Below, one piece after another: positions 1 through 64,000 of a stretch of DNA of 64,000 nucleotides. Source of the stretch: Parabacteroides faecis (GTDB taxonomy: Bacteria; Bacteroidota; Bacteroidia; Bacteroidales; Tannerellaceae). The first letter of the stretch is position 1. Each line of letters starts with the position of its first letter. The stretch spans positions 243,333 to 307,332 of the forward strand of contig NZ_BMPB01000009.1 of NCBI RefSeq assembly GCF_014647375.1, given 5' to 3'. The notes under the pieces are model-generated. The model saw nothing but the letters and a program-made list of their open reading frames with translations. It had not been told where the DNA came from and searched no databases. Made by a program: the position numbers and the translations under genes.

Positions 1-2
1 CA

Positions 3-134
3 AAGGATAGATGGGCGCAGGTTTATAAAACTACGGGAACTCCGTGTAGTTGCTGGATCTGTAAAGGGGAGGAGTACGACCGTAAGGTATATAAGAAAGA
101 GACTCTGCGTATCATCAAAGAATCAGAAGATTAA
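3..134 (+). CDS. Small cysteine-motif hypothetical protein, 5' end outside the window
   Basis: The reading frame is open from the first bases and ends at TAA 132-134. The visible 43 residues contain a compact CSCWIC cluster flanked by basic residues (WAQVYKTTG before, EYDRK after). From memory, short Bacteroidales proteins of this kind with a C-x-C-x-x-C cluster and a basic tail are common and uncharacterised. The cysteines could bind a metal, but that is inference. The start codon lies left of the window. A second small gene follows on the same strand, so the two may be co-transcribed. No function is assigned. Confidence 0.5.
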   Translation, partial: KDRWAQVYKTTGTPCSCWICKGEEYDRKVYKKETLRIIKESED

Positions 135-267
135 ATGTTTAATGAAAAGAAAATGATGTTGAAAGGTAAAACAATTCTTGACGGTTTGTAAGTGTATAAT
201 AGAGCCATACATCAAAACTCCTGCGAGTACAATTGCGTGTTGTAAATCGCAAAAGAAGGACAAGCAA

Positions 268-432
268 ATGTGCAATCGTCTATTTCGTAGTAAGTCCAAA
301 CAATATATTCGTGAGGGTAAGGAACCTCCTTACAGGCTCCGTGAAGTGATGAATGTTTGGAGCTTTGTCGGTGACGGAAAAGTTTATTGGGGATATGATT
401 GGCAAGGTGTTAAGAATTTGATGAGAAAGTAA
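268..432 (+). CDS. Small hypothetical protein (54 aa)
   Basis: An ORF with a basic N-terminal half (RLFRSKSKQYIREGKEPPYRLRE) followed by an aromatic segment (VWSFVGDGKVYWGYDW). The ATG at 268 follows a purine-rich AAGGACAAG that can act as a ribosome site. The frame stays open upstream to an unlikely TTG at 178, so the true N-terminus is uncertain and the gene may be a truncated copy of a longer family member. A separate 18-codon frame (135-191) starts immediately after the previous gene's stop and overlaps this one, which could mean an old frameshift. A strong terminator follows at 439-482. No function is recognised. Confidence 0.4.
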   Translation: MCNRLFRSKSKQYIREGKEPPYRLREVMNVWSFVGDGKVYWGYDWQGVKNLMRK

Positions 433-438
433 TTAAAT

Positions 439-482
439 ATCTTCCCCTTTGTGTCTCCATGCAGAGGGGGGAAGATGTTTTG
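439..482 (+). terminator. Rho-independent terminator of the small-gene pair
   Basis: The 9-bp stem ATCTTCCCC (439-447) pairs with GGGGAAGAT (468-476) and is followed by GTTTT. It lies just after the stop at 432. The rest of 483-603 holds no evident signal. Confidence 0.65.
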
Positions 483-603
483 AATAATTCCCTGAAACAT
501 ACAAAGAAAGCCTTGTTTTTCTATTAAAAAAGAAGTAGCCTAAATTTGTTAGACAGCCTCTGATGATCATTGATTACATATGCTAATCGTCGGTAATCAC
601 CAT

Positions 604-1998
604 CTATTTCCCGATGCAAAACTTCCCAAAGATATTCCCCAATATCTCATCATTACTGATCTGCCCTGTAATTTCTCCCAGATAATGCATGCACTCCCTG
701 ATATCCTGGCTCAGAAAATCCCCTGAGATATTCATTTCCAATCCATTGATTACACGGCCGATAGCTTCGTGGGCTTTTGTTAAGGCTTCATAATGGCGGA
801 CGTTGGTGACGATCACATCGTTTTGAGATACTTCGGGTAAGGTGGCGGCCTGAATCAAGTGCTGTTTCAATACTTCTGTATTGGACTGCTGTTTAGCTGA
901 AATATATAACCTGTCAACAGGGATTTTACCAAGTAATTCTTGTTTGATTTCCAGTTCGGCTGGCGAAAGCAAGTCTGACTTGTTAAATACAAGAATCACT
1001 TTTTTACCCTCTGTCTGCGGGATGATCGTTTGTGCTAATTCCTCGATCTGCTTTGCAGGGCTGGTCAGGTCGATTACCCAAAGTACGATGGATGCCTGGC
1101 GGAGTTTCTGGAAAGTACGTTCGATACCCAGGCTTTCGATCGTATCGCTGGTTTCACGGATACCTGCCGTGTCGATAAAACGGAATGTGATGCCTGATAG
1201 GTTGATCGTGTCTTCTATTACGTCGCGGGTTGTTCCGTGGATGTCGGAAACGATGGCACGCTCTTCTCCGACCAATAGGTTGAGTAAAGTGGACTTACCG
1301 GCATTCGTTTCGCCGATGATGGCTACAGGAATACCGTTTTTAATGGCATTGCCCACACTGAATGAATCGGCTAATTTGTGTATCAGCTGTTCTATGTTTG
1401 TAGCCAGTTGCTTCAGATTGGTACGGTCGGCAAACTCGACATCTTCTTCGCTGAAATCTAGTTCCAATTCGATCAATGAAGTGAAATCGAGCAGTTGACT
1501 GCGTAGCTTGGTCAATTCATTACTGAAACCGCCACGCATCTGGTTTATAGCCAGTTTGTGCATGCCGGCTGATGTGGAGGCGATCAGGTCGGCAACAGCC
1601 TCTGCCTGGCTCAGGTCCATTTTTCCGTTCAGAAAAGCGCGTTGCGTATATTCTCCGGGAAGGGCAGAACGACATCCCTTTTCGATCAGTAACTGAAGGA
1701 TCTGTTGCTGGATGTAAACCGAACCGTGGCAAGTGATCTCGACGGTGTCTTCTCCTGTAAACGAATGAGGGGCGCGGAAGAGGGCGACAAGTACATCGTC
1801 GATCAACTCTTCCCCGCGGCGGATACTACCGTAGCGTAAGGTATAAGCCTTCTGACTCTGAAGATTCTTCCCTTCGGTCTTGGGAGCGAAGATAGTGTCA
1901 CAAATTGTTATGGCGTCAGTGCCGGATACACGGATGACAGCTACGCCTCCGGCTCCGGGGGCTGTCGATACGGCACAGATAGTATCCTGATTGATCAT
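604..1998 (-). CDS. mnmE: tRNA modification GTPase MnmE (TrmE)
   Basis: MnmE works with MnmG to install the (carboxymethyl)aminomethyl group on U34 of certain tRNAs, using GTP hydrolysis and a folate-derived carbon. The 464 aa match the usual length. The N-terminal folate-binding domain is followed by a helical domain and an inserted G domain: P-loop GETNAGKST at 229-237, the potassium-loop region with GTTRD at 255-259, DTAG at 276-279, then NKSD. The protein ends with the signature FCIGK, whose cysteine is conserved in the family. The start lies 14 bp after the DUF362 gene's stop, so the two probably share the promoter at 3154-3161. Confidence 0.97.
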   Translation of the reverse strand: MINQDTICAVSTAPGAGGVAVIRVSGTDAITICDTIFAPKTEGKNLQSQKAYTLRYGSIRRGEELIDDVLVALFRAPHSFTGEDTVEITCHGSVYIQQQILQLLIEKGCRSALPGEYTQRAFLNGKMDLSQAEAVADLIASTSAGMHKLAINQMRGGFSNELTKLRSQLLDFTSLIELELDFSEEDVEFADRTNLKQLATNIEQLIHKLADSFSVGNAIKNGIPVAIIGETNAGKSTLLNLLVGEERAIVSDIHGTTRDVIEDTINLSGITFRFIDTAGIRETSDTIESLGIERTFQKLRQASIVLWVIDLTSPAKQIEELAQTIIPQTEGKKVILVFNKSDLLSPAELEIKQELLGKIPVDRLYISAKQQSNTEVLKQHLIQAATLPEVSQNDVIVTNVRHYEALTKAHEAIGRVINGLEMNISGDFLSQDIRECMHYLGEITGQISNDEILGNIFGKFCIGK

Positions 1999-2012
1999 AA
2001 ATGAATGTGTAC

Positions 2013-3131
2013 TTATACGGTTATTAGTTCATATTCCTGGGTTCCCAATCCGATCTTTTCGGCATGCTCCAGACCTGCCTGCCAGTTGGTATCCGGATGG
2101 ATCAGATGGAATTTATCTTCCCCTTCCAGATGTTCGTGTGGATGAGCTTCGGCCAGTTTGTTGCCTCCGATCAGCGGAGCGTTGATTACCATATCGGCAC
2201 ATGCCTTGTCCAAAGCGACCGGGTCGAAAGACGCTGCAATGCCAAGGTCTGGAACAATGGCTGCATCATTATGATTCCAGCAATCGCATTCTGGTGAGAC
2301 ATTCATAATAAAGCTGATATGGAAATTAGGCTTGTCGAGTAATACGGCCTTTGAATATTCTGCGATTTTATAGTTGAGGCGTTTGGATGTATCGCCTTCA
2401 CCCATAACGGCTGCATCGTACTGGCAAAGAGCCACACATTGTCCGCAACCAACGCATTTATCATAGTCGATAGTGGCTATTTTGTCTGTATCCAGGTGAA
2501 TCGCGTCATGTGCGCAATGTTTCACGCAGATATTACAGCTTTTACAATTATCACGGTCGACTACCGGCTGTGAAGCCGAATGCAGTTCCAGTTTTCCTCC
2601 GACACTGGCACAACCCATGCCCAGGTTTTTCAATGCGCCGCCGAAGCCTGTCTGCTCATGACCTTTGAAATGATTCATTGTCAGTATAATATCGGCATCT
2701 GCAATGGCTGAACCGATCTTCGGTGCTTTGCAGTATTCTCCGTTTATGTCGATTTCCCGGTAGTCGGTACCTTTCAGACCGTCGGCAATGATCACTTCAC
2801 ATTTGGCGGAAATAGGGTTGAAGCCATTTTCCATCGCACTTTCCAGATGGTCTACAGCATTGGAACGACGTCCGGAATACAAAGTGTTACAATCAGTAAG
2901 AAAAGGCTTTGCTCCCAAAGAACGAAGCAACGTAGCCATACGGGCTGCATAATTAGGACGGATATAAGCCAGGTTTCCCGGCTCTCCGAAATGAATTTTA
3001 ATCGCTGTGAATTGATTCTTAAAATCAATGTTTGCAATGCCTGCACGTTTAACAAGACGTTCCATTTTATCCAGTAAATTGCTGGAAGGTGTTGTGCGCA
3101 GGTTTGTAAAGTAAACTTTCGATTTGTCCAT
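2013..3131 (-). CDS. DUF362 domain protein with two [4Fe-4S] ferredoxin motifs
   Basis: An N-terminal DUF362 domain is followed by two classical ferredoxin clusters (CKSCNICVKHC and CVGCGQCVALC) near the middle of the chain and a C-terminal DUF362 remainder. Such proteins are predicted cytoplasmic electron carriers or oxidoreductases; no reaction is established. The frame is open to an ATG at 3152, but a TAAATTTG -7 box lies only 2 bp upstream of it (3154-3161). The transcript would therefore begin inside that longer version, so I chose the ATG at 3131 (MDKSKVYF), giving 372 aa. mnmE follows 14 bp downstream. Confidence 0.85.
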   Translation of the reverse strand: MDKSKVYFTNLRTTPSSNLLDKMERLVKRAGIANIDFKNQFTAIKIHFGEPGNLAYIRPNYAARMATLLRSLGAKPFLTDCNTLYSGRRSNAVDHLESAMENGFNPISAKCEVIIADGLKGTDYREIDINGEYCKAPKIGSAIADADIILTMNHFKGHEQTGFGGALKNLGMGCASVGGKLELHSASQPVVDRDNCKSCNICVKHCAHDAIHLDTDKIATIDYDKCVGCGQCVALCQYDAAVMGEGDTSKRLNYKIAEYSKAVLLDKPNFHISFIMNVSPECDCWNHNDAAIVPDLGIAASFDPVALDKACADMVINAPLIGGNKLAEAHPHEHLEGEDKFHLIHPDTNWQAGLEHAEKIGLGTQEYELITV

Positions 3132-3153
3132 TCTCTTATTGGTTTTTGTCATG

Positions 3154-3161
3154 CAAATTTA
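3154..3161 (-). promoter_or_regulatory. -7 promoter box (TAAATTTG) for the DUF362-mnmE operon
   Basis: On the minus strand the sequence reads TAAATTTG, matching TAnnTTTG, 23 bp before the chosen start at 3131. It faces away from a second box at 3184-3191. No clear -33 TTTG was confirmed. Confidence 0.5.
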
Positions 3162-3183
3162 CGTGATTATTGTCATAAAGTAT

Positions 3184-3191
3184 TACATTTG
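3184..3191 (+). promoter_or_regulatory. -7 promoter box (TACATTTG) for the ATPase gene
   Basis: TACATTTG lies 19 bp before the ATG at 3210, back to back with the box that serves the DUF362 gene. Confidence 0.5.
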
Positions 3192-3209
3192 TATCAAATA
3201 GTTTAGTTT

Positions 3210-4394
3210 ATGGACATATACCGGGTAAACCATCAGCAATTGCTGAAAGGGATAAGATGCAATTTTCAGCGATATCTTTATAAACAGATACAGTGGGATG
3301 ATCGTCTGATTGGAATTTTTGGTTCGCAAGGTGTCGGGAAAACAACCTTATTACTGCAACGGATCAAGTTGGCTTTTGATGATTCCGACAAAGCTTTATA
3401 TCTGGATCTGGATAGTATTCTTTTTCAACGGGAAAAGATGGTCAACGTGGCTATGCAGTTCTATAAAGAGGGAGGTACGCATCTGTTTCTGGATAGCGTG
3501 CACCGTTATTCCGACTGGATGAGTGAGACCAGAAAATTACTGGATCGTTGTCCGGATCTGCATATCGTTTTCGCTACATCTTCATTACTTCCGGTCTCGA
3601 AAGTAATGAGAGGGTTTAAGAACCAAGTGTCTTGCCATATATTGGGTACGATGTCATTCAGGGAATATCTTTCATACGAGTGCGTATTGGATTTGCCTCC
3701 GATCTCGTTGGACGATTTGCTGGAGAACCATGCGGAGGTCGCGAGGAATGTGAATGACCAGATTGTTGTAGCTCCTATTTTCCGTAACTATCTGGAACAT
3801 GGCGAATATCCGTTTTATTGGGATGATCCTGATGCTTATCCGTACCGTTTACAGGACCGGGTGAGGGATACGATTGAAATAGATTTGCCTGCCATTTACC
3901 CTGTCGGCTACCAGGTATTGAATGAGATCAAGAGGTTAATGATGCTGGTTTCGGGGCAGATTCCCAATGTGTCCGATATCGCGGATCTGGCAACACAGTT
4001 GAAGTTGGAGGCAACGGATGTAAAACGGTATTTGGATTATCTGAAAGATGCGGTTTGTTTGAGATTCTACCAGTCGAATAAGAGTGCAAACCATCGTTAT
4101 CAGAAAACTTATTTAGGTAATACGAATTTATTGATGGCCTTTGAAGAGGACGTGAATGACCGTGTTGTGCTGGGAGAAACTTTCTTTGTCGACCAGCTAT
4201 CGAACTTTGCAACGGTGGAGTTGCTCGGGAACAATGACTTTCTGGTAAATGACAAATATACATTTATGGTGGGTGATCCTTTGATGGATTATGAGCGGAT
4301 CAAAGAGGTGGAAAATGCCTATGCCGCTATTTACGGCCAACCGAAAAGTCAGAACAATAAACTTCCGATCTGGTTACTGGGACTTTGTTATTGA
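3210..4394 (+). CDS. AAA-family ATPase (DUF4143-like architecture)
   Basis: A 394-aa protein with a Walker A loop GSQGVGKTTLL near residue 40 and a hydrophobic strand ending in LDSVHRYSDW near residue 95. That is where this ATPase family normally carries LDE-H-Y. The aspartate is kept but the catalytic glutamate is serine here. A sensor-like strand HIVFATSS follows, then a winged-helix-like region and a C-terminal part that corresponds to the DUF4143 region. These proteins are widespread and uncharacterised; some are proposed to bind DNA or act in toxin-antitoxin-like roles. It is followed after 24 bp by a nitroreductase gene on the same strand. ATP binding looks intact; hydrolysis is doubtful. 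Confidence 0.8.
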   Translation: MDIYRVNHQQLLKGIRCNFQRYLYKQIQWDDRLIGIFGSQGVGKTTLLLQRIKLAFDDSDKALYLDLDSILFQREKMVNVAMQFYKEGGTHLFLDSVHRYSDWMSETRKLLDRCPDLHIVFATSSLLPVSKVMRGFKNQVSCHILGTMSFREYLSYECVLDLPPISLDDLLENHAEVARNVNDQIVVAPIFRNYLEHGEYPFYWDDPDAYPYRLQDRVRDTIEIDLPAIYPVGYQVLNEIKRLMMLVSGQIPNVSDIADLATQLKLEATDVKRYLDYLKDAVCLRFYQSNKSANHRYQKTYLGNTNLLMAFEEDVNDRVVLGETFFVDQLSNFATVELLGNNDFLVNDKYTFMVGDPLMDYERIKEVENAYAAIYGQPKSQNNKLPIWLLGLCY

Positions 4395-4418
4395 TAGACT
4401 TCTTATACAAATATAGAT

Positions 4419-5165
4419 ATGATAGATAGATTGAAAAATCGCAGGACTATCCGCAAATATACAGAGCAGGATATTCCCGGGCAATTGTTGAATGAATTAC
4501 TGGAAGTGGCAGCCCGTGCGTCTAACACCGGTAATATGCAGTTGTACAGTGTAGTTGTTACCCGCGACAAGGCAAATAAAGAGAAACTGTCTCCGGCTCA
4601 CTTCAACCAGCCGATGATCAGGACTGCTCCGGTTGTGCTGACTTTCTGTGCAGATGCCAACCGTTTTGTCAAGTGGGCTGAACAGCGTAAGGCTGAGGCT
4701 GGATTTGATAATCTGCAGACTTTTATTGCTTCGACTATCGATGCGATGTTATTTGCCCAGGCTTTTTGTGATGCCGCAGAAGAAAAGGGGCTGGGGATCT
4801 GTTATCTGGGAACTACGGCTTATAATGCCGATAAAATCATCGAGGCTTTGTCACTGCCCCGTTTAGTTGTCCCTATTGTTACGGTGACGGTCGGTTATCC
4901 GGCTCTGCCGCTACCGGAACAGGTGGAACGCCTACCTCTGGCCGCAGTGGTTCATCAGGAGACTTATGTGGATTATACTCCGGAATCGATCGATGAATTG
5001 TATGGTGAAAAGGAAGCGCTTGAAGTCAATAAGCAATTTGTAAAAGAGAATAACAAAGAGACGCTGGCACAGGTATTCACAGATGTCCGCTATACGAAGA
5101 AGAATAATGAATATTTCTCTGAAGTACTATTGAAAGTACTGAAAGACCAGGGATTTATGAAGTAA
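4419..5165 (+). CDS. Nitroreductase family protein (FMN-dependent)
   Basis: 248 aa starting with MIDRLKNRRTIRKYTEQDIP, the N-terminal signature of FMN-binding nitroreductases (basic residues that contact the FMN phosphate). It continues with LLEVAARASNTGNMQLY and the later glycine-rich LGICYLGT segment. The family reduces nitro groups, quinones or flavins with NAD(P)H, usually as a dimer; the substrate is unknown. The C-terminal tail (about residues 185-248) is longer than in minimal family members and highly charged. It probably shares a transcript with the upstream ATPase gene and ends at the terminator 5191-5232. It is not closely similar to the second nitroreductase at 45.2 kb. Confidence 0.88.
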   Translation: MIDRLKNRRTIRKYTEQDIPGQLLNELLEVAARASNTGNMQLYSVVVTRDKANKEKLSPAHFNQPMIRTAPVVLTFCADANRFVKWAEQRKAEAGFDNLQTFIASTIDAMLFAQAFCDAAEEKGLGICYLGTTAYNADKIIEALSLPRLVVPIVTVTVGYPALPLPEQVERLPLAAVVHQETYVDYTPESIDELYGEKEALEVNKQFVKENNKETLAQVFTDVRYTKKNNEYFSEVLLKVLKDQGFMK

Positions 5166-5190
5166 TTCATCCTTTATATAGATGAAGAAA

Positions 5191-5232
5191 GCCTCTTGCT
5201 TTTCGAACCGTTCGTCAGCAAGAGGTTTTCTT
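5191..5232. terminator. Bidirectional terminator between convergent genes
   Basis: Stem GCCTCTTGCT (5191-5200) pairs with AGCAAGAGGT (5217-5226), ending in a G-U pair, followed by TTTC and T6. It lies between the nitroreductase stop (5165) and the permease stop (5268). Confidence 0.7.
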
Positions 5233-5267
5233 TTTTACAAAATGGTCAGAGAGATCAAACGGCAGTG

Positions 5268-7613
5268 TTAGTCTGTTTTCAAACTTTTCACCGGATTTTC
5301 ATTCGCTACCCAATAATTTTGAAATGTTACGGTAATGACTGTAATCACCGATACTATAGCGAATGCGATGAGAAACACCCACCAGTACATCGGTGTTTTA
5401 TAGGCAAAGTTATCCAGCCAGCGGACAACTACATGATAAGCAATAGGAACAGCCAGGATAAAACAGAGGCAAAGGATGTGCAGATAAGTTTTGTTAAACA
5501 TGATTATTATCTGCAATGTGTTGGAGCCTAGCACCTTTCTTACTCCTATCTCTTTACGGCGATATTCGCTGTCGAAAACAACTAAACCGAATACGCCGAC
5601 AATGGATATAAAGATTGCCAGCATACTGAAAAGAGTTATTAAAGTGGTTGTCTTTTGTTCTTTCTCGTAAAGCCGGTTTAATACTTCGTTGAAAAAACGA
5701 ATATTAAAAGGATAGGCCGGATCGAAGGATTGAGCGGTTTTTTTTATATGTTCCATAGATTCCTTCAGGTTTGCACCGCTTTTTACTTTGATATAAGCAT
5801 ATAGTGGTGTTATACCCCAATTATCTGTCCCCCAGATATAAAAAGCCATCGGCGCTATTTCCGAGCGAAGAGAGGCGAACTTGATGTCGGGAATAAACCC
5901 TACGATTTCTCCGTTCTCCACTTTTTCACCAATCTCCAACTCGTATTGTCCGCGGGCTTTTTCATTGAATATATAAACTCCGTTTACCGTGTTCTTGTCT
6001 TCTTCCCTGAAGTCACGTCCTTCCGGAACATCAATACCCATCACTTTTAGAAATGACACATCGACTGGCAAGCATTGAAATCCGATATCCTTATTTTTGT
6101 ATTTACGCATCCAGCTCATGTATTGGTCGGAACTGGATAATAACACTTCTGCATAGGTTACGTTTTCTATACCTGAGAATGTTTTTAATTGGTTTGTAAA
6201 GGCTTCACGGCTTTTCTGTACCGTATTATTCAGATCCATCACGATTAATTCGCCTTTTTCATACCCTAACGGAGTATTCATCATATAATGGTTTTGCAGA
6301 TACATGAACAAAGTCGTGATAATTAAAGCGAATGATGTGATAAACTGTACACTGATAAGTGCATTGCGTAGCTTCCTCCCTTTGGGCGACAGCCCGAAAC
6401 TCCCTTTCAACACGAGTGCAGGCGGGAACGAGGTAACATAAAACGATGGATATACCCCGGCAAGAGTACCTGTACAAACGGCTATCAGAGCAGTAACTCC
6501 CAATAAAGGGAAGTGTGCGCTCAATGATAAGTCGGCATCCAATAATGTAGTTACGGATGTGAACGACAAAATATGTATCCAAATCAAAGACAACAAATAA
6601 GAAACGATGCTAACGGAAACAGCCTCCGTCAATAACGATAGGCGTAATGTGCTTTCTTCGGCACCTAGTACTTTCCGCGTGTTGATATTTTTGATACGCG
6701 CAGGTGTTAAGGCCATGGTGAAGTTGGTGAAATTTATTGCGGCAATAACGATAATGATGATTGCTATGGCAAATAAAACCGCCAGTGTATTCTTGCTCGC
6801 TTTAGGTGTGGTATCGTATGTCGTGTCTGTTGTAAAGTGAATCTTTCTGAGAGGTGTTAACCGTAATCCGACGGAACTGATCCAGATATAATCGTCGCCC
6901 AGCGTGGATGTGTCGAAATTCTTTTTAAAGTTTTCTACCAGGTCCTCACTGTTTTCCGGGGCATCCACCCTTATGTATAACTCATAGTTGTTATTGTTCC
7001 ATTCATGCGCATTTTCATCTTTGGGTATAGGAAAATAAATATTGTTCGTCACCACTGTATTGGATGGGAAATCTTTGTATACTCCGCCAATAGTATAATT
7101 AATGTCGTTAGCTTGTAATTGCCTGTTTAGAGCGGATTCGTTTCCGAACAATTTATTCGCTATACTTTGCGGTATTAATACATGCTCCGGTTGTGACAAA
7201 GCATTTGCAGATCCTTCAACCATATCGAACTCGAAAACGTCGGTGTACTCGGGATAAACTCTGATCATTGGTTCCAGATAACTGACCTTTTCTCCATTCT
7301 TGTCGATGGTAAAATAGATTTCCTTTAGCCAGGGAGAAACCAATGCACCTGCTTTAATATGTGGGGATGATTGAAAAAAGATATCCGCCAGCGGACGGTT
7401 CGTAGGAATGGTTACTCCGTCGCCAAACGTTCTTTCCACACGGTAGATGCAATCGGCTTTTCTGTGAGACTTGTCGAAACTCCAGTCATAATCCAACTGC
7501 ATCAAAATGATCATAAAAGCGGTAAAGGCTATCGATAACCCTAATATATTGAGTATAGTCGCCATCTTGAAACGGCGTAATACACTGAAAAAGTTCTTTA
7601 TTAAAGTTTTCAT
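5268..7613 (-). CDS. FtsX/MacB-type ABC transporter permease
   Basis: A 781-aa inner-membrane protein with the Bacteroidetes layout of two FtsX cores. An N-terminal transmembrane helix (ILNILGLSIAFTAFMIILM) is followed by a MacB-like periplasmic domain and three helices, then a second such unit ending with the FtsX signature EIGVRKVLGSN and further helices. Family members work with a LolD/MacB-type ATPase in mechanotransmission, lipoprotein release or export of peptides and drugs. No ATPase gene is present in this window. It is divergent from the hybrid histidine kinase at 7798, with back-to-back -7 boxes in the shared 184-bp gap, which suggests control by that kinase (inference). Confidence 0.92.
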   Translation of the reverse strand: MKTLIKNFFSVLRRFKMATILNILGLSIAFTAFMIILMQLDYDWSFDKSHRKADCIYRVERTFGDGVTIPTNRPLADIFFQSSPHIKAGALVSPWLKEIYFTIDKNGEKVSYLEPMIRVYPEYTDVFEFDMVEGSANALSQPEHVLIPQSIANKLFGNESALNRQLQANDINYTIGGVYKDFPSNTVVTNNIYFPIPKDENAHEWNNNNYELYIRVDAPENSEDLVENFKKNFDTSTLGDDYIWISSVGLRLTPLRKIHFTTDTTYDTTPKASKNTLAVLFAIAIIIIVIAAINFTNFTMALTPARIKNINTRKVLGAEESTLRLSLLTEAVSVSIVSYLLSLIWIHILSFTSVTTLLDADLSLSAHFPLLGVTALIAVCTGTLAGVYPSFYVTSFPPALVLKGSFGLSPKGRKLRNALISVQFITSFALIITTLFMYLQNHYMMNTPLGYEKGELIVMDLNNTVQKSREAFTNQLKTFSGIENVTYAEVLLSSSDQYMSWMRKYKNKDIGFQCLPVDVSFLKVMGIDVPEGRDFREEDKNTVNGVYIFNEKARGQYELEIGEKVENGEIVGFIPDIKFASLRSEIAPMAFYIWGTDNWGITPLYAYIKVKSGANLKESMEHIKKTAQSFDPAYPFNIRFFNEVLNRLYEKEQKTTTLITLFSMLAIFISIVGVFGLVVFDSEYRRKEIGVRKVLGSNTLQIIIMFNKTYLHILCLCFILAVPIAYHVVVRWLDNFAYKTPMYWWVFLIAFAIVSVITVITVTFQNYWVANENPVKSLKTD

Positions 7614-7666
7614 GGCTCTGTTGACTTTTGCTTATTAAATGAAATGATTGAATATTAATTACGGTG

Positions 7667-7674
7667 CAAATGTA
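7667..7674 (-). promoter_or_regulatory. -7 promoter box (TACATTTG) for the permease
   Basis: TACATTTG on the minus strand, 53 bp upstream of the permease ATG. The same eight bases occur in the divergent box at 7782-7789. Confidence 0.5.
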
Positions 7675-7781
7675 TTTAAGTCTTTGACATAAAAAAAGCA
7701 GGAGCATTTATGATATATGCTTTGGCGCAAATGGTAACATAAATGTCACTCTCCGTTACATTTTATAGTCTGATATTTATA

Positions 7782-7789
7782 TACATTTG
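7782..7789 (+). promoter_or_regulatory. -7 promoter box (TACATTTG) for the hybrid histidine kinase
   Basis: TACATTTG ends 8 bp before the ATG at 7798, which leaves almost no leader. Translation may start at 7798 on a very short leader or at the next in-frame ATG (7813, residue 6). Confidence 0.45.
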
Positions 7790-7797
7790 TAGAAAAT

Positions 7798-9834
7798 ATG
7801 ATACTCTACTTTATGCCTGATATACGGAAATGGATTTTGCCGATTCTTTTGGCTGTTATCTGCCAGCAGTCGATACATTGGGTGATCGGCTTCTCATTGA
7901 ACAAGCTGGAGATGATCTCGGTTCAACACTTGAAGGAACTGATCGTTGCTATTCCTATATTATATTATGGAAACTGGCGGATGCATGCCTATATAGAGAA
8001 AGAAATATATTATGATAAGTTTTATAACGGTCTTTTGAAAGAGTATCTTTTGTGGACATTCTATTTCGTGTTAGGCATAATCGTTTATGTTTTCTATACG
8101 TATCGACTGTTAGATGTACCGGATTATTTCATGAATTACCTGGTTTCCGTGATAGCATGTCTTCCCATCCTGTTGTTTTATTATACACTTATACGGGCCG
8201 AATATAATAAGAGGAAATTCGAGTCTCTGATCCTGGAACTGAAAAAAGTAAATACAGCAAAGGCTGAAGCCGAACTGAAAGAACGCTTATATGAGTCCAA
8301 GCTTGACTTTTTTACAGATATCGCCCATGAGTTCAGTACACCTCTGACACTTATTTCTGGACCCTGTAAACTGCTCCTGGAACAAAAGAATGTAAGTCCT
8401 CAGGCAATAAAATACGTTCATGTCATTAACCGGAATGCAAAGCGTATGAATTCGTTGATCAGTGATTTGATGGATTTTAAGCAGATGGAATCAGGCTATA
8501 AACAGGCAGAGGTAACTGGCCTGAATGTTTCAGAGATTACAGACCGGGTGATCGAGGCCTTTAAGGTTAACACATCAGGCTCGGAAATAAGTGTGATAAG
8601 GCAGTATGAACCTAATCTCTTTTGGAATTCCGATGAGAGATTTCTGACTACGATTCTGATTAACCTGGTATCAAATGCCGTAAAATATAGTAATGAGGAA
8701 CCGGTAACAGTCGATATTTCTACAAAAAACGGAAATCTCAGGATCTTAGTAATAAACAAAGGGAAAGGCATCAGCGAAGAGGACATCGGGCATATCTTTA
8801 ACCGGTTTACGATTCTGGATAACTATGGGAAGCAAAAAGGGTGGAGGCGGAATGGATTGGGATTGGCCATTACAGCCAGTATGGTGAAACTTCTCTCGGG
8901 AAAGATTAATGCCCGGAGCATTCCCGGTGAAACAACGACTTTTACAGTTGATTTGCCTCCGTTGCAAATTACTAAAACTGAAAAAGATAATGGGATAGGT
9001 ACGGTCAGTAACTTTCTTATTCCCGAATTTGTTTTACCTTCGATAAAATACAAATATATAGAGGACCGGCCTACTGTCACTGTAATCGATGATGATCCGG
9101 AAATGCTTTGGTATATATGTGATCTCCTGTCTTCTGATTTTAATGTATTACCGATAAACAGCTCTTCTAAGGCGATTGATCTCCTGTCTAAAAATCATAC
9201 TGATATCATATTATGTGATATAATGATGGAAGAAATTGACGGAATTACGCTGGCTGCCTTGTTGAAATCGGATAAAAGTACCTCTCATATCCCTTTGATC
9301 ATAATCTCTGCCGTACATGATATTGAGACACAGACAGAAGCGATTCAAGCGGGAGCTGAGTTCTATATCACAAAGCCTTTTGACAGCGAATATCTTAAAA
9401 CGACAATAAGAAGCCATCTGAACCGTAAAGAAGATTTGAAAGATTACTTTGCTTCTCCGTTAAGCGCTTATGAGTTGGATATGGGCAAACTGCAACATAC
9501 GGAAGACCGAAAGTTTTTAAAGAAAATACATGCAATTATCAATAAAAACATACAAAACGAGAATCTGTCTCCTGATTTTATCGCTAGTGAATTAGGGATG
9601 AGCGTGCGTAGCCTGTATCGTAAATTAAAAGAGGTGACTGATAAAGGTCTGCAGGAAATTATATATGACGGAAGACTTGCAGTAGCAGAAAACTTACTGT
9701 TGAAATCCAAATTTACCATTCAGGAGATTGTCTTCAAATCAGGCTTTTCTAACCGCACGAGCTTTTACCGGGCTTTTCTGAAAAAGAATGGCTGTACTCC
9801 GAAAGAGTTCATCGAGGTAAATAATAAAAGGTGA
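7798..9834 (+). CDS. Hybrid histidine kinase-response regulator with AraC-type output domain
   Basis: A one-piece two-component protein of 678 aa. Roughly four hydrophobic segments occupy residues 10-135 with no large periplasmic sensor, followed by a short coiled coil. HisKA has FTDIAHEFSTPL with the phospho-acceptor His177. The ATPase domain has an N-box region LINLVSNAVKYS and G-boxes NKGKGISEEDIG and GLGLAI. A receiver (VTVIDDDPE, then acceptor Asp in LCDIMMEE) leads into a C-terminal AraC helix-turn-helix (IASELGMSVRSLYRKL, then TIQEIVFKSGFSNRTSFYRAF). Classical Bacteroides hybrid regulators carry a long beta-propeller sensor; this one lacks it and should sense the membrane or a partner. 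The divergent FtsX permease is the obvious candidate target. Confidence 0.94.
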   Translation: MILYFMPDIRKWILPILLAVICQQSIHWVIGFSLNKLEMISVQHLKELIVAIPILYYGNWRMHAYIEKEIYYDKFYNGLLKEYLLWTFYFVLGIIVYVFYTYRLLDVPDYFMNYLVSVIACLPILLFYYTLIRAEYNKRKFESLILELKKVNTAKAEAELKERLYESKLDFFTDIAHEFSTPLTLISGPCKLLLEQKNVSPQAIKYVHVINRNAKRMNSLISDLMDFKQMESGYKQAEVTGLNVSEITDRVIEAFKVNTSGSEISVIRQYEPNLFWNSDERFLTTILINLVSNAVKYSNEEPVTVDISTKNGNLRILVINKGKGISEEDIGHIFNRFTILDNYGKQKGWRRNGLGLAITASMVKLLSGKINARSIPGETTTFTVDLPPLQITKTEKDNGIGTVSNFLIPEFVLPSIKYKYIEDRPTVTVIDDDPEMLWYICDLLSSDFNVLPINSSSKAIDLLSKNHTDIILCDIMMEEIDGITLAALLKSDKSTSHIPLIIISAVHDIETQTEAIQAGAEFYITKPFDSEYLKTTIRSHLNRKEDLKDYFASPLSAYELDMGKLQHTEDRKFLKKIHAIINKNIQNENLSPDFIASELGMSVRSLYRKLKEVTDKGLQEIIYDGRLAVAENLLLKSKFTIQEIVFKSGFSNRTSFYRAFLKKNGCTPKEFIEVNNKR

Positions 9835-9843
9835 TCACCTGGC

Positions 9844-10551
9844 TTATAGTTCCTCGCTACTCAATATCAGAACTTCATAATGCATGAAAAGTCCGCTTTC
9901 TATCACACCCGTAATAGATTTGATGGCATTTTCCAGGTTATCCGGGATATTGTCGAAGCGGACATCGAGTATCAGGTTTCCATTTTCTGTGATGACCGGA
10001 CCGTCTTTGCCTTGTGCCATCCGGAGTTTTATTTCTACAGGGCTTAATGACTGTAAAGCCTGGTCTACATGGACCAGTGCATCCGGAAATATCTCAACCG
10101 GAACCGGGAAGCGGGAGCCTAGTTTCGAGACCATCTTGGAAGAGTCTGCTATAATAAATGTCCGCGGACTGGAACTGATCAGCAGCTTCTCTTTGAACAT
10201 GGCACCGCCACGTCCCTTTATCATATTATGGCTGAAGTCTATTTCGTCTGCCCCGTCAAAAGTCCAGTTGGGTTTATGTTCAAGGAGACTTGTTAGAGGT
10301 ATGCCGAGTTTGGCGCAGGCCATCTTTATCTCCTGGGAAGTCGGAATTGCCCGGATATGGAGTTGTTCGTTCCGGATACGTTCGGCAATCTTTAACAGGG
10401 CCAGATAAGCAGTCGAACCTGAGCCTACACCGATAATATCATTGTCAGTTACCATAGAGGCAATCTTTTCGGCGACCTTTTCTTTCTCTTCCCGGTTGGA
10501 AATCTCTTTACCCCATTCCAACGAATTAATTATTGTTTTCTCCCTTTCCAT
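9844..10551 (-). CDS. rpiA: Ribose-5-phosphate isomerase A
   Basis: RpiA interconverts ribose 5-phosphate and ribulose 5-phosphate in the non-oxidative pentose phosphate pathway. The 235 aa contain the family motifs: phosphate loop GVGSGSTA near residue 41, the DGADEID active-site segment, KGRGGAMFKEK with the catalytic lysine region, and SKMVSKLG. It is about 10-15 residues longer than E. coli RpiA, mainly at the N-terminus. It converges on the hybrid kinase gene with only 9 bp between stops, and no separate terminator is visible there. It appears to be monocistronic. Confidence 0.95.
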   Translation of the reverse strand: MEREKTIINSLEWGKEISNREEKEKVAEKIASMVTDNDIIGVGSGSTAYLALLKIAERIRNEQLHIRAIPTSQEIKMACAKLGIPLTSLLEHKPNWTFDGADEIDFSHNMIKGRGGAMFKEKLLISSSPRTFIIADSSKMVSKLGSRFPVPVEIFPDALVHVDQALQSLSPVEIKLRMAQGKDGPVITENGNLILDVRFDNIPDNLENAIKSITGVIESGLFMHYEVLILSSEEL

Positions 10552-10683
10552 GATATTCTTTTTTTATGAAACAATATGATTCGTGATTTAGTTGCTTTCT
10601 CTTAATTTTTATTTTAAATATATGATAGAATAGGCTGTTTCTTGATTTATAACGATTGGCTTATACTTAAACGTTTTATTTGT

Positions 10684-10691
10684 TATATTTG
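10684..10691 (+). promoter_or_regulatory. Possible -7 box (TATATTTG) upstream of the GH172 gene
   Basis: TATATTTG lies about 100 bp before the ATG at 10795, which implies a long AT-rich leader. The 243-bp gap 10552-10794 is otherwise AT-rich with no recognisable gene. Confidence 0.35.
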
Positions 10692-10794
10692 CTATATTGA
10701 AAAGACAGGGAATCGTTTTTTTATGTTATTTGTTTGATTTTTTGCCTTGAAAGGTCATAAACTTTGAGATATCAATAATTTAAATACTACGAAA

Positions 10795-11973
10795 ATGAGA
10801 AAATTAGGTGTTTTATCTTATGTTTTGTTTATGCTGACGTGTGCTGTCCATGCACAGAACTATTCTTTCAACGGATTAGATATGAATATGGGAAATTTAT
10901 CCAGATTATCAAATGCGAAGACTCGTTCCATAAGCCCTGAGAATTATACAGGAGCAAAGGGTAATGGAGCTACCGCCGATCCTTTGAAAGATAAAGATAT
11001 TATTAATAAAGCGAATGCCTGGGCTGCTTCTAAGGATTTAGGTAAAGGATGGAAAGTAAATCCTTTTATTATAGTAAAACCGGGAGAAACGATAACTATA
11101 GCTGAGATTGAAGGTTCAGGAGCCATTCAGCAGATTTGGATGACCCCGACAGGAAACTGGCGCTTTTCCATTATCAGGATGTATTGGGATGATGAGACGG
11201 AACCTTCTGTAGAATGTCCGGTAGGTGATTTTTTCTGTAGCGCTTATAGTGAATATGCACAACTATCATCTTTAGCTGTATGTGTAAATCCGGGAAGTGC
11301 CTTTAATTGTTATTGGAAAATGCCTTTTAGAAAGAAAGCACGGATTACTTTGGAGAATATCAATAATCGTGATGAGATGAGATTGTATTATCAGATAAAC
11401 TACACTTTGACAGATGTGCCTGAAGATGAAGCTTACTTTCATGCTCAATTTCGTCGTTCAAATCCCACGGAAGGCTCGTTGCATACTTTGTTGGACGGAG
11501 TGAAAGGGAAAGGACAATATGTTGGAACTTATCTGGCGTGGCGTGTAAATGATAATTGTTGGTGGGGAGAGGGTGAGATTAAATTTTATATGGATGGAGA
11601 TAAGAATAATCCGACGATTTGTGGAACGGGGACGGAAGATTATTTTTGCGGATCATATAATTTTGAAAATCCTAAGACGCATCAATATCAGGAATTTACG
11701 ACTCCTTATGCCGGGATGCACCAGGTAATCCGGCCTGATGGCTTATATCGTGCGGTTACGGCTTTTGGACTTTATCGCTGGCATATTCTGGACCCGATCC
11801 GGTTTGATAAAGATTTGAAAGTAACAATACAAGATTTGGGTTGGAGACATGACGGACGCTACAATAACCAAAAATCGGATATTTCTTCCACTTCTTTTTG
11901 GTATCAGGCAGAGCCGCATGCTAAATTTCCATCTTTACCCAATAAAGATAATCTGGAGATTCCCAAATGGTAG
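10795..11973 (+). CDS. Secreted DUF2961 protein (glycoside hydrolase family 172)
   Basis: 392 aa with a cleavable signal peptide (LGVLSYVLFMLTCAVHA, cleavage probably after VHA-QN). The mature part is a DUF2961/GH172 domain: a first jelly-roll with IQQIWMTPTGNW and RMYWDDE, and a second with the conserved GTGTEDYFCGSYNF, where the acidic residue of TEDYF lies in the family's active-site region. Characterised GH172 members act on fructofuranose or arabinofuranose linkages; the substrate here is unknown. The protein should act in the periplasm. The gene stands alone, without SusC/SusD or regulator genes nearby, so it is not in a classical polysaccharide utilisation locus. Confidence 0.9.
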   Translation: MRKLGVLSYVLFMLTCAVHAQNYSFNGLDMNMGNLSRLSNAKTRSISPENYTGAKGNGATADPLKDKDIINKANAWAASKDLGKGWKVNPFIIVKPGETITIAEIEGSGAIQQIWMTPTGNWRFSIIRMYWDDETEPSVECPVGDFFCSAYSEYAQLSSLAVCVNPGSAFNCYWKMPFRKKARITLENINNRDEMRLYYQINYTLTDVPEDEAYFHAQFRRSNPTEGSLHTLLDGVKGKGQYVGTYLAWRVNDNCWWGEGEIKFYMDGDKNNPTICGTGTEDYFCGSYNFENPKTHQYQEFTTPYAGMHQVIRPDGLYRAVTAFGLYRWHILDPIRFDKDLKVTIQDLGWRHDGRYNNQKSDISSTSFWYQAEPHAKFPSLPNKDNLEIPKW

Positions 11974-12040
11974 AAACTTATGAAATATGAGAAAAGCGTC
12001 AATTAAAGATATTTAAAGAGAGAGCAGGCGTTTCTAATTA

Positions 12041-12066
12041 AATAATGTGGCAATTGCCACATTATT
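12041..12066. terminator. Bidirectional terminator, 26-bp perfect palindrome
   Basis: AATAATGTGG (12041-12050), CAATTG and CCACATTATT (12057-12066) form a perfect 26-bp palindrome between convergent GH172 and uridine phosphorylase genes. It touches the latter's stop codon. Confidence 0.6.
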
Positions 12067-12935
12067 TATATTCTGTCCAGTACAGTTTCTATCAGTCTGG
12101 TTAAAGAACCTTTATAGTTTGTGTTCATATTCTTGTCTACGCGGCCTGCAATGATACAGCAGACTGTCATAGCGCGGTGTCCCATCAGGGCGGCGAGACC
12201 GGCCAGAGATGAACTTTCCATTTCAAAATTGGTAATTTGCCGTCCGTTGTAATTGAATGCTTCGATCTTTTCATTCAATTTCGGATCAGCAAGAGGCAGA
12301 CGCAATTCGCGTCCCTGCGGACCGTAAAAGCCGTTTGCTGCAATCGTGACGCCACGGATAATATCGTTCCCTGTGATCTGTTCTATCAGAGAATGGTCGG
12401 CTGAGACGACATAAGGTGAAAGACCGGAAAGTTTCCAGTCTAGTTGTTCTTTCAACGCTGCTTCAAAAGCCGTATCCCTGACACGTTCGGTATCTGCATA
12501 GAAATAAATAACCCCATCAAAACCGATGGATTTCTCCGCAGCAACATAAGTACCGACAGGAACGAATGGCTGAAGACCTCCCGACGTTCCTACACGTACC
12601 AACGTCAATTGTTTGAATGCCGGTTTTACTGTTCGGGTTGCAAAGTCGATGTTTGCCAGTGCATCCAGTTCATTCAGAACAATATCTATATTGTCCGTAC
12701 CGATACCATGGGAAACAACGGTAAGACGTTTCCCTTTATAAGTCCCTGTGATAGTATGAAACTCCCGGCTGGAAACCTCGCACTCCTGCGTGTCGAAGTA
12801 AGAAGCAACGGTTGAAACCCTGTCAGGATCACCGACCAGGATCACTTTGTCTGCCAGCTGTTCCGGCTTAAGATGCAGATGGAAAGCGCTTCCATCTGCA
12901 TTTATAATTAATTCGGATTCGGGAATAACTCTCAT
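12066..12935 (-). CDS. udp: Nucleoside phosphorylase, uridine phosphorylase-like
   Basis: 289 aa from the chosen start. It has the PNP/UDP phosphorylase fold: phosphate-binding VGDPDRVSTVASYFD, then HGIGTDNIDIVLNELDAL, RVGTSGGLQP, and the nucleoside-binding NFEMESSSLAGLAAL near the C-terminus. It should cleave uridine (perhaps other pyrimidine nucleosides) with phosphate to give the base and ribose 1-phosphate. The frame is open 11 codons further to an ATG inside the floA tail, but the ATG at 12935, 4 bp after the floA stop, fits an operon arrangement better. It is the last gene of the TPR-nfeD-floA-udp run. The symbol is by family; substrate preference is not proven. Confidence 0.88.
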   Translation of the reverse strand: MRVIPESELIINADGSAFHLHLKPEQLADKVILVGDPDRVSTVASYFDTQECEVSSREFHTITGTYKGKRLTVVSHGIGTDNIDIVLNELDALANIDFATRTVKPAFKQLTLVRVGTSGGLQPFVPVGTYVAAEKSIGFDGVIYFYADTERVRDTAFEAALKEQLDWKLSGLSPYVVSADHSLIEQITGNDIIRGVTIAANGFYGPQGRELRLPLADPKLNEKIEAFNYNGRQITNFEMESSSLAGLAALMGHRAMTVCCIIAGRVDKNMNTNYKGSLTRLIETVLDRI

Positions 12936-12939
12936 CTTT

Positions 12940-13935
12940 TTAGTCTTTAAGCGGTTTTGAAGGTGCATTAACGGGCTTTGCTATGGCTTCGCGCATAGAA
13001 GTGTCCGCATCGATGTTCTTCATTTTATAATAATCCATGATACCCAGATTCCCTGAACGGAAAGCTTCTGCCATTGCTTTCGGAACTTCCGCTTCCGCTT
13101 CGATCACCTTCGCACGGGCTTCCTGGGCTTTTGCTTTCATTTCCTGTTCCAGGGCAACTGCCATTGCACGGCGTTCTTCGGCCTTAGCCTGGGCGATATT
13201 CTTATCAGCCTGTGCCTGGTCCATCTGAAGGAATGCACCGATATTCTTACCTATGTCGATATCCGCAATATCAATGGACAGGATTTCAAAAGCTGTACCC
13301 GCATCTAATCCTTTACGAAGCACCAGCTTAGAGATCGAATCAGGATTCTCCAATACTGTTTTATGGCTTTCGGAAGAACCGATAGACGATACGATACCTT
13401 CACCGACACGGGCCAGGATCGTTTCTTCACCGGCGCCACCCACCAACTGTTTGATATTGGCGCGAACGGTAACACGGGCTTTAGCTATCAACTGGATACC
13501 GTCTTTCGCAACAGCGGTCACCGGAGGCGTGTCGATCACTTTCGGATTAACCGACATCTGAACGGCTTCGAATACGTCACGACCGGCAAGGTCGATAGCG
13601 GTAGCCATCTGGAATGGCAGATCTATATTAGCCTTAGAGGCTGAAACCAGTGCGTGAACCACTTTCTCGACATGTCCGCCAGCCAGGTAATGCGCTTCCA
13701 GTTCATCACGGGTCAGAGTTTTCAAACCGGCTTTATGCGCTTCAATCATGGCACGGGCGATAACATAAGGAGGAACATTACGGATACGCATCAGAAATAG
13801 CTGTATCAACGAAATGTTTACACCCGAAACCTTGGCCGAGATCCATAGCAGGAACGGCACATAGTAAAAGAAAATTGCCAGCAGCAATACCGCTGCACCC
13901 AGTAGGATAAAAGGCAAATAGTTCAATTCTTCCAT
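12940..13935 (-). CDS. floA: Flotillin-like protein FloA
   Basis: 331 aa. An N-terminal hydrophobic hairpin/transmembrane segment ([23 protein letters not shown]) is followed by an SPFH/band-7 domain and an Ala/Glu-rich coiled coil ([20 protein letters not shown] and onward, residues about 235-295). The length matches Bacillus FloA (about 331 aa). FloA oligomers scaffold ordered membrane microdomains and affect signalling and secretion. The upstream gene, 10 bp away, encodes an NfeD-like protein, the usual flotillin partner. The tail ([11 protein letters not shown]) is short and polar. Confidence 0.95.
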
Positions 13936-13945
13936 ATAAATTAAA

Positions 13946-14434
13946 TTAAGCGTGAATATCTGTTTGTTCTTTTCTCTTTACCAATACGTTGTAGCCGTCT
14001 ACGCGCAGCACTTCGATCGGTGTATTTTCATCTATCAACTCGTCCAACGACTTGGCTTCGACCGTAATACCTTTGATACGCGCTTTCCCGATAGGGGCAA
14101 GGCGGGAGAGGGTGATGCCTTCATCGCCCGGTTCGATACCCAGGTCACGGCTCGACGTCAGTTTGGAGTCGACATCTGTTTTCAGGGCAACCTTGTTGAA
14201 CGACCTGGCGCGTAATAACCACACAAAAGCTGCGGCAAAAGCGGTTAACGACAGGAACAAGGTGATATGTCCCGCCATTTCACCGACAGTATAGGCGTAA
14301 ATCACACCTGCTGCAGCGAAAAGGAATCCTCCGACACCGGCGATCGTTATCCCCGGCAGAAGAAATATTTCCAGCAAGATAAGCACGATGGCTACCAGCA
14401 TTAAGAAGACAATAATGGTTATTTCCCAGATCAT
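13946..14434 (-). CDS. NfeD-like membrane protein (short form)
   Basis: 162 aa. Three or four closely spaced transmembrane helices (residues about 5-25, 28-50, 57-75) precede a C-terminal OB-fold NfeD domain ([51 protein letters not shown]). It lacks the ClpP-like protease domain, so it is the short form that occurs next to flotillins and is thought to bind or stabilise them in the membrane. It sits between a TPR/PD40 protein gene (14 bp upstream) and floA (10 bp downstream). Confidence 0.92.
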
Positions 14435-14448
14435 AATAGTTGCGTGTT

Positions 14449-15888
14449 CTATCTGTTACTTTTTAAATAATTAATTTCGATGTTACGAGCTTTCTTTTCC
14501 AATTCTTCCGGCTGATCGAGCAAGCTGTTCAATTGTTCTTCCGCTTCCAGAATGGACGGTTTCAGCTGTTCCTTTTTAGCACTATTCCCGGAAGAATAGG
14601 AGGCTCTGAGGTCTGCCAGCTTTTCATTCAGTTCTTTTATTTGTTTGTTCAGTGCAACAACTTTGCCGTAGTAACTTTTGGCTTCCGGACTCTTGATCTC
14701 ATCCAGTTTGTAGTAAACCAGGCTGTTGTTTATCACGAATTCGAAATCTTTCTCGATCTTCACTTCACCGTAAGGGATCTCCTTATGGGCCAGTTCTACC
14801 AGGTTACTGTAATCGCTTCCCGGTTTCCATGAATCCTGTATGGAAGTGATGGCGGCACGGGCGCGCTTCATCTCGATGTCTTCACTTTCTACACGGCTGT
14901 GTTCGTTGTTCGGGATGAACAGGTAGACACAAACTTTGTCTTCCGGTTGGAAGCGGTCTGAAACGAACCATCCCAATTCTTTTGTCTCGTCATACACCAT
15001 CATGTAGTCGTTGAACGGTGAGTTGAAAGGCATACTCAACTGTTCCGGAGCCAGGTAAGTGTCCGAATTGATGTTATAACGGGTTACGAACAAGTCATAT
15101 CCTCCCAACGATCCGTTTCCTTTGGATGCATAATAGATCGTAACGCCATCCGACAAGACAAAAGGATAGTTATCGTCTTCTTTGCTGTTGATATTCATGG
15201 GTAACTGTTTTTCATCTCCCCATTTGTCCATCAGTTTGGATTGGGTGAAAAGACAATAACGGTCGTTATCCGTAGCATGGGCATAATAAATCTTGTCACC
15301 TTTCTGATTCATATAAACAGAAGAAGCGACAGGTTCGTTTGTCTGGAAGAAGTCTTTAAAAGAAACCAGTGTTCCGCTTTCTTCGCTTAATGTATAGGCT
15401 GCCAGGAAATCATCTTTGTCGACAACGATGCTGTCTATAATCTGCACATCTTCCGTTTTTTCCATCATCCGGTGAGCGTTCTCTGCCAGGTTGAGTTTGG
15501 TTTCAAAAGCCTGCGTATCCTGTTTCTTCTTTGTCAGCAGGTCGATGTATTCTTCCAGCATTTCGGCAGCTTCATCAAAGCGGTAGGTTTGATAATAAAC
15601 GTCTGCCAGGTAGCGGTAAGCATCCTGTACTTTGCGTTTCACTGCAACTTTCAAATGTTTTTCCGCACCGGCGATATCTCCGGTCTCATAGCAGCAAACA
15701 CCGTACCAAAGGTTATAGGAAGAGTTGCTGGGAGCTTGCTTCACCAGTTTCTCAAAGGCAGGTTTAGCCTCGGCGTATTGACCTTCGTTGTATAGTTTTT
15801 TTGCCTGGTCCAGGCTCTGTGCCTGCAGGCTGCAGCAAAGTAATGTAATTCCAATTGTGTAAAACAGTTTCTTAGATAACCGGCTCAT
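14449..15888 (-). CDS. Periplasmic TPR / WD40-like (PD40) repeat protein
   Basis: 479 aa from the chosen ATG, with a signal peptide (LSKKLFYTIGITLLCCSLQAQ). Residues about 20-130 form tetratricopeptide repeats (AKKLYNEGQYAEAKPAFEKL and similar). A beta-propeller-like part with PD40 motifs follows (GDKIYYAHATDND, DDNYPFVLSDGVTIYYAS), then a C-terminal coiled coil (LNKQIKELNEKLADLR). Similar proteins lie near OmpA-like or gliding-related genes; no reaction is known. The frame extends 11 codons upstream to an ATG at 15921, but a TATCTTTG box at 15919-15926 overlaps that codon, so 15888 is preferred. It is the first gene of the nfeD-floA-udp operon. Confidence 0.8.
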   Translation of the reverse strand: MSRLSKKLFYTIGITLLCCSLQAQSLDQAKKLYNEGQYAEAKPAFEKLVKQAPSNSSYNLWYGVCCYETGDIAGAEKHLKVAVKRKVQDAYRYLADVYYQTYRFDEAAEMLEEYIDLLTKKKQDTQAFETKLNLAENAHRMMEKTEDVQIIDSIVVDKDDFLAAYTLSEESGTLVSFKDFFQTNEPVASSVYMNQKGDKIYYAHATDNDRYCLFTQSKLMDKWGDEKQLPMNINSKEDDNYPFVLSDGVTIYYASKGNGSLGGYDLFVTRYNINSDTYLAPEQLSMPFNSPFNDYMMVYDETKELGWFVSDRFQPEDKVCVYLFIPNNEHSRVESEDIEMKRARAAITSIQDSWKPGSDYSNLVELAHKEIPYGEVKIEKDFEFVINNSLVYYKLDEIKSPEAKSYYGKVVALNKQIKELNEKLADLRASYSSGNSAKKEQLKPSILEAEEQLNSLLDQPEELEKKARNIEINYLKSNR

Positions 15889-15918
15889 GTCTCTTATTAT
15901 AATATAATTATACTGATT

Positions 15919-15926
15919 CAAAGATA
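15919..15926 (-). promoter_or_regulatory. -7 promoter box (TATCTTTG) of the TPR-nfeD-floA-udp operon
   Basis: Perfect TATCTTTG on the minus strand, 31 bp upstream of the ATG at 15888. It decides the start choice for the TPR/PD40 gene. Confidence 0.55.
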
Positions 15927-15968
15927 ATAATATTTTTAGTTAAGCATACAATTCATTGGATAAATATC

Positions 15969-15976
15969 TATTTTTG
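15969..15976 (+). promoter_or_regulatory. -7 promoter box (TATTTTTG) for the TtcA-like gene
   Basis: TATTTTTG ends at 15976, 20 bp before the ATG at 15997. It overlaps a GTG (15976) that would otherwise be the longest start and so argues against that start. Confidence 0.5.
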
Positions 15977-15996
15977 TGCCCGATTTAAGAATAGAT

Positions 15997-16746
15997 ATGG
16001 CAAAATTGACAGTAGAAGAGCTCCTGTTCCGGAAAGTAGAAGAGAAGGTGAAAAAGGCTATTTATGAATATGGCCTGATTGCTGACGGCGACCGTATCCT
16101 GATCGGATTGTCGGGTGGAAAGGACTCTTTAGCCCTTGTCGATCTGCTGGGACGGCGTTCCAAAATATATCATCCCCGCTTCGAAGTGGTTGTCGCACAT
16201 ATTGTAATGACCAACATCCCTTACAGTTCGGATTTGGAATATCTGAAAAGCTGTGCCGACGAACATGGATTGCCTTTTATCATTCATGAAACAAGTTTCG
16301 ACGCTTCTACCGATACGCGTAAATCGCCTTGTTTCCTTTGTTCCTGGACACGCCGGAAGGCTTTGTTCGATATTGCGAAAAAACAGAACTGCAACAAGAT
16401 AGCTTTGGGACACCATCAGGATGATATTCTTGAAACATTGCTGATGAATATGACACATCAGGGGGCGATCGGGACGATGCCTCCGCGTTTGAAGATGGAT
16501 AAATTCGCCATGGAGATCATCCGTCCGATGTGCCTGGTCGAAGAGAAAGAGCTGATCCGTATAGCGGGATGGAGGGGATATCGCAAACAGATCAAAAACT
16601 GCCCGTATGAATCGGAGTCCAGCCGTTCGGATATGAAAGAGGTCCTGGCACGCCTGGAGGCTATCAACCCGGAGGCACGTTACAGTATTTGGAACAGTAT
16701 GAACAATATTCAAAAAGAGTATCTTCCACAAAAAATAGATAAGTAG
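15997..16746 (+). CDS. TtcA-family tRNA thiolation / PP-loop ATPase
   Basis: 249 aa. PP-loop GLSGGKDSLALVDL near residue 38 activates a tRNA base by adenylation. The CFLC pair near residue 110 and C-terminal NCPYESESSR are cysteine sites that, in TtcA, hold an iron-sulfur cluster. GHHQDDILETLLMNM is also typical. TtcA makes 2-thiocytidine at position 32 of tRNA. This protein is shorter than E. coli TtcA (about 311 aa), so the exact base modified is uncertain. The ATG at 15997 is chosen because of the promoter box directly upstream. Confidence 0.88.
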   Translation: MAKLTVEELLFRKVEEKVKKAIYEYGLIADGDRILIGLSGGKDSLALVDLLGRRSKIYHPRFEVVVAHIVMTNIPYSSDLEYLKSCADEHGLPFIIHETSFDASTDTRKSPCFLCSWTRRKALFDIAKKQNCNKIALGHHQDDILETLLMNMTHQGAIGTMPPRLKMDKFAMEIIRPMCLVEEKELIRIAGWRGYRKQIKNCPYESESSRSDMKEVLARLEAINPEARYSIWNSMNNIQKEYLPQKIDK

Positions 16747-16808
16747 AATTTTGTTATCATCTTATTGCGTATTCTTTCTGAAAATCATCAATATTTGAAA
16801 TTATCTCA

Positions 16809-16816
16809 TATCTTTG
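16809..16816 (+). promoter_or_regulatory. -7 promoter box (TATCTTTG) for the tandem histidine kinases
   Basis: TATCTTTG lies 28 bp before the ATG at 16845. The following genes are separated by only 3 bp each, so this promoter probably serves all three. Confidence 0.5.
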
Positions 16817-16844
16817 CGACTATTAATAAGGTCTTGAATTCCAA

Positions 16845-18920
16845 ATGAAAAAGGAAAGAATTTATATATTTCCGTTATTGTTTTTGATGCTATTTATGCA
16901 GCTATATGGGAAGGATAGCCATAAATCGGATAGTTTGATAAACATCCTGCATGAAGATCGTGATCCGGCAAGCGTGTTAAAGGCTCTGAAAGAACTGGCG
17001 GCAATGAATCGTGATAAAGCAGTAGAAGTTCAATATCTTACAGCGATGTTGGATAAGGCGTCGTCGGTCGATTCTATCTCTATGGTTTACGATGCTTTAT
17101 CGAATTTATCCCGTTATTATTATAACATTCCGGATATGGATAGTCTGCAGTTGTGGGCGCATTATATCGATTCTCTGATTTTGAAAAGAAAGGATAATCC
17201 TGATGTATATTATGATGTTCATAGTTTTGTAAGCAAGCAGTTTTTATATCAGGGGGATGGAGAGTTATCGGTCGATGAAGCTGTCAGAATGCAGAACAAG
17301 GCAAAAGCGAGCAGGCAGGTATATGGACAAATCTGTAGTTCCGAAACATTAGGAATCATTTACCAGACAAGCCAGCAGGATAGTCTGGCTTTCTCTTTCT
17401 TCCAAGAAGCTTTGCGCTTATTGGAAGAATCGAATGGGGATTTGCAGTACCGTATTTATATTCTTTCCAATATGATAAGAACCGCATTATCCTCCAATCG
17501 ATTGGAGGAGGCACGGGAGGCTTTGGATAAATATGAGATCAGTTTGGATCTGCAGGATGAGATAAATAGAAAAAATCAGATAGTCAATCGTTCTAACTGG
17601 CATCGTTGGATGTCGTATGCTTTTAATGTGGATCTGTTTTTAAAGAAGGGGGAGATGCAAAAGGCCAGACAAAGCTTAGAACAGATGGTGGAGTATGGAA
17701 GTCAGATAGAGCGTGCAGGAAAGTTCAATATTGCCGTTTTATCCTATTTTAATGAACTGGCTTATTTCCATTGTGAGAACGGTGCATATTCCTTAGCTTT
17801 GGCTGCGGTCGATTCTATTCTTTCCCAACATGACGACCCCAATGTGATCCGTCAGAAAATAGATATTTTATCTCATTTAGGCAGGCATGAAGAAGCGGTC
17901 GGTTTGTATAAAAAATATCTTCAGGGTGTTGATGAAAGGAATGACAAAGCTTTTATCAGACAGGTGGAACAACTCCGTACCCTGCATAATGTGAACGATA
18001 AAGATATTCAGGATAAAGAACTTCAAATCAGTCATCTGAAAGTGAGGCAGAATCAGCGGTTGTTCGTTATTTCCTGCTGTGTGTTAATACTTTTGGTGAT
18101 ACTTATTATTATTTTACTCCAGTTCTTAAGACGTTCCCGCCGGTTGAAGAACGAATTGCTGGATGAGAAGCAATTATTGATAGAATCCCAGAACGATTTA
18201 TTTAAAGCGAAAGTAAAGGCTGAAAATGCCAGTCATATGAAAAGTGCTTTTATGGCTAATATAAGCCATGAGATACGCACGCCGTTAAATGCGATAGTCG
18301 GTTTTTCCTCTTTGGTTATCGACCCGGATTGTGATGAAGACGAAAGGAGAGGATATTCATCGATCATCCAGAATAATTCCGATTTGTTATTGAATCTGAT
18401 AAATGATGTGTTGGATCTTTCACATATGGAGTCCGGTAATTTGGTCGTGTCTTTGAAGCCTTGCAGGTTATACTCCATTTGTAAAGATGCCATAGATAGT
18501 GTGTTGCACAGGGTCGAGCAGGGGGTAAGTCTTACTTTGTCGATGCAGGATGAGTCATTTGTTTTGAATACAGACCCTGTTCGCTTCCAGCAAATGTTAC
18601 TGAATCTTTTAACGAATGCGGCCAAGTTTACCCATCAGGGGAAAATTGATTTGGCAGTCTATATAGATGAAGAACAACGACAGGTGCGGGTTGAAGTGAC
18701 CGATACCGGTTGCGGCATTCCACCGGATAAGCAGGAGAAAGTTTTCGGACGCTTTGAAAAACTGGATGATTATGTTCAGGGAGCCGGTTTGGGGCTTGCT
18801 ATTTGTAAAATGATTGCCGAGCAACTGGGTGGCTCTGTTTATATTGATTCGGCTTATACTGATGGAGCGCGTTTTGTTTTCATTCATCCGTTCGATGTTC
18901 CCGAAATCAATAAAGTATAG
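16845..18920 (+). CDS. TPR-containing sensor histidine kinase (first of a tandem pair)
   Basis: 691 aa. Signal peptide or anchor at the N-terminus (IFPLLFLMLFMQLYG), a periplasmic region of about 380 residues of TPR-like helices, one transmembrane helix (LFVISCCVLILLVILIIILL, about 405-425), a coiled coil, HisKA with MANISHEIRTPLNAIVGF, and a HATPase domain (LLNLLTNAAKFT, DTGCGIPPDKQEKVFGRFEKL, GLGLAI). There is no receiver or output domain. The periplasmic TPRs may bind a ligand or partner protein. It is paralogous to the next gene; both share VYGQICSS/VYGMICSS and the EK-FERFEKLD block. No response regulator lies nearby. Confidence 0.92.
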   Translation: MKKERIYIFPLLFLMLFMQLYGKDSHKSDSLINILHEDRDPASVLKALKELAAMNRDKAVEVQYLTAMLDKASSVDSISMVYDALSNLSRYYYNIPDMDSLQLWAHYIDSLILKRKDNPDVYYDVHSFVSKQFLYQGDGELSVDEAVRMQNKAKASRQVYGQICSSETLGIIYQTSQQDSLAFSFFQEALRLLEESNGDLQYRIYILSNMIRTALSSNRLEEAREALDKYEISLDLQDEINRKNQIVNRSNWHRWMSYAFNVDLFLKKGEMQKARQSLEQMVEYGSQIERAGKFNIAVLSYFNELAYFHCENGAYSLALAAVDSILSQHDDPNVIRQKIDILSHLGRHEEAVGLYKKYLQGVDERNDKAFIRQVEQLRTLHNVNDKDIQDKELQISHLKVRQNQRLFVISCCVLILLVILIIILLQFLRRSRRLKNELLDEKQLLIESQNDLFKAKVKAENASHMKSAFMANISHEIRTPLNAIVGFSSLVIDPDCDEDERRGYSSIIQNNSDLLLNLINDVLDLSHMESGNLVVSLKPCRLYSICKDAIDSVLHRVEQGVSLTLSMQDESFVLNTDPVRFQQMLLNLLTNAAKFTHQGKIDLAVYIDEEQRQVRVEVTDTGCGIPPDKQEKVFGRFEKLDDYVQGAGLGLAICKMIAEQLGGSVYIDSAYTDGARFVFIHPFDVPEINKV

Positions 18921-18923
18921 ATT

Positions 18924-20984
18924 ATGAGAAGTTCCTGTACATATATAATATTCTTATTGATGTTTTTTTCTCAAACCGCATTTGCTGTGATAGAGGAGGA
19001 AGGATCGGAGGACGATTTGCGTTTACAAAATACACGCTCGGTAGCTGGTTCTGCAAAAACGCTGACAGAGCTTGAAAACTATATAAATAAATATTACGAC
19101 CAGCCTGAGGTCATTGTTTATATCGAGGCTTTGTTATCCGAAAGCTTTCAGGCAGACTCCCTGACGTTTAGTTTTAAGGCGCTCTCGGAGTTGATGATCT
19201 ATTGTCATAATCATGGAATGACGGATCGTTATAATTATTGGGTAGACCATATAGACTCATTGGTTGAAGAGAAAAAAATAAATCCGGATATCTCTTATGA
19301 TGCCCACCTGAATAAGGCGAATATGATGTTGGAGAGCGGCCAGTATGAGCAGGTTATTGCCGACGCAATATCTTTATATGATAAAGCTCACAAAAATGAC
19401 CATGTTTATGGGATGATCTGTAGTTCGGATATTCTTGGATTGATTTATTTGTACAGCCGCCGGGATAGTGCTGCCCTTGTCGCTTTCCGGGATGTATTGT
19501 CCGGATTGGAAAAATTGGGTGAATATCCGGGCTATCAGTTGAGAGTTTTATCTTATCTGATCGATTTGAATTTATGTTTAGGGAATATAGATGAAGCAAA
19601 AGAATATTTGGCCAAATATGAGCAGGTTCTGAGTTGGAGGGATGAAGAAAATAAGAAAAAGAATATCGTTTACGAAATAAACTGGTATGAGTGGTTAATG
19701 TCTTCTTTTCAGGTGAATCTATACTTACATCAGGATAAACTGGAGGAGGCAGAAAAAGAATTGGCTATAGCATCTTCTTTTTATAAAGAAGGAATGTTTC
19801 CTCATGAAGATTACTCAGTCTACTATTTCCTATATACAAAAGCTTTTTATTATAAGAAATTGAAAAAATATGATGAAGCACTTGCTTTAATAGATTTCAT
19901 TTTAGCTGATAACCCCGAATTTGAAGTAATGAAACTTAAAGTAAATATTTTATCTGAAACGGGAAGATTTGAAGAAGCGTTGGACGTATATAATCAGATA
20001 TACCAAATCACAGAGAAAGATAATAATGAGTCGCTGATACGGCAGATCAATAACTTAAGGCTTGCGTATGACATCAATGAACAGAATGTCCGTGAGAAAG
20101 AACTGCAGATAAACAAAATACAGGTAGAAGAGAAGCAGCGTCTTTCAGCCTGTGTGATTCTTATTTCTTTGGTTCTTCTGATTCTGTTCATCGTTTTATT
20201 TTTGTATTACCGTCGTATTCAGAAGTTGAAGGATGCTTTGATCGTGGAACGCAATTCATTGATTATATCGAGAGAGAATCTGAATCAGGAGAAAAAGAAT
20301 GCAGAGATAGCCAATCAATTGAAAAATGCGTTCATAGCAAATATCAGCCATGAGATACGTACTCCGTTGAACGCAATTGTCGGATTTTCCTGCTTGTTGT
20401 CAGATCCTGTAACGGAAGAAGAAGAAAAGGTCGGATTTGTCAATCTTATCAGTAAAAATACAAACCTTTTGCTCAACCTCGTAAATGATGTGCTGGATCT
20501 TTCGCGTCTGGAAGCCGGAACGGTCAAGCTGGCTATCGAACCTTGTGAGTTGGTAGGATGCTGCAGGGAGGCTTTGAGTAATATCCGTTATTATTTGTCT
20601 TCAGATATAAAGTTAACATTCGATACTTCTGTAGGTTCTTTTACGATAATGACCGCATCTCAACAACTAAGCCAGCTGATATCACGCTTATTGGATAACG
20701 CTGTCAAGTTTACGAAAGAAGGCGAGATCAACTTGTCCTTATTTGTAGATGAAGAGGCCCGTATCGTTCGTTTCACTGTTACCGATACAGGGCCGGGGAT
20801 TCCTTTGGATAAACAGGAAAAGATATTTGAACGTTTTGAAAAGCTGGATGAATTTTCACAGGGATCTGGCTTAGGGCTTACCATTTGCAGAATAATAGCG
20901 GAACACCTGGGAGGTGAGGTCAATATAGATCCGGAATATACGAATGGTGCACGTTTTGTTTTTACTCACCCTTATATAAATTAG
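18924..20984 (+). CDS. TPR-containing sensor histidine kinase (second of a tandem pair)
   Basis: 686 aa with the same order as the preceding gene: signal peptide (IIFLLMFFSQTAFA), periplasmic TPR-like helices, transmembrane helix (LSACVILISLVLLILFIVLFLYY, about 412-434), coiled coil, HisKA (IANISHEIRTPLNAIVGFSCLL) and HATPase (LISRLLDNAVKFT, DTGPGIPLDKQEKIFERFEKLDEF, GSGLGLTI). It starts 3 bp after the first kinase's stop. The two are divergent in the sensor half and conserved in the kinase half, as expected after duplication with new ligand specificity. No receiver domain is present, so phosphotransfer must go to a regulator encoded elsewhere. Confidence 0.92.
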   Translation: MRSSCTYIIFLLMFFSQTAFAVIEEEGSEDDLRLQNTRSVAGSAKTLTELENYINKYYDQPEVIVYIEALLSESFQADSLTFSFKALSELMIYCHNHGMTDRYNYWVDHIDSLVEEKKINPDISYDAHLNKANMMLESGQYEQVIADAISLYDKAHKNDHVYGMICSSDILGLIYLYSRRDSAALVAFRDVLSGLEKLGEYPGYQLRVLSYLIDLNLCLGNIDEAKEYLAKYEQVLSWRDEENKKKNIVYEINWYEWLMSSFQVNLYLHQDKLEEAEKELAIASSFYKEGMFPHEDYSVYYFLYTKAFYYKKLKKYDEALALIDFILADNPEFEVMKLKVNILSETGRFEEALDVYNQIYQITEKDNNESLIRQINNLRLAYDINEQNVREKELQINKIQVEEKQRLSACVILISLVLLILFIVLFLYYRRIQKLKDALIVERNSLIISRENLNQEKKNAEIANQLKNAFIANISHEIRTPLNAIVGFSCLLSDPVTEEEEKVGFVNLISKNTNLLLNLVNDVLDLSRLEAGTVKLAIEPCELVGCCREALSNIRYYLSSDIKLTFDTSVGSFTIMTASQQLSQLISRLLDNAVKFTKEGEINLSLFVDEEARIVRFTVTDTGPGIPLDKQEKIFERFEKLDEFSQGSGLGLTICRIIAEHLGGEVNIDPEYTNGARFVFTHPYIN

Positions 20985-20987
20985 AAA

Positions 20988-21359
20988 ATGCAAGGATTTT
21001 ATACAATTCTTTTATTGATCGTATCCAACATCTTTATGACATGTGCGTGGTACGGACATTTGAAAATGAAACAACAGTTCAGTTGGTTTGAGCACCTACC
21101 CTTGATCGGTGTGATCTTATTCAGTTGGTTTCTGGCCTTTTTTGAGTATTGCTTTCAGGTACCGGCTAACCGTATGGGATTCAGGGAGAATGGAGGACCG
21201 TTCAATTTGATTCAACTGAAAGTAATTCAGGAGGTTATTACGCTTGTTGTATTTGTCGCTTTCAGTACGGTTGCTTTTAAAGGAGAGTCTTTTAAATGGA
21301 ATCATGCGCTGGCTTGCTTGTTTCTGGTAGCGGCCGTATATTTGGTATTTAAGAAGTAA
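20988..21359 (+). CDS. DUF486 family small membrane protein (DMT superfamily-like)
   Basis: 123 aa with four predicted transmembrane helices (GFYTILLLIVSNIFMTCAWYGHL; LPLIGVILFSWFLAFFEYCF; IQLKVIQEVITLVVFVAFSTV; HALACLFLVAAVYLVF). The conserved PANRMGF and QLKVIQE segments fit DUF486, a half-size relative of the drug/metabolite transporter fold. Substrate unknown. It begins 3 bp after the second histidine kinase and is probably translated from the same message; a functional link is only suggested by that position. Confidence 0.9.
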   Translation: MQGFYTILLLIVSNIFMTCAWYGHLKMKQQFSWFEHLPLIGVILFSWFLAFFEYCFQVPANRMGFRENGGPFNLIQLKVIQEVITLVVFVAFSTVAFKGESFKWNHALACLFLVAAVYLVFKK

Positions 21360-21378
21360 ATAAGCAATAGCAAAGGAT

Positions 21379-21432
21379 GAACCCACCTTTGGAATTTATT
21401 CGTTGGATGAATATATTTCTGAAGGTGGGTTC
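21379..21432 (+). terminator. Hairpin after the DUF486 gene, likely terminator
   Basis: GAACCCACCTT (21379-21389) pairs with AAGGTGGGTTC (21422-21432), a perfect 11-bp stem with a 32-nt loop. The U-run is weak (CGTTGT), so termination may be incomplete. Confidence 0.45.
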
Positions 21433-21520
21433 GTTGTATGGATAAGATTATTTTCTGACTATCACTTTTTGTTAGTAATTTTATTTTGTCTAATTAGAGA
21501 TCGTCTATGAATTATGTATA

Positions 21521-21528
21521 TCTTTGTG
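21521..21528 (+). promoter_or_regulatory. -7 promoter box (TATCTTTG) for the Rpn-family gene
   Basis: TATCTTTG lies 28 bp upstream of the ATG at 21557. Confidence 0.55.
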
Positions 21529-21556
21529 TATTACGTAACACATAAAACACTTAATT

Positions 21557-22480
21557 ATGAAAAATTCAGATCCGAAAGTCATGGCAGAGAATGAAAGAAA
21601 AGAGTTGCAGGACCGGTATATCCGTTTCGATTGGGCCATCAAGCGCTTGTTGCGCCAGAAGGCCAACTTCGATGTGCTCGAAGGTTTCCTGACCGTCATG
21701 CTGCGCGAAGAGGTTCATATCCTCGAAATCCTTGAAAGCGAAGGTAACCAGAAGAGTGCCGATGACAAGTTCAACCGTGTCGACATCAAGGCGAAGAACA
21801 GCAAAGGCGAGATCATTATCGTCGAAATTCAGAATACCCGCGAAGTGCATTATCTCGAACGCATCCTTTACGGCGTAGCCAAAGCCATCACCGAGCATAT
21901 CTCGTTGGGTGAAGGTTATCAGAAAGTGAAGAAAGTCTACTCCATCAGTATCCTCTATTTCGACCTCGGTGTGGGAACGGATTATTTTTACCACGGGCAG
22001 AATCATTTCACGGGTGTACATACCGGTGACCGCCTGCGAATCAACATGCGCGACCGTGATGCCGTCATCACCCACTTGCCGGCTGAGATCTTCCCCGAAT
22101 ACATCCTGATCCGTGTAAACGAGTTCGACAAAGTCGCTATGACCCCTCTGGACGAATGGATCGAATATCTGAAAGACGGGACGATCCGTCCGGACACGAC
22201 AACGCCGGGCCTTCGTGAAGCCCGCGAGAAACTGAAATACTACTCGATGTCTACGAGTGAGCGACATGCATACGATGAACATCTGAATGTAATCATGATT
22301 CAGAACGACGTGCTCGACACTGCCAAATGGGAAGGCCGGATCGAAGGGTTGGCCGAAGGAAAAGCAGAAGGTGAGGCCAAGTTACAACAAACAGCAGCTA
22401 ATATGAAACGTTTGGGCATAAGTACAGCCGACATTGCTGAATGTACAGGATTACCGGTAGAGGAAATAGAGAAGTTATAG
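21557..22480 (+). CDS. Rpn-family recombination-promoting nuclease / PD-(D/E)XK nuclease family transposase
   Basis: 307 aa. The nuclease core is seen as FDWAIKRLLRQKANFDVLEGFL, then RVDIKAKNSKGEIIIVEIQ. The aspartate in VDI and E-x-Q in VEIQ take the positions of the PD-(D/E)XK metal-binding and catalytic residues. The family is annotated as a transposase-like protein (PDDEXK_2); E. coli Rpn relatives promote RecA-independent recombination. The C-terminus has the typical EG-repeat tail (EGRIEGLAEGKAEGEAKL) and a helix-turn-helix-like end. Codons prefer C/G at position three more than neighbouring genes, suggesting transfer. An unusual repeat region follows. Confidence 0.9.
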   Translation: MKNSDPKVMAENERKELQDRYIRFDWAIKRLLRQKANFDVLEGFLTVMLREEVHILEILESEGNQKSADDKFNRVDIKAKNSKGEIIIVEIQNTREVHYLERILYGVAKAITEHISLGEGYQKVKKVYSISILYFDLGVGTDYFYHGQNHFTGVHTGDRLRINMRDRDAVITHLPAEIFPEYILIRVNEFDKVAMTPLDEWIEYLKDGTIRPDTTTPGLREAREKLKYYSMSTSERHAYDEHLNVIMIQNDVLDTAKWEGRIEGLAEGKAEGEAKLQQTAANMKRLGISTADIAECTGLPVEEIEKL

Positions 22481-22509
22481 AGGCTGCTGGTGTCGGACGA
22501 GTATATATG

Positions 22510-22665
22510 ATTTCTTATAATAACTAACACAAAGTTTTCAAAATTCATCTGCCATCTGTTACCTTTCTGTGTATCTTATTGGTTATTAGTGTAATAAATG
22601 TGGCAGATGCGTTGTTTTATCTGCAACTGCATCTGCCATCATCTGTCACTCTCTCTTTGTAATCT
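22510..22665. repeat. Left arm of a long imperfect inverted repeat with TGRCAGATG motifs
   Basis: Matches the right arm (22915-23060) in inverted orientation. The best blocks are TTTTCAAAAT..CATCTGCCATCTGT near 22535-22560 and GTTTTATC-GCAACTGCATCTG near 22613-22635. It contains CATCTGCCA, CATCTGTTA and CATCTGTCA copies (22546, 22553, 22630, 22640) plus TGGCAGATG (22601). Confidence 0.75.
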
Positions 22666-22759
22666 GATTCATATAGGTGAAATTAGTCATTGCATCGTTT
22701 AGTAGTAACTGCCTGGTACCTTGAAATTAGTATAAAGGTGCTTGTTTACTAAAACCAGG

Positions 22760-22847
22760 ATGTACAGGGTAATCGTCTAAGGTGTAGAGAATCGTCGACT
22801 ATGATGTACAGGGTATTCTGCTATCATGTAGAGGGTAAATATGGTGA
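22760..22847. repeat. Four tandem 22-bp iteron-like direct repeats
   Basis: Units start at 22760, 22782, 22804 and 22826 with exact 22-bp spacing. Each begins (A/G)TGTA(C/G)AG followed by a GGTAATC-like core; the cores are ATGTACAGGGTAATC, GTGTAGAGAATC, ATGTACAGGGTATTC and ATGTAGAGGGTAAAT. They occupy the space between the inverted arms. Two helical turns per unit would put a protein on one face of the DNA. A degenerate ATGTGCAGGGG lies out of phase at 22896. Confidence 0.75.
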
Positions 22848-22914
22848 ATAAGAATGATGGTGCTAACTGCTTGTTAATCAATTGCTAAATAGTGGATGTG
22901 CAGGGGCTTGTTAT

Positions 22915-23060
22915 TCTGATAGCAAGGTGACAGATGGTGACAGATGCAGTTGCGGATAAAACGAGTCGTCTGCAACGTTTATTGGATTGATAGTCAGTTG
23001 GATAATAGAATGTGTGACAGATGGCAGATGGATTTTGAAAACTTTGGTTCTGTGTTAATT
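22915..23060. repeat. Right arm of the long imperfect inverted repeat
   Basis: Inverted partner of 22510-22665. It contains TGACAGATG at 22928, 22938 and 23015 and TGGCAGATG at 23022, and ends beside the miaA stop. The whole 579-bp gap 22481-23059 holds no ORF that I can support. Confidence 0.75.
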
Positions 23061-23965
23061 CAGAATCGCTTCACTTGTGTTTCAATGAAGTTTATAATCT
23101 CTGTTTCCTGTTCCGGATGAAACCATTCTATCTCTTCGTCCCGCTTGAACCAGGTCATTTGTTTGCGGGCATAGACGCGGGAGTTGCGTTTGATCTTTTC
23201 AACGGCCAGGTCGAGCGACCATTCGCCGTCAAAATATTTGAATAATTCTTTGTAACCGACTGTATTGAGAGAATTCAAATGGCGGAAAGGATAAACCTTG
23301 CGGGCTTCCTCCAATAAACCGTCTGCCATCATCTGGTCAACACGGCGGTTGATACGGTCGCATAGCTCTTCGCGATCGCGTGTCAAACCTATTTTGATGA
23401 TCCTGAACGGACGCTCTTTCCGGCTGTTCGTACGGAAAGAAGAGTAAGGTTTTCCTGTCATCCGGCAAATCTCGACCGCATGAATGACCCGTTTGTAGTT
23501 CATCCGGTCTACTTCTTCATAATGCACCGGGTCTGCTTCCTGCAATTCCTGCAGAATATTTTCCAACCCTTCACGCTTGAACTGAGCGTAAATGGCTTCG
23601 CGTATCTCCGGGGTAACAGTCGGAATGTCATCGATGCCTTTACATACGGCATCGATATACATCATAGACCCGCCGGTCATAACGACTGTCGGTGTTGTCT
23701 GGTGAAGTGTATTTAAAAGGGAGATAACGTCTTCTTCAAAGTTACTGGCACTGTAATAATCGGTCAGGTTTAAAGTCCCGACCATGTAATGCCTGACTCT
23801 TGCCATTTGCTCTGCAGTGGGGGCAGCTGTCCCGACAGGAAGGTCTTTATAGAGCTGACGGGAGTCGGATGAAATAATAGGAGAACCGAAATGTTCTGCT
23901 ACACGCAGGCTCAATTCGGTCTTTCCGACTCCTGTCGGCCCGAGTAATATGACAAGGGAATTCAT
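23060..23965 (-). CDS. miaA: tRNA dimethylallyltransferase MiaA
   Basis: MiaA transfers a dimethylallyl group from DMAPP to N6 of A37 in tRNAs that read UNN codons. The 301 aa carry the P-loop [11 protein letters not shown] at 9-19, the substrate motif [16 protein letters not shown] at about 32-47, and the tRNA-binding [14 protein letters not shown] and [15 protein letters not shown] near the C-terminus. The start is 3 bp after the stop of the upstream PRiA4b-like gene, so the pair forms an operon. The right arm of the inverted repeat lies immediately beyond its stop. Confidence 0.96.
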
Positions 23966-23968
23966 TTA

Positions 23969-24529
23969 TTAAAAACGCTCGTCGTCGTACGGGTTATCTA
24001 TCGGTCCGTCGGCTAAGCCTTCGAAACCTTCTTTATCCAGTTCGTCGATGTCGTATTCTGAATCGCCGTAAAAATCTTCGCCGATCTCTGTGCTTCCGTT
24101 CTTGGTCTCGAACTGGTCGAAGTCGATTGTCTGAGCAGGAGGAAGGCCGATCGATTTGCTGACGATCGCTTTGTCGAGATCCTTGCCCGGTTCGATTTCG
24201 CGGAGTTCCATGAAGAAAGCACGTTCGGTCATGTAGTCGAAAACGAACATAAGTTTCTGATGCTCGTCTTCAAGCAATTCTTCCAGGCGAGTTTCTTCCA
24301 TTATATAGTTATCCACTTCCGAAGTGGTGTCCATTTCAACTAATGTAATTTCTGTATTTTTGCTCCAATCGTCGTCACAAATAAAGAAAGAGCACATTTG
24401 ATCTTTCGTGTAGCCAACCGAGTCCAGGATGGCATCGTGCAGGTCAAGGAAAGTTGCTTCCGCATCAATCTTGATTTCGCGTTTGAAGTCATCTACTTCA
24501 TCTGATAGAATGAGGAATCTGAATACCAT
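23969..24529 (-). CDS. PRiA4b ORF-3-like (IS1096 TnpR-like) domain protein
   Basis: 186 aa from the chosen ATG. It opens with MVFRFLILSDEVDDFKREIKIDAEATFLDLHDAILDSVGY and continues with FFICDDDW and EDEHQKLMFVFDYMTE. This is the pattern of the plasmid pRiA4b ORF-3 family, whose role is unknown. The last 50 residues are very acidic (DFYGDSEYDIDELDKE). A TTG nine codons upstream could extend it, but a TACTTTTG promoter box overlaps that codon (24554-24561), so the ATG is preferred. It is co-transcribed with miaA, an arrangement I believe recurs in Bacteroidales. Confidence 0.82.
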   Translation of the reverse strand: MVFRFLILSDEVDDFKREIKIDAEATFLDLHDAILDSVGYTKDQMCSFFICDDDWSKNTEITLVEMDTTSEVDNYIMEETRLEELLEDEHQKLMFVFDYMTERAFFMELREIEPGKDLDKAIVSKSIGLPPAQTIDFDQFETKNGSTEIGEDFYGDSEYDIDELDKEGFEGLADGPIDNPYDDERF

Positions 24530-24553
24530 AGTCTTTTTAGTTTTTTGTTGGTT

Positions 24554-24561
24554 CAAAAGTA
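24554..24561 (-). promoter_or_regulatory. -7 promoter box (TACTTTTG) for the PRiA4b-like gene and miaA
   Basis: TACTTTTG on the minus strand, 25 bp before the ATG at 24529. Confidence 0.45.
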
Positions 24562-24629
24562 GTAAAAAATATCAATACCCATATATAACAGTCTAAAAAA
24601 AGAGGCATATTACGTGAAGTAAATAAATA

Positions 24630-24669
24630 CAAAAGGCCGTCAGTCCTGAAAGAAGCTGACAGCCTTTTG
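24630..24669 (-). terminator. Terminator of the lpxD-lpxC/fabZ-lpxA operon
   Basis: CAAAAGGCCGTCAG (24630-24643) pairs with CTGACAGCCTTTTG (24656-24669), 13 of 14 positions, with a 12-nt loop. It lies 24 bp after the lpxA stop in the direction of transcription. Confidence 0.7.
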
Positions 24670-24692
24670 AAATAGTTTGTATTTCTTATCGT

Positions 24693-25478
24693 TTACTCGT
24701 CGATGGAACCTCTGACGATACCACGTTCGGAAGTCTTGATAAAGTTGAGTATCAAGTCTCTTTCCTCGCTGGGTTCGTATTCGGTCTCGATAGCTTTCAA
24801 CGCTTCCGTATTGTTCAAACCGCGGGTATATAACGTACGGTAGATATCCTGGATCAGGAACACTTGTTGATTGGTAAATCCGCGGCGGCGCAATCCTACG
24901 ATATTGATACCGCAGTAAACGATCGGATCGCGGCCGATCAGTGTGTAAGGAGGAATATCTTTACCGATACGTGAGCCGCCCTGAACCATCACATGTTTCG
25001 AAATGCGGGTAAACTGGTGAACTAGGCTACCGCCGCTGACAATAGCAAAATCGTCAATCTCCACTTCGCCGGCTATCTGGGATGCATTCCCGATGATGAT
25101 ATGATCTTTCAGTACGCAGTCGTGTGCAATATGGGAATATGCCATGATCAGGCAATCGTTTCCGACAACGGTTTTTCCCTTCGAAGCAGTTCCGCGGTTG
25201 ATCGTGACACATTCGCGGATCGTCGTATTGTTTCCGACTTCTGCGGTTGTCTGCTCACCTTTGAACTTGAGGTCTTGTGGAACACCGGCAATTACAGCTC
25301 CCGGGAAAATGGAACAGTTGTTTCCTATCCGTGCCCCGTCGAGAATGACTGCATGTGAATATATATGACAATTGTCGCCTATTACTACATCCTTTTCAAT
25401 CACTGCGAAAGGATCTATCGTTACATTCTCACCGATCTTTGCTTCGGGATGAACGACTGCTAAAGGGGATTGATTCAT
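24693..25478 (-). CDS. lpxA: UDP-N-acetylglucosamine acyltransferase LpxA
   Basis: LpxA catalyses the first step of lipid A synthesis, moving a 3-hydroxyacyl chain from ACP to O-3 of UDP-GlcNAc. The 261 aa match the family. The left-handed beta-helix is seen as repeated hexapeptides (IGENVTIDPFAVIEKDVVIGDNCHIYSHAVI and onward). The catalytic histidine lies in the YSHIAHDC segment, and a C-terminal helical domain (FTNQQVFLIQDIYRTLYTRGLN) follows. It lies 14 bp after lpxC-fabZ and ends the operon at the terminator 24630-24669. Confidence 0.97.
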   Translation of the reverse strand: MNQSPLAVVHPEAKIGENVTIDPFAVIEKDVVIGDNCHIYSHAVILDGARIGNNCSIFPGAVIAGVPQDLKFKGEQTTAEVGNNTTIRECVTINRGTASKGKTVVGNDCLIMAYSHIAHDCVLKDHIIIGNASQIAGEVEIDDFAIVSGGSLVHQFTRISKHVMVQGGSRIGKDIPPYTLIGRDPIVYCGINIVGLRRRGFTNQQVFLIQDIYRTLYTRGLNNTEALKAIETEYEPSEERDLILNFIKTSERGIVRGSIDE

Positions 25479-25492
25479 TGCCTTCTTTATTA

Positions 25493-26878
25493 TTATTTGT
25501 TTTTAATGATCTGAGCCATAAATTCAGCTTCGCAAACCAGTTTGTCACCTACGAAGATATACCCCTTCATCGTTGAAATACCGCGGCGGATAGGAGCCAG
25601 CAGTTCCAGACGTAGGATCAATGTATCTCCGGGAACCACTTTCTGACGGAATTTCACGCCGTCGATCTTCATGAAGTAAGTGGAATAACGTTCCGGTTCG
25701 TCTACTGAATTGAGAACAAGCAAACCGCCTGTCTGTGCCATTGCTTCAACCAGCAAAACACCCGGTGTAACAGGTTCCTGCGGGAAGTGTCCGGTAAAGA
25801 ACGGTTCGTTTGTGGTAATATTTTTTATTCCGACAATGTAGTTACCGCCGATTTCGATGATCTTATCGACCAACAGGAACGGGTAACGGTGCGGGAGTAA
25901 TTCGCGGATGCGGTTGATATCCATGATCGGTTCGGCGTTCGGATCGTAAACCGGAGCCTGTACCTCGTTTAATTTGATGTCCTTGCGGATCATGCGGGCC
26001 AGTTGATTGTTGATCTTATGTCCCGGACGGGTTGCGATGATACGTCCGCGGATAGGCTTGCCGATCAATGCTAGGTCGCCGAGTACGTCGATCAGTTTAT
26101 GGCGGGCGGGTTCGTTGTCGAACACCAGAGGTTTATTATTGATATATCCCAGGTCGTGTACATCCTTATGAGGGATACCTACTTCGTCGGCCAGTTTGTC
26201 AAGTGTTTCCTGCGGCATCTTCTTGTCGTAGATAACGATCGCGTTATCCAGGTCTCCGCCTTTGATCAGGTTGTTCTGGCGGAGCATTTCAACTTCGCGG
26301 ACAAATACGAATGTACGGGAAGCTGCAATTTCTTCCGGAAATTCGCTCAGGTCGTTCAGTGTAGCGAACTGGTTGGACAATACCGGAGAATCGAAAGAGA
26401 TCAGTACGTTTACGCTGAACTTTTCATCCGGAAGGATGATGAGTGAAGAACCGGTTTCTTCGTCTTTAACTTCAATCTTATGCTTTACTATATAGAAGTC
26501 TTTCGGAGCGTTTTGTTCAACGATCCCTGCTTGCTGGATTTCTTCGGAGAAGAAGCGTGAGCTGCCGTCCAGGATAGGGAATTCCGGTGCGTTCACTTCA
26601 ATCAGGCAGTTGTCGATCTCATAGGCATATAAAGCTGCCATAGCATGTTCGACAGTGCTGATCTGAATGCCGTTCTTGGATAGAACGGTACCTCTTTGTG
26701 TGCTGGCCACATTTTCTGCCAATGCATCGATAACAGGTTCTCCTTCCAGGTCGACACGTTTAATTTTGTATCCGTGGTTTTCTGGTGCCGGGTTGAACGT
26801 GATCTGAATGTCCAGTCCGGTATGCAAGCCTTTGCCTTGCATCGAGAAACTTTTGGCTAGCGTCTTTTGTTTCTGCAT
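25493..26878 (-). CDS. lpxC/fabZ: Bifunctional LpxC deacetylase / FabZ dehydratase
   Basis: A 461-aa fusion of two enzymes. Residues 1-300 are LpxC, the zinc deacetylase that commits UDP-acyl-GlcNAc to lipid A; the zinc ligands are visible as STVEH (His78) and HKLID (His260, Asp264), with His287 as the catalytic histidine. Residues about 318-461 are FabZ, the 3-hydroxyacyl-ACP dehydratase with a hot-dog fold: HFPQEPVTPG (His364) and Glu378. The fusion places the lipid A and fatty-acid branch points on one chain and is characteristic of Bacteroidetes. It lies between lpxD (9 bp upstream) and lpxA (14 bp downstream). Confidence 0.97.
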   Translation of the reverse strand: MQKQKTLAKSFSMQGKGLHTGLDIQITFNPAPENHGYKIKRVDLEGEPVIDALAENVASTQRGTVLSKNGIQISTVEHAMAALYAYEIDNCLIEVNAPEFPILDGSSRFFSEEIQQAGIVEQNAPKDFYIVKHKIEVKDEETGSSLIILPDEKFSVNVLISFDSPVLSNQFATLNDLSEFPEEIAASRTFVFVREVEMLRQNNLIKGGDLDNAIVIYDKKMPQETLDKLADEVGIPHKDVHDLGYINNKPLVFDNEPARHKLIDVLGDLALIGKPIRGRIIATRPGHKINNQLARMIRKDIKLNEVQAPVYDPNAEPIMDINRIRELLPHRYPFLLVDKIIEIGGNYIVGIKNITTNEPFFTGHFPQEPVTPGVLLVEAMAQTGGLLVLNSVDEPERYSTYFMKIDGVKFRQKVVPGDTLILRLELLAPIRRGISTMKGYIFVGDKLVCEAEFMAQIIKNK

Positions 26879-26887
26879 ATTATATAA

Positions 26888-27928
26888 TTATTTATTGATT
26901 TCTTTCTTTAGTTGTTCGATCTCGCGTTGTAACTGTCCCATCGTGCGGTACATATCCGGCAGACGGTTGAATATGGCACTCGAACGCATGAAGTTTTTCG
27001 CATCGATAGCAGGAGCACCCAAAACGGTTTTTGCTTCCTTAATGTCGCTGATCACACCTGCCTGGGCACCGAATACTACATGGTCGGCAATATGGATATG
27101 TCCTGCCAGACCTACCTGGCCGCCGAACATACAGTGACTGCCGATCTTAACAGAACCGGCTATACCTACCTGGGCCGCCATTACCGTATTTTCTCCAACT
27201 TCCACATTATGGGCGATCTGAACCAGGTTGTCCAGTTTCACACCTTTATGAATGATGGTAGAACCCATTACGGCACGGTCGATCGTCGTGTTGGCTCCAA
27301 CTTCTACGTTGTCTTCCAGTATGACGTTTCCCAGCTGCGGGATCTTCTTGTAATTTTCTCCTTCGGGGGCGAACCCGAATCCGTCCGAACCGATTACCGA
27401 ACCGGCATGCAGGATACAGTTGCTTCCGATCTTACATCCGTTGTAAATAGTCGTGTGCGGATAAAGAATGCAGTTATCTCCGATAGTTACATTATCCCCG
27501 ATATATGCGTTGGGATATACCTGACAATTCTTTCCCAGTCTGACATTATCCCCGATATAGGCGAAATTGCCGACAAAGCAACCTTCTCCCAATGTGGCAG
27601 AAGCTGCGATAAATGCGGTTGAAGAAACTCCGGTCTTTTTAGGTTTTGACTGTTCTACCAGATTGAGTAACATAGCAAGAGCAGAATAGGCATTTTCTAC
27701 TTTTACTAAAGTAGCAGTAATCTGTTCAGCCGGAGAAAAGTCGTTATTTACCAGAACAATGCTCGCTTCTGTATTATAGATATAATGTTCGTACTTAGGA
27801 TTTGCCAGGAACGTCAGTGTTCCGGGTTGTCCTTCTTCTATTTTTGAGAAGTTGCTGACTTTCACTTCCGGGTTGCCATCAACGGTTCCGCCAAGAAAGT
27901 CCGCTATTTGTTGGGCTGATAACTCCAT
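26888..27928 (-). CDS. lpxD: UDP-3-O-acylglucosamine N-acyltransferase LpxD
   Basis: LpxD adds the second hydroxyacyl chain, at N-2 of the glucosamine, in lipid A synthesis. In the 346 aa, the N-terminal uridine-binding domain ([14 protein letters not shown] through residue about 100) is followed by many left-handed helix hexapeptides ([40 protein letters not shown] and onward), the catalytic histidine region [12 protein letters not shown], and a C-terminal helix ([19 protein letters not shown]) that forms the trimer cap. It is the first gene of the lpx operon; an 88-bp gap separates it from pyrF. Confidence 0.97.
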
Positions 27929-28016
27929 TACTTATTTTGTTATATTGTATTTGAATTGAGACTGCTCCACTAAGAACAAAGCAGTTTGCAAAAATGGTGA
28001 AAATTATTGGGATAGC

Positions 28017-28859
28017 CTATGCTTTACAGGGAATAATTCCTTTATCATGCAGATATCCTGCCATTTCACGTTGTACTGCCTGTGCTGCTTCACGGGCAAA
28101 TGATGCGAAATTTTCCGATTTGTCTACGTAAATGATCGCACGTGAAGAATTAACAAGCAAACCGCACTGATCGTTCATTCCGTACTGGGCAACTTCCTGC
28201 AGACTGCCTCCTTGTGCACCGACACCCGGTACCAACAGGAAGTGGTTGGGAGCCTGTTTACGGATATCGAGGAACATTTTCCCCTGAGTTGCACCGACAA
28301 CGTACATCATCTGTTCGTCGGTAGCCCAATCCTGCGACTTCTTCAATACTTTTTCAAACAGACGTTCGCCGTTGGCATCTTCCGTCATCTGGAAATCCTG
28401 TGAACCTTTGTTGGAGGTCAATGCCAGCAGGATCACCCATGCTTCCGGATAGATCAGGAACGGTTTCACGCTGTCTTCACCCATATAAGGGGCCACCGTA
28501 ACGGCGTCTACCTTGATATGATCGAAGAAAGAGCGGGCGTACATCTCGGATGTGTTACCGATGTCGCCACGTTTTGCGTCGGCGATAATGAACTGGTCCG
28601 GATAATTTTCACGCAGGTAAGTGACTGTCTTTTCAAACGCGAGCATCCCTTTAACTCCCAGACTCTCATAGAAAGCCAGGTTCGGTTTGTAAGCTACGCA
28701 ATAGTCGGCTGTAGCGTCGATGATCGCCTTATTGAAAGCAAAGATAGGATCTTCTTCAGAAAGTAAATGCTGCGGGATTTTTTTTATATCTGTATCCAAT
28801 CCAACGCAAAGGAAAGATTGTTTCTTTTTAATGTTTTCGAATAATTGTTGCTTGTTCAT
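28017..28859 (-). CDS. pyrF: Orotidine 5'-phosphate decarboxylase (PyrF, long type)
   Basis: PyrF decarboxylates OMP to UMP, the last step of de novo UMP synthesis. The 280 aa have [14 protein letters not shown] at the N-terminus and the catalytic [16 protein letters not shown] (Asp-Lys-x-x-Asp pattern) near residue 95. VPGVGAQGG is the phosphate-binding loop, followed by NSSRAIIY. The length and spacing fit the longer type-2 OMP decarboxylases rather than the 230-aa E. coli type. A TTG start 5 codons upstream is possible; the ATG at 28859 is standard. It is the last gene of purM-prfA-pyrF. Confidence 0.94.
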
Positions 28860-28886
28860 CTTGTCTTGTGTCAAATAGTGAAATTG

Positions 28887-29996
28887 TTATAGTTCGGCCT
28901 CTTTCAGACGTTCTGCATTTTCGGCAACAGTCAGTTGGTCGATGCAGGATTGTATGTCGCCATCCATGAAAGCTGATAAATTATAGATCGTGTAGTTGAT
29001 ACGATGATCGGTGATACGTCCTTGCGGATAGTTGTATGTCCGGATCTTCGCGGATCGGTCGCCCGACGAAACCATTGTCTTACGTTTGTTGGCAATGTCG
29101 TCCAGGTATTTCTGATGTTCTTTGTCGTAGATAAAAGAACGCAGGCGGGTGAGTGCACGTTCCTTGTTTTTCGGCTGGTCGCGTGTCTCCGTACATTCGA
29201 TCAGGATCTCTTCGCTCACGCCGGTGTTCGGGTTTTTCCAGACATAACGCAAGCGTACGCCCGATTCGACCTTGTTCACATTCTGGCCGCCGGCACCTCC
29301 CGAACGGAATGTATCCCATTTAATTTCACCTTCATTAATTTCAACATCAAACTCGTCTGCTTCGGGGAGCACAGCCACGGTGGCTGCTGAAGTATGTACA
29401 CGTCCCTGGGTTTCGGTGCTGGGCACGCGCTGAACGCGGTGTACACCCGATTCATATTTAAGTGTACCGTATGCTTTTTCACCGCTGACGGTAAAGATAA
29501 TTTCCTTATATCCGCCCGACGAACCTTCGCTGCAACTCGACAGAGCTACTTTCCAACCTTTGGTTTCGCAGTACTTCATGTACATACGATATAAATCGCC
29601 GGCAAAAAGGGCGGCCTCATCGCCTCCCGTTCCGCCGCGTATTTCAACGATGGCATTCTTGTCGTCTTCCGGATCGCTGGGGACAAGCAACAGCTTGATC
29701 TCTTCTTCCAGTTCCGGGATACGGGCGTTGCAGGCATCCAACTCATCACGGGCAATTTCCCTCATTTCGGGGTCCTGTTCCGTTTCCAGCAGTTGGCGTG
29801 CTTCTTTTATTCCGTTTAAAGTATTGACATATTCGTTGCGGGTAACCACGATTTTCTCCAGATCGCGGTACTCTTTATTGAGTTTTACAAACCGTTTCAT
29901 ATCGGCAATCACTGCCGGGTCGGTGATCAGTGTCCCGACTTCTTCAAAACGGCTTACTAATCCGTCTAGTCTTCCTAATAAATTATTATCGGCCAT
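28887..29996 (-). CDS. prfA: Peptide chain release factor 1
   Basis: RF1 ends translation at UAA and UAG. The 369 aa are normal for the family. The GGQ hydrolysis motif is at 236-238 (RSGGAGGQNVNK). The stop-codon reading tripeptide is PST at 192-194 (VPSTETQGRVHTS), a permitted P-x-T form where E. coli has PAT. Domain 1 is coiled coil (residues 1-110), and domain 2 begins with VEIRGGTGGDEAALFAGDL. It lies 8 bp after purM and 27 bp before pyrF. Confidence 0.97.
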   Translation of the reverse strand: MADNNLLGRLDGLVSRFEEVGTLITDPAVIADMKRFVKLNKEYRDLEKIVVTRNEYVNTLNGIKEARQLLETEQDPEMREIARDELDACNARIPELEEEIKLLLVPSDPEDDKNAIVEIRGGTGGDEAALFAGDLYRMYMKYCETKGWKVALSSCSEGSSGGYKEIIFTVSGEKAYGTLKYESGVHRVQRVPSTETQGRVHTSAATVAVLPEADEFDVEINEGEIKWDTFRSGGAGGQNVNKVESGVRLRYVWKNPNTGVSEEILIECTETRDQPKNKERALTRLRSFIYDKEHQKYLDDIANKRKTMVSSGDRSAKIRTYNYPQGRITDHRINYTIYNLSAFMDGDIQSCIDQLTVAENAERLKEAEL

Positions 29997-30004
29997 TTAT
30001 CAGA

Positions 30005-31171
30005 TTAATATACGAAGCGACCTTTTTCGCTTTCAATGATCAATTCGTTTTTATCTGCTTCTTCCACGAAGCCTACAACCTGTGCGTCGATATTGAAGCT
30101 TTTGGCAATGCCGATCACTTCTTCTGCATGTTCGGGCGATAGGTAAATTTCCATGCGGTGGCCCATGTTGAACACTTTATACATTTCGCTCCAGTCCGTT
30201 CCGCTCTGTTCCTGAATAATGCGGAAAAGGGGAGGGACAGGGAACAGGTTGTTCTTTGTCACACGTTTGTTTTCTACAAAATGCATCACTTTGGTCTGTG
30301 CTCCGCCGGAACAGTGTACCATACCGTGTATCTGCGGACGCAGTTTATCCAGCAACACTTTGATCACAGGAGCATAGGTGCGGGTAGGAGACAATACCAG
30401 TTTTCCGGCGTCGATACCCAGTTCTTCGATCTTGTCGGTCAGTTTCAGTCCGCCTGAATAAACCAATTCGTCAGGAACGGCTGCATCATAGCTTTCCGGA
30501 TATTTGCTTGCCAGATATTTGGCGAATACGTCGTGACGGGCAGAGGTCAGGCCATTGCTGCCGGTTCCGCCGTTATATTCTTTTTCGTAGGTAGATTGTC
30601 CGTAAGAAGCCATGCCGACAATTACGTCTCCACCCTGTATATTACTGTTGTCAACCACATCCGACCGTTTCATGCGGCAGGTAACGGTACTGTCCACAAT
30701 GATGGTACGAACCAGATCGCCCACATCGGCAGTCTCGCCTCCGGTTGCATAACAGCCTACGCCCATTTCACGCAGTTCGGCCAGCAGTTCGTCCGTTCCG
30801 TTAATAATGGCGGAGATGACTTCGCCGGGGATCAGTAGTTTATTGCGTCCGATAGTGGAAGAAACGAGTATATTGTTTACTGCGCCTACACACAGCAAGT
30901 CGTCGATGTTCATGATCAGTGCATCCTGAGCTATACCTTTCCACACAGACAGATCTCCGGTTTCTTTCCAGTACATGTAAGCCAGGGATGATTTCGTTCC
31001 GGCTCCGTCAGCGTGCATAATGTTGCAATATTCAGGATCACCGCCTAGTATATCGGGGATGATCTTACAAAATGCTTTAGGGAATATTCCCTTATCGATG
31101 TTCTTTATCGCATTGTGAACATCTTCTTTTGAAGCGGATACACCGCGCAGGTTGTAACGTTGGTCACTCAT
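30005..31171 (-). CDS. purM: Phosphoribosylformylglycinamidine cyclo-ligase (AIR synthase)
   Basis: PurM closes the imidazole ring of purines using ATP. The 388 aa contain HADGAGTKSSLAY, MNIDDLLCVGA, a glycine-rich ETADVGDLVRTI segment, VKVLL and a C-terminal GHRMEIYL with a short sensor-like tail. It is about 40 residues longer than E. coli PurM, so assignment rests on these motifs. A near-perfect promoter box lies at 31192-31199, and prfA follows after 8 bp. The pairing with prfA and pyrF links purine, pyrimidine and translation genes in one transcript. Confidence 0.93.
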   Translation of the reverse strand: MSDQRYNLRGVSASKEDVHNAIKNIDKGIFPKAFCKIIPDILGGDPEYCNIMHADGAGTKSSLAYMYWKETGDLSVWKGIAQDALIMNIDDLLCVGAVNNILVSSTIGRNKLLIPGEVISAIINGTDELLAELREMGVGCYATGGETADVGDLVRTIIVDSTVTCRMKRSDVVDNSNIQGGDVIVGMASYGQSTYEKEYNGGTGSNGLTSARHDVFAKYLASKYPESYDAAVPDELVYSGGLKLTDKIEELGIDAGKLVLSPTRTYAPVIKVLLDKLRPQIHGMVHCSGGAQTKVMHFVENKRVTKNNLFPVPPLFRIIQEQSGTDWSEMYKVFNMGHRMEIYLSPEHAEEVIGIAKSFNIDAQVVGFVEEADKNELIIESEKGRFVY

Positions 31172-31191
31172 TGTTTTTACATATTTGGCTG

Positions 31192-31199
31192 CAAAGATA
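31192..31199 (-). promoter_or_regulatory. -7 promoter box (TATCTTTG) for purM-prfA-pyrF
   Basis: TATCTTTG on the minus strand, 20 bp before the purM ATG. Confidence 0.55.
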
Positions 31200-31216
31200 C
31201 TATTTTTTTATGTTAC

Positions 31217-32122
31217 TTATCTAAGTTTAAGCACATCTCCTTCTTCAGGAACGTAATCTTTGTCTTTTTTATTCATCTTATACAGGCTCTTAATCTGTAT
31301 TCCGTATTTCTGTGCAATGCTGTGCATGGACTCTCCGATCTGTACAACATGGTCGTAATTAGGCTTGTCTGCCTTTTTCTTCTTCTTTTCCAGATAGACG
31401 ATATCGCCTTTCTGCAATGGGAAGTCTTCCGGCACCTCATTGTATTTTTTCAGTTCTCTGACGCTGAAGTCCAGATTGCGTGCGATCTGGTCGAAACTGT
31501 CGTTCTCTTTTGCATAGACATACAACAGTCCGAAAGTTCTGTATATCGTGTAGTTGACCGACGGATATTTTTGTTTCTTCTTTTCCTGATGTGTCGTTTT
31601 CTGTATTTTTCCGGAATCGTAACGATAAAGTTCGTAATCCTCAATCACTTTGATCAGTTTATTGGCATAGGCACGGTCGGTTGCGTAACCGCATTTCTGC
31701 AGGCCTCTTGCCCATCCTTTATAATCGGTGATCTTTAGACGGAACAGAGATTCGTAGCGTGAGCGTTTCAGGAATTTGGAATGGTCTTCATACGAATCTT
31801 CCACCCGTTTGTACTTCCGGAAACATTCACCGCGTAAATCATCATCATGATATACGCGTCCGCCACGCCAGTCTGAATGGCATTTGATACCGAAGTGGTT
31901 GTTTGAACGGCGTGCCAGATCGCTTTGTCCGGCTCCGGATTCAAGTAATCCCTGTGCGAGTGTGATACTGGCAGGAATCCGGTGTTGCCTTTGTTGTTCC
32001 ACAGCCAGAGTGCTGTATGTCTTTATATATTTTTCGTAGGAAGGTATTTTCCTCTGGGTTGCTGCTTCCGCAAATGTCGCAATGAAAAATAAAAGGCAAA
32101 AAATACGTATCGTTAGTTTCAT
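31217..32122 (-). CDS. Secreted N-acetylglucosaminidase with LysM domains
   Basis: 301 aa with a signal peptide (IRIFCLLFFIATFAEAA). The glucosaminidase (FlgJ/LytG-like) domain spans about 25-165: SITLAQGLLESGAGQSDLA with the presumed catalytic glutamate, NNHFGIKCHSDW, and SYEDHSKFLKRSRYESLF. Two LysM repeats follow (YAKENDSFDQIARNLDFSVRELKKYNEV and VVQIGESMHSIAQKYGIQIKSLYKMN). It should bind peptidoglycan in the periplasm and cut the glycan strand. It has its own promoter box (32152-32159). Confidence 0.93.
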   Translation of the reverse strand: MKLTIRIFCLLFFIATFAEAATQRKIPSYEKYIKTYSTLAVEQQRQHRIPASITLAQGLLESGAGQSDLARRSNNHFGIKCHSDWRGGRVYHDDDLRGECFRKYKRVEDSYEDHSKFLKRSRYESLFRLKITDYKGWARGLQKCGYATDRAYANKLIKVIEDYELYRYDSGKIQKTTHQEKKKQKYPSVNYTIYRTFGLLYVYAKENDSFDQIARNLDFSVRELKKYNEVPEDFPLQKGDIVYLEKKKKKADKPNYDHVVQIGESMHSIAQKYGIQIKSLYKMNKKDKDYVPEEGDVLKLR

Positions 32123-32151
32123 AAAAGAGCTCTCTAAAGTATTTATTTTCG

Positions 32152-32159
32152 CAAAGATA
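32152..32159 (-). promoter_or_regulatory. -7 promoter box (TATCTTTG) for the glucosaminidase gene
   Basis: TATCTTTG on the minus strand, 29 bp before the ATG at 32122. Confidence 0.55.
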
Positions 32160-32206
32160 ATGAAGCTGGATATATTATTCTTCTAAATAATCTATAAAAA
32201 GCAGGT

Positions 32207-32938
32207 TTATATACTGCTAATTTTAGCCAGATAATCATAATGCTCACCTTCCTGTATCTTTTCCGCTTTGAACCCGTTGTTGGCAGCATGTAGGCAGAGC
32301 GTTTGAAAATCCAGATATAACCAGTCGAAGCGGTCGCCTTTTATATTCTTATATTGCATACGAAAATCTACTTCACCGTAATAGTCGTCTTCCATATCTA
32401 TATCGAGATTACCGTCTTCGTCTTCAAAGAGGTAACGCAGGTCGGAGGAATCCATTAACACGTAACCTCCCGGAGCAAGCAGGCGCTTTAACGCGTCAAA
32501 GAAAACCGGAAGATTGCTGATCTTTCCAACGATTCCCGAACCGTTCATCAGCATCAGGATCGTATCGAAGGAACCGTGGAACTGTTCGCTAAAAAAATTA
32601 TCCAGGCTAACCTCTTTTACTCCTCTTTTTTGCATCGTTTCAACTGATAATGGAGATATATCGATCGCTTTGACTGTCTTGTCCATTTCCTGTAATGCCA
32701 ACGAATGGCAACCGCTTCCGGCTCCGACATCGAGAATGTTACCGTAACTTATCCGGAGGGCTTCCTGTTCGAGTGCGGGCATTTCTGCGAAGTTACGGAA
32801 TAACTGTTTTACCGGAATCTCATCTTCGTCGAACATGGAAGAGAAAACGCGCAGTTTACTGGCTTTACCGTTAGCAAAATAATCGGCGATAGCCGCACCC
32901 ATCGGGTCTTTTTGAGGTGTGAGCAGAGGTATTTGCAT
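32207..32938 (-). CDS. Class I SAM-dependent methyltransferase
   Basis: 243 aa. Motif I is ILDVGAGSGCHSLALQEM (about 68-85), followed by the acidic loop VKAIDISPLS and motif DTILMLMNGSGIVG. The N-terminal 60 residues (DPMGAAIADYFANGK) are helical and specific to this subfamily. The substrate is unknown. It is divergent from cdd, with paired -7 boxes 9 bp apart in the shared 77-bp gap. Confidence 0.88.
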   Translation of the reverse strand: MQIPLLTPQKDPMGAAIADYFANGKASKLRVFSSMFDEDEIPVKQLFRNFAEMPALEQEALRISYGNILDVGAGSGCHSLALQEMDKTVKAIDISPLSVETMQKRGVKEVSLDNFFSEQFHGSFDTILMLMNGSGIVGKISNLPVFFDALKRLLAPGGYVLMDSSDLRYLFEDEDGNLDIDMEDDYYGEVDFRMQYKNIKGDRFDWLYLDFQTLCLHAANNGFKAEKIQEGEHYDYLAKISSI

Positions 32939-32970
32939 ATACTGATTGGAATTATTCGTATTTTATCGGA

Positions 32971-32978
32971 CAAAGATA
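32971..32978 (-). promoter_or_regulatory. -7 promoter box (TATCTTTG) for the methyltransferase gene
   Basis: TATCTTTG on the minus strand, 32 bp upstream of its ATG. It is almost abutting the cdd box at 32988-32995. Confidence 0.5.
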
Positions 32979-32987
32979 CAAATTTAC

Positions 32988-32995
32988 TATCTTTG
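32988..32995 (+). promoter_or_regulatory. -7 promoter box (TATCTTTG) for cdd
   Basis: TATCTTTG, 20 bp before the cdd ATG at 33016. Confidence 0.5.
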
Positions 32996-33015
32996 TTTGT
33001 CTAATTATTGAGCTT

Positions 33016-33489
33016 ATGAAAGAAATCAAACTGGAAACCCAAATAACAGTATATTCGCTGAACGAAGTCCCGGATGAGGAATTGCCTTTAGTGAATGCTG
33101 CCCTGAAAGCAACCGGACAATCGTATGCACCTTATTCGAAATTTCATGTCGGTGCGGCTGCGTTGTTGGCCGATGGGACGATTGTGACGGGCAGTAATCA
33201 GGAAAATGCAGCTTATCCTTCCGGCTTGTGTGCCGAGCGGGTTGCCTTGTTTCATGCCGGACATCAGTATCCGGATATCCCTGTAGTAGCCTTGGCGATT
33301 GCTGCGTCAACGGGAGGGGAGCAAGTAGAAAGTATTTCTCCCTGTGGTGCCTGCCGTCAGGTTTTGCTGGAAACGGAACAACGTTATAACAGGCCGATGA
33401 AGGTATTGCTTTGTGGGACGAAGGAGGTGGTAGTGGCGCCGAGTGCGGCATCTCTTTTACCTCTTTGCTTCGGTAAAGATAATCTTTGA
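33016..33489 (+). CDS. cdd: Cytidine deaminase
   Basis: Deaminates cytidine and deoxycytidine to uridine forms. The 157 aa have the zinc and catalytic motifs GLCAERVALF (Cys, Glu) and SPCGACRQVL (two Cys), as in the small tetrameric CDA class. The N-terminal FHVGAAALLADGTIVTGSNQENAAYPS forms the substrate pocket. It is about 20 residues longer at the N-terminus than Bacillus Cdd. A strong terminator follows at 33531-33568. Confidence 0.96.
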   Translation: MKEIKLETQITVYSLNEVPDEELPLVNAALKATGQSYAPYSKFHVGAAALLADGTIVTGSNQENAAYPSGLCAERVALFHAGHQYPDIPVVALAIAASTGGEQVESISPCGACRQVLLETEQRYNRPMKVLLCGTKEVVVAPSAASLLPLCFGKDNL

Positions 33490-33530
33490 TCTTTAAAAGG
33501 TGGAGTCTTAATATGACCGGTAGGAAATAA

Positions 33531-33568
33531 AAACAGGGCAGGAAGTCGAACTTCCTGCCCTGTTTTTT
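33531..33568. terminator. Bidirectional terminator between cdd and the phosphohexomutase gene
   Basis: AAACAGGGCAGGAAGT (33531-33546) pairs perfectly with ACTTCCTGCCCTGTTT (33550-33565) around a CGA loop. T-runs lie on both strands. Confidence 0.8.
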
Positions 33569-33588
33569 ATCTTGATCCGGTTATCCGA

Positions 33589-35337
33589 TCAGATTCCCAG
33601 AGAAGCTTTGATCTGGTTGATCTTTTCTTCGGCAGCTTTTTCTGCTTCCGGCAGATCTTCCAGGCTGTTTACTTTGGAATGAACTTCACAGTAGAATTTG
33701 ATCTTCGGCTCTGTACCTGAAGGACGGATAGATACTTTCGTATTGTCTTCAGTGAAATATTGCAGCACGTTGGATGTTGTCGGCATATCCAAAGTGATTG
33801 TCTCGTTATCGCTGTAGCTGTAACCTTTCAGAGATGCATAGTCATAGAACAAAGATACTTTTGAACCTGCGATTTCCTGTAACGGATTTTCGCGGAAGTT
33901 CTTCATCATGGCTTCGATCTCTTCAGCACCGCTCTTGCCTTTCTTCACGACAGAGATACCTTTTTCTTTAGAGAAACCGTATTGTACGTAAATATTCTGT
34001 AACAACTGATACATGGTGATATTCTGGTCTTTCGCCCATGCAGCGATTTCTGCCAGAATAGCACATGCAGAAACAGCATCTTTATCGCGAACGAAGTCTT
34101 CGCAAAGGAATCCGTAGCTTTCTTCACCGCCACCGATATAGTTTTTCTTTCCTTCGTTTTTCTTCATTACATCGGCAATCCATTTGAAGCCTGTGTAAAC
34201 GTCGTATAGTTCGACGCCGTTACGTTCGGCGATCGTACGGATCAGCTCTGTGGTAACGATTGTTTTTACGATATATTCCTTACCGTTGATCTTACCCAGT
34301 TCTTTCCAACGGGTGATCAGGTAATAAACGAACATCAATGCAGTCTGGTTACCATTCAGTAAAACCCATTCACCGTCGTTGTTCTTTACGGCAGCACCTA
34401 CGCGGTCAGCATCCGGGTCGGAAGCCAGTACCAGGTCAGCATCTGTTTCTTTTGCTTTTTCAACAGCCATGGCCAATGCAGCCGGTTCTTCCGGATTCGG
34501 AGAGATTACCGTAGGGAAATCACCGCTTACCACATCCTGTTCGGGAACATGGATGACATTGGTGAATCCGAATGCTTTCAATGTAGCCGGAATGATCTTT
34601 ACCCCGGTACCGTGGATCGGAGTGTAAACGATCTTCATGTCGTGATGACGTTTGATCGCTTCCGGAGAAAGGGAAATCGTTGTCAAAGCGTCGATGTACA
34701 GGTTGTCAATTTCCGAACCGATGATTTCGATCAGCTCTTTATTTCCTTTGAATTTGATATCGCTGGCGTTGCGGATCTTATTTACTTCAGCAATCGTGTT
34801 ACGGTCGTGCGGAGCGATCATCTGTGCACCGTCGTCCCAATAGGCTTTGTAGCCGTTATATTCTTTTGGGTTATGGGATGCTGTCAGGATGATACCGCTC
34901 TGACATCCCAGTTTACGGATAGCGAAAGACATTTCCGGTGTCGGGCGAAGGTCTTCAAACATGTAAACTTTGATACCATTAGCAGAGAAGATGTCGGCCG
35001 AGATTTCGGCAAACTTACGGCTGTTGTTACGGCAGTCATGTCCGATAACAACTTTGATCTGATCCAGGTTGGCAAATTCTTTTTTCAGATAATTTGACAA
35101 ACCTTGTGTAGCGGCACCGACTGTATAAATATTCATACGGTTGGTTCCTACACCCATGATACCTCTTAAACCTCCTGTACCAAATTCAAGGTCTTTGTAG
35201 AATGATTCGATCAGTTCTGTCGGATCTTCATTGTCCAGTAATTCCTGTACTTTTGCTTTTGTTTCGGCATCATAACTTTTGGTAAGCCAGCTTTGAGCTT
35301 TACTTCTTACCATTTCTAACAGTTCGTTGTTTTCCAT
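33589..35337 (-). CDS. Phosphoglucomutase / phosphomannomutase family enzyme
   Basis: 582 aa from the chosen start. Alpha-D-phosphohexomutase motifs appear in order: TGGLRGIMGVGTNRMN near the N-terminus, active-serine loop TASHNPKEYNGYK, metal loop DPDADRVG, sugar-binding GGEESYGFL, and phosphate-binding RPSGTEPKIK. It interconverts hexose 1- and 6-phosphates; the long form is typical of PGM/PMM type 2 enzymes in Bacteroidetes and Firmicutes. The frame is open 18 codons upstream to 35391, but the TATCTTTG box at 35389-35396 overlaps that codon, so the ATG at 35337 (MENNELLEMV) is used. Confidence 0.94.
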   Translation of the reverse strand: MENNELLEMVRSKAQSWLTKSYDAETKAKVQELLDNEDPTELIESFYKDLEFGTGGLRGIMGVGTNRMNIYTVGAATQGLSNYLKKEFANLDQIKVVIGHDCRNNSRKFAEISADIFSANGIKVYMFEDLRPTPEMSFAIRKLGCQSGIILTASHNPKEYNGYKAYWDDGAQMIAPHDRNTIAEVNKIRNASDIKFKGNKELIEIIGSEIDNLYIDALTTISLSPEAIKRHHDMKIVYTPIHGTGVKIIPATLKAFGFTNVIHVPEQDVVSGDFPTVISPNPEEPAALAMAVEKAKETDADLVLASDPDADRVGAAVKNNDGEWVLLNGNQTALMFVYYLITRWKELGKINGKEYIVKTIVTTELIRTIAERNGVELYDVYTGFKWIADVMKKNEGKKNYIGGGEESYGFLCEDFVRDKDAVSACAILAEIAAWAKDQNITMYQLLQNIYVQYGFSKEKGISVVKKGKSGAEEIEAMMKNFRENPLQEIAGSKVSLFYDYASLKGYSYSDNETITLDMPTTSNVLQYFTEDNTKVSIRPSGTEPKIKFYCEVHSKVNSLEDLPEAEKAAEEKINQIKASLGI

Positions 35338-35388
35338 ACCCAAATATCTTGCATTTATATATGTGTTATTTCTTAATTTATGAGAAAA

Positions 35389-35396
35389 CAAAGATA
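35389..35396 (-). promoter_or_regulatory. -7 promoter box (TATCTTTG) for the phosphohexomutase gene
   Basis: TATCTTTG on the minus strand, 52 bp before the ATG at 35337. Confidence 0.5.
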
Positions 35397-35459
35397 CAAA
35401 TTAATTGTTGTAAACAATGGCTTGCATCCTTATTTTCAAGAAAAAAGACAAGTTATTTC

Positions 35460-37145
35460 TTACCATGTAAACGGATAAGTATAAGAGGTTTGATTTCCAC
35501 AGGCATCTGTTACGACCAGTTCCAATGTGTGTTTCCCTCTCGACAGCCGCTCTTTATCGAAGTGATAAGTGATAACGGATTGGCTGTTCATCTCGAATAA
35601 GACGAATTGTCCGTCGATTTCTCCCCGGTATGTTTGTACACCGCTCAGATTGTCCGACAACCTGAATGAAATGGCTTGCTTGCTGACCCATGTGGCGGGA
35701 TTGAGCGGCGTAATAGTCGGAGGTACAATGTCTTGTCCTGGCGTGTAGCTGCCCATTTCGCGTATATCTGCATCGATCCAGCCATTGCGGTAAACGCCTC
35801 CGGTCCATGACCTGCGTCCGTTTTGCAGGCGGACAATTCCGTATTGTTGTTTGTTTTCCAGTGTATCTGTCTGCAGGCGTAGGGAGAGTTTGGCTGATTT
35901 GTGTAAGGCGACCGGTTTATTATGCAATGTATGTACGGCTCCCAATGCTGTGCTGTCTTCTTTTACCGAATAGCGGAAATACAGGTCGTCATAGAGATTT
36001 CCTTTCGGGATTCTCAGGCGGATTCCTTTGGCTCCGAAACGGTTGTCACTCCACCAATGGAAAAGTTCGGTATTATCCGTGTCGATTTCCGGTATAGGCT
36101 GCTCTTTCCCTTCAATCCGAAGGGTTAGCTGGGTGGTGTTGCCGAATGCATCAGCCAGACGGTAGGTTAAATGATACGTACGGGGTTCATCGACCGTCAG
36201 GATACCGCGGTTAATACTTTCAATGAACCGCAGGCGGTTACCCGGATCGACAAAGCTTTTCATATAGAAAGAGCGATGTTCTTTCCATTCCTCAAAGTCT
36301 GTGAAACTGTTCAGATACCGGGTTTCATCGAAAGCAAAACGGTCCAGGTTGCTATGATAGATGACCTGGCTGTCTGCTGTCAGCGTGATTTCTTTAACAC
36401 CGTAGATATTGGAGGTATTATCCATATAGTCGTAACCTTTTACCGCCAGTCCTATCTCTCCCCATGCCTCGATCTTTCCTGTCAATGTTTGTTTGCCGTT
36501 CTTGGCGGTGACGGGCTTTAGTTCCAGTTTCCGGCGGCTACCGTTTACTACGCCTTTTCCTTCTACAGGACAGATCATGATACCTTGTATCCGGGGAGGT
36601 TTGCTGTCCTGTATCAGCTCTTTATAATACTCGATCGGGTCCATCGGTTCCTCTGTTTTCGTGTCGCGCACTTCGAAATGGAGGTGAGGACCGCCGGAGC
36701 TGCCGGTATTTCCGCTTAAAGCGACCAGTTCGCCTTCCTTGACCGGCAATTCATCGGGAGTGAGTGCCAGGTTTACATTGAAACTCTCTGATTCATACTG
36801 TTTATTTTTAACATAGGCTGCGATCTTCGGGGAGAATTTCTGTAGATGTCCGTAAACAGTCGTTGTACCGTCCGGGTGTGTGATATATAAGCCGTTACCG
36901 TATCCCCACGGACTGACTGATATGCGCGAAACATAACCGTCTTGCACGGAATGTATCGGTTTTCCTTCCACTCCTTGTGTTTTGAAATCTATTCCTGAGT
37001 GAAAATGATTGCTTCTTAGTTCTCCGAAATTGCCGCTAAGCAAGACCGGATGATCCATCGGTTTGCGAAGTTGCTGCGCTTCGGCTGTAATGCTTGTAAT
37101 TCCGGCGAAGAAAAGAAATCCAGCCAGTATATGATGTTTCTGCAT
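35460..37145 (-). CDS. Periplasmic M23-family metallopeptidase
   Basis: 561 aa with a signal peptide (ILAGFLFFAGITSITAEAQ). The LytM/M23 domain spans about 25-170: the zinc-ligand region FHSGIDFKTQ, and HLHFEVRDTKTEEPMDP with the H-x-H ligands. The C-terminal 390 residues are beta-rich, Ig-like repeats ending in LELVVTDACGNQTSYTYPF. Such enzymes cut peptide cross-links in peptidoglycan or regulate amidases. It is the last gene of a three-gene envelope operon, 7 bp after the EEP gene. A possible TATCTTTG box (37174-37181) lies in the tail of that gene. Confidence 0.93.
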   Translation of the reverse strand: MQKHHILAGFLFFAGITSITAEAQQLRKPMDHPVLLSGNFGELRSNHFHSGIDFKTQGVEGKPIHSVQDGYVSRISVSPWGYGNGLYITHPDGTTTVYGHLQKFSPKIAAYVKNKQYESESFNVNLALTPDELPVKEGELVALSGNTGSSGGPHLHFEVRDTKTEEPMDPIEYYKELIQDSKPPRIQGIMICPVEGKGVVNGSRRKLELKPVTAKNGKQTLTGKIEAWGEIGLAVKGYDYMDNTSNIYGVKEITLTADSQVIYHSNLDRFAFDETRYLNSFTDFEEWKEHRSFYMKSFVDPGNRLRFIESINRGILTVDEPRTYHLTYRLADAFGNTTQLTLRIEGKEQPIPEIDTDNTELFHWWSDNRFGAKGIRLRIPKGNLYDDLYFRYSVKEDSTALGAVHTLHNKPVALHKSAKLSLRLQTDTLENKQQYGIVRLQNGRRSWTGGVYRNGWIDADIREMGSYTPGQDIVPPTITPLNPATWVSKQAISFRLSDNLSGVQTYRGEIDGQFVLFEMNSQSVITYHFDKERLSRGKHTLELVVTDACGNQTSYTYPFTW

Positions 37146-37152
37146 GTTTGTT

Positions 37153-38199
37153 TTAATTCAAATCTTTATCAGGCAAAGATAGTAAAAAGTCGGTAATGAT
37201 CGGTAAATGATCGCTGTAACCGCCTTCATATTTAAAGCCATAATAGGTTCGGAAAGGACGTTTGCCATGCCAGGTCTTATCTTCGGTAAGCAGGAAAGGC
37301 GGTATGAATATCCGGTTGCTTCCGGGGGCAACATGCATGGTGGAATTTTTATCAAGCAGATTTCCGGAAACAATGATATGGTCGAGCTGATTCCATTCAC
37401 CCTGGTATTTGTGTGTTCCCGGATGATTCAGGACGTGGGGATCGGCGAAAAGGTTATAAAGTTTGTTCGCCTCCGTTCTTGTGGTGATTTTTTCGGCAGC
37501 CAGTATTTGTGTGATACTGGTATTTTCCGGTGTATCGTTGAAGTCACCCATGATCAGGATTTGAAGATTTGTGCGAATTCTCAGTAAGGAGTCGCAAAGC
37601 TCACGTACTGTTCGGGCAGCGTCGAAGCGGTCTGCTTCGCTCTCTTTTTCACCTCCGTAGCGTGACGGGAGATGGCAGACGAATACATCTAAAGTGTCGG
37701 AAGTGATGACCTTTCCCCATACATGGAGAATATTACGGGTTTGTTTATGTTTTTTGTGCGTAAAGATAACCGGATGTTCTTTGTGACCGATGTAGCCGAA
37801 CCGGTCCCGTTGGTAGAGAAGAGCAGAATTTATACCTCTTATATCTGAACCATGTGTCATACAATATCGGTATTGTTGCAGTTTTAATGGTGTCCGGTAG
37901 AGCAAATGGGTCAGGACGGAATCATTTTCCACTTCACAGAGAGCGATTAAGGCGGGTGTATCCCATTCACCTGCGGCACTAATCACTTTCGCTACCTGCT
38001 GGAGTTTATGATAATACCGTCCGCGTGTCCAGTGATGGTTGCCCGACGGGAGGAAGTCGTTGTCGTTCTTGTCCGGATTGTCTTCTGTGTCGAAGAGGTT
38101 CTCTACGTTGTAACTCATGACTCTGAACCCGGATTGGGCATTTGCCGGAAGGGTGAGAAAGGCTAGAACGTAAATGAGTATAGTTAAGGTTCTGGTCAT
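37153..38199 (-). CDS. Secreted endonuclease/exonuclease/phosphatase (EEP) family protein
   Basis: 348 aa with a signal peptide (TLTILIYVLAFLTLPANAQ). The EEP fold is shown by FRVMSYNVENLFDTEDNPD (metal-binding Asn and Glu), LIALCEVEND, VFVCHLPSRYGG, ILIMGDFNDTP (catalytic Asp/Asn) and YSDHLPIITDFLL at the end (Asp-His pair). The substrate could be nucleic acid, phosphoinositide-like or another phosphodiester. It lies between the beta-helix lipoprotein gene (12 bp) and the M23 peptidase gene (7 bp). Confidence 0.92.
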   Translation of the reverse strand: MTRTLTILIYVLAFLTLPANAQSGFRVMSYNVENLFDTEDNPDKNDNDFLPSGNHHWTRGRYYHKLQQVAKVISAAGEWDTPALIALCEVENDSVLTHLLYRTPLKLQQYRYCMTHGSDIRGINSALLYQRDRFGYIGHKEHPVIFTHKKHKQTRNILHVWGKVITSDTLDVFVCHLPSRYGGEKESEADRFDAARTVRELCDSLLRIRTNLQILIMGDFNDTPENTSITQILAAEKITTRTEANKLYNLFADPHVLNHPGTHKYQGEWNQLDHIIVSGNLLDKNSTMHVAPGSNRIFIPPFLLTEDKTWHGKRPFRTYYGFKYEGGYSDHLPIITDFLLSLPDKDLN

Positions 38200-38211
38200 A
38201 TATACTTGTTT

Positions 38212-39729
38212 TTATTTTTCATCTTCTTCCAGAGGTACAAACTCGTAAGCTCCGATATCCGGGCCGTTGTTCGTTAACCGGTTGACGCCGTTCCGGTCAA
38301 TCGGATATTTTTGTGAAATGAATAAGTCTGCTTTACCGACACCCGGAGATGTATCCTTACCGGGGCGGAAGTCATACATGAATTTGTTCGTTTTTCCGCC
38401 GGTCATTCTGTATTCCATTTTACTGTCGTCTTTTCCTTTAATAAAAATGACGTCGGTAAAATTTTCACTATCGTTCTGGTCCATCATAACCACACAATGG
38501 TTGAAATGATATTTCAGATTGTTATTTCTTAATAAAGTAGTCTTGGTTCCTGATGAAATTTCAATTTCTTTACCGGCTCCCAGACTACCATCGATGATAC
38601 AATTATCGAAATTGGCCTGCAATAGATCATACGGACCTATTTTATTATCGACAGCATTGTCTATTAATCGCAAAGTAAAACTCGGTTCTCCTTCCTGAAC
38701 AGTGGAATGCCTGCTTTTGGCAGATATATAGTTAGCCAGCGTGCAGTGAGTAAAACTATATTTGCCGCCATTTAACAGCACGACGTCTACTGTGGCATTC
38801 GTAAACTCGCAGTTCGTAGCTTCTATATTACTGTTGATAGCTGTCAAAACATTTCCGTCCATATTGGTGACCTGCGAATTATTGATCTTTAATTTGGACT
38901 TTTCGGGATCTGAGGCTTCACACGTAATGCCGTTGTTTCCGTTTCGTACTATTACATTATTAAATACATTGTCAAAACTTTCTTTTTTGAAAATGATGCC
39001 TCCCCATTGTCCTGGTGTGCGGTCGTATGGAAGTTGGTCGTCCAGAATGAAGTCAAGACGGTCGCCACGGAAGATGATCGGTTTCTCTATTGTGCCGTTG
39101 GCGATAACTGTGCCATCGACTATGATTTTGGCCTTGTCGTGCATATAAAAGATTGTTCCTTCTTCTATATTTACGGTTACGCCTTTATCGATCATCAAAC
39201 TATCGTATATCAGATACGGGCGTTCTGCTGTCAGTTGGGTATCTTCACTCAATGTCTGGCCACCTTTGATCAGTTTAACATCCTGTCCGCATGCTTCCAA
39301 TAGCACTGTTTGCGTCACACTATTGTAATTGAATCGTATGGAATCCTGAATTAATAACGGTTGATCTTTGCCGGTAGGGTTGACAGTTACTTCTACAAAT
39401 ATATACATACTGTCCTTGGCGGCAATCCTAACATTGTCAAAATTGTCCCCTTTGCGTCCGTCCACGTTGATACGAAATCCGCTGCTAGCAGGTGAGGCTT
39501 GTATTATTCTTTCTATATTCAGTGGTTCGTTGTTTCTGTTGTAAACCATGAATTGTTTTGTAACGGAACCGATCGTTGTAAAGACTGTATCAAAAGATAA
39601 GGTATCTGTCGAAAAACTCAACCGGTGATTCGGATTGGTCGAATAATTTTCGTCCAGCCCGTCGCATCCAGCCAACAGGTTGAGTAAAAGAGTACATATG
39701 ATCAGCAACGGCGCTGTAATTTTTTTCAT
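38212..39729 (-). CDS. Lipoprotein with right-handed parallel beta-helix
   Basis: 505 aa. A type II signal peptide ends in LLNLLAGCDG, with Cys as the lipid-attachment residue. A beta-sandwich part (residues about 30-150) precedes a stretch of pectate-lyase-like repeats (IFYMHDKAKIIVDGTVIANGTIEKPIIFRGD, NNVIVRNGNNGITCEASD, VVLLNGGKYSFTHCTLANY). The C-terminal PIDRNGVNRLTNNGPDIGAYEF is a motif common in Bacteroidetes surface beta-helix proteins. No catalytic residues are evident. It is probably in the outer membrane and is the first gene of the operon with EEP and M23. Confidence 0.88.
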   Translation of the reverse strand: MKKITAPLLIICTLLLNLLAGCDGLDENYSTNPNHRLSFSTDTLSFDTVFTTIGSVTKQFMVYNRNNEPLNIERIIQASPASSGFRINVDGRKGDNFDNVRIAAKDSMYIFVEVTVNPTGKDQPLLIQDSIRFNYNSVTQTVLLEACGQDVKLIKGGQTLSEDTQLTAERPYLIYDSLMIDKGVTVNIEEGTIFYMHDKAKIIVDGTVIANGTIEKPIIFRGDRLDFILDDQLPYDRTPGQWGGIIFKKESFDNVFNNVIVRNGNNGITCEASDPEKSKLKINNSQVTNMDGNVLTAINSNIEATNCEFTNATVDVVLLNGGKYSFTHCTLANYISAKSRHSTVQEGEPSFTLRLIDNAVDNKIGPYDLLQANFDNCIIDGSLGAGKEIEISSGTKTTLLRNNNLKYHFNHCVVMMDQNDSENFTDVIFIKGKDDSKMEYRMTGGKTNKFMYDFRPGKDTSPGVGKADLFISQKYPIDRNGVNRLTNNGPDIGAYEFVPLEEDEK

Positions 39730-39820
39730 TTTTCCTAAATGTTAAAATGTATGCCTTTGTGTTCTTGTTTCTTTATAAACAAACGATTTATAAAGAATGT
39801 TTTCAGGCCTTAACATAAAA

Positions 39821-39858
39821 AAAGAGGAAAAACACGATTAAAGTGTTAATCCTCTTTC
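39821..39858 (-). terminator. Terminator of pepD
   Basis: AAAGAGGA and AACAC (39821-39835) pair with GTGTT and TCCTCTTT (39843-39857) around a 2-nt internal loop. A T-run follows on the minus strand. Confidence 0.65.
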
Positions 39859-39879
39859 TATAACGTAGAATATTAAAAT

Positions 39880-41352
39880 TTATTTTGCCGGTACGCTTTT
39901 TAATAATTCCAAAAGATGTGCCCACCACAAACCGACGGTTTTAATTTCGATCCGTTCGTTCGGTGAGTGAACGTCTCTTAATGTCGGTCCGAAAGAAATC
40001 ATATCCAGATTAGGATATTTTTCGAGGAATAAACCACATTCCAGTCCGGCATGGATAGCCATGATTTTGGCATCCTTATTAAATAAACGTTTATAAGTAT
40101 CTTGTGCTACTTTCAGGATTTTAGAATCCGGATTCGGAGCCCATCCCGGATAACCGTCGCCATGAGTAACGACAGCGCCGGCCAGTTTGAATACGGAAGC
40201 CACCTGGTTGGCGATCATATTCTTACATGACTCGATGGAACTGCGTTGGCTGGTTCCTACTGTGATGATGAACATTTCTGATTCCGCATCCTGTTTGATT
40301 TTTACGGAAGCCAGGTTGGTGGAAGTCTCTACCAGGCCTTCGATGTCATGACTCATACCGATCACGCCATGAGGACAGGCATGTAATGCCCAGATAACCT
40401 TTTCCATATCGAAATTGCTTATGCAGAATTCCGGACGGTCAGTCGATTCCATGGTGATCTGCACGTTCGGATCGACATGTTTCAGTTCATTTTCTATATC
40501 GGCAGTATAGTTGTTGAGCAGGACGCGAACCTGTTCTTTATCTTCCGGATACAGACCGATCACTGCGTGTGCTTCGCGGGCAATGGCATTGCGTAAATTT
40601 CCTCCTTCGATAGAACATAGGGTGAAATCTGCTTCATTGTTCAGTAAATATAAGAAGCGAACCAATACCTTATTGGCGTTACCCAATCCTTTATGAATTT
40701 CACCTCCGGAATGTCCGCCGTTCAATCCTTTAATATTGATTTTGAAATATAACATATTAGGATTGGTTGCACGTTGTTCGCAATGGAACACAGCCTGCGT
40801 GTCTTTTCCTCCGGCACAACCCATGAAAATTTCCCCTTCGTCTTCGCTATCCAGGTTCAGCAGGATATCGCCGGTCATGAATCCTTTTTCAAGTGCTTTT
40901 GCTCCGGTCAGACCTGTTTCTTCGTCAACAGTGAACAGGCATTCTATCGGTCCGTGCTCGATATCGTCGGAAGCCAGGATGGCGAGTTCGGCAGCTACAC
41001 CGATGCCGTTGTCGGCACCCAGTGTCGTTCCGTTGGCACGCAGCCAGTCACCGTCAACGATTGTTTCGATCGGATCGTTGTCGAAGTCGTGGACTGTTCC
41101 GTTGTTTTTTTCACAAACCATATCCATATGAGACTGCAGGATAACGACCGGCAGGTTTTCATATCCGGGCGTTGCCGGTTTCGACATCAGGATATTTCCG
41201 GCTGTATCTTTTTTCAGGACGATTTTATACTCTTTAGCGAACGATTCCAGATACTGGATCATTTTGCCTTCCTTCTTTGAAGGGCGGGGCACTTGTGTTA
41301 CCTGATGGAAGAACTTCCAAACGATTTCAGGCTTTAAGTCAGTAATCTTCAT
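39880..41352 (-). CDS. pepD: Aminoacyl-histidine dipeptidase (PepD, M20 family)
   Basis: A cytosolic zinc dipeptidase for Xaa-His and related dipeptides. The 490 aa match PepD. Zinc motifs are LQSHMDMVCEKN (His), GTTLGADNGIGVA (bridging Asp), TVDEETGLTGA (catalytic Glu-Glu) and the C-terminal HAGLECGLF. The M20 lid domain lies at about 210-400. The gene is monocistronic, with its terminator at 39821-39858. Confidence 0.96.
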   Translation of the reverse strand: MKITDLKPEIVWKFFHQVTQVPRPSKKEGKMIQYLESFAKEYKIVLKKDTAGNILMSKPATPGYENLPVVILQSHMDMVCEKNNGTVHDFDNDPIETIVDGDWLRANGTTLGADNGIGVAAELAILASDDIEHGPIECLFTVDEETGLTGAKALEKGFMTGDILLNLDSEDEGEIFMGCAGGKDTQAVFHCEQRATNPNMLYFKINIKGLNGGHSGGEIHKGLGNANKVLVRFLYLLNNEADFTLCSIEGGNLRNAIAREAHAVIGLYPEDKEQVRVLLNNYTADIENELKHVDPNVQITMESTDRPEFCISNFDMEKVIWALHACPHGVIGMSHDIEGLVETSTNLASVKIKQDAESEMFIITVGTSQRSSIESCKNMIANQVASVFKLAGAVVTHGDGYPGWAPNPDSKILKVAQDTYKRLFNKDAKIMAIHAGLECGLFLEKYPNLDMISFGPTLRDVHSPNERIEIKTVGLWWAHLLELLKSVPAK

Positions 41353-41471
41353 AATGTTACAATATATTACAGATGTTACTCTATAGTTAATAATGTGATC
41401 GTTTTCTGAGTTATGTATGAAAAAAAGTAGAATTAAATACCAAAAAGATACTTTATAATCACTTAAACTCT

Positions 41472-41479
41472 TATATTTG
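41472..41479 (+). promoter_or_regulatory. -7 promoter box (TATATTTG) for the small membrane protein and OmpH genes
   Basis: TATATTTG, 20 bp before the ATG at 41500. A mirror-image CAAATATA at 41486-41493 makes a symmetric site that could fire leftward toward pepD. Confidence 0.5.
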
Positions 41480-41499
41480 CGTCCACAAATATAGAGAAA

Positions 41500-41718
41500 A
41501 TGCTTACAACGATATTGCTTACGGTCATAATTCTTGTTATTTGTGTTGTGTTACTTGCTATAAAAGTGATATTCAAGAAAGGGGGAAGGTTCCCGAATAC
41601 GCATGTGGGAGGTAACAGAGCACTAGGTAAAAAAGGTATACATTGTGCCAAGACGCAAGACCGGGAACAGGCCAGGCAAAAGAATCTATATGATAGAGTA
41701 AAAGAAACAGAAGAATAA
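41500..41718 (+). CDS. Conserved small membrane protein (72 aa)
   Basis: One N-terminal transmembrane helix (ILLTVIILVICVVLLAIKVIF) followed by a basic cytoplasmic tail with FPNTHVGGNRALGKKGIHCAKTQDR. The G-x-H-C-A-K-x-Q-D-R pattern looks conserved in Bacteroidales from memory, but the function is unknown. It is the first gene before ompH-like, 23 bp apart. The single cysteine could bind a cofactor; this is a guess. Confidence 0.7.
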   Translation: MLTTILLTVIILVICVVLLAIKVIFKKGGRFPNTHVGGNRALGKKGIHCAKTQDREQARQKNLYDRVKETEE

Positions 41719-41741
41719 AATAAGGATTTAATTTACACTTT

Positions 41742-42347
41742 ATGAAGAACATTAACTACGTAATTAATGGTGTGCTCGCGGTGGCTGTCGTGATATTGTT
41801 CATAATGCAATTTTCCGACAAGAAAGAATCGACAGTAACAAAAACATTTGCATCCGGAGATGGTGATACTACCAGTCTGCTCCCTATCGCTTATGTGAAT
41901 GTCGATTCGCTTTTGCTTAATTATAATTATTTCAAGGATCTGAACGAACAGCTCCTGAAAAAAGAAGAAAATTCACGTGCAAATGTAACGCAGCAGGCAC
42001 GTACCTTACAAACCGAAGTGCAGGAGTTCTATCGTAAAATGGAAAATAATGCCTTCCTTACTCGTGAAAGAGCACAACAGGAACAGGAACGTTTGATGAA
42101 AAAAGAACAGGAACTGAAAGATCTGGATGCTAAATTATCACAGGATTTATTGTTGGAACGTCAGAAATTGAACGAACAGCTTCGTGATACTGTTGTTTCA
42201 AAATTGAAAGTATATAATAAGGATAAAGGATATCAGGTAATTTTCAGCAATACGGCAGAAGATAATATTTTATTGGCCGGCGATGCTTACGATATCACAA
42301 ACGAATTGATCGACTTATTGAATAAGAGCTATTCCAGCGGAAAGTGA
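41742..42347 (+). CDS. OmpH/Skp-family periplasmic chaperone-like protein
   Basis: 201 aa. An N-terminal hydrophobic segment (YVINGVLAVAVVILFIMQF) probably serves as an uncleaved anchor. The Skp-type domain begins at IAYVNVDSLLLNYNYFKDL, with a long coiled coil (NSRANVTQQARTLQTEVQEF through LLLERQKLNEQLRD), and closes with the short strand YQVIFSNT. Skp proteins hold outer-membrane proteins during export. Bacteroidales usually carry several OmpH paralogs; this anchored form is one of them. Confidence 0.88.
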   Translation: MKNINYVINGVLAVAVVILFIMQFSDKKESTVTKTFASGDGDTTSLLPIAYVNVDSLLLNYNYFKDLNEQLLKKEENSRANVTQQARTLQTEVQEFYRKMENNAFLTRERAQQEQERLMKKEQELKDLDAKLSQDLLLERQKLNEQLRDTVVSKLKVYNKDKGYQVIFSNTAEDNILLAGDAYDITNELIDLLNKSYSSGK

Positions 42348-42371
42348 GTAAGAGATTAAAATAATATATAG

Positions 42372-42405
42372 AAAAAGCTGTTGCATATTGTAACGGCTTT
42401 TTTTA
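42372..42405 (+). terminator. Terminator of the OmpH-like gene
   Basis: AAAAAGCTGTT (42372-42382) pairs with AACGGCTTTTT (from 42392), with one mismatch, and a T-run follows. Confidence 0.65.
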
Positions 42406-42445
42406 TGTATTTACGTGTTATTTCTGCTAAGGTAAAGAAAATGTT

Positions 42446-42534
42446 CCACACATGTGGGGTGTTTCCCCCACTGGGGTGGGGCTTTATCCCCACTGCAGTG
42501 GGTAAAAGTCCCCACATGAAAAAATGTTGTGGGG
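42446..42534. repeat. Cluster of CCCCAC/GTGGGG hairpins
   Basis: Four successive short hairpins between convergent genes: CCACA-CATG-TGTGG-like (42446-42459), CCCCAC...GTGGGG (42465-42481), a perfect palindrome CCCACTGCAGTGGG (about 42489-42502), and CCCCACA...TGTGGGG (42510-42534). The arms can also pair between units. It resembles a REP-type intergenic element. Confidence 0.7.
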
Positions 42535-42547
42535 AAAAATTGGAGAT

Positions 42548-42874
42548 TTATTTCTTTTTTCCGGATACGAATGACGAGTAAAGTAACAGGACGGCGGCAA
42601 TTGTCAGGCAGATCACCCATTCTTTCATATCCTTGAACATTAGCCCGGAGGCGCAGATCATCAGAACGGAAGCTATTATGTTGAAGCGGTGCAGACGACG
42701 TTCGCGAAACTCCATTTCTTTAGTGGGCAATGTCAGGAAACAGACCGCCATGCCGGCGGCACCTACAGCGAAGAGATAGGGTGCCAGAAACCACTTGGTG
42801 AGGAATAAAACGGCACCTGCCAGTATCAGTAAACCGGCAATATTGAAAATGATTGTTCTTGCTTTTTGATTCAT
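42548..42874 (-). CDS. Small hypothetical membrane protein (108 aa)
   Basis: About four hydrophobic segments (TIIFNIAGLLILAGAVLFLT; LAPYLFAVGAAGMAVCFLTL; NIIASVLMICASGLMF; VICLTIAAVLLLYSSFV) with a basic C-terminal SGKKK. No family function is recognised. Its ATG overlaps the stop of the DivIC/FtsB-like gene (TAATG arrangement at 42872-42876), so the two are translationally coupled and a role near cell division is possible by association only. Confidence 0.75.
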   Translation of the reverse strand: MNQKARTIIFNIAGLLILAGAVLFLTKWFLAPYLFAVGAAGMAVCFLTLPTKEMEFRERRLHRFNIIASVLMICASGLMFKDMKEWVICLTIAAVLLLYSSFVSGKKK

Positions 42875-43179
42875 TATTTCTTTTTGATGATATAGACGTC
42901 TTCGTTCGGTTTCTTCATGAAATATTCTTCACGGGCGAACCGTTCCAGACCTTCCTTGTCAGTGTGAAGATCGTTCAGTTTCTTACTGTTTATCTCAATT
43001 TCTTTCTGATAATGTTTGATCTCTCTTTCCAGGCTGCGGATCTTTTCGTCATACGTATACCGCTTATACAAATTGCTGTCGCCCACCGTAAAAGTGAGGA
43101 TCAGAAATCCGATGATAACCAGCCAATAGGCATTTATCCTGGATAGATACTTGTTGTAAAAGTCTTTTATGCGTGACAT
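42874..43179 (-). CDS. FtsB/DivIC-type septum formation protein
   Basis: 101 aa from the chosen ATG (MSRIKDFYNKYLS). A short cytoplasmic tail, one transmembrane helix (INAYWLVIIGFLILTFTVG) and a periplasmic coiled coil (KIRSLEREIKHYQKEIEINSKKLNDL) end in REEYFMKKPNEDVYIIKK, the pattern of bitopic FtsB/DivIC divisome proteins that join FtsL and FtsQ. The frame is open 26 codons further upstream, but a TATCTTTG box at 43195-43202 lies inside that extension, so the shorter start is preferred. It is divergent from dnaX. Confidence 0.88.
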   Translation of the reverse strand: MSRIKDFYNKYLSRINAYWLVIIGFLILTFTVGDSNLYKRYTYDEKIRSLEREIKHYQKEIEINSKKLNDLHTDKEGLERFAREEYFMKKPNEDVYIIKKK

Positions 43180-43194
43180 GGAACTTCGTTTTCG

Positions 43195-43202
43195 CAAAGA
43201 TA
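43195..43202 (-). promoter_or_regulatory. -7 promoter box (TATCTTTG) for the DivIC/FtsB-like gene
   Basis: TATCTTTG on the minus strand, 16 bp before the ATG at 43179. Confidence 0.5.
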
Positions 43203-43218
43203 AATGAATTATTTTGTA

Positions 43219-43226
43219 TATCTTTG
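43219..43226 (+). promoter_or_regulatory. -7 promoter box (TATCTTTG) for dnaX
   Basis: TATCTTTG, 23 bp before the chosen dnaX ATG (43250). It lies downstream of the longer start at 43214, which it rules out. Confidence 0.5.
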
Positions 43227-43249
43227 TGTTGTTAATAAAAAAGCAAAGA

Positions 43250-45076
43250 ATGGACAATTATATTGTATCGGCAAGAAAATACCGCCCCTCTACTTTTCGT
43301 AGTGTCGTAGGGCAAAAGTCTCTTACCACTACACTAAAAAATGCAATACAAAGTAACAAGCTCGCTCATGCCTATCTTTTTTGCGGACCGCGTGGTGTCG
43401 GGAAAACTTCATGTGCACGTATCTTTGCTAAGACGATCAACTGCCTGAATCCGACAACCGACGGAGAAGCCTGCAACGAATGTGAATCGTGTCAGGCGTT
43501 TAATGAGCAACGCTCTTATAACATCCACGAACTGGATGCTGCGTCCAATAACTCTGTGGACGATATCCGTTCGCTGATCGATCAGGTGCGTATTCCGCCC
43601 GCTATCGGGAAATATAAGGTTTTTATTATCGATGAGGTACATATGTTAAGTTCGGCGGCCTTCAACGCTTTTTTGAAGACGTTGGAAGAACCGCCTCATC
43701 ATGCCTTGTTTATTCTGGCTACTACCGAAAAACATAAAGTGTTGCCAACCATCTTGTCGCGTTGCCAGATTTATGATTTTTCCCGTATTTCAATAACGGA
43801 TATGGTGGAGCATCTCGAATATGTCTCTTCACAGGAAAATGTAACGGCGGAACCGGAAGCATTGAATGTGATTGCCCAGAAAGCTGACGGAGGTATGCGT
43901 GATGCTTTGTCTATCTTTGACCAGGTGGTCAGTTTTACCAACGGAAATATTACTTATCAGGCTGTTATCGACAACCTGAACGTGCTTGACTATGAATATT
44001 ATTTCCGTCTTACCGATGCTATTCTGGCAGGAAATGTCCGTTCATCTATTCTTATACTGAATGAAATATTAAGCAAAGGTTTCGACGGGCAGAATATTAT
44101 AACCGGTCTGGCGGCTCATTTTCGCGATCTGCTGGTCTGCAAGGATGAAGCGACACTGATATTATTTGAGGTCGGTGCCTCTATCCGCGAACGATATAAG
44201 GAGATGGCAAAACGTTGTCCGGATCAATTGCTTTTTAAAGCGATCGAACTGGCAAACTCCTGCGATCTGAATTATCGTGCCAGCCGCAATAAACGTTTGT
44301 TGCTAGAACTGACACTTATCCAGCTTTGCCAGTTAAGTTCTGCCGGGCAAGTTGTCGATGATAAAAAAAAAGGAGTAATTGAACCGATCGCTTCCGGTGC
44401 TCCCGGACAATCTGTTTCTCAAGGGGCGCAGCCAGTCTCTCAGGGACAGCCGATGCGTCAGCAGGTTCAGCCCGGGCAAATGGCTAATCACATGCCTCAG
44501 CAAACTGCCGGAATGAATGGCGGTAATGGGCAGGTGATAACGACGAATATGCCTTCATCGGCAACCATTATTCCGCAAGGACCTTCGGCTTCTTCTCCTA
44601 AAAAAACGTCACGTCCGCCTCATTTGAGTACTTCCCTGAAAGAAATCGGTGTTGAAAAACCGAAAAACCAGATGACACAACAAGAGAGCCGGACTGTACA
44701 GGAAATGGTAAACCCTTTTTCGCAAGAAGATCTGGTTCATTATTGGGATGCTTATGCTGCTAGCGGGATGATCGATAAGAAGGTGTACCTGAAAAATACC
44801 ATGATCAATTGCAAGCCCGTTTTGCAGGAGAATTATTTCTTTGAAGTGGGTGTTCATAATCCGGGCCAGCAGGATGAGTTGAGCAATGGCTGTGTGGATC
44901 TATTGAACTACCTACGTATTCAGTTGAAGAATACACGTATACAGATGCGTGTACGGATTGTGGAAACCAATGAGAAACATCTGGCTTATACTTCTACTGA
45001 AAAATTTGAACATCTGTTAAGCGTGAATCCGGTTCTAGCCAAGTTGAAGGATGAGTTTAACCTGACGCTGGATTGA
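43250..45076 (+). CDS. dnaX: DNA polymerase III subunit gamma/tau
   Basis: DnaX is the motor subunit of the clamp loader and, as tau, links polymerases to the helicase. Of 608 aa, domains I-II are AAA+: GPRGVGKT at 46-53, a zinc module with Cys65, Cys75, Cys78 and Cys81, and IIDEVHML (Asp128-Glu129). Domain III ends near LLLELTLIQLCQL (about 350-362). A Gln/Pro/Ser-rich linker (385-450) and the C-terminal tau region follow. At codons 372-374 nine consecutive A precede GGAG (44363-44375). Slippage by one base there would give a product of about 375 aa containing only domains I-III. The ATG at 43250 is chosen over an upstream start because of the promoter box at 43219-43226. Confidence 0.96.
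   Translation: MDNYIVSARKYRPSTFRSVVGQKSLTTTLKNAIQSNKLAHAYLFCGPRGVGKTSCARIFAKTINCLNPTTDGEACNECESCQAFNEQRSYNIHELDAASNNSVDDIRSLIDQVRIPPAIGKYKVFIIDEVHMLSSAAFNAFLKTLEEPPHHALFILATTEKHKVLPTILSRCQIYDFSRISITDMVEHLEYVSSQENVTAEPEALNVIAQKADGGMRDALSIFDQVVSFTNGNITYQAVIDNLNVLDYEYYFRLTDAILAGNVRSSILILNEILSKGFDGQNIITGLAAHFRDLLVCKDEATLILFEVGASIRERYKEMAKRCPDQLLFKAIELANSCDLNYRASRNKRLLLELTLIQLCQLSSAGQVVDDKKKGVIEPIASGAPGQSVSQGAQPVSQGQPMRQQVQPGQMANHMPQQTAGMNGGNGQVITTNMPSSATIIPQGPSASSPKKTSRPPHLSTSLKEIGVEKPKNQMTQQESRTVQEMVNPFSQEDLVHYWDAYAASGMIDKKVYLKNTMINCKPVLQENYFFEVGVHNPGQQDELSNGCVDLLNYLRIQLKNTRIQMRVRIVETNEKHLAYTSTEKFEHLLSVNPVLAKLKDEFNLTLD
44363..44375 (+). promoter_or_regulatory. Candidate slippage/frameshift site in dnaX (A9 then GGAG)
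   Basis: Codons 372-374 are AAA AAA AAA followed by GGA GTA ATT. One extra A gives AGG AGT AAT TGA; one fewer gives AAG GAG TAA. Both end the protein within four codons, at the domain III/IV boundary. GGAG could act as an internal ribosome-pausing signal. Confidence 0.5.
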
Positions 45077-45162
45077 TTTTGGGTGATACAAAACAAAATT
45101 AGTCTTCCCGGCGTTTTATCTATATAGTGAATCTTAGTTGAGTTGTAATAAAGAATAATTGT

Positions 45163-45711
45163 ATGGATACAAATCTTATGAAATCAGAACAAGACGTTGT
45201 GCTTAAATCGATAATGAGCCGTAAAAGTGTTCGCCAATATACTGACCAGCCGGTCAGCCGGGAACAACTCGAAATATTGGTGAAGGCTGCCGTGTCTGCA
45301 CCGTCGGCGGTCAATAAACAACCCTGGGCATTTATCGTGATCGACGATCGGGTTACGCTCGACATACTTGCGGCTCTATTACCTTATGCGAAAATGGCTG
45401 CTAAGGTATCTGCTGCAATTGTTGTATGCGGTGATTTGAGTAAAGCTTATAATGGTTTGGAGGATGAATACTGGATTCAGGATTGTTCTGCTGCAACGGA
45501 AAATTTACTGATAGCGGCTGAGGCAATGGGCTTAGGTGCTGTTTGGACTGCTGTTTATCCGGAGGAAGATCGCGTTGAGATTGTCCGTAAGCAATTGGCT
45601 TTACCGGAATTGATCGTTCCGCTGAATCTGATTCCGATAGGCTATCCTTTACACGGCGACACTCCGAAAAATAAGTATAAACCGGAGATTCTCCATTTCA
45701 ATCGTTGGTAA
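45163..45711 (+). CDS. Nitroreductase family protein (short form)
   Basis: 182 aa with MSRKSVRQYTDQPVSREQLE (FMN phosphate contacts), AAVSAPSAVNKQPWAFIVI (the signature SAPSAxNxQPW), and the later AAEAMGLGAVWTAVYPE segment. The C-terminus PIGYPLHGDTPKNKYKPE is typical of NfsA/FRP-type small enzymes. It should be a dimeric FMN-dependent NAD(P)H oxidoreductase of unknown substrate. It lies 86 bp after dnaX with no clear terminator between, so read-through is possible. Confidence 0.92.
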   Translation: MDTNLMKSEQDVVLKSIMSRKSVRQYTDQPVSREQLEILVKAAVSAPSAVNKQPWAFIVIDDRVTLDILAALLPYAKMAAKVSAAIVVCGDLSKAYNGLEDEYWIQDCSAATENLLIAAEAMGLGAVWTAVYPEEDRVEIVRKQLALPELIVPLNLIPIGYPLHGDTPKNKYKPEILHFNRW

Positions 45712-45815
45712 ATACAAGCTCCTGTTTTCTGTTTAGACGAATATTATCGTGTTTTTGATTAGGCTTTATTCCCTGAATATATGTATTTTAGCGGATAAAT
45801 AAAACGTTGATTTGT

Positions 45816-46445
45816 ATGGGCATGAAGAATTATATCCTGTTACTGATGGCTTCCGTACTTTGTACGGGATGTGCGACAATGGATCCGACATCGAGGACAA
45901 TCGTTGGTTCTCAAGTCGGGATGCTGGCTGGGACGGTTACCGGTGCGGTAATCGGTCATGCAGCCGGGGGATATCGCGGGGAAGCGATCGGGTCGTTTGT
46001 GGGCTCGGTTGGAGGTACGGTTTTGGGTGCTACTGCGGCTGCTTCTCAAAATCAGCGTAATAGCAGAAGCACGACAAGTGCCAGGGAGTATCAATTACCT
46101 TATGTCGTTATAGAAGATATTTATTTGGAAGACAGGAACAATAACCAGATCGTAGATGCGGGAGAAACTTGTCGTATTTCGTTTATCCTGTCTAATGAAG
46201 GCAGACAGACGGCTTATAATGTCGAACCGGTTATTAAGATAGAGCAGGGCAGTAAATATGTGAAACTGTCCAAACCTGTTATGATCCGCCAGTTACAACC
46301 GAATAAGCGGGTGAGCTATACGATTACATTGCATGCTTCCCCAAAATTGAAAACCGGTGAGATAGTCCTTTCAGTACGACTGAAATCTGCGGATGGTTAT
46401 CTGACGGATAAAGAAACCTTTACGCTGCCTACCGGAAGATATTAA
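45816..46445 (+). CDS. Lipoprotein with glycine-zipper segment
   Basis: About 209 aa. The signal peptide MKNYILLLMASVLCTGC ends in a lipobox-like LCTGC. Residues about 30-75 are a glycine-zipper region (GMLAGTVTGAVIGHAAGGYRGEAIGSFVGSVGGTVLGAT) that can pack in membranes. The C-terminal half is a beta-rich domain (YLEDRNNNQIVDAGETCRISFILSNEGRQTAYNVEPVIKI) resembling CARDB-type Ig folds. No enzyme motifs are seen. The start is uncertain between ATG 45816 and 45822. The last 17 bp overlap the 3' end of the histidine kinase on the other strand. Confidence 0.8.
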   Translation: MGMKNYILLLMASVLCTGCATMDPTSRTIVGSQVGMLAGTVTGAVIGHAAGGYRGEAIGSFVGSVGGTVLGATAAASQNQRNSRSTTSAREYQLPYVVIEDIYLEDRNNNQIVDAGETCRISFILSNEGRQTAYNVEPVIKIEQGSKYVKLSKPVMIRQLQPNKRVSYTITLHASPKLKTGEIVLSVRLKSADGYLTDKETFTLPTGRY

Positions 46446-48609
46446 TATTTAATTCTTTATCGTATGGTAGTACGATGGAGAAACAACTTCCTTCACCGAC
46501 TTTCGAACGGAGTTCAAGATGACCTCCGAGTTTTTCGGCGATGACCGTGCTGATCGACAAACCTAATCCGGTCCCTTTGTCGGTATCGTCCATTTTGTAG
46601 AAACGTTCGAATATCTTTTTTTGATGTTCTTCAGGAATTCCTTGTCCGGTATCTTCTACAAATAATACGATCTTTTGGTTTATTTCCTCCAGCTGATAAC
46701 CGATCTTTATATGTCCTTCCTGTGTGAATTTGACAGCATTGTTAATGAAATTGGAAATAACCTGCCTTAATCTTGTTTTATCCACACGGGCGAATATCGC
46801 TTTTTCCGGAATAGACTTTATGAATTCCAGATTCCGGGGGACAGAGAGCTGATGTGCACTGTATATTTCCGATAATAGTTGAGATAAATTGTAGTTTTCG
46901 AATGAGAAAGACATCTTTCCCGACTCCATGCGTGACAAGTCGAGTATATCGTTTACCAGTTTCAGCAATAACTCGCAATTCTGGTTGATCGTATTGATGA
47001 ATAATATTCGTTCTTCCGGATCTATCTCTTCATCGGATGCCAACAGGTTTGAAAAACCGACGATTGCATTTAATGGCGTACGTATTTCGTGGCTCATATT
47101 GGCGAAGAATGACTCTTTTCGTTCAACTTTGAGGGCCATATCTCTTATTTCCTCGGCTTTTTCCTTGGCAATTCGCAAACTTTCTTTTGACTTGATCAGT
47201 TCTTTCTTTTCCTGTATCAGTTCGCTTTCTGATTTCTCAAGTTTCTTTTTCGTCCGCGCGATATGAAGGTAAAGTATGGATATATATAACAAGGCTATAA
47301 TTACTACAATAAGTAAAACGTAGCTTGTTGTCAATTGATTGTGTTTGAATTTAAGTTCAAGCTCATTGTTTTTCAGCTTTAGGTGATCTGTTTCATAGAT
47401 TGTCCTGAATTCATTTAGCTGTGAGTCCAGCCATGCACTATTGATTGAATCTTTTAAAACATTCAGTTTCTGATATTCTTCAATAGCCTCCCTCTGGAAT
47501 CCGGCAAGACCCAGTAGTCTGGCCTTTTGTTCCTGGATTGCAGGATTGAGATCGGAGTTTGTCTGCTTCATAAACTCACAAGCTTTTTGGAATGTGTCCA
47601 GGGCTTGGTTATATTGGCCGGTTGCTTCAAAATAATCGGCCATCGCCAAAAAGTAATTCTGCTGTTTTTGGTTTGCTATATCCGGATAATTTCTTTTTAT
47701 CTCATCAAGAATGTTCAATGCTTCGGAAGTCTTTCCGAGTTTGGTATAGAATTTAGCTTTCCATATTTGTAAATCTACCCATTCGTTCATGAGAAAGCTC
47801 TTTTTTTCACTATTGTCAACCTTTTGTTTCCTAATGAATTCTATCAGTTCTTCATTGCTCCTGATAAATTCCAATCCCTTTGAATATTCATTGGTGATAC
47901 TACAAATTGTGATCAGATTCTGGCAGATATCCATTTTCCAGGCTTTCCACCGGGTTTCTTCGAGAGGGATTAGTGAGAAGGCTGTTTCAAAAGATGCTAT
48001 TGCCTCTTTATACCTTTTTGCTTCTTTCATTGCCGATCCAAGTCCCATATTGGATGCAACCAATCCCTCCAGGCTATCGTACTGCCTGGCTGTGTCATAC
48101 ATTTTCTGGGCGGTCCGGATCGCTTGTTGGATTTGTTTTTGTTCAAGTAACATTTGAACTTCCAAGTTCGCCAGATAGAAATAATAGTTGTATTCTTTAT
48201 TTTCCAAAGCCAAAGGGTCCATTTTATTTTTCCAGAAATAAAAAGAATCTATATTATTCTTATTTACATAATAGATAGCTCTGTCACTGAACGATTCACA
48301 TACGAAACCCAGTCGATTTTGCCGCCAGGCCTCCTTTTCTTTTAATTCCGCATAGTATAGGAAACGGGGAGAATCAAACAACAGTAGTTCCAGTCCTGTT
48401 ATTTTATATAGGTAAAAACTATCGCGTGGCATGGCATCAAGTTCTTTGGCCAGGCTGTCTTCCAGCAATTCTATATCCTTTTTACCAATTGTGTTTTCTG
48501 CATACAGAGGAAACTCAACTGTAAAAATAAAAGCAGCCAGTATCAGATAGACTAATAATGCAGGTCTGCTTATGCGGAAATGTATCCGCCAAATGTAGCT
48601 TTTGATCAT
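46429..48609 (-). CDS. TPR-containing sensor histidine kinase (third copy)
   Basis: 726 aa. N-terminal anchor (ALLVYLILAAFIFTVEFPLYA), a periplasmic part of about 380 residues with TPR-like helices (TAQKMYDTARQYDSLEGLVASNMGLG, AIASFETAFSLI), a transmembrane helix (YVLLIVVIIALLYISILYLHI), a coiled coil, HisKA (FANMSHEIRTPLNAIVGFSNLL) and HATPase (ISNFINNAVKFT, DTGQGIPEEHQKKIFERF, GTGLGLSI). It has the same plan as the tandem kinases at 16.8-21.0 kb and no receiver. It converges on the lipoprotein gene with a 17-bp overlap. Confidence 0.92.
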   Translation of the reverse strand: MIKSYIWRIHFRISRPALLVYLILAAFIFTVEFPLYAENTIGKKDIELLEDSLAKELDAMPRDSFYLYKITGLELLLFDSPRFLYYAELKEKEAWRQNRLGFVCESFSDRAIYYVNKNNIDSFYFWKNKMDPLALENKEYNYYFYLANLEVQMLLEQKQIQQAIRTAQKMYDTARQYDSLEGLVASNMGLGSAMKEAKRYKEAIASFETAFSLIPLEETRWKAWKMDICQNLITICSITNEYSKGLEFIRSNEELIEFIRKQKVDNSEKKSFLMNEWVDLQIWKAKFYTKLGKTSEALNILDEIKRNYPDIANQKQQNYFLAMADYFEATGQYNQALDTFQKACEFMKQTNSDLNPAIQEQKARLLGLAGFQREAIEEYQKLNVLKDSINSAWLDSQLNEFRTIYETDHLKLKNNELELKFKHNQLTTSYVLLIVVIIALLYISILYLHIARTKKKLEKSESELIQEKKELIKSKESLRIAKEKAEEIRDMALKVERKESFFANMSHEIRTPLNAIVGFSNLLASDEEIDPEERILFINTINQNCELLLKLVNDILDLSRMESGKMSFSFENYNLSQLLSEIYSAHQLSVPRNLEFIKSIPEKAIFARVDKTRLRQVISNFINNAVKFTQEGHIKIGYQLEEINQKIVLFVEDTGQGIPEEHQKKIFERFYKMDDTDKGTGLGLSISTVIAEKLGGHLELRSKVGEGSCFSIVLPYDKELNINIFR

Positions 48610-48728
48610 ATCAAATTATATAGCCAAAATATTACCCTCAATGTGGCTACAAATTAAATGCTTATTTTTGATATTTCATCTCTTATGAGATAACTAAAGC
48701 TACCAATATTCAACGCTTTTTACTATTT

Positions 48729-49910
48729 TTATGAAATTGGAGAGGAGGATAATCCTAATTCGTACAGGCAAGCTTGCACTTCGAGTGGGTTTCCCGTGTG
48801 TTTGCCCACATCATCCGATAACTTGACGCATTCCCGCCATTTCTGGTTGACATTCATTTTGCATTGGGATAATTTCATTACTATATTGGACGGTTTGAAA
48901 CCAGTATCGTTCGTAAGATTCGTTCCGATGCCAAAAGCACATCTGATCTTTCCATGACAATAGTCGAGAATCTCAAGCGCTTTCCCGAAGTCGAGTGCAT
49001 TACTGAATACGATCGTCTTGGTGGTTGCATCGATGCCGAATTCTTTATAACGAGCTGTCAGTTTGTCGATAAACTCAAATTCATTTCCTGAATCACATCG
49101 GACGCCATCGAATAATTTTGCCTGTTTGCGGCTGAGGTTGGATAGGAAAATATCGGAAGTATATGTATCGGACAACGCGATTCCCAGGTCACCGTCATAC
49201 ACATTGACCCAATTTTCAAGCGCCATGTAATTGGCATGTTTATAACCGAATTGTGCTCCATGAAACATGAACCATTCGTGCGGATGCGTTCCCATCATCT
49301 TCATCCCGAATTTCATGGCGAAATAACAGTTGGATGTACCGGTACAATATCGGGCATTTTTGCTGAGATAATCGATCACTGCCTCTTGTACATCGAATGA
49401 AAATCTTCTGCGCGTACCGAATTCCGAGAAAGGTAATTGCCGTTCATTGGAGAGTCCTGTTTTTTTGGAGAGCTTACAAAAGATAAGCTCAGGGTCTGCT
49501 ATATTTCCTGAAAAACTATTTTTTATTTCGGAGATGATTGCAAGTAGAGGAACTTCATACAACGTCACTTTATAAAGATAGTCTACGACTTCGACATGCA
49601 GGTGATGTGCCTCGTCCAGATAGACTTCGATCTTTCCGGGATCGAAACGGAAGGAGGAAAGCCATTCCCAATAAACACGGGGCAAGAACCGGCAGCTGCG
49701 TGTCATATACTCCAGTTCTTCATACGTGAGTATTAACCGGCTTAGGTTATCGATCTCCGCTTTGAGCTTTTCCAGAAACTCTTCCGTATATTCTGTTTCG
49801 TCCCTGTCTTTGAAACTGAAACGTCCCATCGCATAAGGAAATAGTTTGATATAAGCATACGAGGTCGTAAACTTATAGAGGTCTGTATCTAATATCGTCC
49901 TGACAATCAT
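48729..49910 (-). CDS. pncB: Nicotinate phosphoribosyltransferase
   Basis: PncB joins nicotinate to PRPP, using ATP, in NAD salvage. The 393 aa are normal for the family. Visible are DTDLYKFTTSYAYIKLFP near the N-terminus, RRRFSFDVQEAV, the active-site segment MKMMGTHPHEWFMFHGA, DTYTSDIFL, and GVRCDSGNEFEFIDK with the phosphate-binding FGIGTNLTND. The histidine in the GTHPHEW region is the phosphorylated residue in the family. It appears monocistronic and is divergent from the AraC regulator. Confidence 0.95.
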   Translation of the reverse strand: MIVRTILDTDLYKFTTSYAYIKLFPYAMGRFSFKDRDETEYTEEFLEKLKAEIDNLSRLILTYEELEYMTRSCRFLPRVYWEWLSSFRFDPGKIEVYLDEAHHLHVEVVDYLYKVTLYEVPLLAIISEIKNSFSGNIADPELIFCKLSKKTGLSNERQLPFSEFGTRRRFSFDVQEAVIDYLSKNARYCTGTSNCYFAMKFGMKMMGTHPHEWFMFHGAQFGYKHANYMALENWVNVYDGDLGIALSDTYTSDIFLSNLSRKQAKLFDGVRCDSGNEFEFIDKLTARYKEFGIDATTKTIVFSNALDFGKALEILDYCHGKIRCAFGIGTNLTNDTGFKPSNIVMKLSQCKMNVNQKWRECVKLSDDVGKHTGNPLEVQACLYELGLSSSPIS

Positions 49911-49987
49911 CCTTCAATCTTTTCTTATTATAACGCGATAAAGTTAGTATTTGTTGGCAAAGAAACCGTCGGATATTGATAAATGGG

Positions 49988-49995
49988 TATATTTG
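49988..49995 (+). promoter_or_regulatory. Candidate -7 box (TATATTTG) immediately before the AraC gene
   Basis: TATATTTG ends only 5 bp before the ATG at 50001, so the transcript would be leaderless or nearly so. If it is not a promoter, the earlier ATG at 49983 could be used. Confidence 0.35.
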
Positions 49996-50000
49996 TGATC

Positions 50001-50876
50001 ATGAAAAATGAAATATCACGATATACGTTCTATAAAAATAAATACGGTAGTGAGCTATTGATAGATGTTGTCCAGCTAAAAGATATCAAAAAGTTTCTGA
50101 AAACCGGAACTATTCATACGCTGACCTACCATGATATTACGTTTATTACCGAGGGGAAAGGTGATTTCTCTATCGACAATCTGCTGTACGAAGCTTGCCC
50201 CGGCGATGTGTTTTTTTCTAAACCCGGCGAAATACGTAACTGGGACAAAGATCATATTATGAATGGTTATGCATTGATTTTTGAAAATGAGTTTTTGTCT
50301 TCTTTCTTTAAAGATGATTTGTTTGTCCAGCATCTTTCGTATTTCAATCCAGGAAAAATAGCAGCCAGGCTTCATCCGGAAGAATCTCTTTTCAAGCGTT
50401 TGCTGCAGTTGGTAAGCAATATAAAAGAAGAGATCGGTTTGTATGGTCGTCATGGAGATCACTTATTGAGGGCGCAATTATACGAAATACTTATGCTGCT
50501 CGACAGGATCTATATTGAAAAAGGTACGAAGGAAAGCATTCCTAAAGAAAGCAGTAACCTTCATATCAGCCGATTCATTCATTATGTCGGGCAGTCTTTT
50601 AAAGAACATCGTTCTGTCAGATATTATGCCGATAGGTTATGTATCACTCCGAATTATCTGAATGAGATCGTTACGATTTCCCTGCAGGTAAGTGCCAAAC
50701 AGTATATCCATCGCAAAGTAATGGAAGAGGCAAAAAGAATGCTCACCTATACAGATATACCTGTATCCGGGATTGCCATTTCACTTAATTATGATACGGT
50801 TTCCTATTTTGTCCGTTCTTTCCGTGAACATACCGGCCAAACACCTTTGGTATATCGTAAAACGCATAAACCGTAA
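50001..50876 (+). CDS. AraC-family transcriptional regulator
   Basis: 291 aa. The N-terminal cupin-like sensor (ITFITEGKGDFSIDNLLYEACPGDVFFSKPGEIRNW) is followed by an AraC DNA-binding domain of two helix-turn-helices (YADRLCITPNYLNEIV and ISLNYDTVSYFVRSFREHTGQTPLVYR). The flavin-binding protein gene follows on the same strand after 89 bp and is the nearest candidate target. The start was set at 50001 because of the box at 49988-49995; 49983 would add six residues. Confidence 0.9.
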   Translation: MKNEISRYTFYKNKYGSELLIDVVQLKDIKKFLKTGTIHTLTYHDITFITEGKGDFSIDNLLYEACPGDVFFSKPGEIRNWDKDHIMNGYALIFENEFLSSFFKDDLFVQHLSYFNPGKIAARLHPEESLFKRLLQLVSNIKEEIGLYGRHGDHLLRAQLYEILMLLDRIYIEKGTKESIPKESSNLHISRFIHYVGQSFKEHRSVRYYADRLCITPNYLNEIVTISLQVSAKQYIHRKVMEEAKRMLTYTDIPVSGIAISLNYDTVSYFVRSFREHTGQTPLVYRKTHKP

Positions 50877-50965
50877 AAAGTGACATTTCTTCCATTTTTT
50901 GTGTTGTATCCCGAAAGTCTCATTACCATACCTTTGCCATATCAAGAACAAATAATAATTTAATT

Positions 50966-51391
50966 ATGAGAGATTCAGGGAAGACGATAGGAAACCTCGT
51001 CGATAAACAAAAAGTGGCATTCCTCGGTTCGGTCGACCGGGAAGGATTTCCAAATATCAAAGCGATGTTGCAGCCCCGTAACCGGGAAGGAATCCGGATA
51101 TTTTACTTTTCAACCAATACTTCCTCTATGCGTGTGGCACAGTTCCGGGAAAATAATCGTGCCAGTATTTACTTTTGTGACAGACGTTTTTTCAGGGGAG
51201 TTATGTTGAAAGGTACGGTTGAAGTGTTGACAGACCCGGCAAGCAAGGAAATGATTTGGGAACCCGGTGACACGATGTATTATAAAGAAGGTGTCACCGA
51301 TCCTGATTATTGTGTCTTGAAGTTCACCGCCTTTTCAGGAAGATATTATAGTGGGTTCAAGTCGGAAGATTTTAGTGTTGGGGAAATATAG
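50966..51391 (+). CDS. Pyridoxamine 5'-phosphate oxidase-like flavin-binding protein
   Basis: 141 aa with a split-barrel FMN-binding fold: KVAFLGSVDREGFPNIKAML, FYFSTNTSSMRVAQFRENNRASIYFCD, and FRGVMLKGTVEVL. This matches the general stress protein 26-type PNPOx-like family rather than true PdxH. It may bind flavin or heme-like cofactors. The 3' end overlaps the helicase gene on the opposite strand by 46 bp. Confidence 0.9.
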   Translation: MRDSGKTIGNLVDKQKVAFLGSVDREGFPNIKAMLQPRNREGIRIFYFSTNTSSMRVAQFRENNRASIYFCDRRFFRGVMLKGTVEVLTDPASKEMIWEPGDTMYYKEGVTDPDYCVLKFTAFSGRYYSGFKSEDFSVGEI

Positions 51392-53445
51392 ATAAAATCA
51401 CAGGGTTTACCCCAATACGTCACTGTTAATTTATGCATTGCCCGTGTTACTGCCACATAGAGCATGCTTTTGTCAATTTCCGAGCAGTAATTTTTATTAT
51501 TAGCCTGGGGGACGATCACTTCGTCGAACTCCAGGCCCTTTGCCATGTGGGAGGAAGTGATGATAATGCCTTTCACGAAAGCTGAACTTTGACTGGACAG
51601 GAAGTAAATATTATCTGTATGTTTCAGAAGCTTATCGGCTATTTCTCTGGCTTGTGTTTCTGTTTTGCAGATGATTCCGAGTGATTTGTATTTGGATTTC
51701 CTGAATAGAGAGATCAATTCGGTAATGCCGTCGATCTCTTTTTCAGAATTCTGAAACCGGAGTATTCGGGGGTGTTCCCCATGACGTACAACAGGTTCCA
51801 GGTCTGTGTTCGGTCGGATGTTTTGTGTAAAAGCTGTTATTTCAAAGGTGGAACGATAACTTTTACAAAGTTTCATAATTTCTCCTGTCGCAAATACTTT
51901 TCGAATCATTTCGGCTGTCGATGATCCGTAGGGATTGACTGATTGGCATGTATCACCAAGGATTGTTTTCCGGCAGGAGTAAAGTTTTTGGATTATTTTA
52001 TATTGTATGGGGGGATAATCCTGCATCTCATCTATCAGCAGATGTTTAACTGGAGAATGGGGAGGATACCCTTCCAATGCCAGATGAAGATAGGCAAGCG
52101 GGGCAAGGTCTGTATATTCCAGTGTATGGTTTTTGCGTGTCTTGAACATCTTTGGTTTTCCGGCCCATTCAAAGAAGTCTTTATATACTTGCAGATCGTT
52201 GTTTCCGGCAAACATCTTTTTTATTTCTTTTTTCAACAGGGTTTTCTCTGCAGTAGTTACACTGAAGTTATATTGAATGGCCATCATTTCCATAATATAT
52301 TCCGTCATCGTCTCAAAACGTTGGCGCATCGGGTAACGGTTGAATCGTCTGAACTGTTCTTTTATGAATTCAGCCGGGATGGTGATGTACCTGTTTAGCT
52401 TTACATCTGTAGCATGAAGATAAGTGTTTTCTATGTGAAGGATGAACTTGTCCAGTTGTAGAACGAAGTCCGGTGAAGACTTGTATTGTATCCGTTCAAT
52501 AAAATCCGGAGTCGGTCTTTCCAGCAGTTCCGATACTTGTTCGAAGAAGTTTTGGTATTTGTATTTGTTGTAAAGTATGCTGGAAAGGATTTGTTCCATG
52601 CTGGTTTCCGGTACGGTCTCTTCGCCAAGTTCGGGAAGAACATTGGAGATATAGTCGGCAAAAATCTTGTTGGGGGAAATAATAAGAATATCTTTTGATG
52701 AAATATTTCCTTTTAATGCGTAGAGTAAATAAGCGATACGATGCAATGCGATGGAAGTTTTACCCGAACCTGCTACTCCTTGTATGATAAGTATGCTGGC
52801 ATCTTCATTTCGGATGATCCGGTTTTGTTCACGTTGGATAGTGGTGACGATGTTTTTCATTTTGTCGTCTGCGTTGGCACTGAGTTCTTTCTGCAATATA
52901 TCATCGTGAACGGTCAAAGAACTTTCAATCATGAACTCCATCCGCCCTTTACGGATACGGTATTGACGTTTGAGTGACATATCGCCGTAAACTTCACCGG
53001 ACGGGGAGATGTAAGATGCTTCTCCTAATTCATGGTCGTAAAACATACTTGAGACCGGAGCCCTCCAGTCGTATATCAGGTTGGTACGGCTTAGAGGATC
53101 GTAAAAGGTATGTATTCCTATGTAAATGGGTGTGGTTAGCTTTCCTTCTTTCTTCTCGCAAAAATCTATCCGGCCGAAATAAGGGATGTCCAATATCTTA
53201 CTCAATCGTTTACGCTTATCGATCACGTTCTCGCCCAGGGCAAAATGATTCAGGATACTTTCTCTCATGGAGCGGATTTCGTGAGGGTCGATATCTTTGT
53301 TCGACCATAGATAGTCTTTATGTTCCTGTAGGGTGTCAACATGTTCTTTAACCGACTTATCCGTGTTGTTGATCGTATCGTTAATGATCTCCAGTATTTG
53401 TTGTAGATATTGTTTTTCCTGTTCTTCTGTTTTGTTGAATATCAT
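51346..53445 (-). CDS. UvrD/HelD-like superfamily 1 helicase
   Basis: 699 aa. The N-terminal coiled coil (EEQEKQYLQQILEIINDTINNTDKSVKEHVDTLQEHKD, residues 1-60) is typical of HelD. Motif I is IQGVAGSGKTSIALHRIAY; motif II is LLIDEMQDYPP; motif III region is ILGDTCQSVNPYG. Later motifs are TSSHMAKGLEFDEVIV and VAVTRAMHKLTVTY. HelD proteins release stalled RNA polymerase from nucleic acid; others unwind DNA. The gene has its own promoter box (53487-53494) and no operon partner. Confidence 0.92.
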   Translation of the reverse strand: MIFNKTEEQEKQYLQQILEIINDTINNTDKSVKEHVDTLQEHKDYLWSNKDIDPHEIRSMRESILNHFALGENVIDKRKRLSKILDIPYFGRIDFCEKKEGKLTTPIYIGIHTFYDPLSRTNLIYDWRAPVSSMFYDHELGEASYISPSGEVYGDMSLKRQYRIRKGRMEFMIESSLTVHDDILQKELSANADDKMKNIVTTIQREQNRIIRNEDASILIIQGVAGSGKTSIALHRIAYLLYALKGNISSKDILIISPNKIFADYISNVLPELGEETVPETSMEQILSSILYNKYKYQNFFEQVSELLERPTPDFIERIQYKSSPDFVLQLDKFILHIENTYLHATDVKLNRYITIPAEFIKEQFRRFNRYPMRQRFETMTEYIMEMMAIQYNFSVTTAEKTLLKKEIKKMFAGNNDLQVYKDFFEWAGKPKMFKTRKNHTLEYTDLAPLAYLHLALEGYPPHSPVKHLLIDEMQDYPPIQYKIIQKLYSCRKTILGDTCQSVNPYGSSTAEMIRKVFATGEIMKLCKSYRSTFEITAFTQNIRPNTDLEPVVRHGEHPRILRFQNSEKEIDGITELISLFRKSKYKSLGIICKTETQAREIADKLLKHTDNIYFLSSQSSAFVKGIIITSSHMAKGLEFDEVIVPQANNKNYCSEIDKSMLYVAVTRAMHKLTVTYWGKPCDFIYISPTLKSSDLNPL

Positions 53446-53486
53446 AACTGTCTCATTTTATATTAAAAAAGATTCGAAAGGGTGGG

Positions 53487-53494
53487 CAAAGTTA
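53487..53494 (-). promoter_or_regulatory. -7 promoter box (TAACTTTG) for the HelD-like gene
   Basis: TAACTTTG on the minus strand, 41 bp upstream of the ATG at 53445. Confidence 0.45.
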
Positions 53495-53584
53495 GTCTGG
53501 GATCTCCGGGTATGAAATAGTTATTTATAGCTATATATCAAGGCTTTTTTTTATTTTTACATGCTGATTAAAAAAAAATGAAAG

Positions 53585-54169
53585 ATGAATATTCTCGATA
53601 TAGCGCGACTGAACCAACAAAAAGCCTGGAAAATTGTAGAAAACAGTGGTATTATCCAGGCATGGGAGAGCATAGGAGCAGAAGTTAATCTGGTTGGGTC
53701 CTTGCGTACCGGTTTATTGATGAAACACCGGGATATTGATTTTCATATTTATTCTTCTTCATTGAGTTTGTCCGGTAGTTTTCAGGCGATGGCCAAGTTG
53801 GCAGAAAATCCGTTTATCAGGAAAATAGAATGTGTAAACCTGCTTCATACTATTGAGGAATGTGTAGAGTGGCATGCCTGGTATCAGGAACCCGATGATG
53901 AACTTTGGCAGATCGATATGATCCACATTCGGAAAGGTTCCCATTATGACGGTTATTTTGAAAAAGTAGCTGAGCGGATCGGGTTACTTCTGACTGATGA
54001 AACTAGATTGGCTATTTTGCAATTGAAAGATGAAACGCCTGAGACTGAAAAGATAATAGGTGTGGAGTATTATCAAGCTGTTATTCGGGATGGGATTAGG
54101 AATTATGCAGATTTTCAAGAATGGAGAAAACAGCATCCGGTAACAGGGGTTGTAGAATGGATGCCGTAA
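53585..54169 (+). CDS. Nucleotidyltransferase-fold protein of unknown substrate
   Basis: 194 aa. VNLVGSLRTGLLMKHRDIDFHIY (about 35-58) has the G-S...D-x-D pattern of the DNA polymerase beta superfamily, with Asp51 and Asp53 as likely metal ligands. A third acidic strand LWQIDMIHI follows near residue 115. No HEPN partner or toxin-antitoxin partner gene is adjacent. Relatives are sometimes annotated as phosphoglycerate mutase, which the sequence does not support: no RHG motif is present. The substrate is unknown. Confidence 0.65.
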   Translation: MNILDIARLNQQKAWKIVENSGIIQAWESIGAEVNLVGSLRTGLLMKHRDIDFHIYSSSLSLSGSFQAMAKLAENPFIRKIECVNLLHTIEECVEWHAWYQEPDDELWQIDMIHIRKGSHYDGYFEKVAERIGLLLTDETRLAILQLKDETPETEKIIGVEYYQAVIRDGIRNYADFQEWRKQHPVTGVVEWMP

Positions 54170-54205
54170 AATATCCGTTTATTTTGAGGCAGCAGTAGAT
54201 TTGTT

Positions 54206-54973
54206 CTAACTAAGCAAGCCGGATTCTATTCCCGCTTTTATCGCTTCTATAGAATTTTGTACTCCTAATTTGCGTAAAAGATTCTGCCGATGGATATTGA
54301 CGGTATGGATACTGATACAAAGCCGATGGGCTATCTCTTTACTCAAAAAACCTTGTTGTATAAGGTATAATATTTCTATTTCCCGTGAAGTAAGGTCTGT
54401 GTGCGGACGGATTAACAGGGAAGGGGAGAATATTTCTCCGTTTTTGAGATTGATAACGGTACAATCTACCTGTCCGGATTCTTTCTGGTTGGGAGATATA
54501 TCCATATTCCCCAGTATGAGCCATGCTTTTCCGCTGGAGCTTTGTTCCAGAACCTGTTGTTTGCTGCTGACACGTATATATTGTTGCCGGGTGTCGCGGA
54601 TACGAAAGCTGTATATATTGCAATAATCATTTCGTTTTTCGACGGGAAGGCTATAGATGAATTGTCCCAGCCTAACTTGGAGGTCTGCCAGTTGTTGGCG
54701 GTCATCGGGATGAATACGTGATTCCAGATAATCTCCTTGTTTCTCCAGAGTGGCTATTTTATGGCGGTCGTATCCTAATAAATCAGCAAAATTGGAAGAG
54801 GCAAAGGTGTATTTACATTTATATACATCGACAACAAATGTGCAAGTGTGACTGACCTTTGACATTTGATGAAGCATAGACCTGTCACGTTCCCAGATAG
54901 AATAGTCGATCTCCATCGCAGATAAGTTTTGCTGTGCCCACAATTCTTCGCGGGTAATATCAGTAGATTTCAT
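54206..54973 (-). CDS. PAS-LuxR family transcriptional regulator
   Basis: 255 aa. A PAS-like sensor (CTFVVDVYKCKYTFASSNFADLLGYDRHKI, with YLESRIHPDDRQQL) at about 45-170 is followed by a LuxR-type helix-turn-helix near the C-terminus (SREIEILYLIQQGFLSKEIAHRLCISIHTVNIHRQNLLRKLGV). It should bind DNA on a signal sensed by the PAS pocket. It is orphan in this window: the neighbours are a nucleotidyltransferase-like gene (convergent) and DUF1848 (divergent). Confidence 0.9.
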   Translation of the reverse strand: MKSTDITREELWAQQNLSAMEIDYSIWERDRSMLHQMSKVSHTCTFVVDVYKCKYTFASSNFADLLGYDRHKIATLEKQGDYLESRIHPDDRQQLADLQVRLGQFIYSLPVEKRNDYCNIYSFRIRDTRQQYIRVSSKQQVLEQSSSGKAWLILGNMDISPNQKESGQVDCTVINLKNGEIFSPSLLIRPHTDLTSREIEILYLIQQGFLSKEIAHRLCISIHTVNIHRQNLLRKLGVQNSIEAIKAGIESGLLS

Positions 54974-55036
54974 AGGATATGATTATAAATCCAATAAATT
55001 AACAGAACCGGATAGTTTATATTACAGTTGTTTATT

Positions 55037-55044
55037 TAGCTTTG
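55037..55044 (+). promoter_or_regulatory. -7 promoter box (TAGCTTTG) for the DUF1848 gene
   Basis: TAGCTTTG, 36 bp before the ATG at 55081. Confidence 0.45.
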
Positions 55045-55080
55045 CAAACATAACTAATTTATTTGATATGGAGCGAGTGT

Positions 55081-56019
55081 ATGATCATAAGTGCAAGTAG
55101 GCGGACGGACATTCCGGCCTTTTATTCGGAATGTTTTTTTAATAGGATTAAAGAAAAATATGTATTAGTCCCTAATCCGTATAATCCCCAAATGGTCAGT
55201 AGGATAGATTTAAGTCCGACTGTTATTGATTGTATTGTCTTTTGGACAAAAAATCCGAATCCTTTGATAGATCGGTTAGATGGATTGAAGGATTATAAAT
55301 ATTATTTTCAGTTTACCCTGAATCCTTATGGGGAAGATATTGAAAACCATATACCTGCCGTACAGAAACGGATTGAAATTTTTAAGCGGCTTTCAGATAA
55401 GATAGGAAAAGAGAAAGTCATCTGGCGATATGATCCTCTATTGACTAATAAAAAGTATGATATTTCTTTTCATAAAGAAGCATTTGCAGAGATTGCTTAT
55501 GCCCTCAAAGATCATACGAATAGATGTATGCTCGGATTTATCGATCATTATCAACATATTCGTAATGAAGTCGGTAAATTGGATATTCATCCTTTAAAGA
55601 AAGAAGAAATAGAGGAAATGGCTATATTCTTTAAGCAGACTATGGATCAGTTTTCTACCATAGAGTTCGATACCTGTACAAATAAAGTAGATCTTACTCA
55701 TCTGGGAATACCTGGTGGAATGTGTGTCGATAAAAAGCTGATAGAGAATATTTGCGGTTATCCTATTTCTGCCCGGAAAGATAAAAACCAGCGAAGTGTA
55801 TGTAATTGTATAGAGAGTATCGACATCGGTACTTACGAAAGCTGTCTTAACGGTTGCGTTTATTGTTATGCCATTAAGGGAAACTATAATACTGCCGAAT
55901 TTAACAGCAGGAAACATGATAAGAATTCCCCTATGCTGATTGGTGATGTAAGGGAGGGAAATATTGTGAAAGATAGAGAGATGAAAAGTCTTATCAATGG
56001 TCAGCTTTCTTTGTTTTAG
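55081..56019 (+). CDS. DUF1848 family protein, predicted iron-sulfur protein
   Basis: 312 aa starting MIISASRRTDIPAFYSEC, the family signature. VFWTKNPNPLIDRLD and YYFQFTLNPYGEDIE follow. The C-terminal cysteines (CGYPISARKD, NQRSVCNCIESIDIGTYESCLNGCVYCYA) form a C-x-C and C-x3-C-x2-C set, suggesting an iron-sulfur site as in radical-SAM-like enzymes. No reaction is known. A TTG six codons upstream is possible but less likely. It converges on ung with only 1 bp between stops. Confidence 0.88.
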   Translation: MIISASRRTDIPAFYSECFFNRIKEKYVLVPNPYNPQMVSRIDLSPTVIDCIVFWTKNPNPLIDRLDGLKDYKYYFQFTLNPYGEDIENHIPAVQKRIEIFKRLSDKIGKEKVIWRYDPLLTNKKYDISFHKEAFAEIAYALKDHTNRCMLGFIDHYQHIRNEVGKLDIHPLKKEEIEEMAIFFKQTMDQFSTIEFDTCTNKVDLTHLGIPGGMCVDKKLIENICGYPISARKDKNQRSVCNCIESIDIGTYESCLNGCVYCYAIKGNYNTAEFNSRKHDKNSPMLIGDVREGNIVKDREMKSLINGQLSLF

Positions 56020-56020
56020 T

Positions 56021-56683
56021 TTACCAATCGATTTCTTTTATTCCTTTATCCCGTAAATAGTCATTTGCTTTACAGAAGTGTTTACAGCCAAAGAAACCAT
56101 GATCTGCGGAACGGGGAGAAGGATGCACTGTGGTTAATACGAGATGCTTATTTGCGTCGATAAGAGATCTTTTCTCTTTTGCATAGTTCCCCCATAACAT
56201 GAAAACCAGATTTTTACGTTCATTACTTAACTTTTTTATGACTGCATCTGTAAAGGTTTCCCATCCCATATTTCGATGTGAGCCGGTCTCGTGAGCTCGT
56301 ACTGTAAGGACTGAATTCATAGGAAACACGCCTTGTGCTACCCACCGATCCAAATTACCGGAAGTAGGAATGGGTTTACCCAGACTGTCATGTATTTCTT
56401 TAAAAATGTTGACTAACGAACCAGGGATTGCAACCCCGTCAGGAACAGAAAAACAAACGCCGTAATACTGGCCGGGATTAGGATAAGGATCTTGTCCTAA
56501 AATGACCACTTTCACTTTTTCGAAAGGGCAGGCATCGAATACATGAAATATCTGATGTCCCGGAGGAAGTACCTGAGACTGTTTATATTCATTCCTGACA
56601 AATGTAACCAATTTTTCAAAATATGGTTTGTCAAATTCTTCTTGTAAGCGTAATCGCCAACTTTCTTCAATCCTGACATTCAT
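56021..56683 (-). CDS. ung: Uracil-DNA glycosylase, family 1 with altered motifs
   Basis: UNG removes uracil from DNA. The 220 aa from ATG 56683 fit. The catalytic-water motif reads VVILGQDPYPNPGQYYGVCFSV: the Asp and Tyr are kept but the usual GQDPYH histidine is proline. The C-terminal motif is HPSPRSADHGFFGCKHF: the catalytic His is kept, but the leucine that intercalates into DNA (HPSPLS) is arginine. GVFPMNSVLTVRAHETGSH retains the uracil-binding Asn. The fold assignment is firm; specificity could differ from E. coli UNG. The promoter box is at 56758-56765. Confidence 0.9.
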   Translation of the reverse strand: MNVRIEESWRLRLQEEFDKPYFEKLVTFVRNEYKQSQVLPPGHQIFHVFDACPFEKVKVVILGQDPYPNPGQYYGVCFSVPDGVAIPGSLVNIFKEIHDSLGKPIPTSGNLDRWVAQGVFPMNSVLTVRAHETGSHRNMGWETFTDAVIKKLSNERKNLVFMLWGNYAKEKRSLIDANKHLVLTTVHPSPRSADHGFFGCKHFCKANDYLRDKGIKEIDW

Positions 56684-56757
56684 ATAAAAGGTAATTAAAA
56701 GAAAAAAACTCATGAAATACAGTACATCTGCGATTTTGTGTGGGTTGATTTCTTTAG

Positions 56758-56765
56758 CAAAGATA
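56758..56765 (-). promoter_or_regulatory. -7 promoter box (TATCTTTG) for ung
   Basis: TATCTTTG on the minus strand, 74 bp before the ATG at 56683. Confidence 0.45.
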
Positions 56766-56818
56766 TAAAATAAACTTTATTCATTTCCTTTCAAAATGTA
56801 TTATTAAAAGATACGGTA

Positions 56819-57850
56819 GTGATTCCGCTGAGTTATTTCACAGAGGAACTTCAGATCGTTAAGCTTGATGGACGAGATGAGGCGCTGACCGGTGTTCCTT
56901 ATGCACGTGTCTCGGATAATTATATCGTGACAGGGATGTCTGGAAATACACCTTTTAAGCTATTTGATAGACAAGGTAACTATCTGGCGGATGTCGGGAA
57001 TATTGGACAGGGACCAGGTGAATATCAATCAGTATACCATATGTTGATCGATGAGGCCAGTCAACGTATCTATATACTTCCATTTTTCGGGAGTAAGCTG
57101 CTAGTGTATAACTTTGGGGGAAAACCCTGTCTTTCTGTTCCTTTGGTGCATGAAAGGGTAATAGGGAAGCTTGCATTGCGGGGGGATACGCTATTGGTAT
57201 TAGCTTCGCCGCAGCCTAATAATTTCTCTTCGTGCGTCTGGATGCAGGATATGGATGGAAATTTGATTTATGAGTTTCCTACCGAACGGTTAAATTTCGA
57301 TTTTCGGGGTGTAACGATCTTTTCCTGCCAAAACGAAGAGCATGTGGATCTGAGTTTCTGGATACCACAAGCTCAATTGGATTCACTTTATGAAGTGGAT
57401 TTGGAGAAAGGAAAATTGATTCCCCGTTTTACAGCTAATTTTAAAGGTGATGCACTAAAACCGCATATGTATCAGGATTGGCCAGGTTATTATGTGGGTG
57501 AGGCTACCGGTCAATGGTGGCAGTCGACAGAAGATGAGAACGGAAATCCCCTGCGGAGATTGGGCGGTGAAATTCCAACCTACTATATTGTGGATAAGCA
57601 AACACTCAAAGGTGCGTACTATGTTTTGGAAAATGATTTCTTTGGTGGAGATCGGTTTGAGAGCCCTTTTGTATTAGAAGAGGGATACTTCTCTAGCTGC
57701 CTCGATCCCGGAGAATTAACGGAAAAGATTGAGAAGGCACTTCGTTCCGACCGTCTTTCGGAGCGGATGCGGAAGCGGCTTACTGAGGTACAGACAGGTA
57801 TCACCGAGAACGATAATAATTATCTACTTTATGCCAAGCTGAAACAATGA
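56819..57850 (+). CDS. 6-bladed beta-propeller protein, apparently 5'-truncated
   Basis: 343 aa if read from GTG 56819. The sequence begins directly at the first propeller strand (VIPLSYFTEELQIVKLDG). FKLFDRQGNYLADVGNIGQGPGEYQ follows, a hallmark of Bacteroidales 6-bladed propeller (BF3164-like) lipoproteins, with further blades and the tail LYAKLKQ. Intact relatives start with a lipoprotein signal and about 30 more residues. Here the frame stays open back to a stop at 56771-56773 with no ATG, no lipobox and no evident ribosome site. It is probably a remnant or a non-secreted product. A terminator hairpin follows at 58029-58063. Confidence 0.6.
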   Translation: MIPLSYFTEELQIVKLDGRDEALTGVPYARVSDNYIVTGMSGNTPFKLFDRQGNYLADVGNIGQGPGEYQSVYHMLIDEASQRIYILPFFGSKLLVYNFGGKPCLSVPLVHERVIGKLALRGDTLLVLASPQPNNFSSCVWMQDMDGNLIYEFPTERLNFDFRGVTIFSCQNEEHVDLSFWIPQAQLDSLYEVDLEKGKLIPRFTANFKGDALKPHMYQDWPGYYVGEATGQWWQSTEDENGNPLRRLGGEIPTYYIVDKQTLKGAYYVLENDFFGGDRFESPFVLEEGYFSSCLDPGELTEKIEKALRSDRLSERMRKRLTEVQTGITENDNNYLLYAKLKQ

Positions 57851-57985
57851 TAACTTTTAATTAATTAAGAACAAGACGAATAATATAATTATCTGTGATA
57901 ATAGATGTTTTTTTAATAAGATTTGTTCCTGAGTTATAAAGATTAGTTAGGTGGTAATATTTTGAAATATAGTGGATTTGAGATG

Positions 57986-58028
57986 AATTCGGGAGGGAAT
58001 TTAGCTTTTGAAAAAAAACTCCCGAATT
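57986..58028. repeat. Hairpin AATTCGGGAG/CTCCCGAATT
   Basis: A perfect 10-bp stem (57986-57995 with 58019-58028) and an A-rich loop. It is the first of three consecutive hairpins after the propeller gene. No T-run follows on the plus strand. Confidence 0.5.
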
Positions 58029-58063
58029 ACACACCTTGAAACCGAAGAATTCGGTGTGTTTTT
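58029..58063 (+). terminator. Terminator after the beta-propeller gene
   Basis: ACACACC (58029-58035) pairs with GGTGTGT (58053-58059), followed by a T-run. An alternative inner stem ACCGAA/TTCGGT can form instead. Confidence 0.5.
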
Positions 58064-58080
58064 CCTGTTGATATAAAAGA

Positions 58081-58113
58081 AAACTCCTGAATTTGCTTGA
58101 AATTCAGGAGTTT
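58081..58113 (-). terminator. Terminator after tRNA-Phe
   Basis: AAACTCCTGAATTT (58081-58094) pairs perfectly with AAATTCAGGAGTTT (58100-58113), with a 5-nt loop. It lies 24 bp beyond the tRNA 3' end in the direction of transcription, with T-rich sequence after it. Confidence 0.7.
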
Positions 58114-58137
58114 TCTTCGTTCTTTTTCTTTTATAAG

Positions 58138-58210
58138 TGGTGCCACCAGGAATCGAACCGGGGACACAAGGATTTTCAGTCCTTTGCTCTACCAACTGAG
58201 CTATGGCACC
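58138..58210 (-). tRNA. tRNA-Phe (GAA)
   Basis: The 73-nt cloverleaf on the minus strand has acceptor GGTGCCA/TGGCACC with discriminator A, D-arm GCTC-AGTTGGTA-GAGC, anticodon stem AAGGA/TCCTT with loop CTGAAAA (anticodon GAA), and a T-arm with loop TTCGATT. The middle T-stem pair appears as a C-T mismatch. CCA is not encoded. The TATCTTTG box at 58231-58238 is its promoter, and the 58081-58113 hairpin its terminator. Confidence 0.96.
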
Positions 58211-58230
58211 ATTGTTTTGTTTAACGGGTG

Positions 58231-58238
58231 CAAAGATA
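58231..58238 (-). promoter_or_regulatory. -7 promoter box (TATCTTTG) for tRNA-Phe
   Basis: TATCTTTG on the minus strand, 20 bp upstream of the mature 5' end. Confidence 0.55.
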
Positions 58239-58286
58239 CGGACTTTTTTTTTATATGCAAGAGTTTGTGAAGAAAAATACCAAAAA

Positions 58287-59318
58287 TTATTCATTAAGTG
58301 AATTCCATCCCTGAGCTTTCAGTTCAACTTCTCCACCGTCACGGCCTACCAGATAGTTGCCCAGTTCGGGACGAGTAATATGGCCTATGACTTTAACTCC
58401 TTTCATTTCAGAAACTTTGTCATGGTCGGTAAGAGGAACGGTGAACAAAAGTTCATAATCCTCACCACCATTCAAAGCTGCAGTCACTAAATTCATGTTG
58501 AACTGCTCTGCCATAGCAGCTGTTTGATAATCTATAGGAATACGGTCTTCGTATATACGGCAACCTACATTACTTTCTTTTGAAATATGGAGTAATTCAG
58601 ACGAAAGTCCGTCGGAAACGTCCATCATGGAAGTTGGAACGATACCGGCTTTGTCGAGTGATTCGATAATATCTTTACGGGCTTCCGGTTTTAACTGACG
58701 TTCCAATAAGTATTCTTTACCAGTGAAATCAGGAGTAAATTCTTTTTCTCCTTTAAACACTCTCTTTTCTCTTTCAAGAAGTTGTAAACCCATATATGCA
58801 GCTCCCAGATCGCCGGATACGCAGACCAGGTCAGTGTCTTTGGCTCCGCTGCGAGTGACGATTTTATCTTTCTCGCCTTCACCAATACAGGTAATACTGA
58901 TACACAGGCCTGTCAATGAAGCAGAAGTGTCTCCCCCGACAATGTCAACTCCATAAATATCACATGCCAGTTGAAGTCCTGAATAAAATTCATCTAGGTC
59001 TTCTACCGAGAAACGTTTGGATATACCGAGTGAAACAGTCATTTGTTTCGGTTTTCCGTTCATTGCATAAATATCGGAAAAGTTGACAACAGCCGATTTA
59101 TATCCCAGATGTTTTAAGGGAACATAAGTCAGGTCGAAATGAATCCCTTCAAGCAGGAGGTCGGTTGTTACCAATACTTGTTTTTCTTTGTAATCGAGTA
59201 CTGCGGCATCATCACCTACGCCTTTTACCGTACTTTCGTTTTTTAACTCTATTTTCTCTGTAAGGTGGCGGATTAAACCAAACTCGCCTAATGTTCCTAT
59301 TTCTGTTCTTTTGTTCAT
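58287..59318 (-). CDS. thiL: Thiamine-monophosphate kinase
   Basis: ThiL phosphorylates thiamine phosphate to thiamine diphosphate. The 343 aa are normal. GVGDDAAVLDY (Asp metal site), TTDLLLEGIHFDLTY, VNFSDIYAMNGKPK and GGDTSASLTGLCIS (the PurM-like ATP-binding face) are visible, with MDVSDGLSSEL and LNGGEDYELLFTVP at the C-terminus. It is the last gene of sppA-lpxK-thiL, 7 bp after lpxK. The tRNA-Phe promoter begins 48 bp beyond. Confidence 0.96.
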   Translation of the reverse strand: MNKRTEIGTLGEFGLIRHLTEKIELKNESTVKGVGDDAAVLDYKEKQVLVTTDLLLEGIHFDLTYVPLKHLGYKSAVVNFSDIYAMNGKPKQMTVSLGISKRFSVEDLDEFYSGLQLACDIYGVDIVGGDTSASLTGLCISITCIGEGEKDKIVTRSGAKDTDLVCVSGDLGAAYMGLQLLEREKRVFKGEKEFTPDFTGKEYLLERQLKPEARKDIIESLDKAGIVPTSMMDVSDGLSSELLHISKESNVGCRIYEDRIPIDYQTAAMAEQFNMNLVTAALNGGEDYELLFTVPLTDHDKVSEMKGVKVIGHITRPELGNYLVGRDGGEVELKAQGWNSLNE

Positions 59319-59325
59319 CTTTTAT

Positions 59326-60426
59326 TTATCGTAACAATTTATCTTTATGGAATGTTGATATATGTTTTTTGATTTCATCATCGAATTTTTTGTCCAGACA
59401 GAATTCTATCGTGATCGGCAGATAATACATACATGTTTTCCATTCTTCAGGAATATATGGATTGTCTATTAACCGCGCAGCATCTTTTTCTGTAGCCAGG
59501 ATATATCGGCCGGTTGAACTCATTTTGTCGAATACATTTTTCATACGGCGGATGTCGGATTTTTCGAAAGTATGATGATCGGAAAAGATCAGTGGGGTTA
59601 CTTTTTCCGATAGCTTCCTGGCTTCTCTGATAAATCCGTCAGGAGATGCAATACCCGATAGAATCAATAGTTCGTCTTCTTTACGGATATCACTCCGGGA
59701 AAGAGACTTTGCATGGCTGTCGAATACCGGTTTAATATCAGCGTATGCTATATGAGTGAAATGAATCGACTGGTGTGCCAACAGTTTCATGTTCTCTTCT
59801 ATAATACGGTATTCAATGGGCTTCATATCTTCTTCGCATTTTGTGACAATCACCATATCTGCACGGCGTATTCCGCTGACCGGTTCACGTAGCCTGCCTG
59901 TCGGCAACAGTTTGTCGTTGTAGAACAAACGGTGATAGTCGGTCAGTACGATCGCAAAGGAAGGGGCGACATAACGATGCTGAAAGGCATCGTCAAGTAG
60001 GATCACTTCCGGTCGTAATTCTTTGGGAAGCGCCAGCAACTTATCGATACCTCCACGACGGTCGGCATCTACTGCTACGAGAATATCTGAAAATTTGTGT
60101 TTCATCTGATATGGCTCGTCTCCGATCTCAAGACTGGTGCTTTGCTCGTTTGCTAAAATGAATCCCGTAGTTTTTCGCTTATATCCCCGGCTGAGTACAG
60201 CTATCCTGTAGTCTTCTTTCAATAGACGGATAATGTATTCGGTATGAGGGGTTTTTCCTGTTCCTCCCACTGCCAGGTTTCCTATACAGATAACAGGTAT
60301 CGGGTATGATTCCGATTTTAAGCATTTCCAATCGAAAAGCTGGTTACGGAATCTTACTCCCAGTCCGTATAAGAAGGAGAGGGGAGAAAGCAGAGGATGT
60401 ATTTTTATGTCGTTTTCTGTCGGCAT
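59326..60426 (-). CDS. lpxK: Tetraacyldisaccharide 4'-kinase LpxK
   Basis: LpxK adds the 4'-phosphate to tetraacyldisaccharide 1-phosphate at the inner face of the inner membrane, giving lipid IVA. The 366 aa have an N-terminal amphipathic/hydrophobic segment (LLSPLSFLYGLGVRFRNQLF), then the unusual Walker A GNLAVGGTGKTPHTEYII and Walker B-like VILLDDAFQHRYV. With lpxA, lpxC/fabZ and lpxD elsewhere in the window, four lipid A activities lie within 36 kb. It sits between sppA (6 bp) and thiL (7 bp). Confidence 0.95.
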   Translation of the reverse strand: MPTENDIKIHPLLSPLSFLYGLGVRFRNQLFDWKCLKSESYPIPVICIGNLAVGGTGKTPHTEYIIRLLKEDYRIAVLSRGYKRKTTGFILANEQSTSLEIGDEPYQMKHKFSDILVAVDADRRGGIDKLLALPKELRPEVILLDDAFQHRYVAPSFAIVLTDYHRLFYNDKLLPTGRLREPVSGIRRADMVIVTKCEEDMKPIEYRIIEENMKLLAHQSIHFTHIAYADIKPVFDSHAKSLSRSDIRKEDELLILSGIASPDGFIREARKLSEKVTPLIFSDHHTFEKSDIRRMKNVFDKMSSTGRYILATEKDAARLIDNPYIPEEWKTCMYYLPITIEFCLDKKFDDEIKKHISTFHKDKLLR

Positions 60427-60432
60427 CTCGGA

Positions 60433-62199
60433 TTATAAAGGTTTAACATCGTAAGGAAGTCTTGCCTGGATTCCTGTTGTCGATTTTATATTATTCAGAG
60501 TTTTGAAATACTCATATTCATTACCCAGCACATTTTTTACGATGGATACTTTTACTTCTCCCAGCTGTTTCTCGATAAATTCTTTCCAGAAATCTTTTGA
60601 GCCGGAAACGTAGGTTAGACTGTAATCGCTGAGGTCGGCTAATGTAGCGGCTGTTTCGATCGCTTTGTCAATACCTCCCAAATCATCGACTAATCCGCGC
60701 TCTTTGGCCTGCTCGCCTGTCCAGACGCGTCCTTGTCCGATTTCGTTGATTGCTTCTTTGCTCATATCACGACCGTTGGCACAACGGGTAAGGAATGTAT
60801 CGTATCCTCTTTCAACGAACGACTGGATCAGCACTTTCTCATCTTCTCGCATCGGACGACTCATATCTCCCAGGTCGGCATAAGTATTGGTTTTTACAAT
60901 GTCCGTTGTAAGAGATAATTTATTGAATAAACCGGTTACATTAGGGAAGATACCGAAGATACCGATCGATCCGGTTAGCGTATTAGGTTCAGCTATTATT
61001 TTGCTGGCAGCACATGAAATATAATATCCTCCGGATGCGGCAACGTCACCCATGGAAACAACGATCGGTTTTACCTTTTTTAGTTCTACCACCTGGTGCC
61101 AGATTTGTTCGGATACAAAAGCACTACCACCCGGAGAGTTAACACGGAAAACAACCGCTTTGACGTTCTCATCATTTTTTAGTTTGATCAGTTCGTTGGC
61201 TACCTTTTCTGTGATAGCTTGTTCTGTATCGTAAGGCGAAGAAGGCAGTTCAGGTTGGATTTCTCCTTCTGCATATAAAATTGCAATACGGTTAGGTTTT
61301 TCGCGATCGATCGTTTTAATACTTTTGATTTTGGATATATCTGCCGTTTGCAGGCGTTTGTCGCTTTGGCCTGCCAGTTCTTTAACAAACTCTTCTGTTT
61401 CGGTACGATATTTTAATTCGTCTACTAATCCGCATTCTACTGTCTTTTCTGCAGCAGCGAATGCATAACCCTGGTTCGCGAAATTATTAATATCGGTTAC
61501 CGGGATATTTCTGGCTTCGGCAATACCGTTTGTTACATTTTCCCAGATACTGCCCATGTATGACTGGATCTGTTCGCGATTGGCATCACTCAGTTTGTCA
61601 AGCATAAAAGGCTCTACGGCTCCTTTATAAGTGCCGACTTTGAAGATCATCATATCTACACCTACTTTTTTGAGCAGTTCTTTGTAAAACATTGTTTGTG
61701 ATGCCATTCCGACCAATCCCAAAGTGCCTTGGGGATTCAGGAATACTTTATCGGCAACAGAGCAAAGGTAATAACAACCCTGTGTGTAATTGTCGGAATA
61801 AGCGACAATGAACTTACCGCTATCTTTAAAATCGATTAAAGCTCTGCGAATGGCTTCAAGGCTGGCTGAACCTGTGCTCAACGATTTTGCTTCTATATAT
61901 ATACCTTTGATATTTTTGTTCTCTTTAGCTGTTTGGATTGTAGATAATATATCTTTTAAAGAAAGAGTTTTATCTGTCTCACCCATCAGCATAGCGATAG
62001 GGTTTTCCTGGATATTATCAGATAAGTTGCCGTCAAGCGTTAATTTATAAACGGTATTACTTTTGGGAGTATACTCAGGTGTACTGCTCATACTGGTGGC
62101 GATACCAATCAGAGTAAATACAAATACAATGGAAATCAGGCCAACAGCAACGAAAACTCCTAAGGCTGAGGCAAACATCATTTTAAAAAATTGTTTCAT
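60433..62199 (-). CDS. sppA: Signal peptide peptidase SppA, 67-kDa type
   Basis: SppA is a membrane-bound serine protease that degrades cleaved signal peptides. The 588 aa contain two tandem S49 domains. An N-terminal transmembrane helix (VAVGLISIVFVFTLIGIAT) anchors it. The lysine of the first half is in KVGTYKGAVEPFM, and the nucleophilic serine of the second half is in GDVAASGGYYISCAA, the usual split of the Lys-Ser dyad across the fused domains. It is the first gene of sppA-lpxK-thiL; the box at 62229-62236 is its likely promoter. Confidence 0.95.
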   Translation of the reverse strand: MKQFFKMMFASALGVFVAVGLISIVFVFTLIGIATSMSSTPEYTPKSNTVYKLTLDGNLSDNIQENPIAMLMGETDKTLSLKDILSTIQTAKENKNIKGIYIEAKSLSTGSASLEAIRRALIDFKDSGKFIVAYSDNYTQGCYYLCSVADKVFLNPQGTLGLVGMASQTMFYKELLKKVGVDMMIFKVGTYKGAVEPFMLDKLSDANREQIQSYMGSIWENVTNGIAEARNIPVTDINNFANQGYAFAAAEKTVECGLVDELKYRTETEEFVKELAGQSDKRLQTADISKIKSIKTIDREKPNRIAILYAEGEIQPELPSSPYDTEQAITEKVANELIKLKNDENVKAVVFRVNSPGGSAFVSEQIWHQVVELKKVKPIVVSMGDVAASGGYYISCAASKIIAEPNTLTGSIGIFGIFPNVTGLFNKLSLTTDIVKTNTYADLGDMSRPMREDEKVLIQSFVERGYDTFLTRCANGRDMSKEAINEIGQGRVWTGEQAKERGLVDDLGGIDKAIETAATLADLSDYSLTYVSGSKDFWKEFIEKQLGEVKVSIVKNVLGNEYEYFKTLNNIKSTTGIQARLPYDVKPL

Positions 62200-62228
62200 A
62201 TCTGTGTCGCGTAATTTTTATCAGACAG

Positions 62229-62236
62229 CAAATATA
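62229..62236 (-). promoter_or_regulatory. -7 promoter box (TATATTTG) for sppA-lpxK-thiL
   Basis: TATATTTG on the minus strand, 29 bp before the sppA ATG. Confidence 0.5.
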
Positions 62237-62359
62237 GTTAACTTATTGATACTAATTGTTCTTTGTGCTCGTTTATTTGGTCTGATAATAATATCTTTTA
62301 TAAAGGATAGTTCCTGACGCTCCTGTAATGTAAATGGAACAAATGAATTTTTAATAATG

Positions 62360-62398
62360 AAACTCCAAATTCTTGAATACAGGGATTTGGAGTTTTTA
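62360..62398. terminator. Terminator-like hairpin upstream of the IS element
   Basis: AAACTCCAAAT (62360-62370) pairs perfectly with ATTTGGAGTTT (62385-62395), followed by T-rich sequence. There is no gene directly before it on the plus strand. It may terminate transcripts from the right, or be a remnant of whatever stood here before the IS arrived. Confidence 0.45.
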
Positions 62399-62450
62399 TT
62401 TTGATATTCCTGTAAAAGATACCTGATGTTAATGACTTGTACAGAAAAAA

Positions 62451-62482
62451 GTTTACACAATCACAAAAAGAAAATGTGTAAA
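62451..62482 (+). promoter_or_regulatory. Hairpin covering the orfA start codon
   Basis: GTTTACACA (62451-62459) is perfectly complementary to TGTGTAAAC, whose first T is in the ATG at 62474. A message started outside the element would hide the orfA start in this stem, a device known in several IS families. Shown by sequence complementarity only. Confidence 0.5.
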
Positions 62483-62923
62483 CCAAAGGTCAGTTATCAA
62501 AAATATACGGATGAGTTTCGTATAGCAGTCGTCAAAGAGTATTTGGCAGGTGGAATCAGTAAACACGCACTGAGTAAAAAATATTCTATCCCTCAGCAGT
62601 GTACTGTAAGCAATTGGATTCGTAAATTTGTGGGCGAAGAAAATGAAGAAGTACCCATGAAAAAAAACGAATCCCCAAGAACGGAAAGTGAAGAAATAAA
62701 CCGCCTCAAACGGGAACTAAAAGAGTCGAAACTGGCTCTTTATCAGGAAAGAATGCGTGCAGATGCCTATGACACGATGATTGATGTGGCAGAAGAAATG
62801 TTCAAGATTCCGATCAGAAAAAAGCTGGCACCAAACAGTCTTATTATCAGTATCATGAGATTGATTTTGAGCGGCTTGTATTCAAAGGTTTTATATTGGA
62901 GTATGTCCATGATATCCGTCTAA
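62474..62923 (+). CDS. IS3-family transposase OrfA
   Basis: 149 aa from ATG 62474. The helix-turn-helix (YTDEFRIAVVKEYLAGGISKHALSKKYSIPQQCTVSNWIRKF) binds the IS ends. A leucine-zipper-like coiled coil (EEINRLKRELKESKLALYQERM) follows. The frame could begin at 62426, but the GTTTACAC end repeat would then lie inside the gene. At codons 116-117 an A-AAA-AAG slippery heptamer allows a -1 shift into orfB. Unshifted, OrfA runs 33 codons further and stops at 62921-62923. Confidence 0.88.
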   Translation: MCKPKVSYQKYTDEFRIAVVKEYLAGGISKHALSKKYSIPQQCTVSNWIRKFVGEENEEVPMKKNESPRTESEEINRLKRELKESKLALYQERMRADAYDTMIDVAEEMFKIPIRKKLAPNSLIISIMRLILSGLYSKVLYWSMSMISV

Positions 62924-63675
62924 AAGCTTCGCGTATATGTTGCCAGAAATTATTTGAGATGTGCAAGAGTTATTTTGGGGAGAAGTTTACAATGGGACGT
63001 GATGCCTTTTATAACCTGTTGAGAGAAAGCGGTCTGATGCTTCGGATAAAAAGACGTAAAGCACGGACAACTTATTCGGATCTATACGCTCCTTTCTATC
63101 CAAATCAGATAAAAGGTCTGATTCCTACTGCAGCGAACCAGATTTGGGTAAGTGATATTACCTATGTCTGGACATCGAAGGGCTTTTGCTATTTATTTCT
63201 TATAACAGACCTTTATTCCCATAGGATTATGGGCTGAGTACTTTCTTCATCTATGAAGTGTAAAAATGCAGAAGAAGCTCTGAATCAAGCAGTAGAAACT
63301 GCCGGTTATCCACTGACTGGTTTGATCCACCATTCAGACAGAGGTATTCAATACACTTGCTTTGCTTATATGGAATTATTGGCAAAAAATGGTATGCAAG
63401 CCAGCCGTACAGAACACGGGGATCCACTGGAGAATGCTGTAGCTGAACGGGTTAATGGCATCCTTAAACAAGAATGGCTTTCTTTATATTCCTTTGAAAA
63501 TGAGGATGAGATACGGAAGGTATTAATTCCGGCTATCGAGTTTTATAATAAGGAAAGGCCCCATGCCAGTAATAACAGGCTAACGCCTGAGCAGGCATAC
63601 AAACAAGACAAGGAGTTGAAAAAAATGTGGAAAAATTATCCTTATACGAAAACTCATATCTCTGTTTATCAATAG
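62824..63675 (+). pseudogene. IS3-family transposase OrfB (integrase core), interrupted by TGA
   Basis: Read in the -1 frame from the slippery site, the product is AGTKQSYYQYHEIDFERLVFKGFILEYV and onward with no stop until TGA at 63235-63237. It then continues as VLSSSMKCKNAEEALNQ to TAA at 63675. The three DDE residues are all present: Asp in WVSDITYVW, Asp in HHSDRGIQYT and Glu in ENAVAERVNG. The stop replaces the tryptophan expected in HRIMG-W-xLS, a TGG to TGA change. The enzyme should be inactive unless the stop is read through. Confidence 0.85.
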
Positions 63676-63941
63676 AGATTAACGCTCGTCGGGAGTGTTG
63701 CTCCACTCCCTTGCCGCTTAGGCGATCCCAGAGCAATGACTTTTTGGATGGGTGATTTTTATTCACTAACTTTGTTTCTCTTTCCAACCGACAGAGCTTT
63801 CTGTAAAGTTGTTGTAGGAATAAACACAAAAGGTGTAAACTGAAGTTAGGATTTTAGTATTGTTATGTAAATTGTTTTTAGTAATAAATGTTTTATCTGT
63901 AAACTACTTTCAGTAAAGGTCGTGCTACAGTATAAAGTATT

Positions 63942-63961
63942 CGTTTGATATATATCAAACG
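63942..63961. repeat. 20-bp perfect palindrome CGTTTGAT-ATAT-ATCAAACG
   Basis: The perfect palindrome has a half-site copy TTCGTTTGAT about 40 bp further right. It lies in non-coding DNA right of the IS; 63851-64000 holds no other gene that I can support. It could be an operator for a gene beyond the window. Confidence 0.5.
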
Positions 63962-64000
63962 CAAAGAACACATATATGCTTCATTCGTTTGATGATTGAG

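Follow-up and report, generated by a model that had tools for sequence, protein, structure and literature searches.

In E. coli, gamma, the short product of dnaX, is 431 aa long. In Thermus thermophilus, a short gamma is made from dnaX mRNAs whose number of A's has been changed (PMC1088944, PMC5009743). Genes in which dnaX is split into two ORFs are also described: in one such cluster of 17 genes, found by GeneTack, 12 have a poly-A stretch, A10 in nine of them, and transcriptional slippage is the authors' suggestion (PMC3711429); the two-ORF form is covered in a review as well (PMC5009743). According to the GeneTack work, orthologues that use ribosomal frameshifting keep one direction of shift, while those that use slippage need not (PMC3711429). 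Whether a short clamp-loader subunit is needed beyond the few bacteria studied is unsettled, the review's account covering E. coli and Caulobacter (PMC5009743).

An A9 run just past domain III of dnaX

The 64-kb stretch of DNA analysed here, the window, carries on its forward strand a dnaX gene for DNA polymerase III gamma/tau (43250..45076), with an ATG at 43250 and a stop codon at 45074-45076. Its 0-frame product is tau, 608 aa, identified through Pfam (DNA_pol3_delta2, DNAX_ATPase_lid and DNA_pol3_gamma3) and through gamma/tau chains of the PDB. The genome contains only one match to the whole dnaX core, plus two partial ones of 28-31% identity.

Codons 372-374 read AAA AAA AAA in frame 0 and constitute the proposed slippage site, an A9 run at 44363..44371 (forward strand). 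It is directly followed by GGAG (44372-44375), the next codons being GGA GTA ATT GAA; the A9-GGAG that an earlier note on this DNA had placed at 44363..44375 is exact in both coordinates and frame. The stretch adjoining the run on its 3' side, GGAGTAATTGAA (44372..44383, forward strand), supplies both out-of-frame stops: TAA at 44376-44378 upon loss of one A, and TGA at 44380-44382 upon gain of one. Computed from the window's gene, the A9 version yields 608 aa (67.7 kDa), the A10 version a protein of 377 aa ending in ...KKKRSN (42.2 kDa), and the A8 version one of 375 aa ending in ...KKKE (42.0 kDa). Stops thus lie close by in both non-zero frames, and either change of one A ends the protein early, as had been claimed.

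Domain III (PF12169) ends at DnaX residue 364 by Pfam, and the solved gamma/tau chains, which we take to be those of E. coli, align as far as residues 358-360. The cut therefore falls just past domain III, leaving the clamp-loader core complete, which agrees with the earlier placement of the site at the gamma/tau boundary. By the same Pfam and PDB alignments, the part common to both products is the clamp-loader core, domains I-III (codons 1-371, 43250..44362, forward strand). The part specific to tau, a linker and C-terminal region (44372..45076, forward strand), is recognised from relatives with similar C termini, such as ..KLKDEFDLSID.

Counting such runs gives no excess: the window holds three A9/T9 runs against 5.18 expected from shuffles. 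Of these, only the dnaX run lies in an ORF of at least about 100 aa. Chance as its origin is rejected on conservation in relatives, described below, and not on count.

We propose that the A9 run is, very probably, a programmed site of transcriptional slippage. RNA polymerase would add or drop A's on the run, giving rise to mixed dnaX mRNAs: those with 9 A's (or 9 plus or minus 3) would encode tau of 608 aa, while those with 8, 10 or 11 would soon meet a stop and encode a clamp-loader subunit resembling gamma, 375-377 aa in length (about 42 kDa). What the sequences show directly is the run, its conservation, the surplus of stops in both shifted frames and relatives that can make tau only through a shift; that slippage takes place in the window's species, at what level, and that the replisome uses the short protein are inferred.

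Conservation of the run in the genus, family and order

In the genus, 39 genomes were searched and 36 gave a match. A run of at least nine A's is present at 35 of these 36 dnaX sites (33 A9, 2 A10), the exception being L111. In the family, 124 genomes were searched, 114 had a match, and the site was read in 113 species; the counts omit L185, at a contig end, L197, which is the second and divergent of two copies in G084, and an incomplete further match in G109. At least nine A's occur at 99 of the 113 sites (52 A9, 44 A10 and 3 A11); the remaining 14 have at most five A's, and none has 6-8.

Flanking linker residues differ among family members while the run stays, so that a retained run within a varying linker, which the earlier note had made a test of its reading, is what the genus and the family both display. 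The run is also unbroken by AAG codons, though AAA makes up only 51% of lysine codons in the dnaX core of the genus (57% in the family). With such AAA shares (0.51 and 0.57) against 99 of 113 family sites, the run is conserved as nucleotides beyond what the protein needs.

These counts bear on a different reading, in which the run is neutral or serves the protein as a lysine patch, and no significant short product is made. Lysines do recur at the run's position, one A9 by itself is statistically unremarkable, the run is missing from many families, and stretches of A7-A10 exist elsewhere in the gene in some species: over the 113 family species, we found 13 A7, 11 A8 and one A10. Lysine codons in the rest of the gene, however, mix AAA and AAG, and none of the five other KKK triplets in family dnaX genes is all-AAA. 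Once the surplus of stops in either shifted frame and the intact but shifted tau of many relatives (both below) are added, a lysine patch becomes highly improbable.

At the level of the order, 295 genomes were searched, 287 of which had a match; 121 sites were taken and one (L246, at a contig end) was dropped, leaving 120. The sample is not random but enriched for short frames: by eye, 25 short-frame rows were seen among the 150 matches listed, two of which (L246 and G331) run off the contig; 24 such rows were fetched, with 23 usable, and the rest of the sample is mostly one per genus. A run of A9-A12 is found at 60 of the 120 sites, in 35 of 69 families; in the other 34, no sampled site has nine or more A's in a row. 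Outside A9-A12, seven sites have A7-A8 and ten have A6 as their longest run, so the lack of intermediate lengths seen in the family does not hold strictly beyond it. The codon phase of the run varies across the order, each of the three being represented.

Since the run is missing at 14 of 113 family and 60 of 120 order sites, the device is dispensable or replaceable. In lineages without it, gamma may be dispensable or made otherwise. Some loci of different sets share the same core DNA (L006/L165, L008/L174, L009/L179, L029/L191, L033/L189, L060/L248 and L082/L289), and counts of the sets were not summed.

Stops in both shifted frames

Of the 81 family genes with the run present and tau in frame, 78 meet a stop within six codons in each of the two shifted frames, against 21.0 expected when synonymous codons are resampled with amino acids held; like all our stop counts, this one comes from related species and not from independent trials. 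The out-of-frame stops are thus kept in relatives, as the slippage reading had anticipated. The order sample gives a similar picture, with both shifted frames stopping early at 33 of 38 sites versus 11.9 expected. At in-frame order sites lacking the run, anchored on their longest A stretch, both frames stop in 6 of 57.

Repeated switching of the tau frame

At 18 of the 113 family sites, the 0-frame ends just past the run, and tau, with its C terminus intact, needs one additional A. On the DNA tree, these shifts to +1 A amount to at least 6 changes, with 6 independent pairs. Their direction is uniform within the family, +1 A in 18 out of 18.

In the order, both directions occur. Of 60 run-bearing sites, 38 have tau in frame, 12 (in 10 families) at +1 A, 8 (in 5 families) at -1 A, and two, L243 and L300, require several shifts; L233, whose tau is only 471 aa long, was counted as in frame. 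At 20 of the 60 sites of this enriched sample, then, frame 0 encodes the short protein, and the long one can be read only in a shifted frame, where its C terminus is intact. Families f16 and f21 each hold all three arrangements. For three order sites without the run, the scoring also put tau at +1 A. Only L302 is a true case; in L213 and L216, the shifted reading is simply longer than a frame that is already full at 598-600 aa.

A sample of 39 sites from the wider phylum, not random and composed of 19 new loci and 20 hand-picked ones, includes 33 with the run: tau is in frame at 15, at +1 A at 17 and at -1 A at one. L330, from another order of the class, has tau at -1 A. On a protein tree of 129 rows, the frame state changes at least 31 times, many branches being weak; strongly supported branches give 11 independent pairs for tau in frame or not and, separately, 4 for -1 A versus the rest. 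Close relatives L148 and L168 have runs that differ by one A within an identical flank, and a difference of one A in the run also separates the near relatives L267 and L279. In L168, L181 and L353, tau depends on a shift with A9 alone: nine A's seem to suffice there, which bears on the window's own A9.

Many of these assemblies are draft or metagenomic, and homopolymer errors could have created some of the shifted cases; L243 is disrupted in several frames, and one more shift is required in L300. That the shifted relatives as a whole are assembly errors or pseudogenes, and so uninformative on slippage, is nevertheless scarcely credible: shifted states recur in clades with their tau C termini kept, the state is often set by the flanking bases and not by run length (A10-G-CTG versus A10-CG-CTG), and the shifted arrangement is present in one-contig genomes (L199, L277, L318 and L186). 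The same sites count against the lysine patch, since without a shift the 18 family and 20 order genes with shifted tau would be dead.

The two loci with several shifts deserve separate mention. L300 has A10 and then an in-frame stop after codon 418 (about codons 371-418), with the tau C terminus in another frame; an A8 lies between its run and that C terminus, and is perhaps a second slip site. In L243, the C-terminal part of dnaX is spread across several frames, and we regard this gene as a pseudogene or an assembly error.

Transcriptional slippage or ribosomal frameshifting

The window's A9 contains an in-frame A_AAA_AAA, on which ribosomes can slip. Gamma could thus be made by programmed -1 ribosomal frameshifting on this heptamer, akin to E. 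coli dnaX. Within the family, such a mechanism fits equally well, all 18 shifted sites requiring the -1 direction; direction being uniform there, the two mechanisms can be told apart only with data from the order and the class. In these, direction is not fixed among orthologues: eight order sites and L330 need the opposite shift. One-direction ribosomal frameshifting does not give both directions at the same run, a pattern regarded as the mark of slippage in the GeneTack work (PMC3711429), so relatives with tau in either shifted frame favour transcriptional slippage as the probable mechanism.

Other observations agree. Family runs have a lower limit of nine A's, with none of 6-8, whereas an E. 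coli-type heptamer needs only six or seven, and the stop excess concerns both shifted frames. We also looked for ribosomal frameshift stimulators at the 35 run-bearing genus sites and rejected them, since neither downstream folding nor Shine-Dalgarno-like words are conserved there. Folding energies at these sites reveal no conserved downstream structure (mean z -0.31, three sites below -1.5); the window's own 68 nt fold to -17.1 kcal/mol. Shine-Dalgarno-like words precede the run at only 8 of the 35 sites, and none was found in the 19 nt examined upstream of the window's run. Ribosomes of Bacteroidia are, moreover, reported to fail to recognise Shine-Dalgarno sequences (PMC9976891), so the upstream stimulator of E. 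coli is not expected to work in them.

On the other side, one Chlorobium dnaX has E. coli-like stimulatory signals, as described in the review (PMC5009743), and L302 carries an E. coli-like heptamer with tau in the -1 frame. The latter, an order-level locus of family f26, reads AGA AAA AAG TAG at about codon 367, that is, A_AAA_AAG with the arrangement reversed; a relative within f26 has A10. Ribosomal shifting may therefore act in places. As the explanation for the window's site we consider it unlikely. Transcriptional slippage, which the earlier note had put forward as the probable source of a short gamma-like product, is supported by the conservation of the run, by the stop excess and by relatives with tau in either shifted frame, a case built on comparison of sequences.

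A hairpin at the same position in Bacteroidaceae- and Prevotellaceae-type genes

In dnaX of the Bacteroidaceae and Prevotellaceae type, a GGGCnnnGCCC hairpin stands at about codon 370-377, where other families have the A-run (L013 and 48 other loci). Each of these 49 loci has its own core; 46 are named loci and 3 belong to the order sample. Counting two G-U versions brings the set to 51. Exact linker matches, searched without a frame filter, are in frame 0 in 49 out of 50 cases. The 80 named loci divide into 19 with the run, 48 with the hairpin, one with A6-8 and 12 with neither.

Hairpin loops are three or four bases long, UUCG and GUAA among them. The encoded residues vary (GRSP, GLCP, GRRP, GLGP, GQGP) and the paired bases are kept. 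The glycine codon is GGG at every exact site, which follows from the search design, compared with 99 of 829 glycine codons in the core of the same genes; at the fourth codon, 50 of 51 sites have CCT or CCC and one has TCT, while CCA and CCG never occur. With regard to a possible frameshift role of the hairpin, both shifted frames stop within 12 codons at 31 of the 49 loci against 18.3 expected, only a mild excess.

The hairpin does not look like a dispersed repeat: searching for its most frequent version, GGGCGTAGCCC, gave 0-1 hits on each strand of four genomes and 2-3 in another, with 0-2 for a reversed-pattern control. No Rfam family reached its gathering score at the dnaX site in three hairpin loci and L001, the one match being a tRNA in L018. 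The position of the hairpin suggests a link to the gamma/tau boundary.

An I/L-K-P-I-F-like motif comes after the hairpin in many Bacteroidaceae-type loci, just as an L/V-I-E/K-P-like motif comes after the run in many family members, for example at 44375-44386 of the window. It is possible that the linker motif after run or hairpin acts at the protein level and also supplies out-of-frame stops.

Implications

A broader reading can be offered, although as a whole it is tentative and somewhat less probable than its negation. Across Bacteroidota, dnaX would be a frame-neutral slippage gene: selection would maintain a run of 9-13 A's, along with stops in whichever two frames do not encode tau, and be indifferent to the frame of tau itself. 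Single-base indels would then have been tolerated time and again, and become fixed, although the gene is essential. The small RNA hairpin GGGCnnnGCCC would have taken the place of the run at the same codon in Bacteroidaceae and Prevotellaceae, serving gamma production by a different route.

Evolution seems to have repeated the test here, with species flipping which product is in frame. Such flips should be survivable only if either arrangement supplies the cell adequately. This makes it directly testable whether gamma is needed and at what rate the RNA polymerase of Bacteroidota slips. In addition, many intact dnaX genes of the phylum may be annotated as truncated.

Comparison with known systems

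Among open-licence papers, we found no report of slippage in Bacteroidales dnaX, of switching in two directions or of the hairpin, with the proviso that the species list of GeneTack may include Bacteroidota.

The window's gene resembles E. coli dnaX: each, as one gene, encodes tau in frame 0, and a shift at a lysine site rich in A's gives, or in the window would give, a product of the gamma type. It differs in that A_AAA_AAG is absent, the site reading AAA AAA AAA GGA, and in having no conserved Shine-Dalgarno-like element or stem-loop. The predicted short product, at 375-377 aa, is also smaller than E. coli gamma.

Genes of the GeneTack cluster resemble the window's shifted relatives in their poly-A stretch and in a tau that lies in the shifted frame. 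All 17 of them are, however, of the -1 direction (PMC3711429), whereas the window's gene is a single ORF, among whose relatives both directions occur and the frame has switched repeatedly.

The likeness to Thermus thermophilus is closer: there too, a single-ORF dnaX contains A9, with stops nearby in both other frames (PMC1088944, PMC5009743). The position differs, seven-eighths along the Thermus gene (PMC1088944) as opposed to codon 372 of 608, just past domain III, in the window; the phyla differ as well, and slippage is demonstrated in Thermus and proposed for the window's gene. About nine or more A's in a row on the sense strand mark the Thermus type, and the window has such a run at 44363-44371. 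Both the class and the two-ORF form were already known, and we place the window's site in the Thermus-type class of dnaX slippage as a probable new member.
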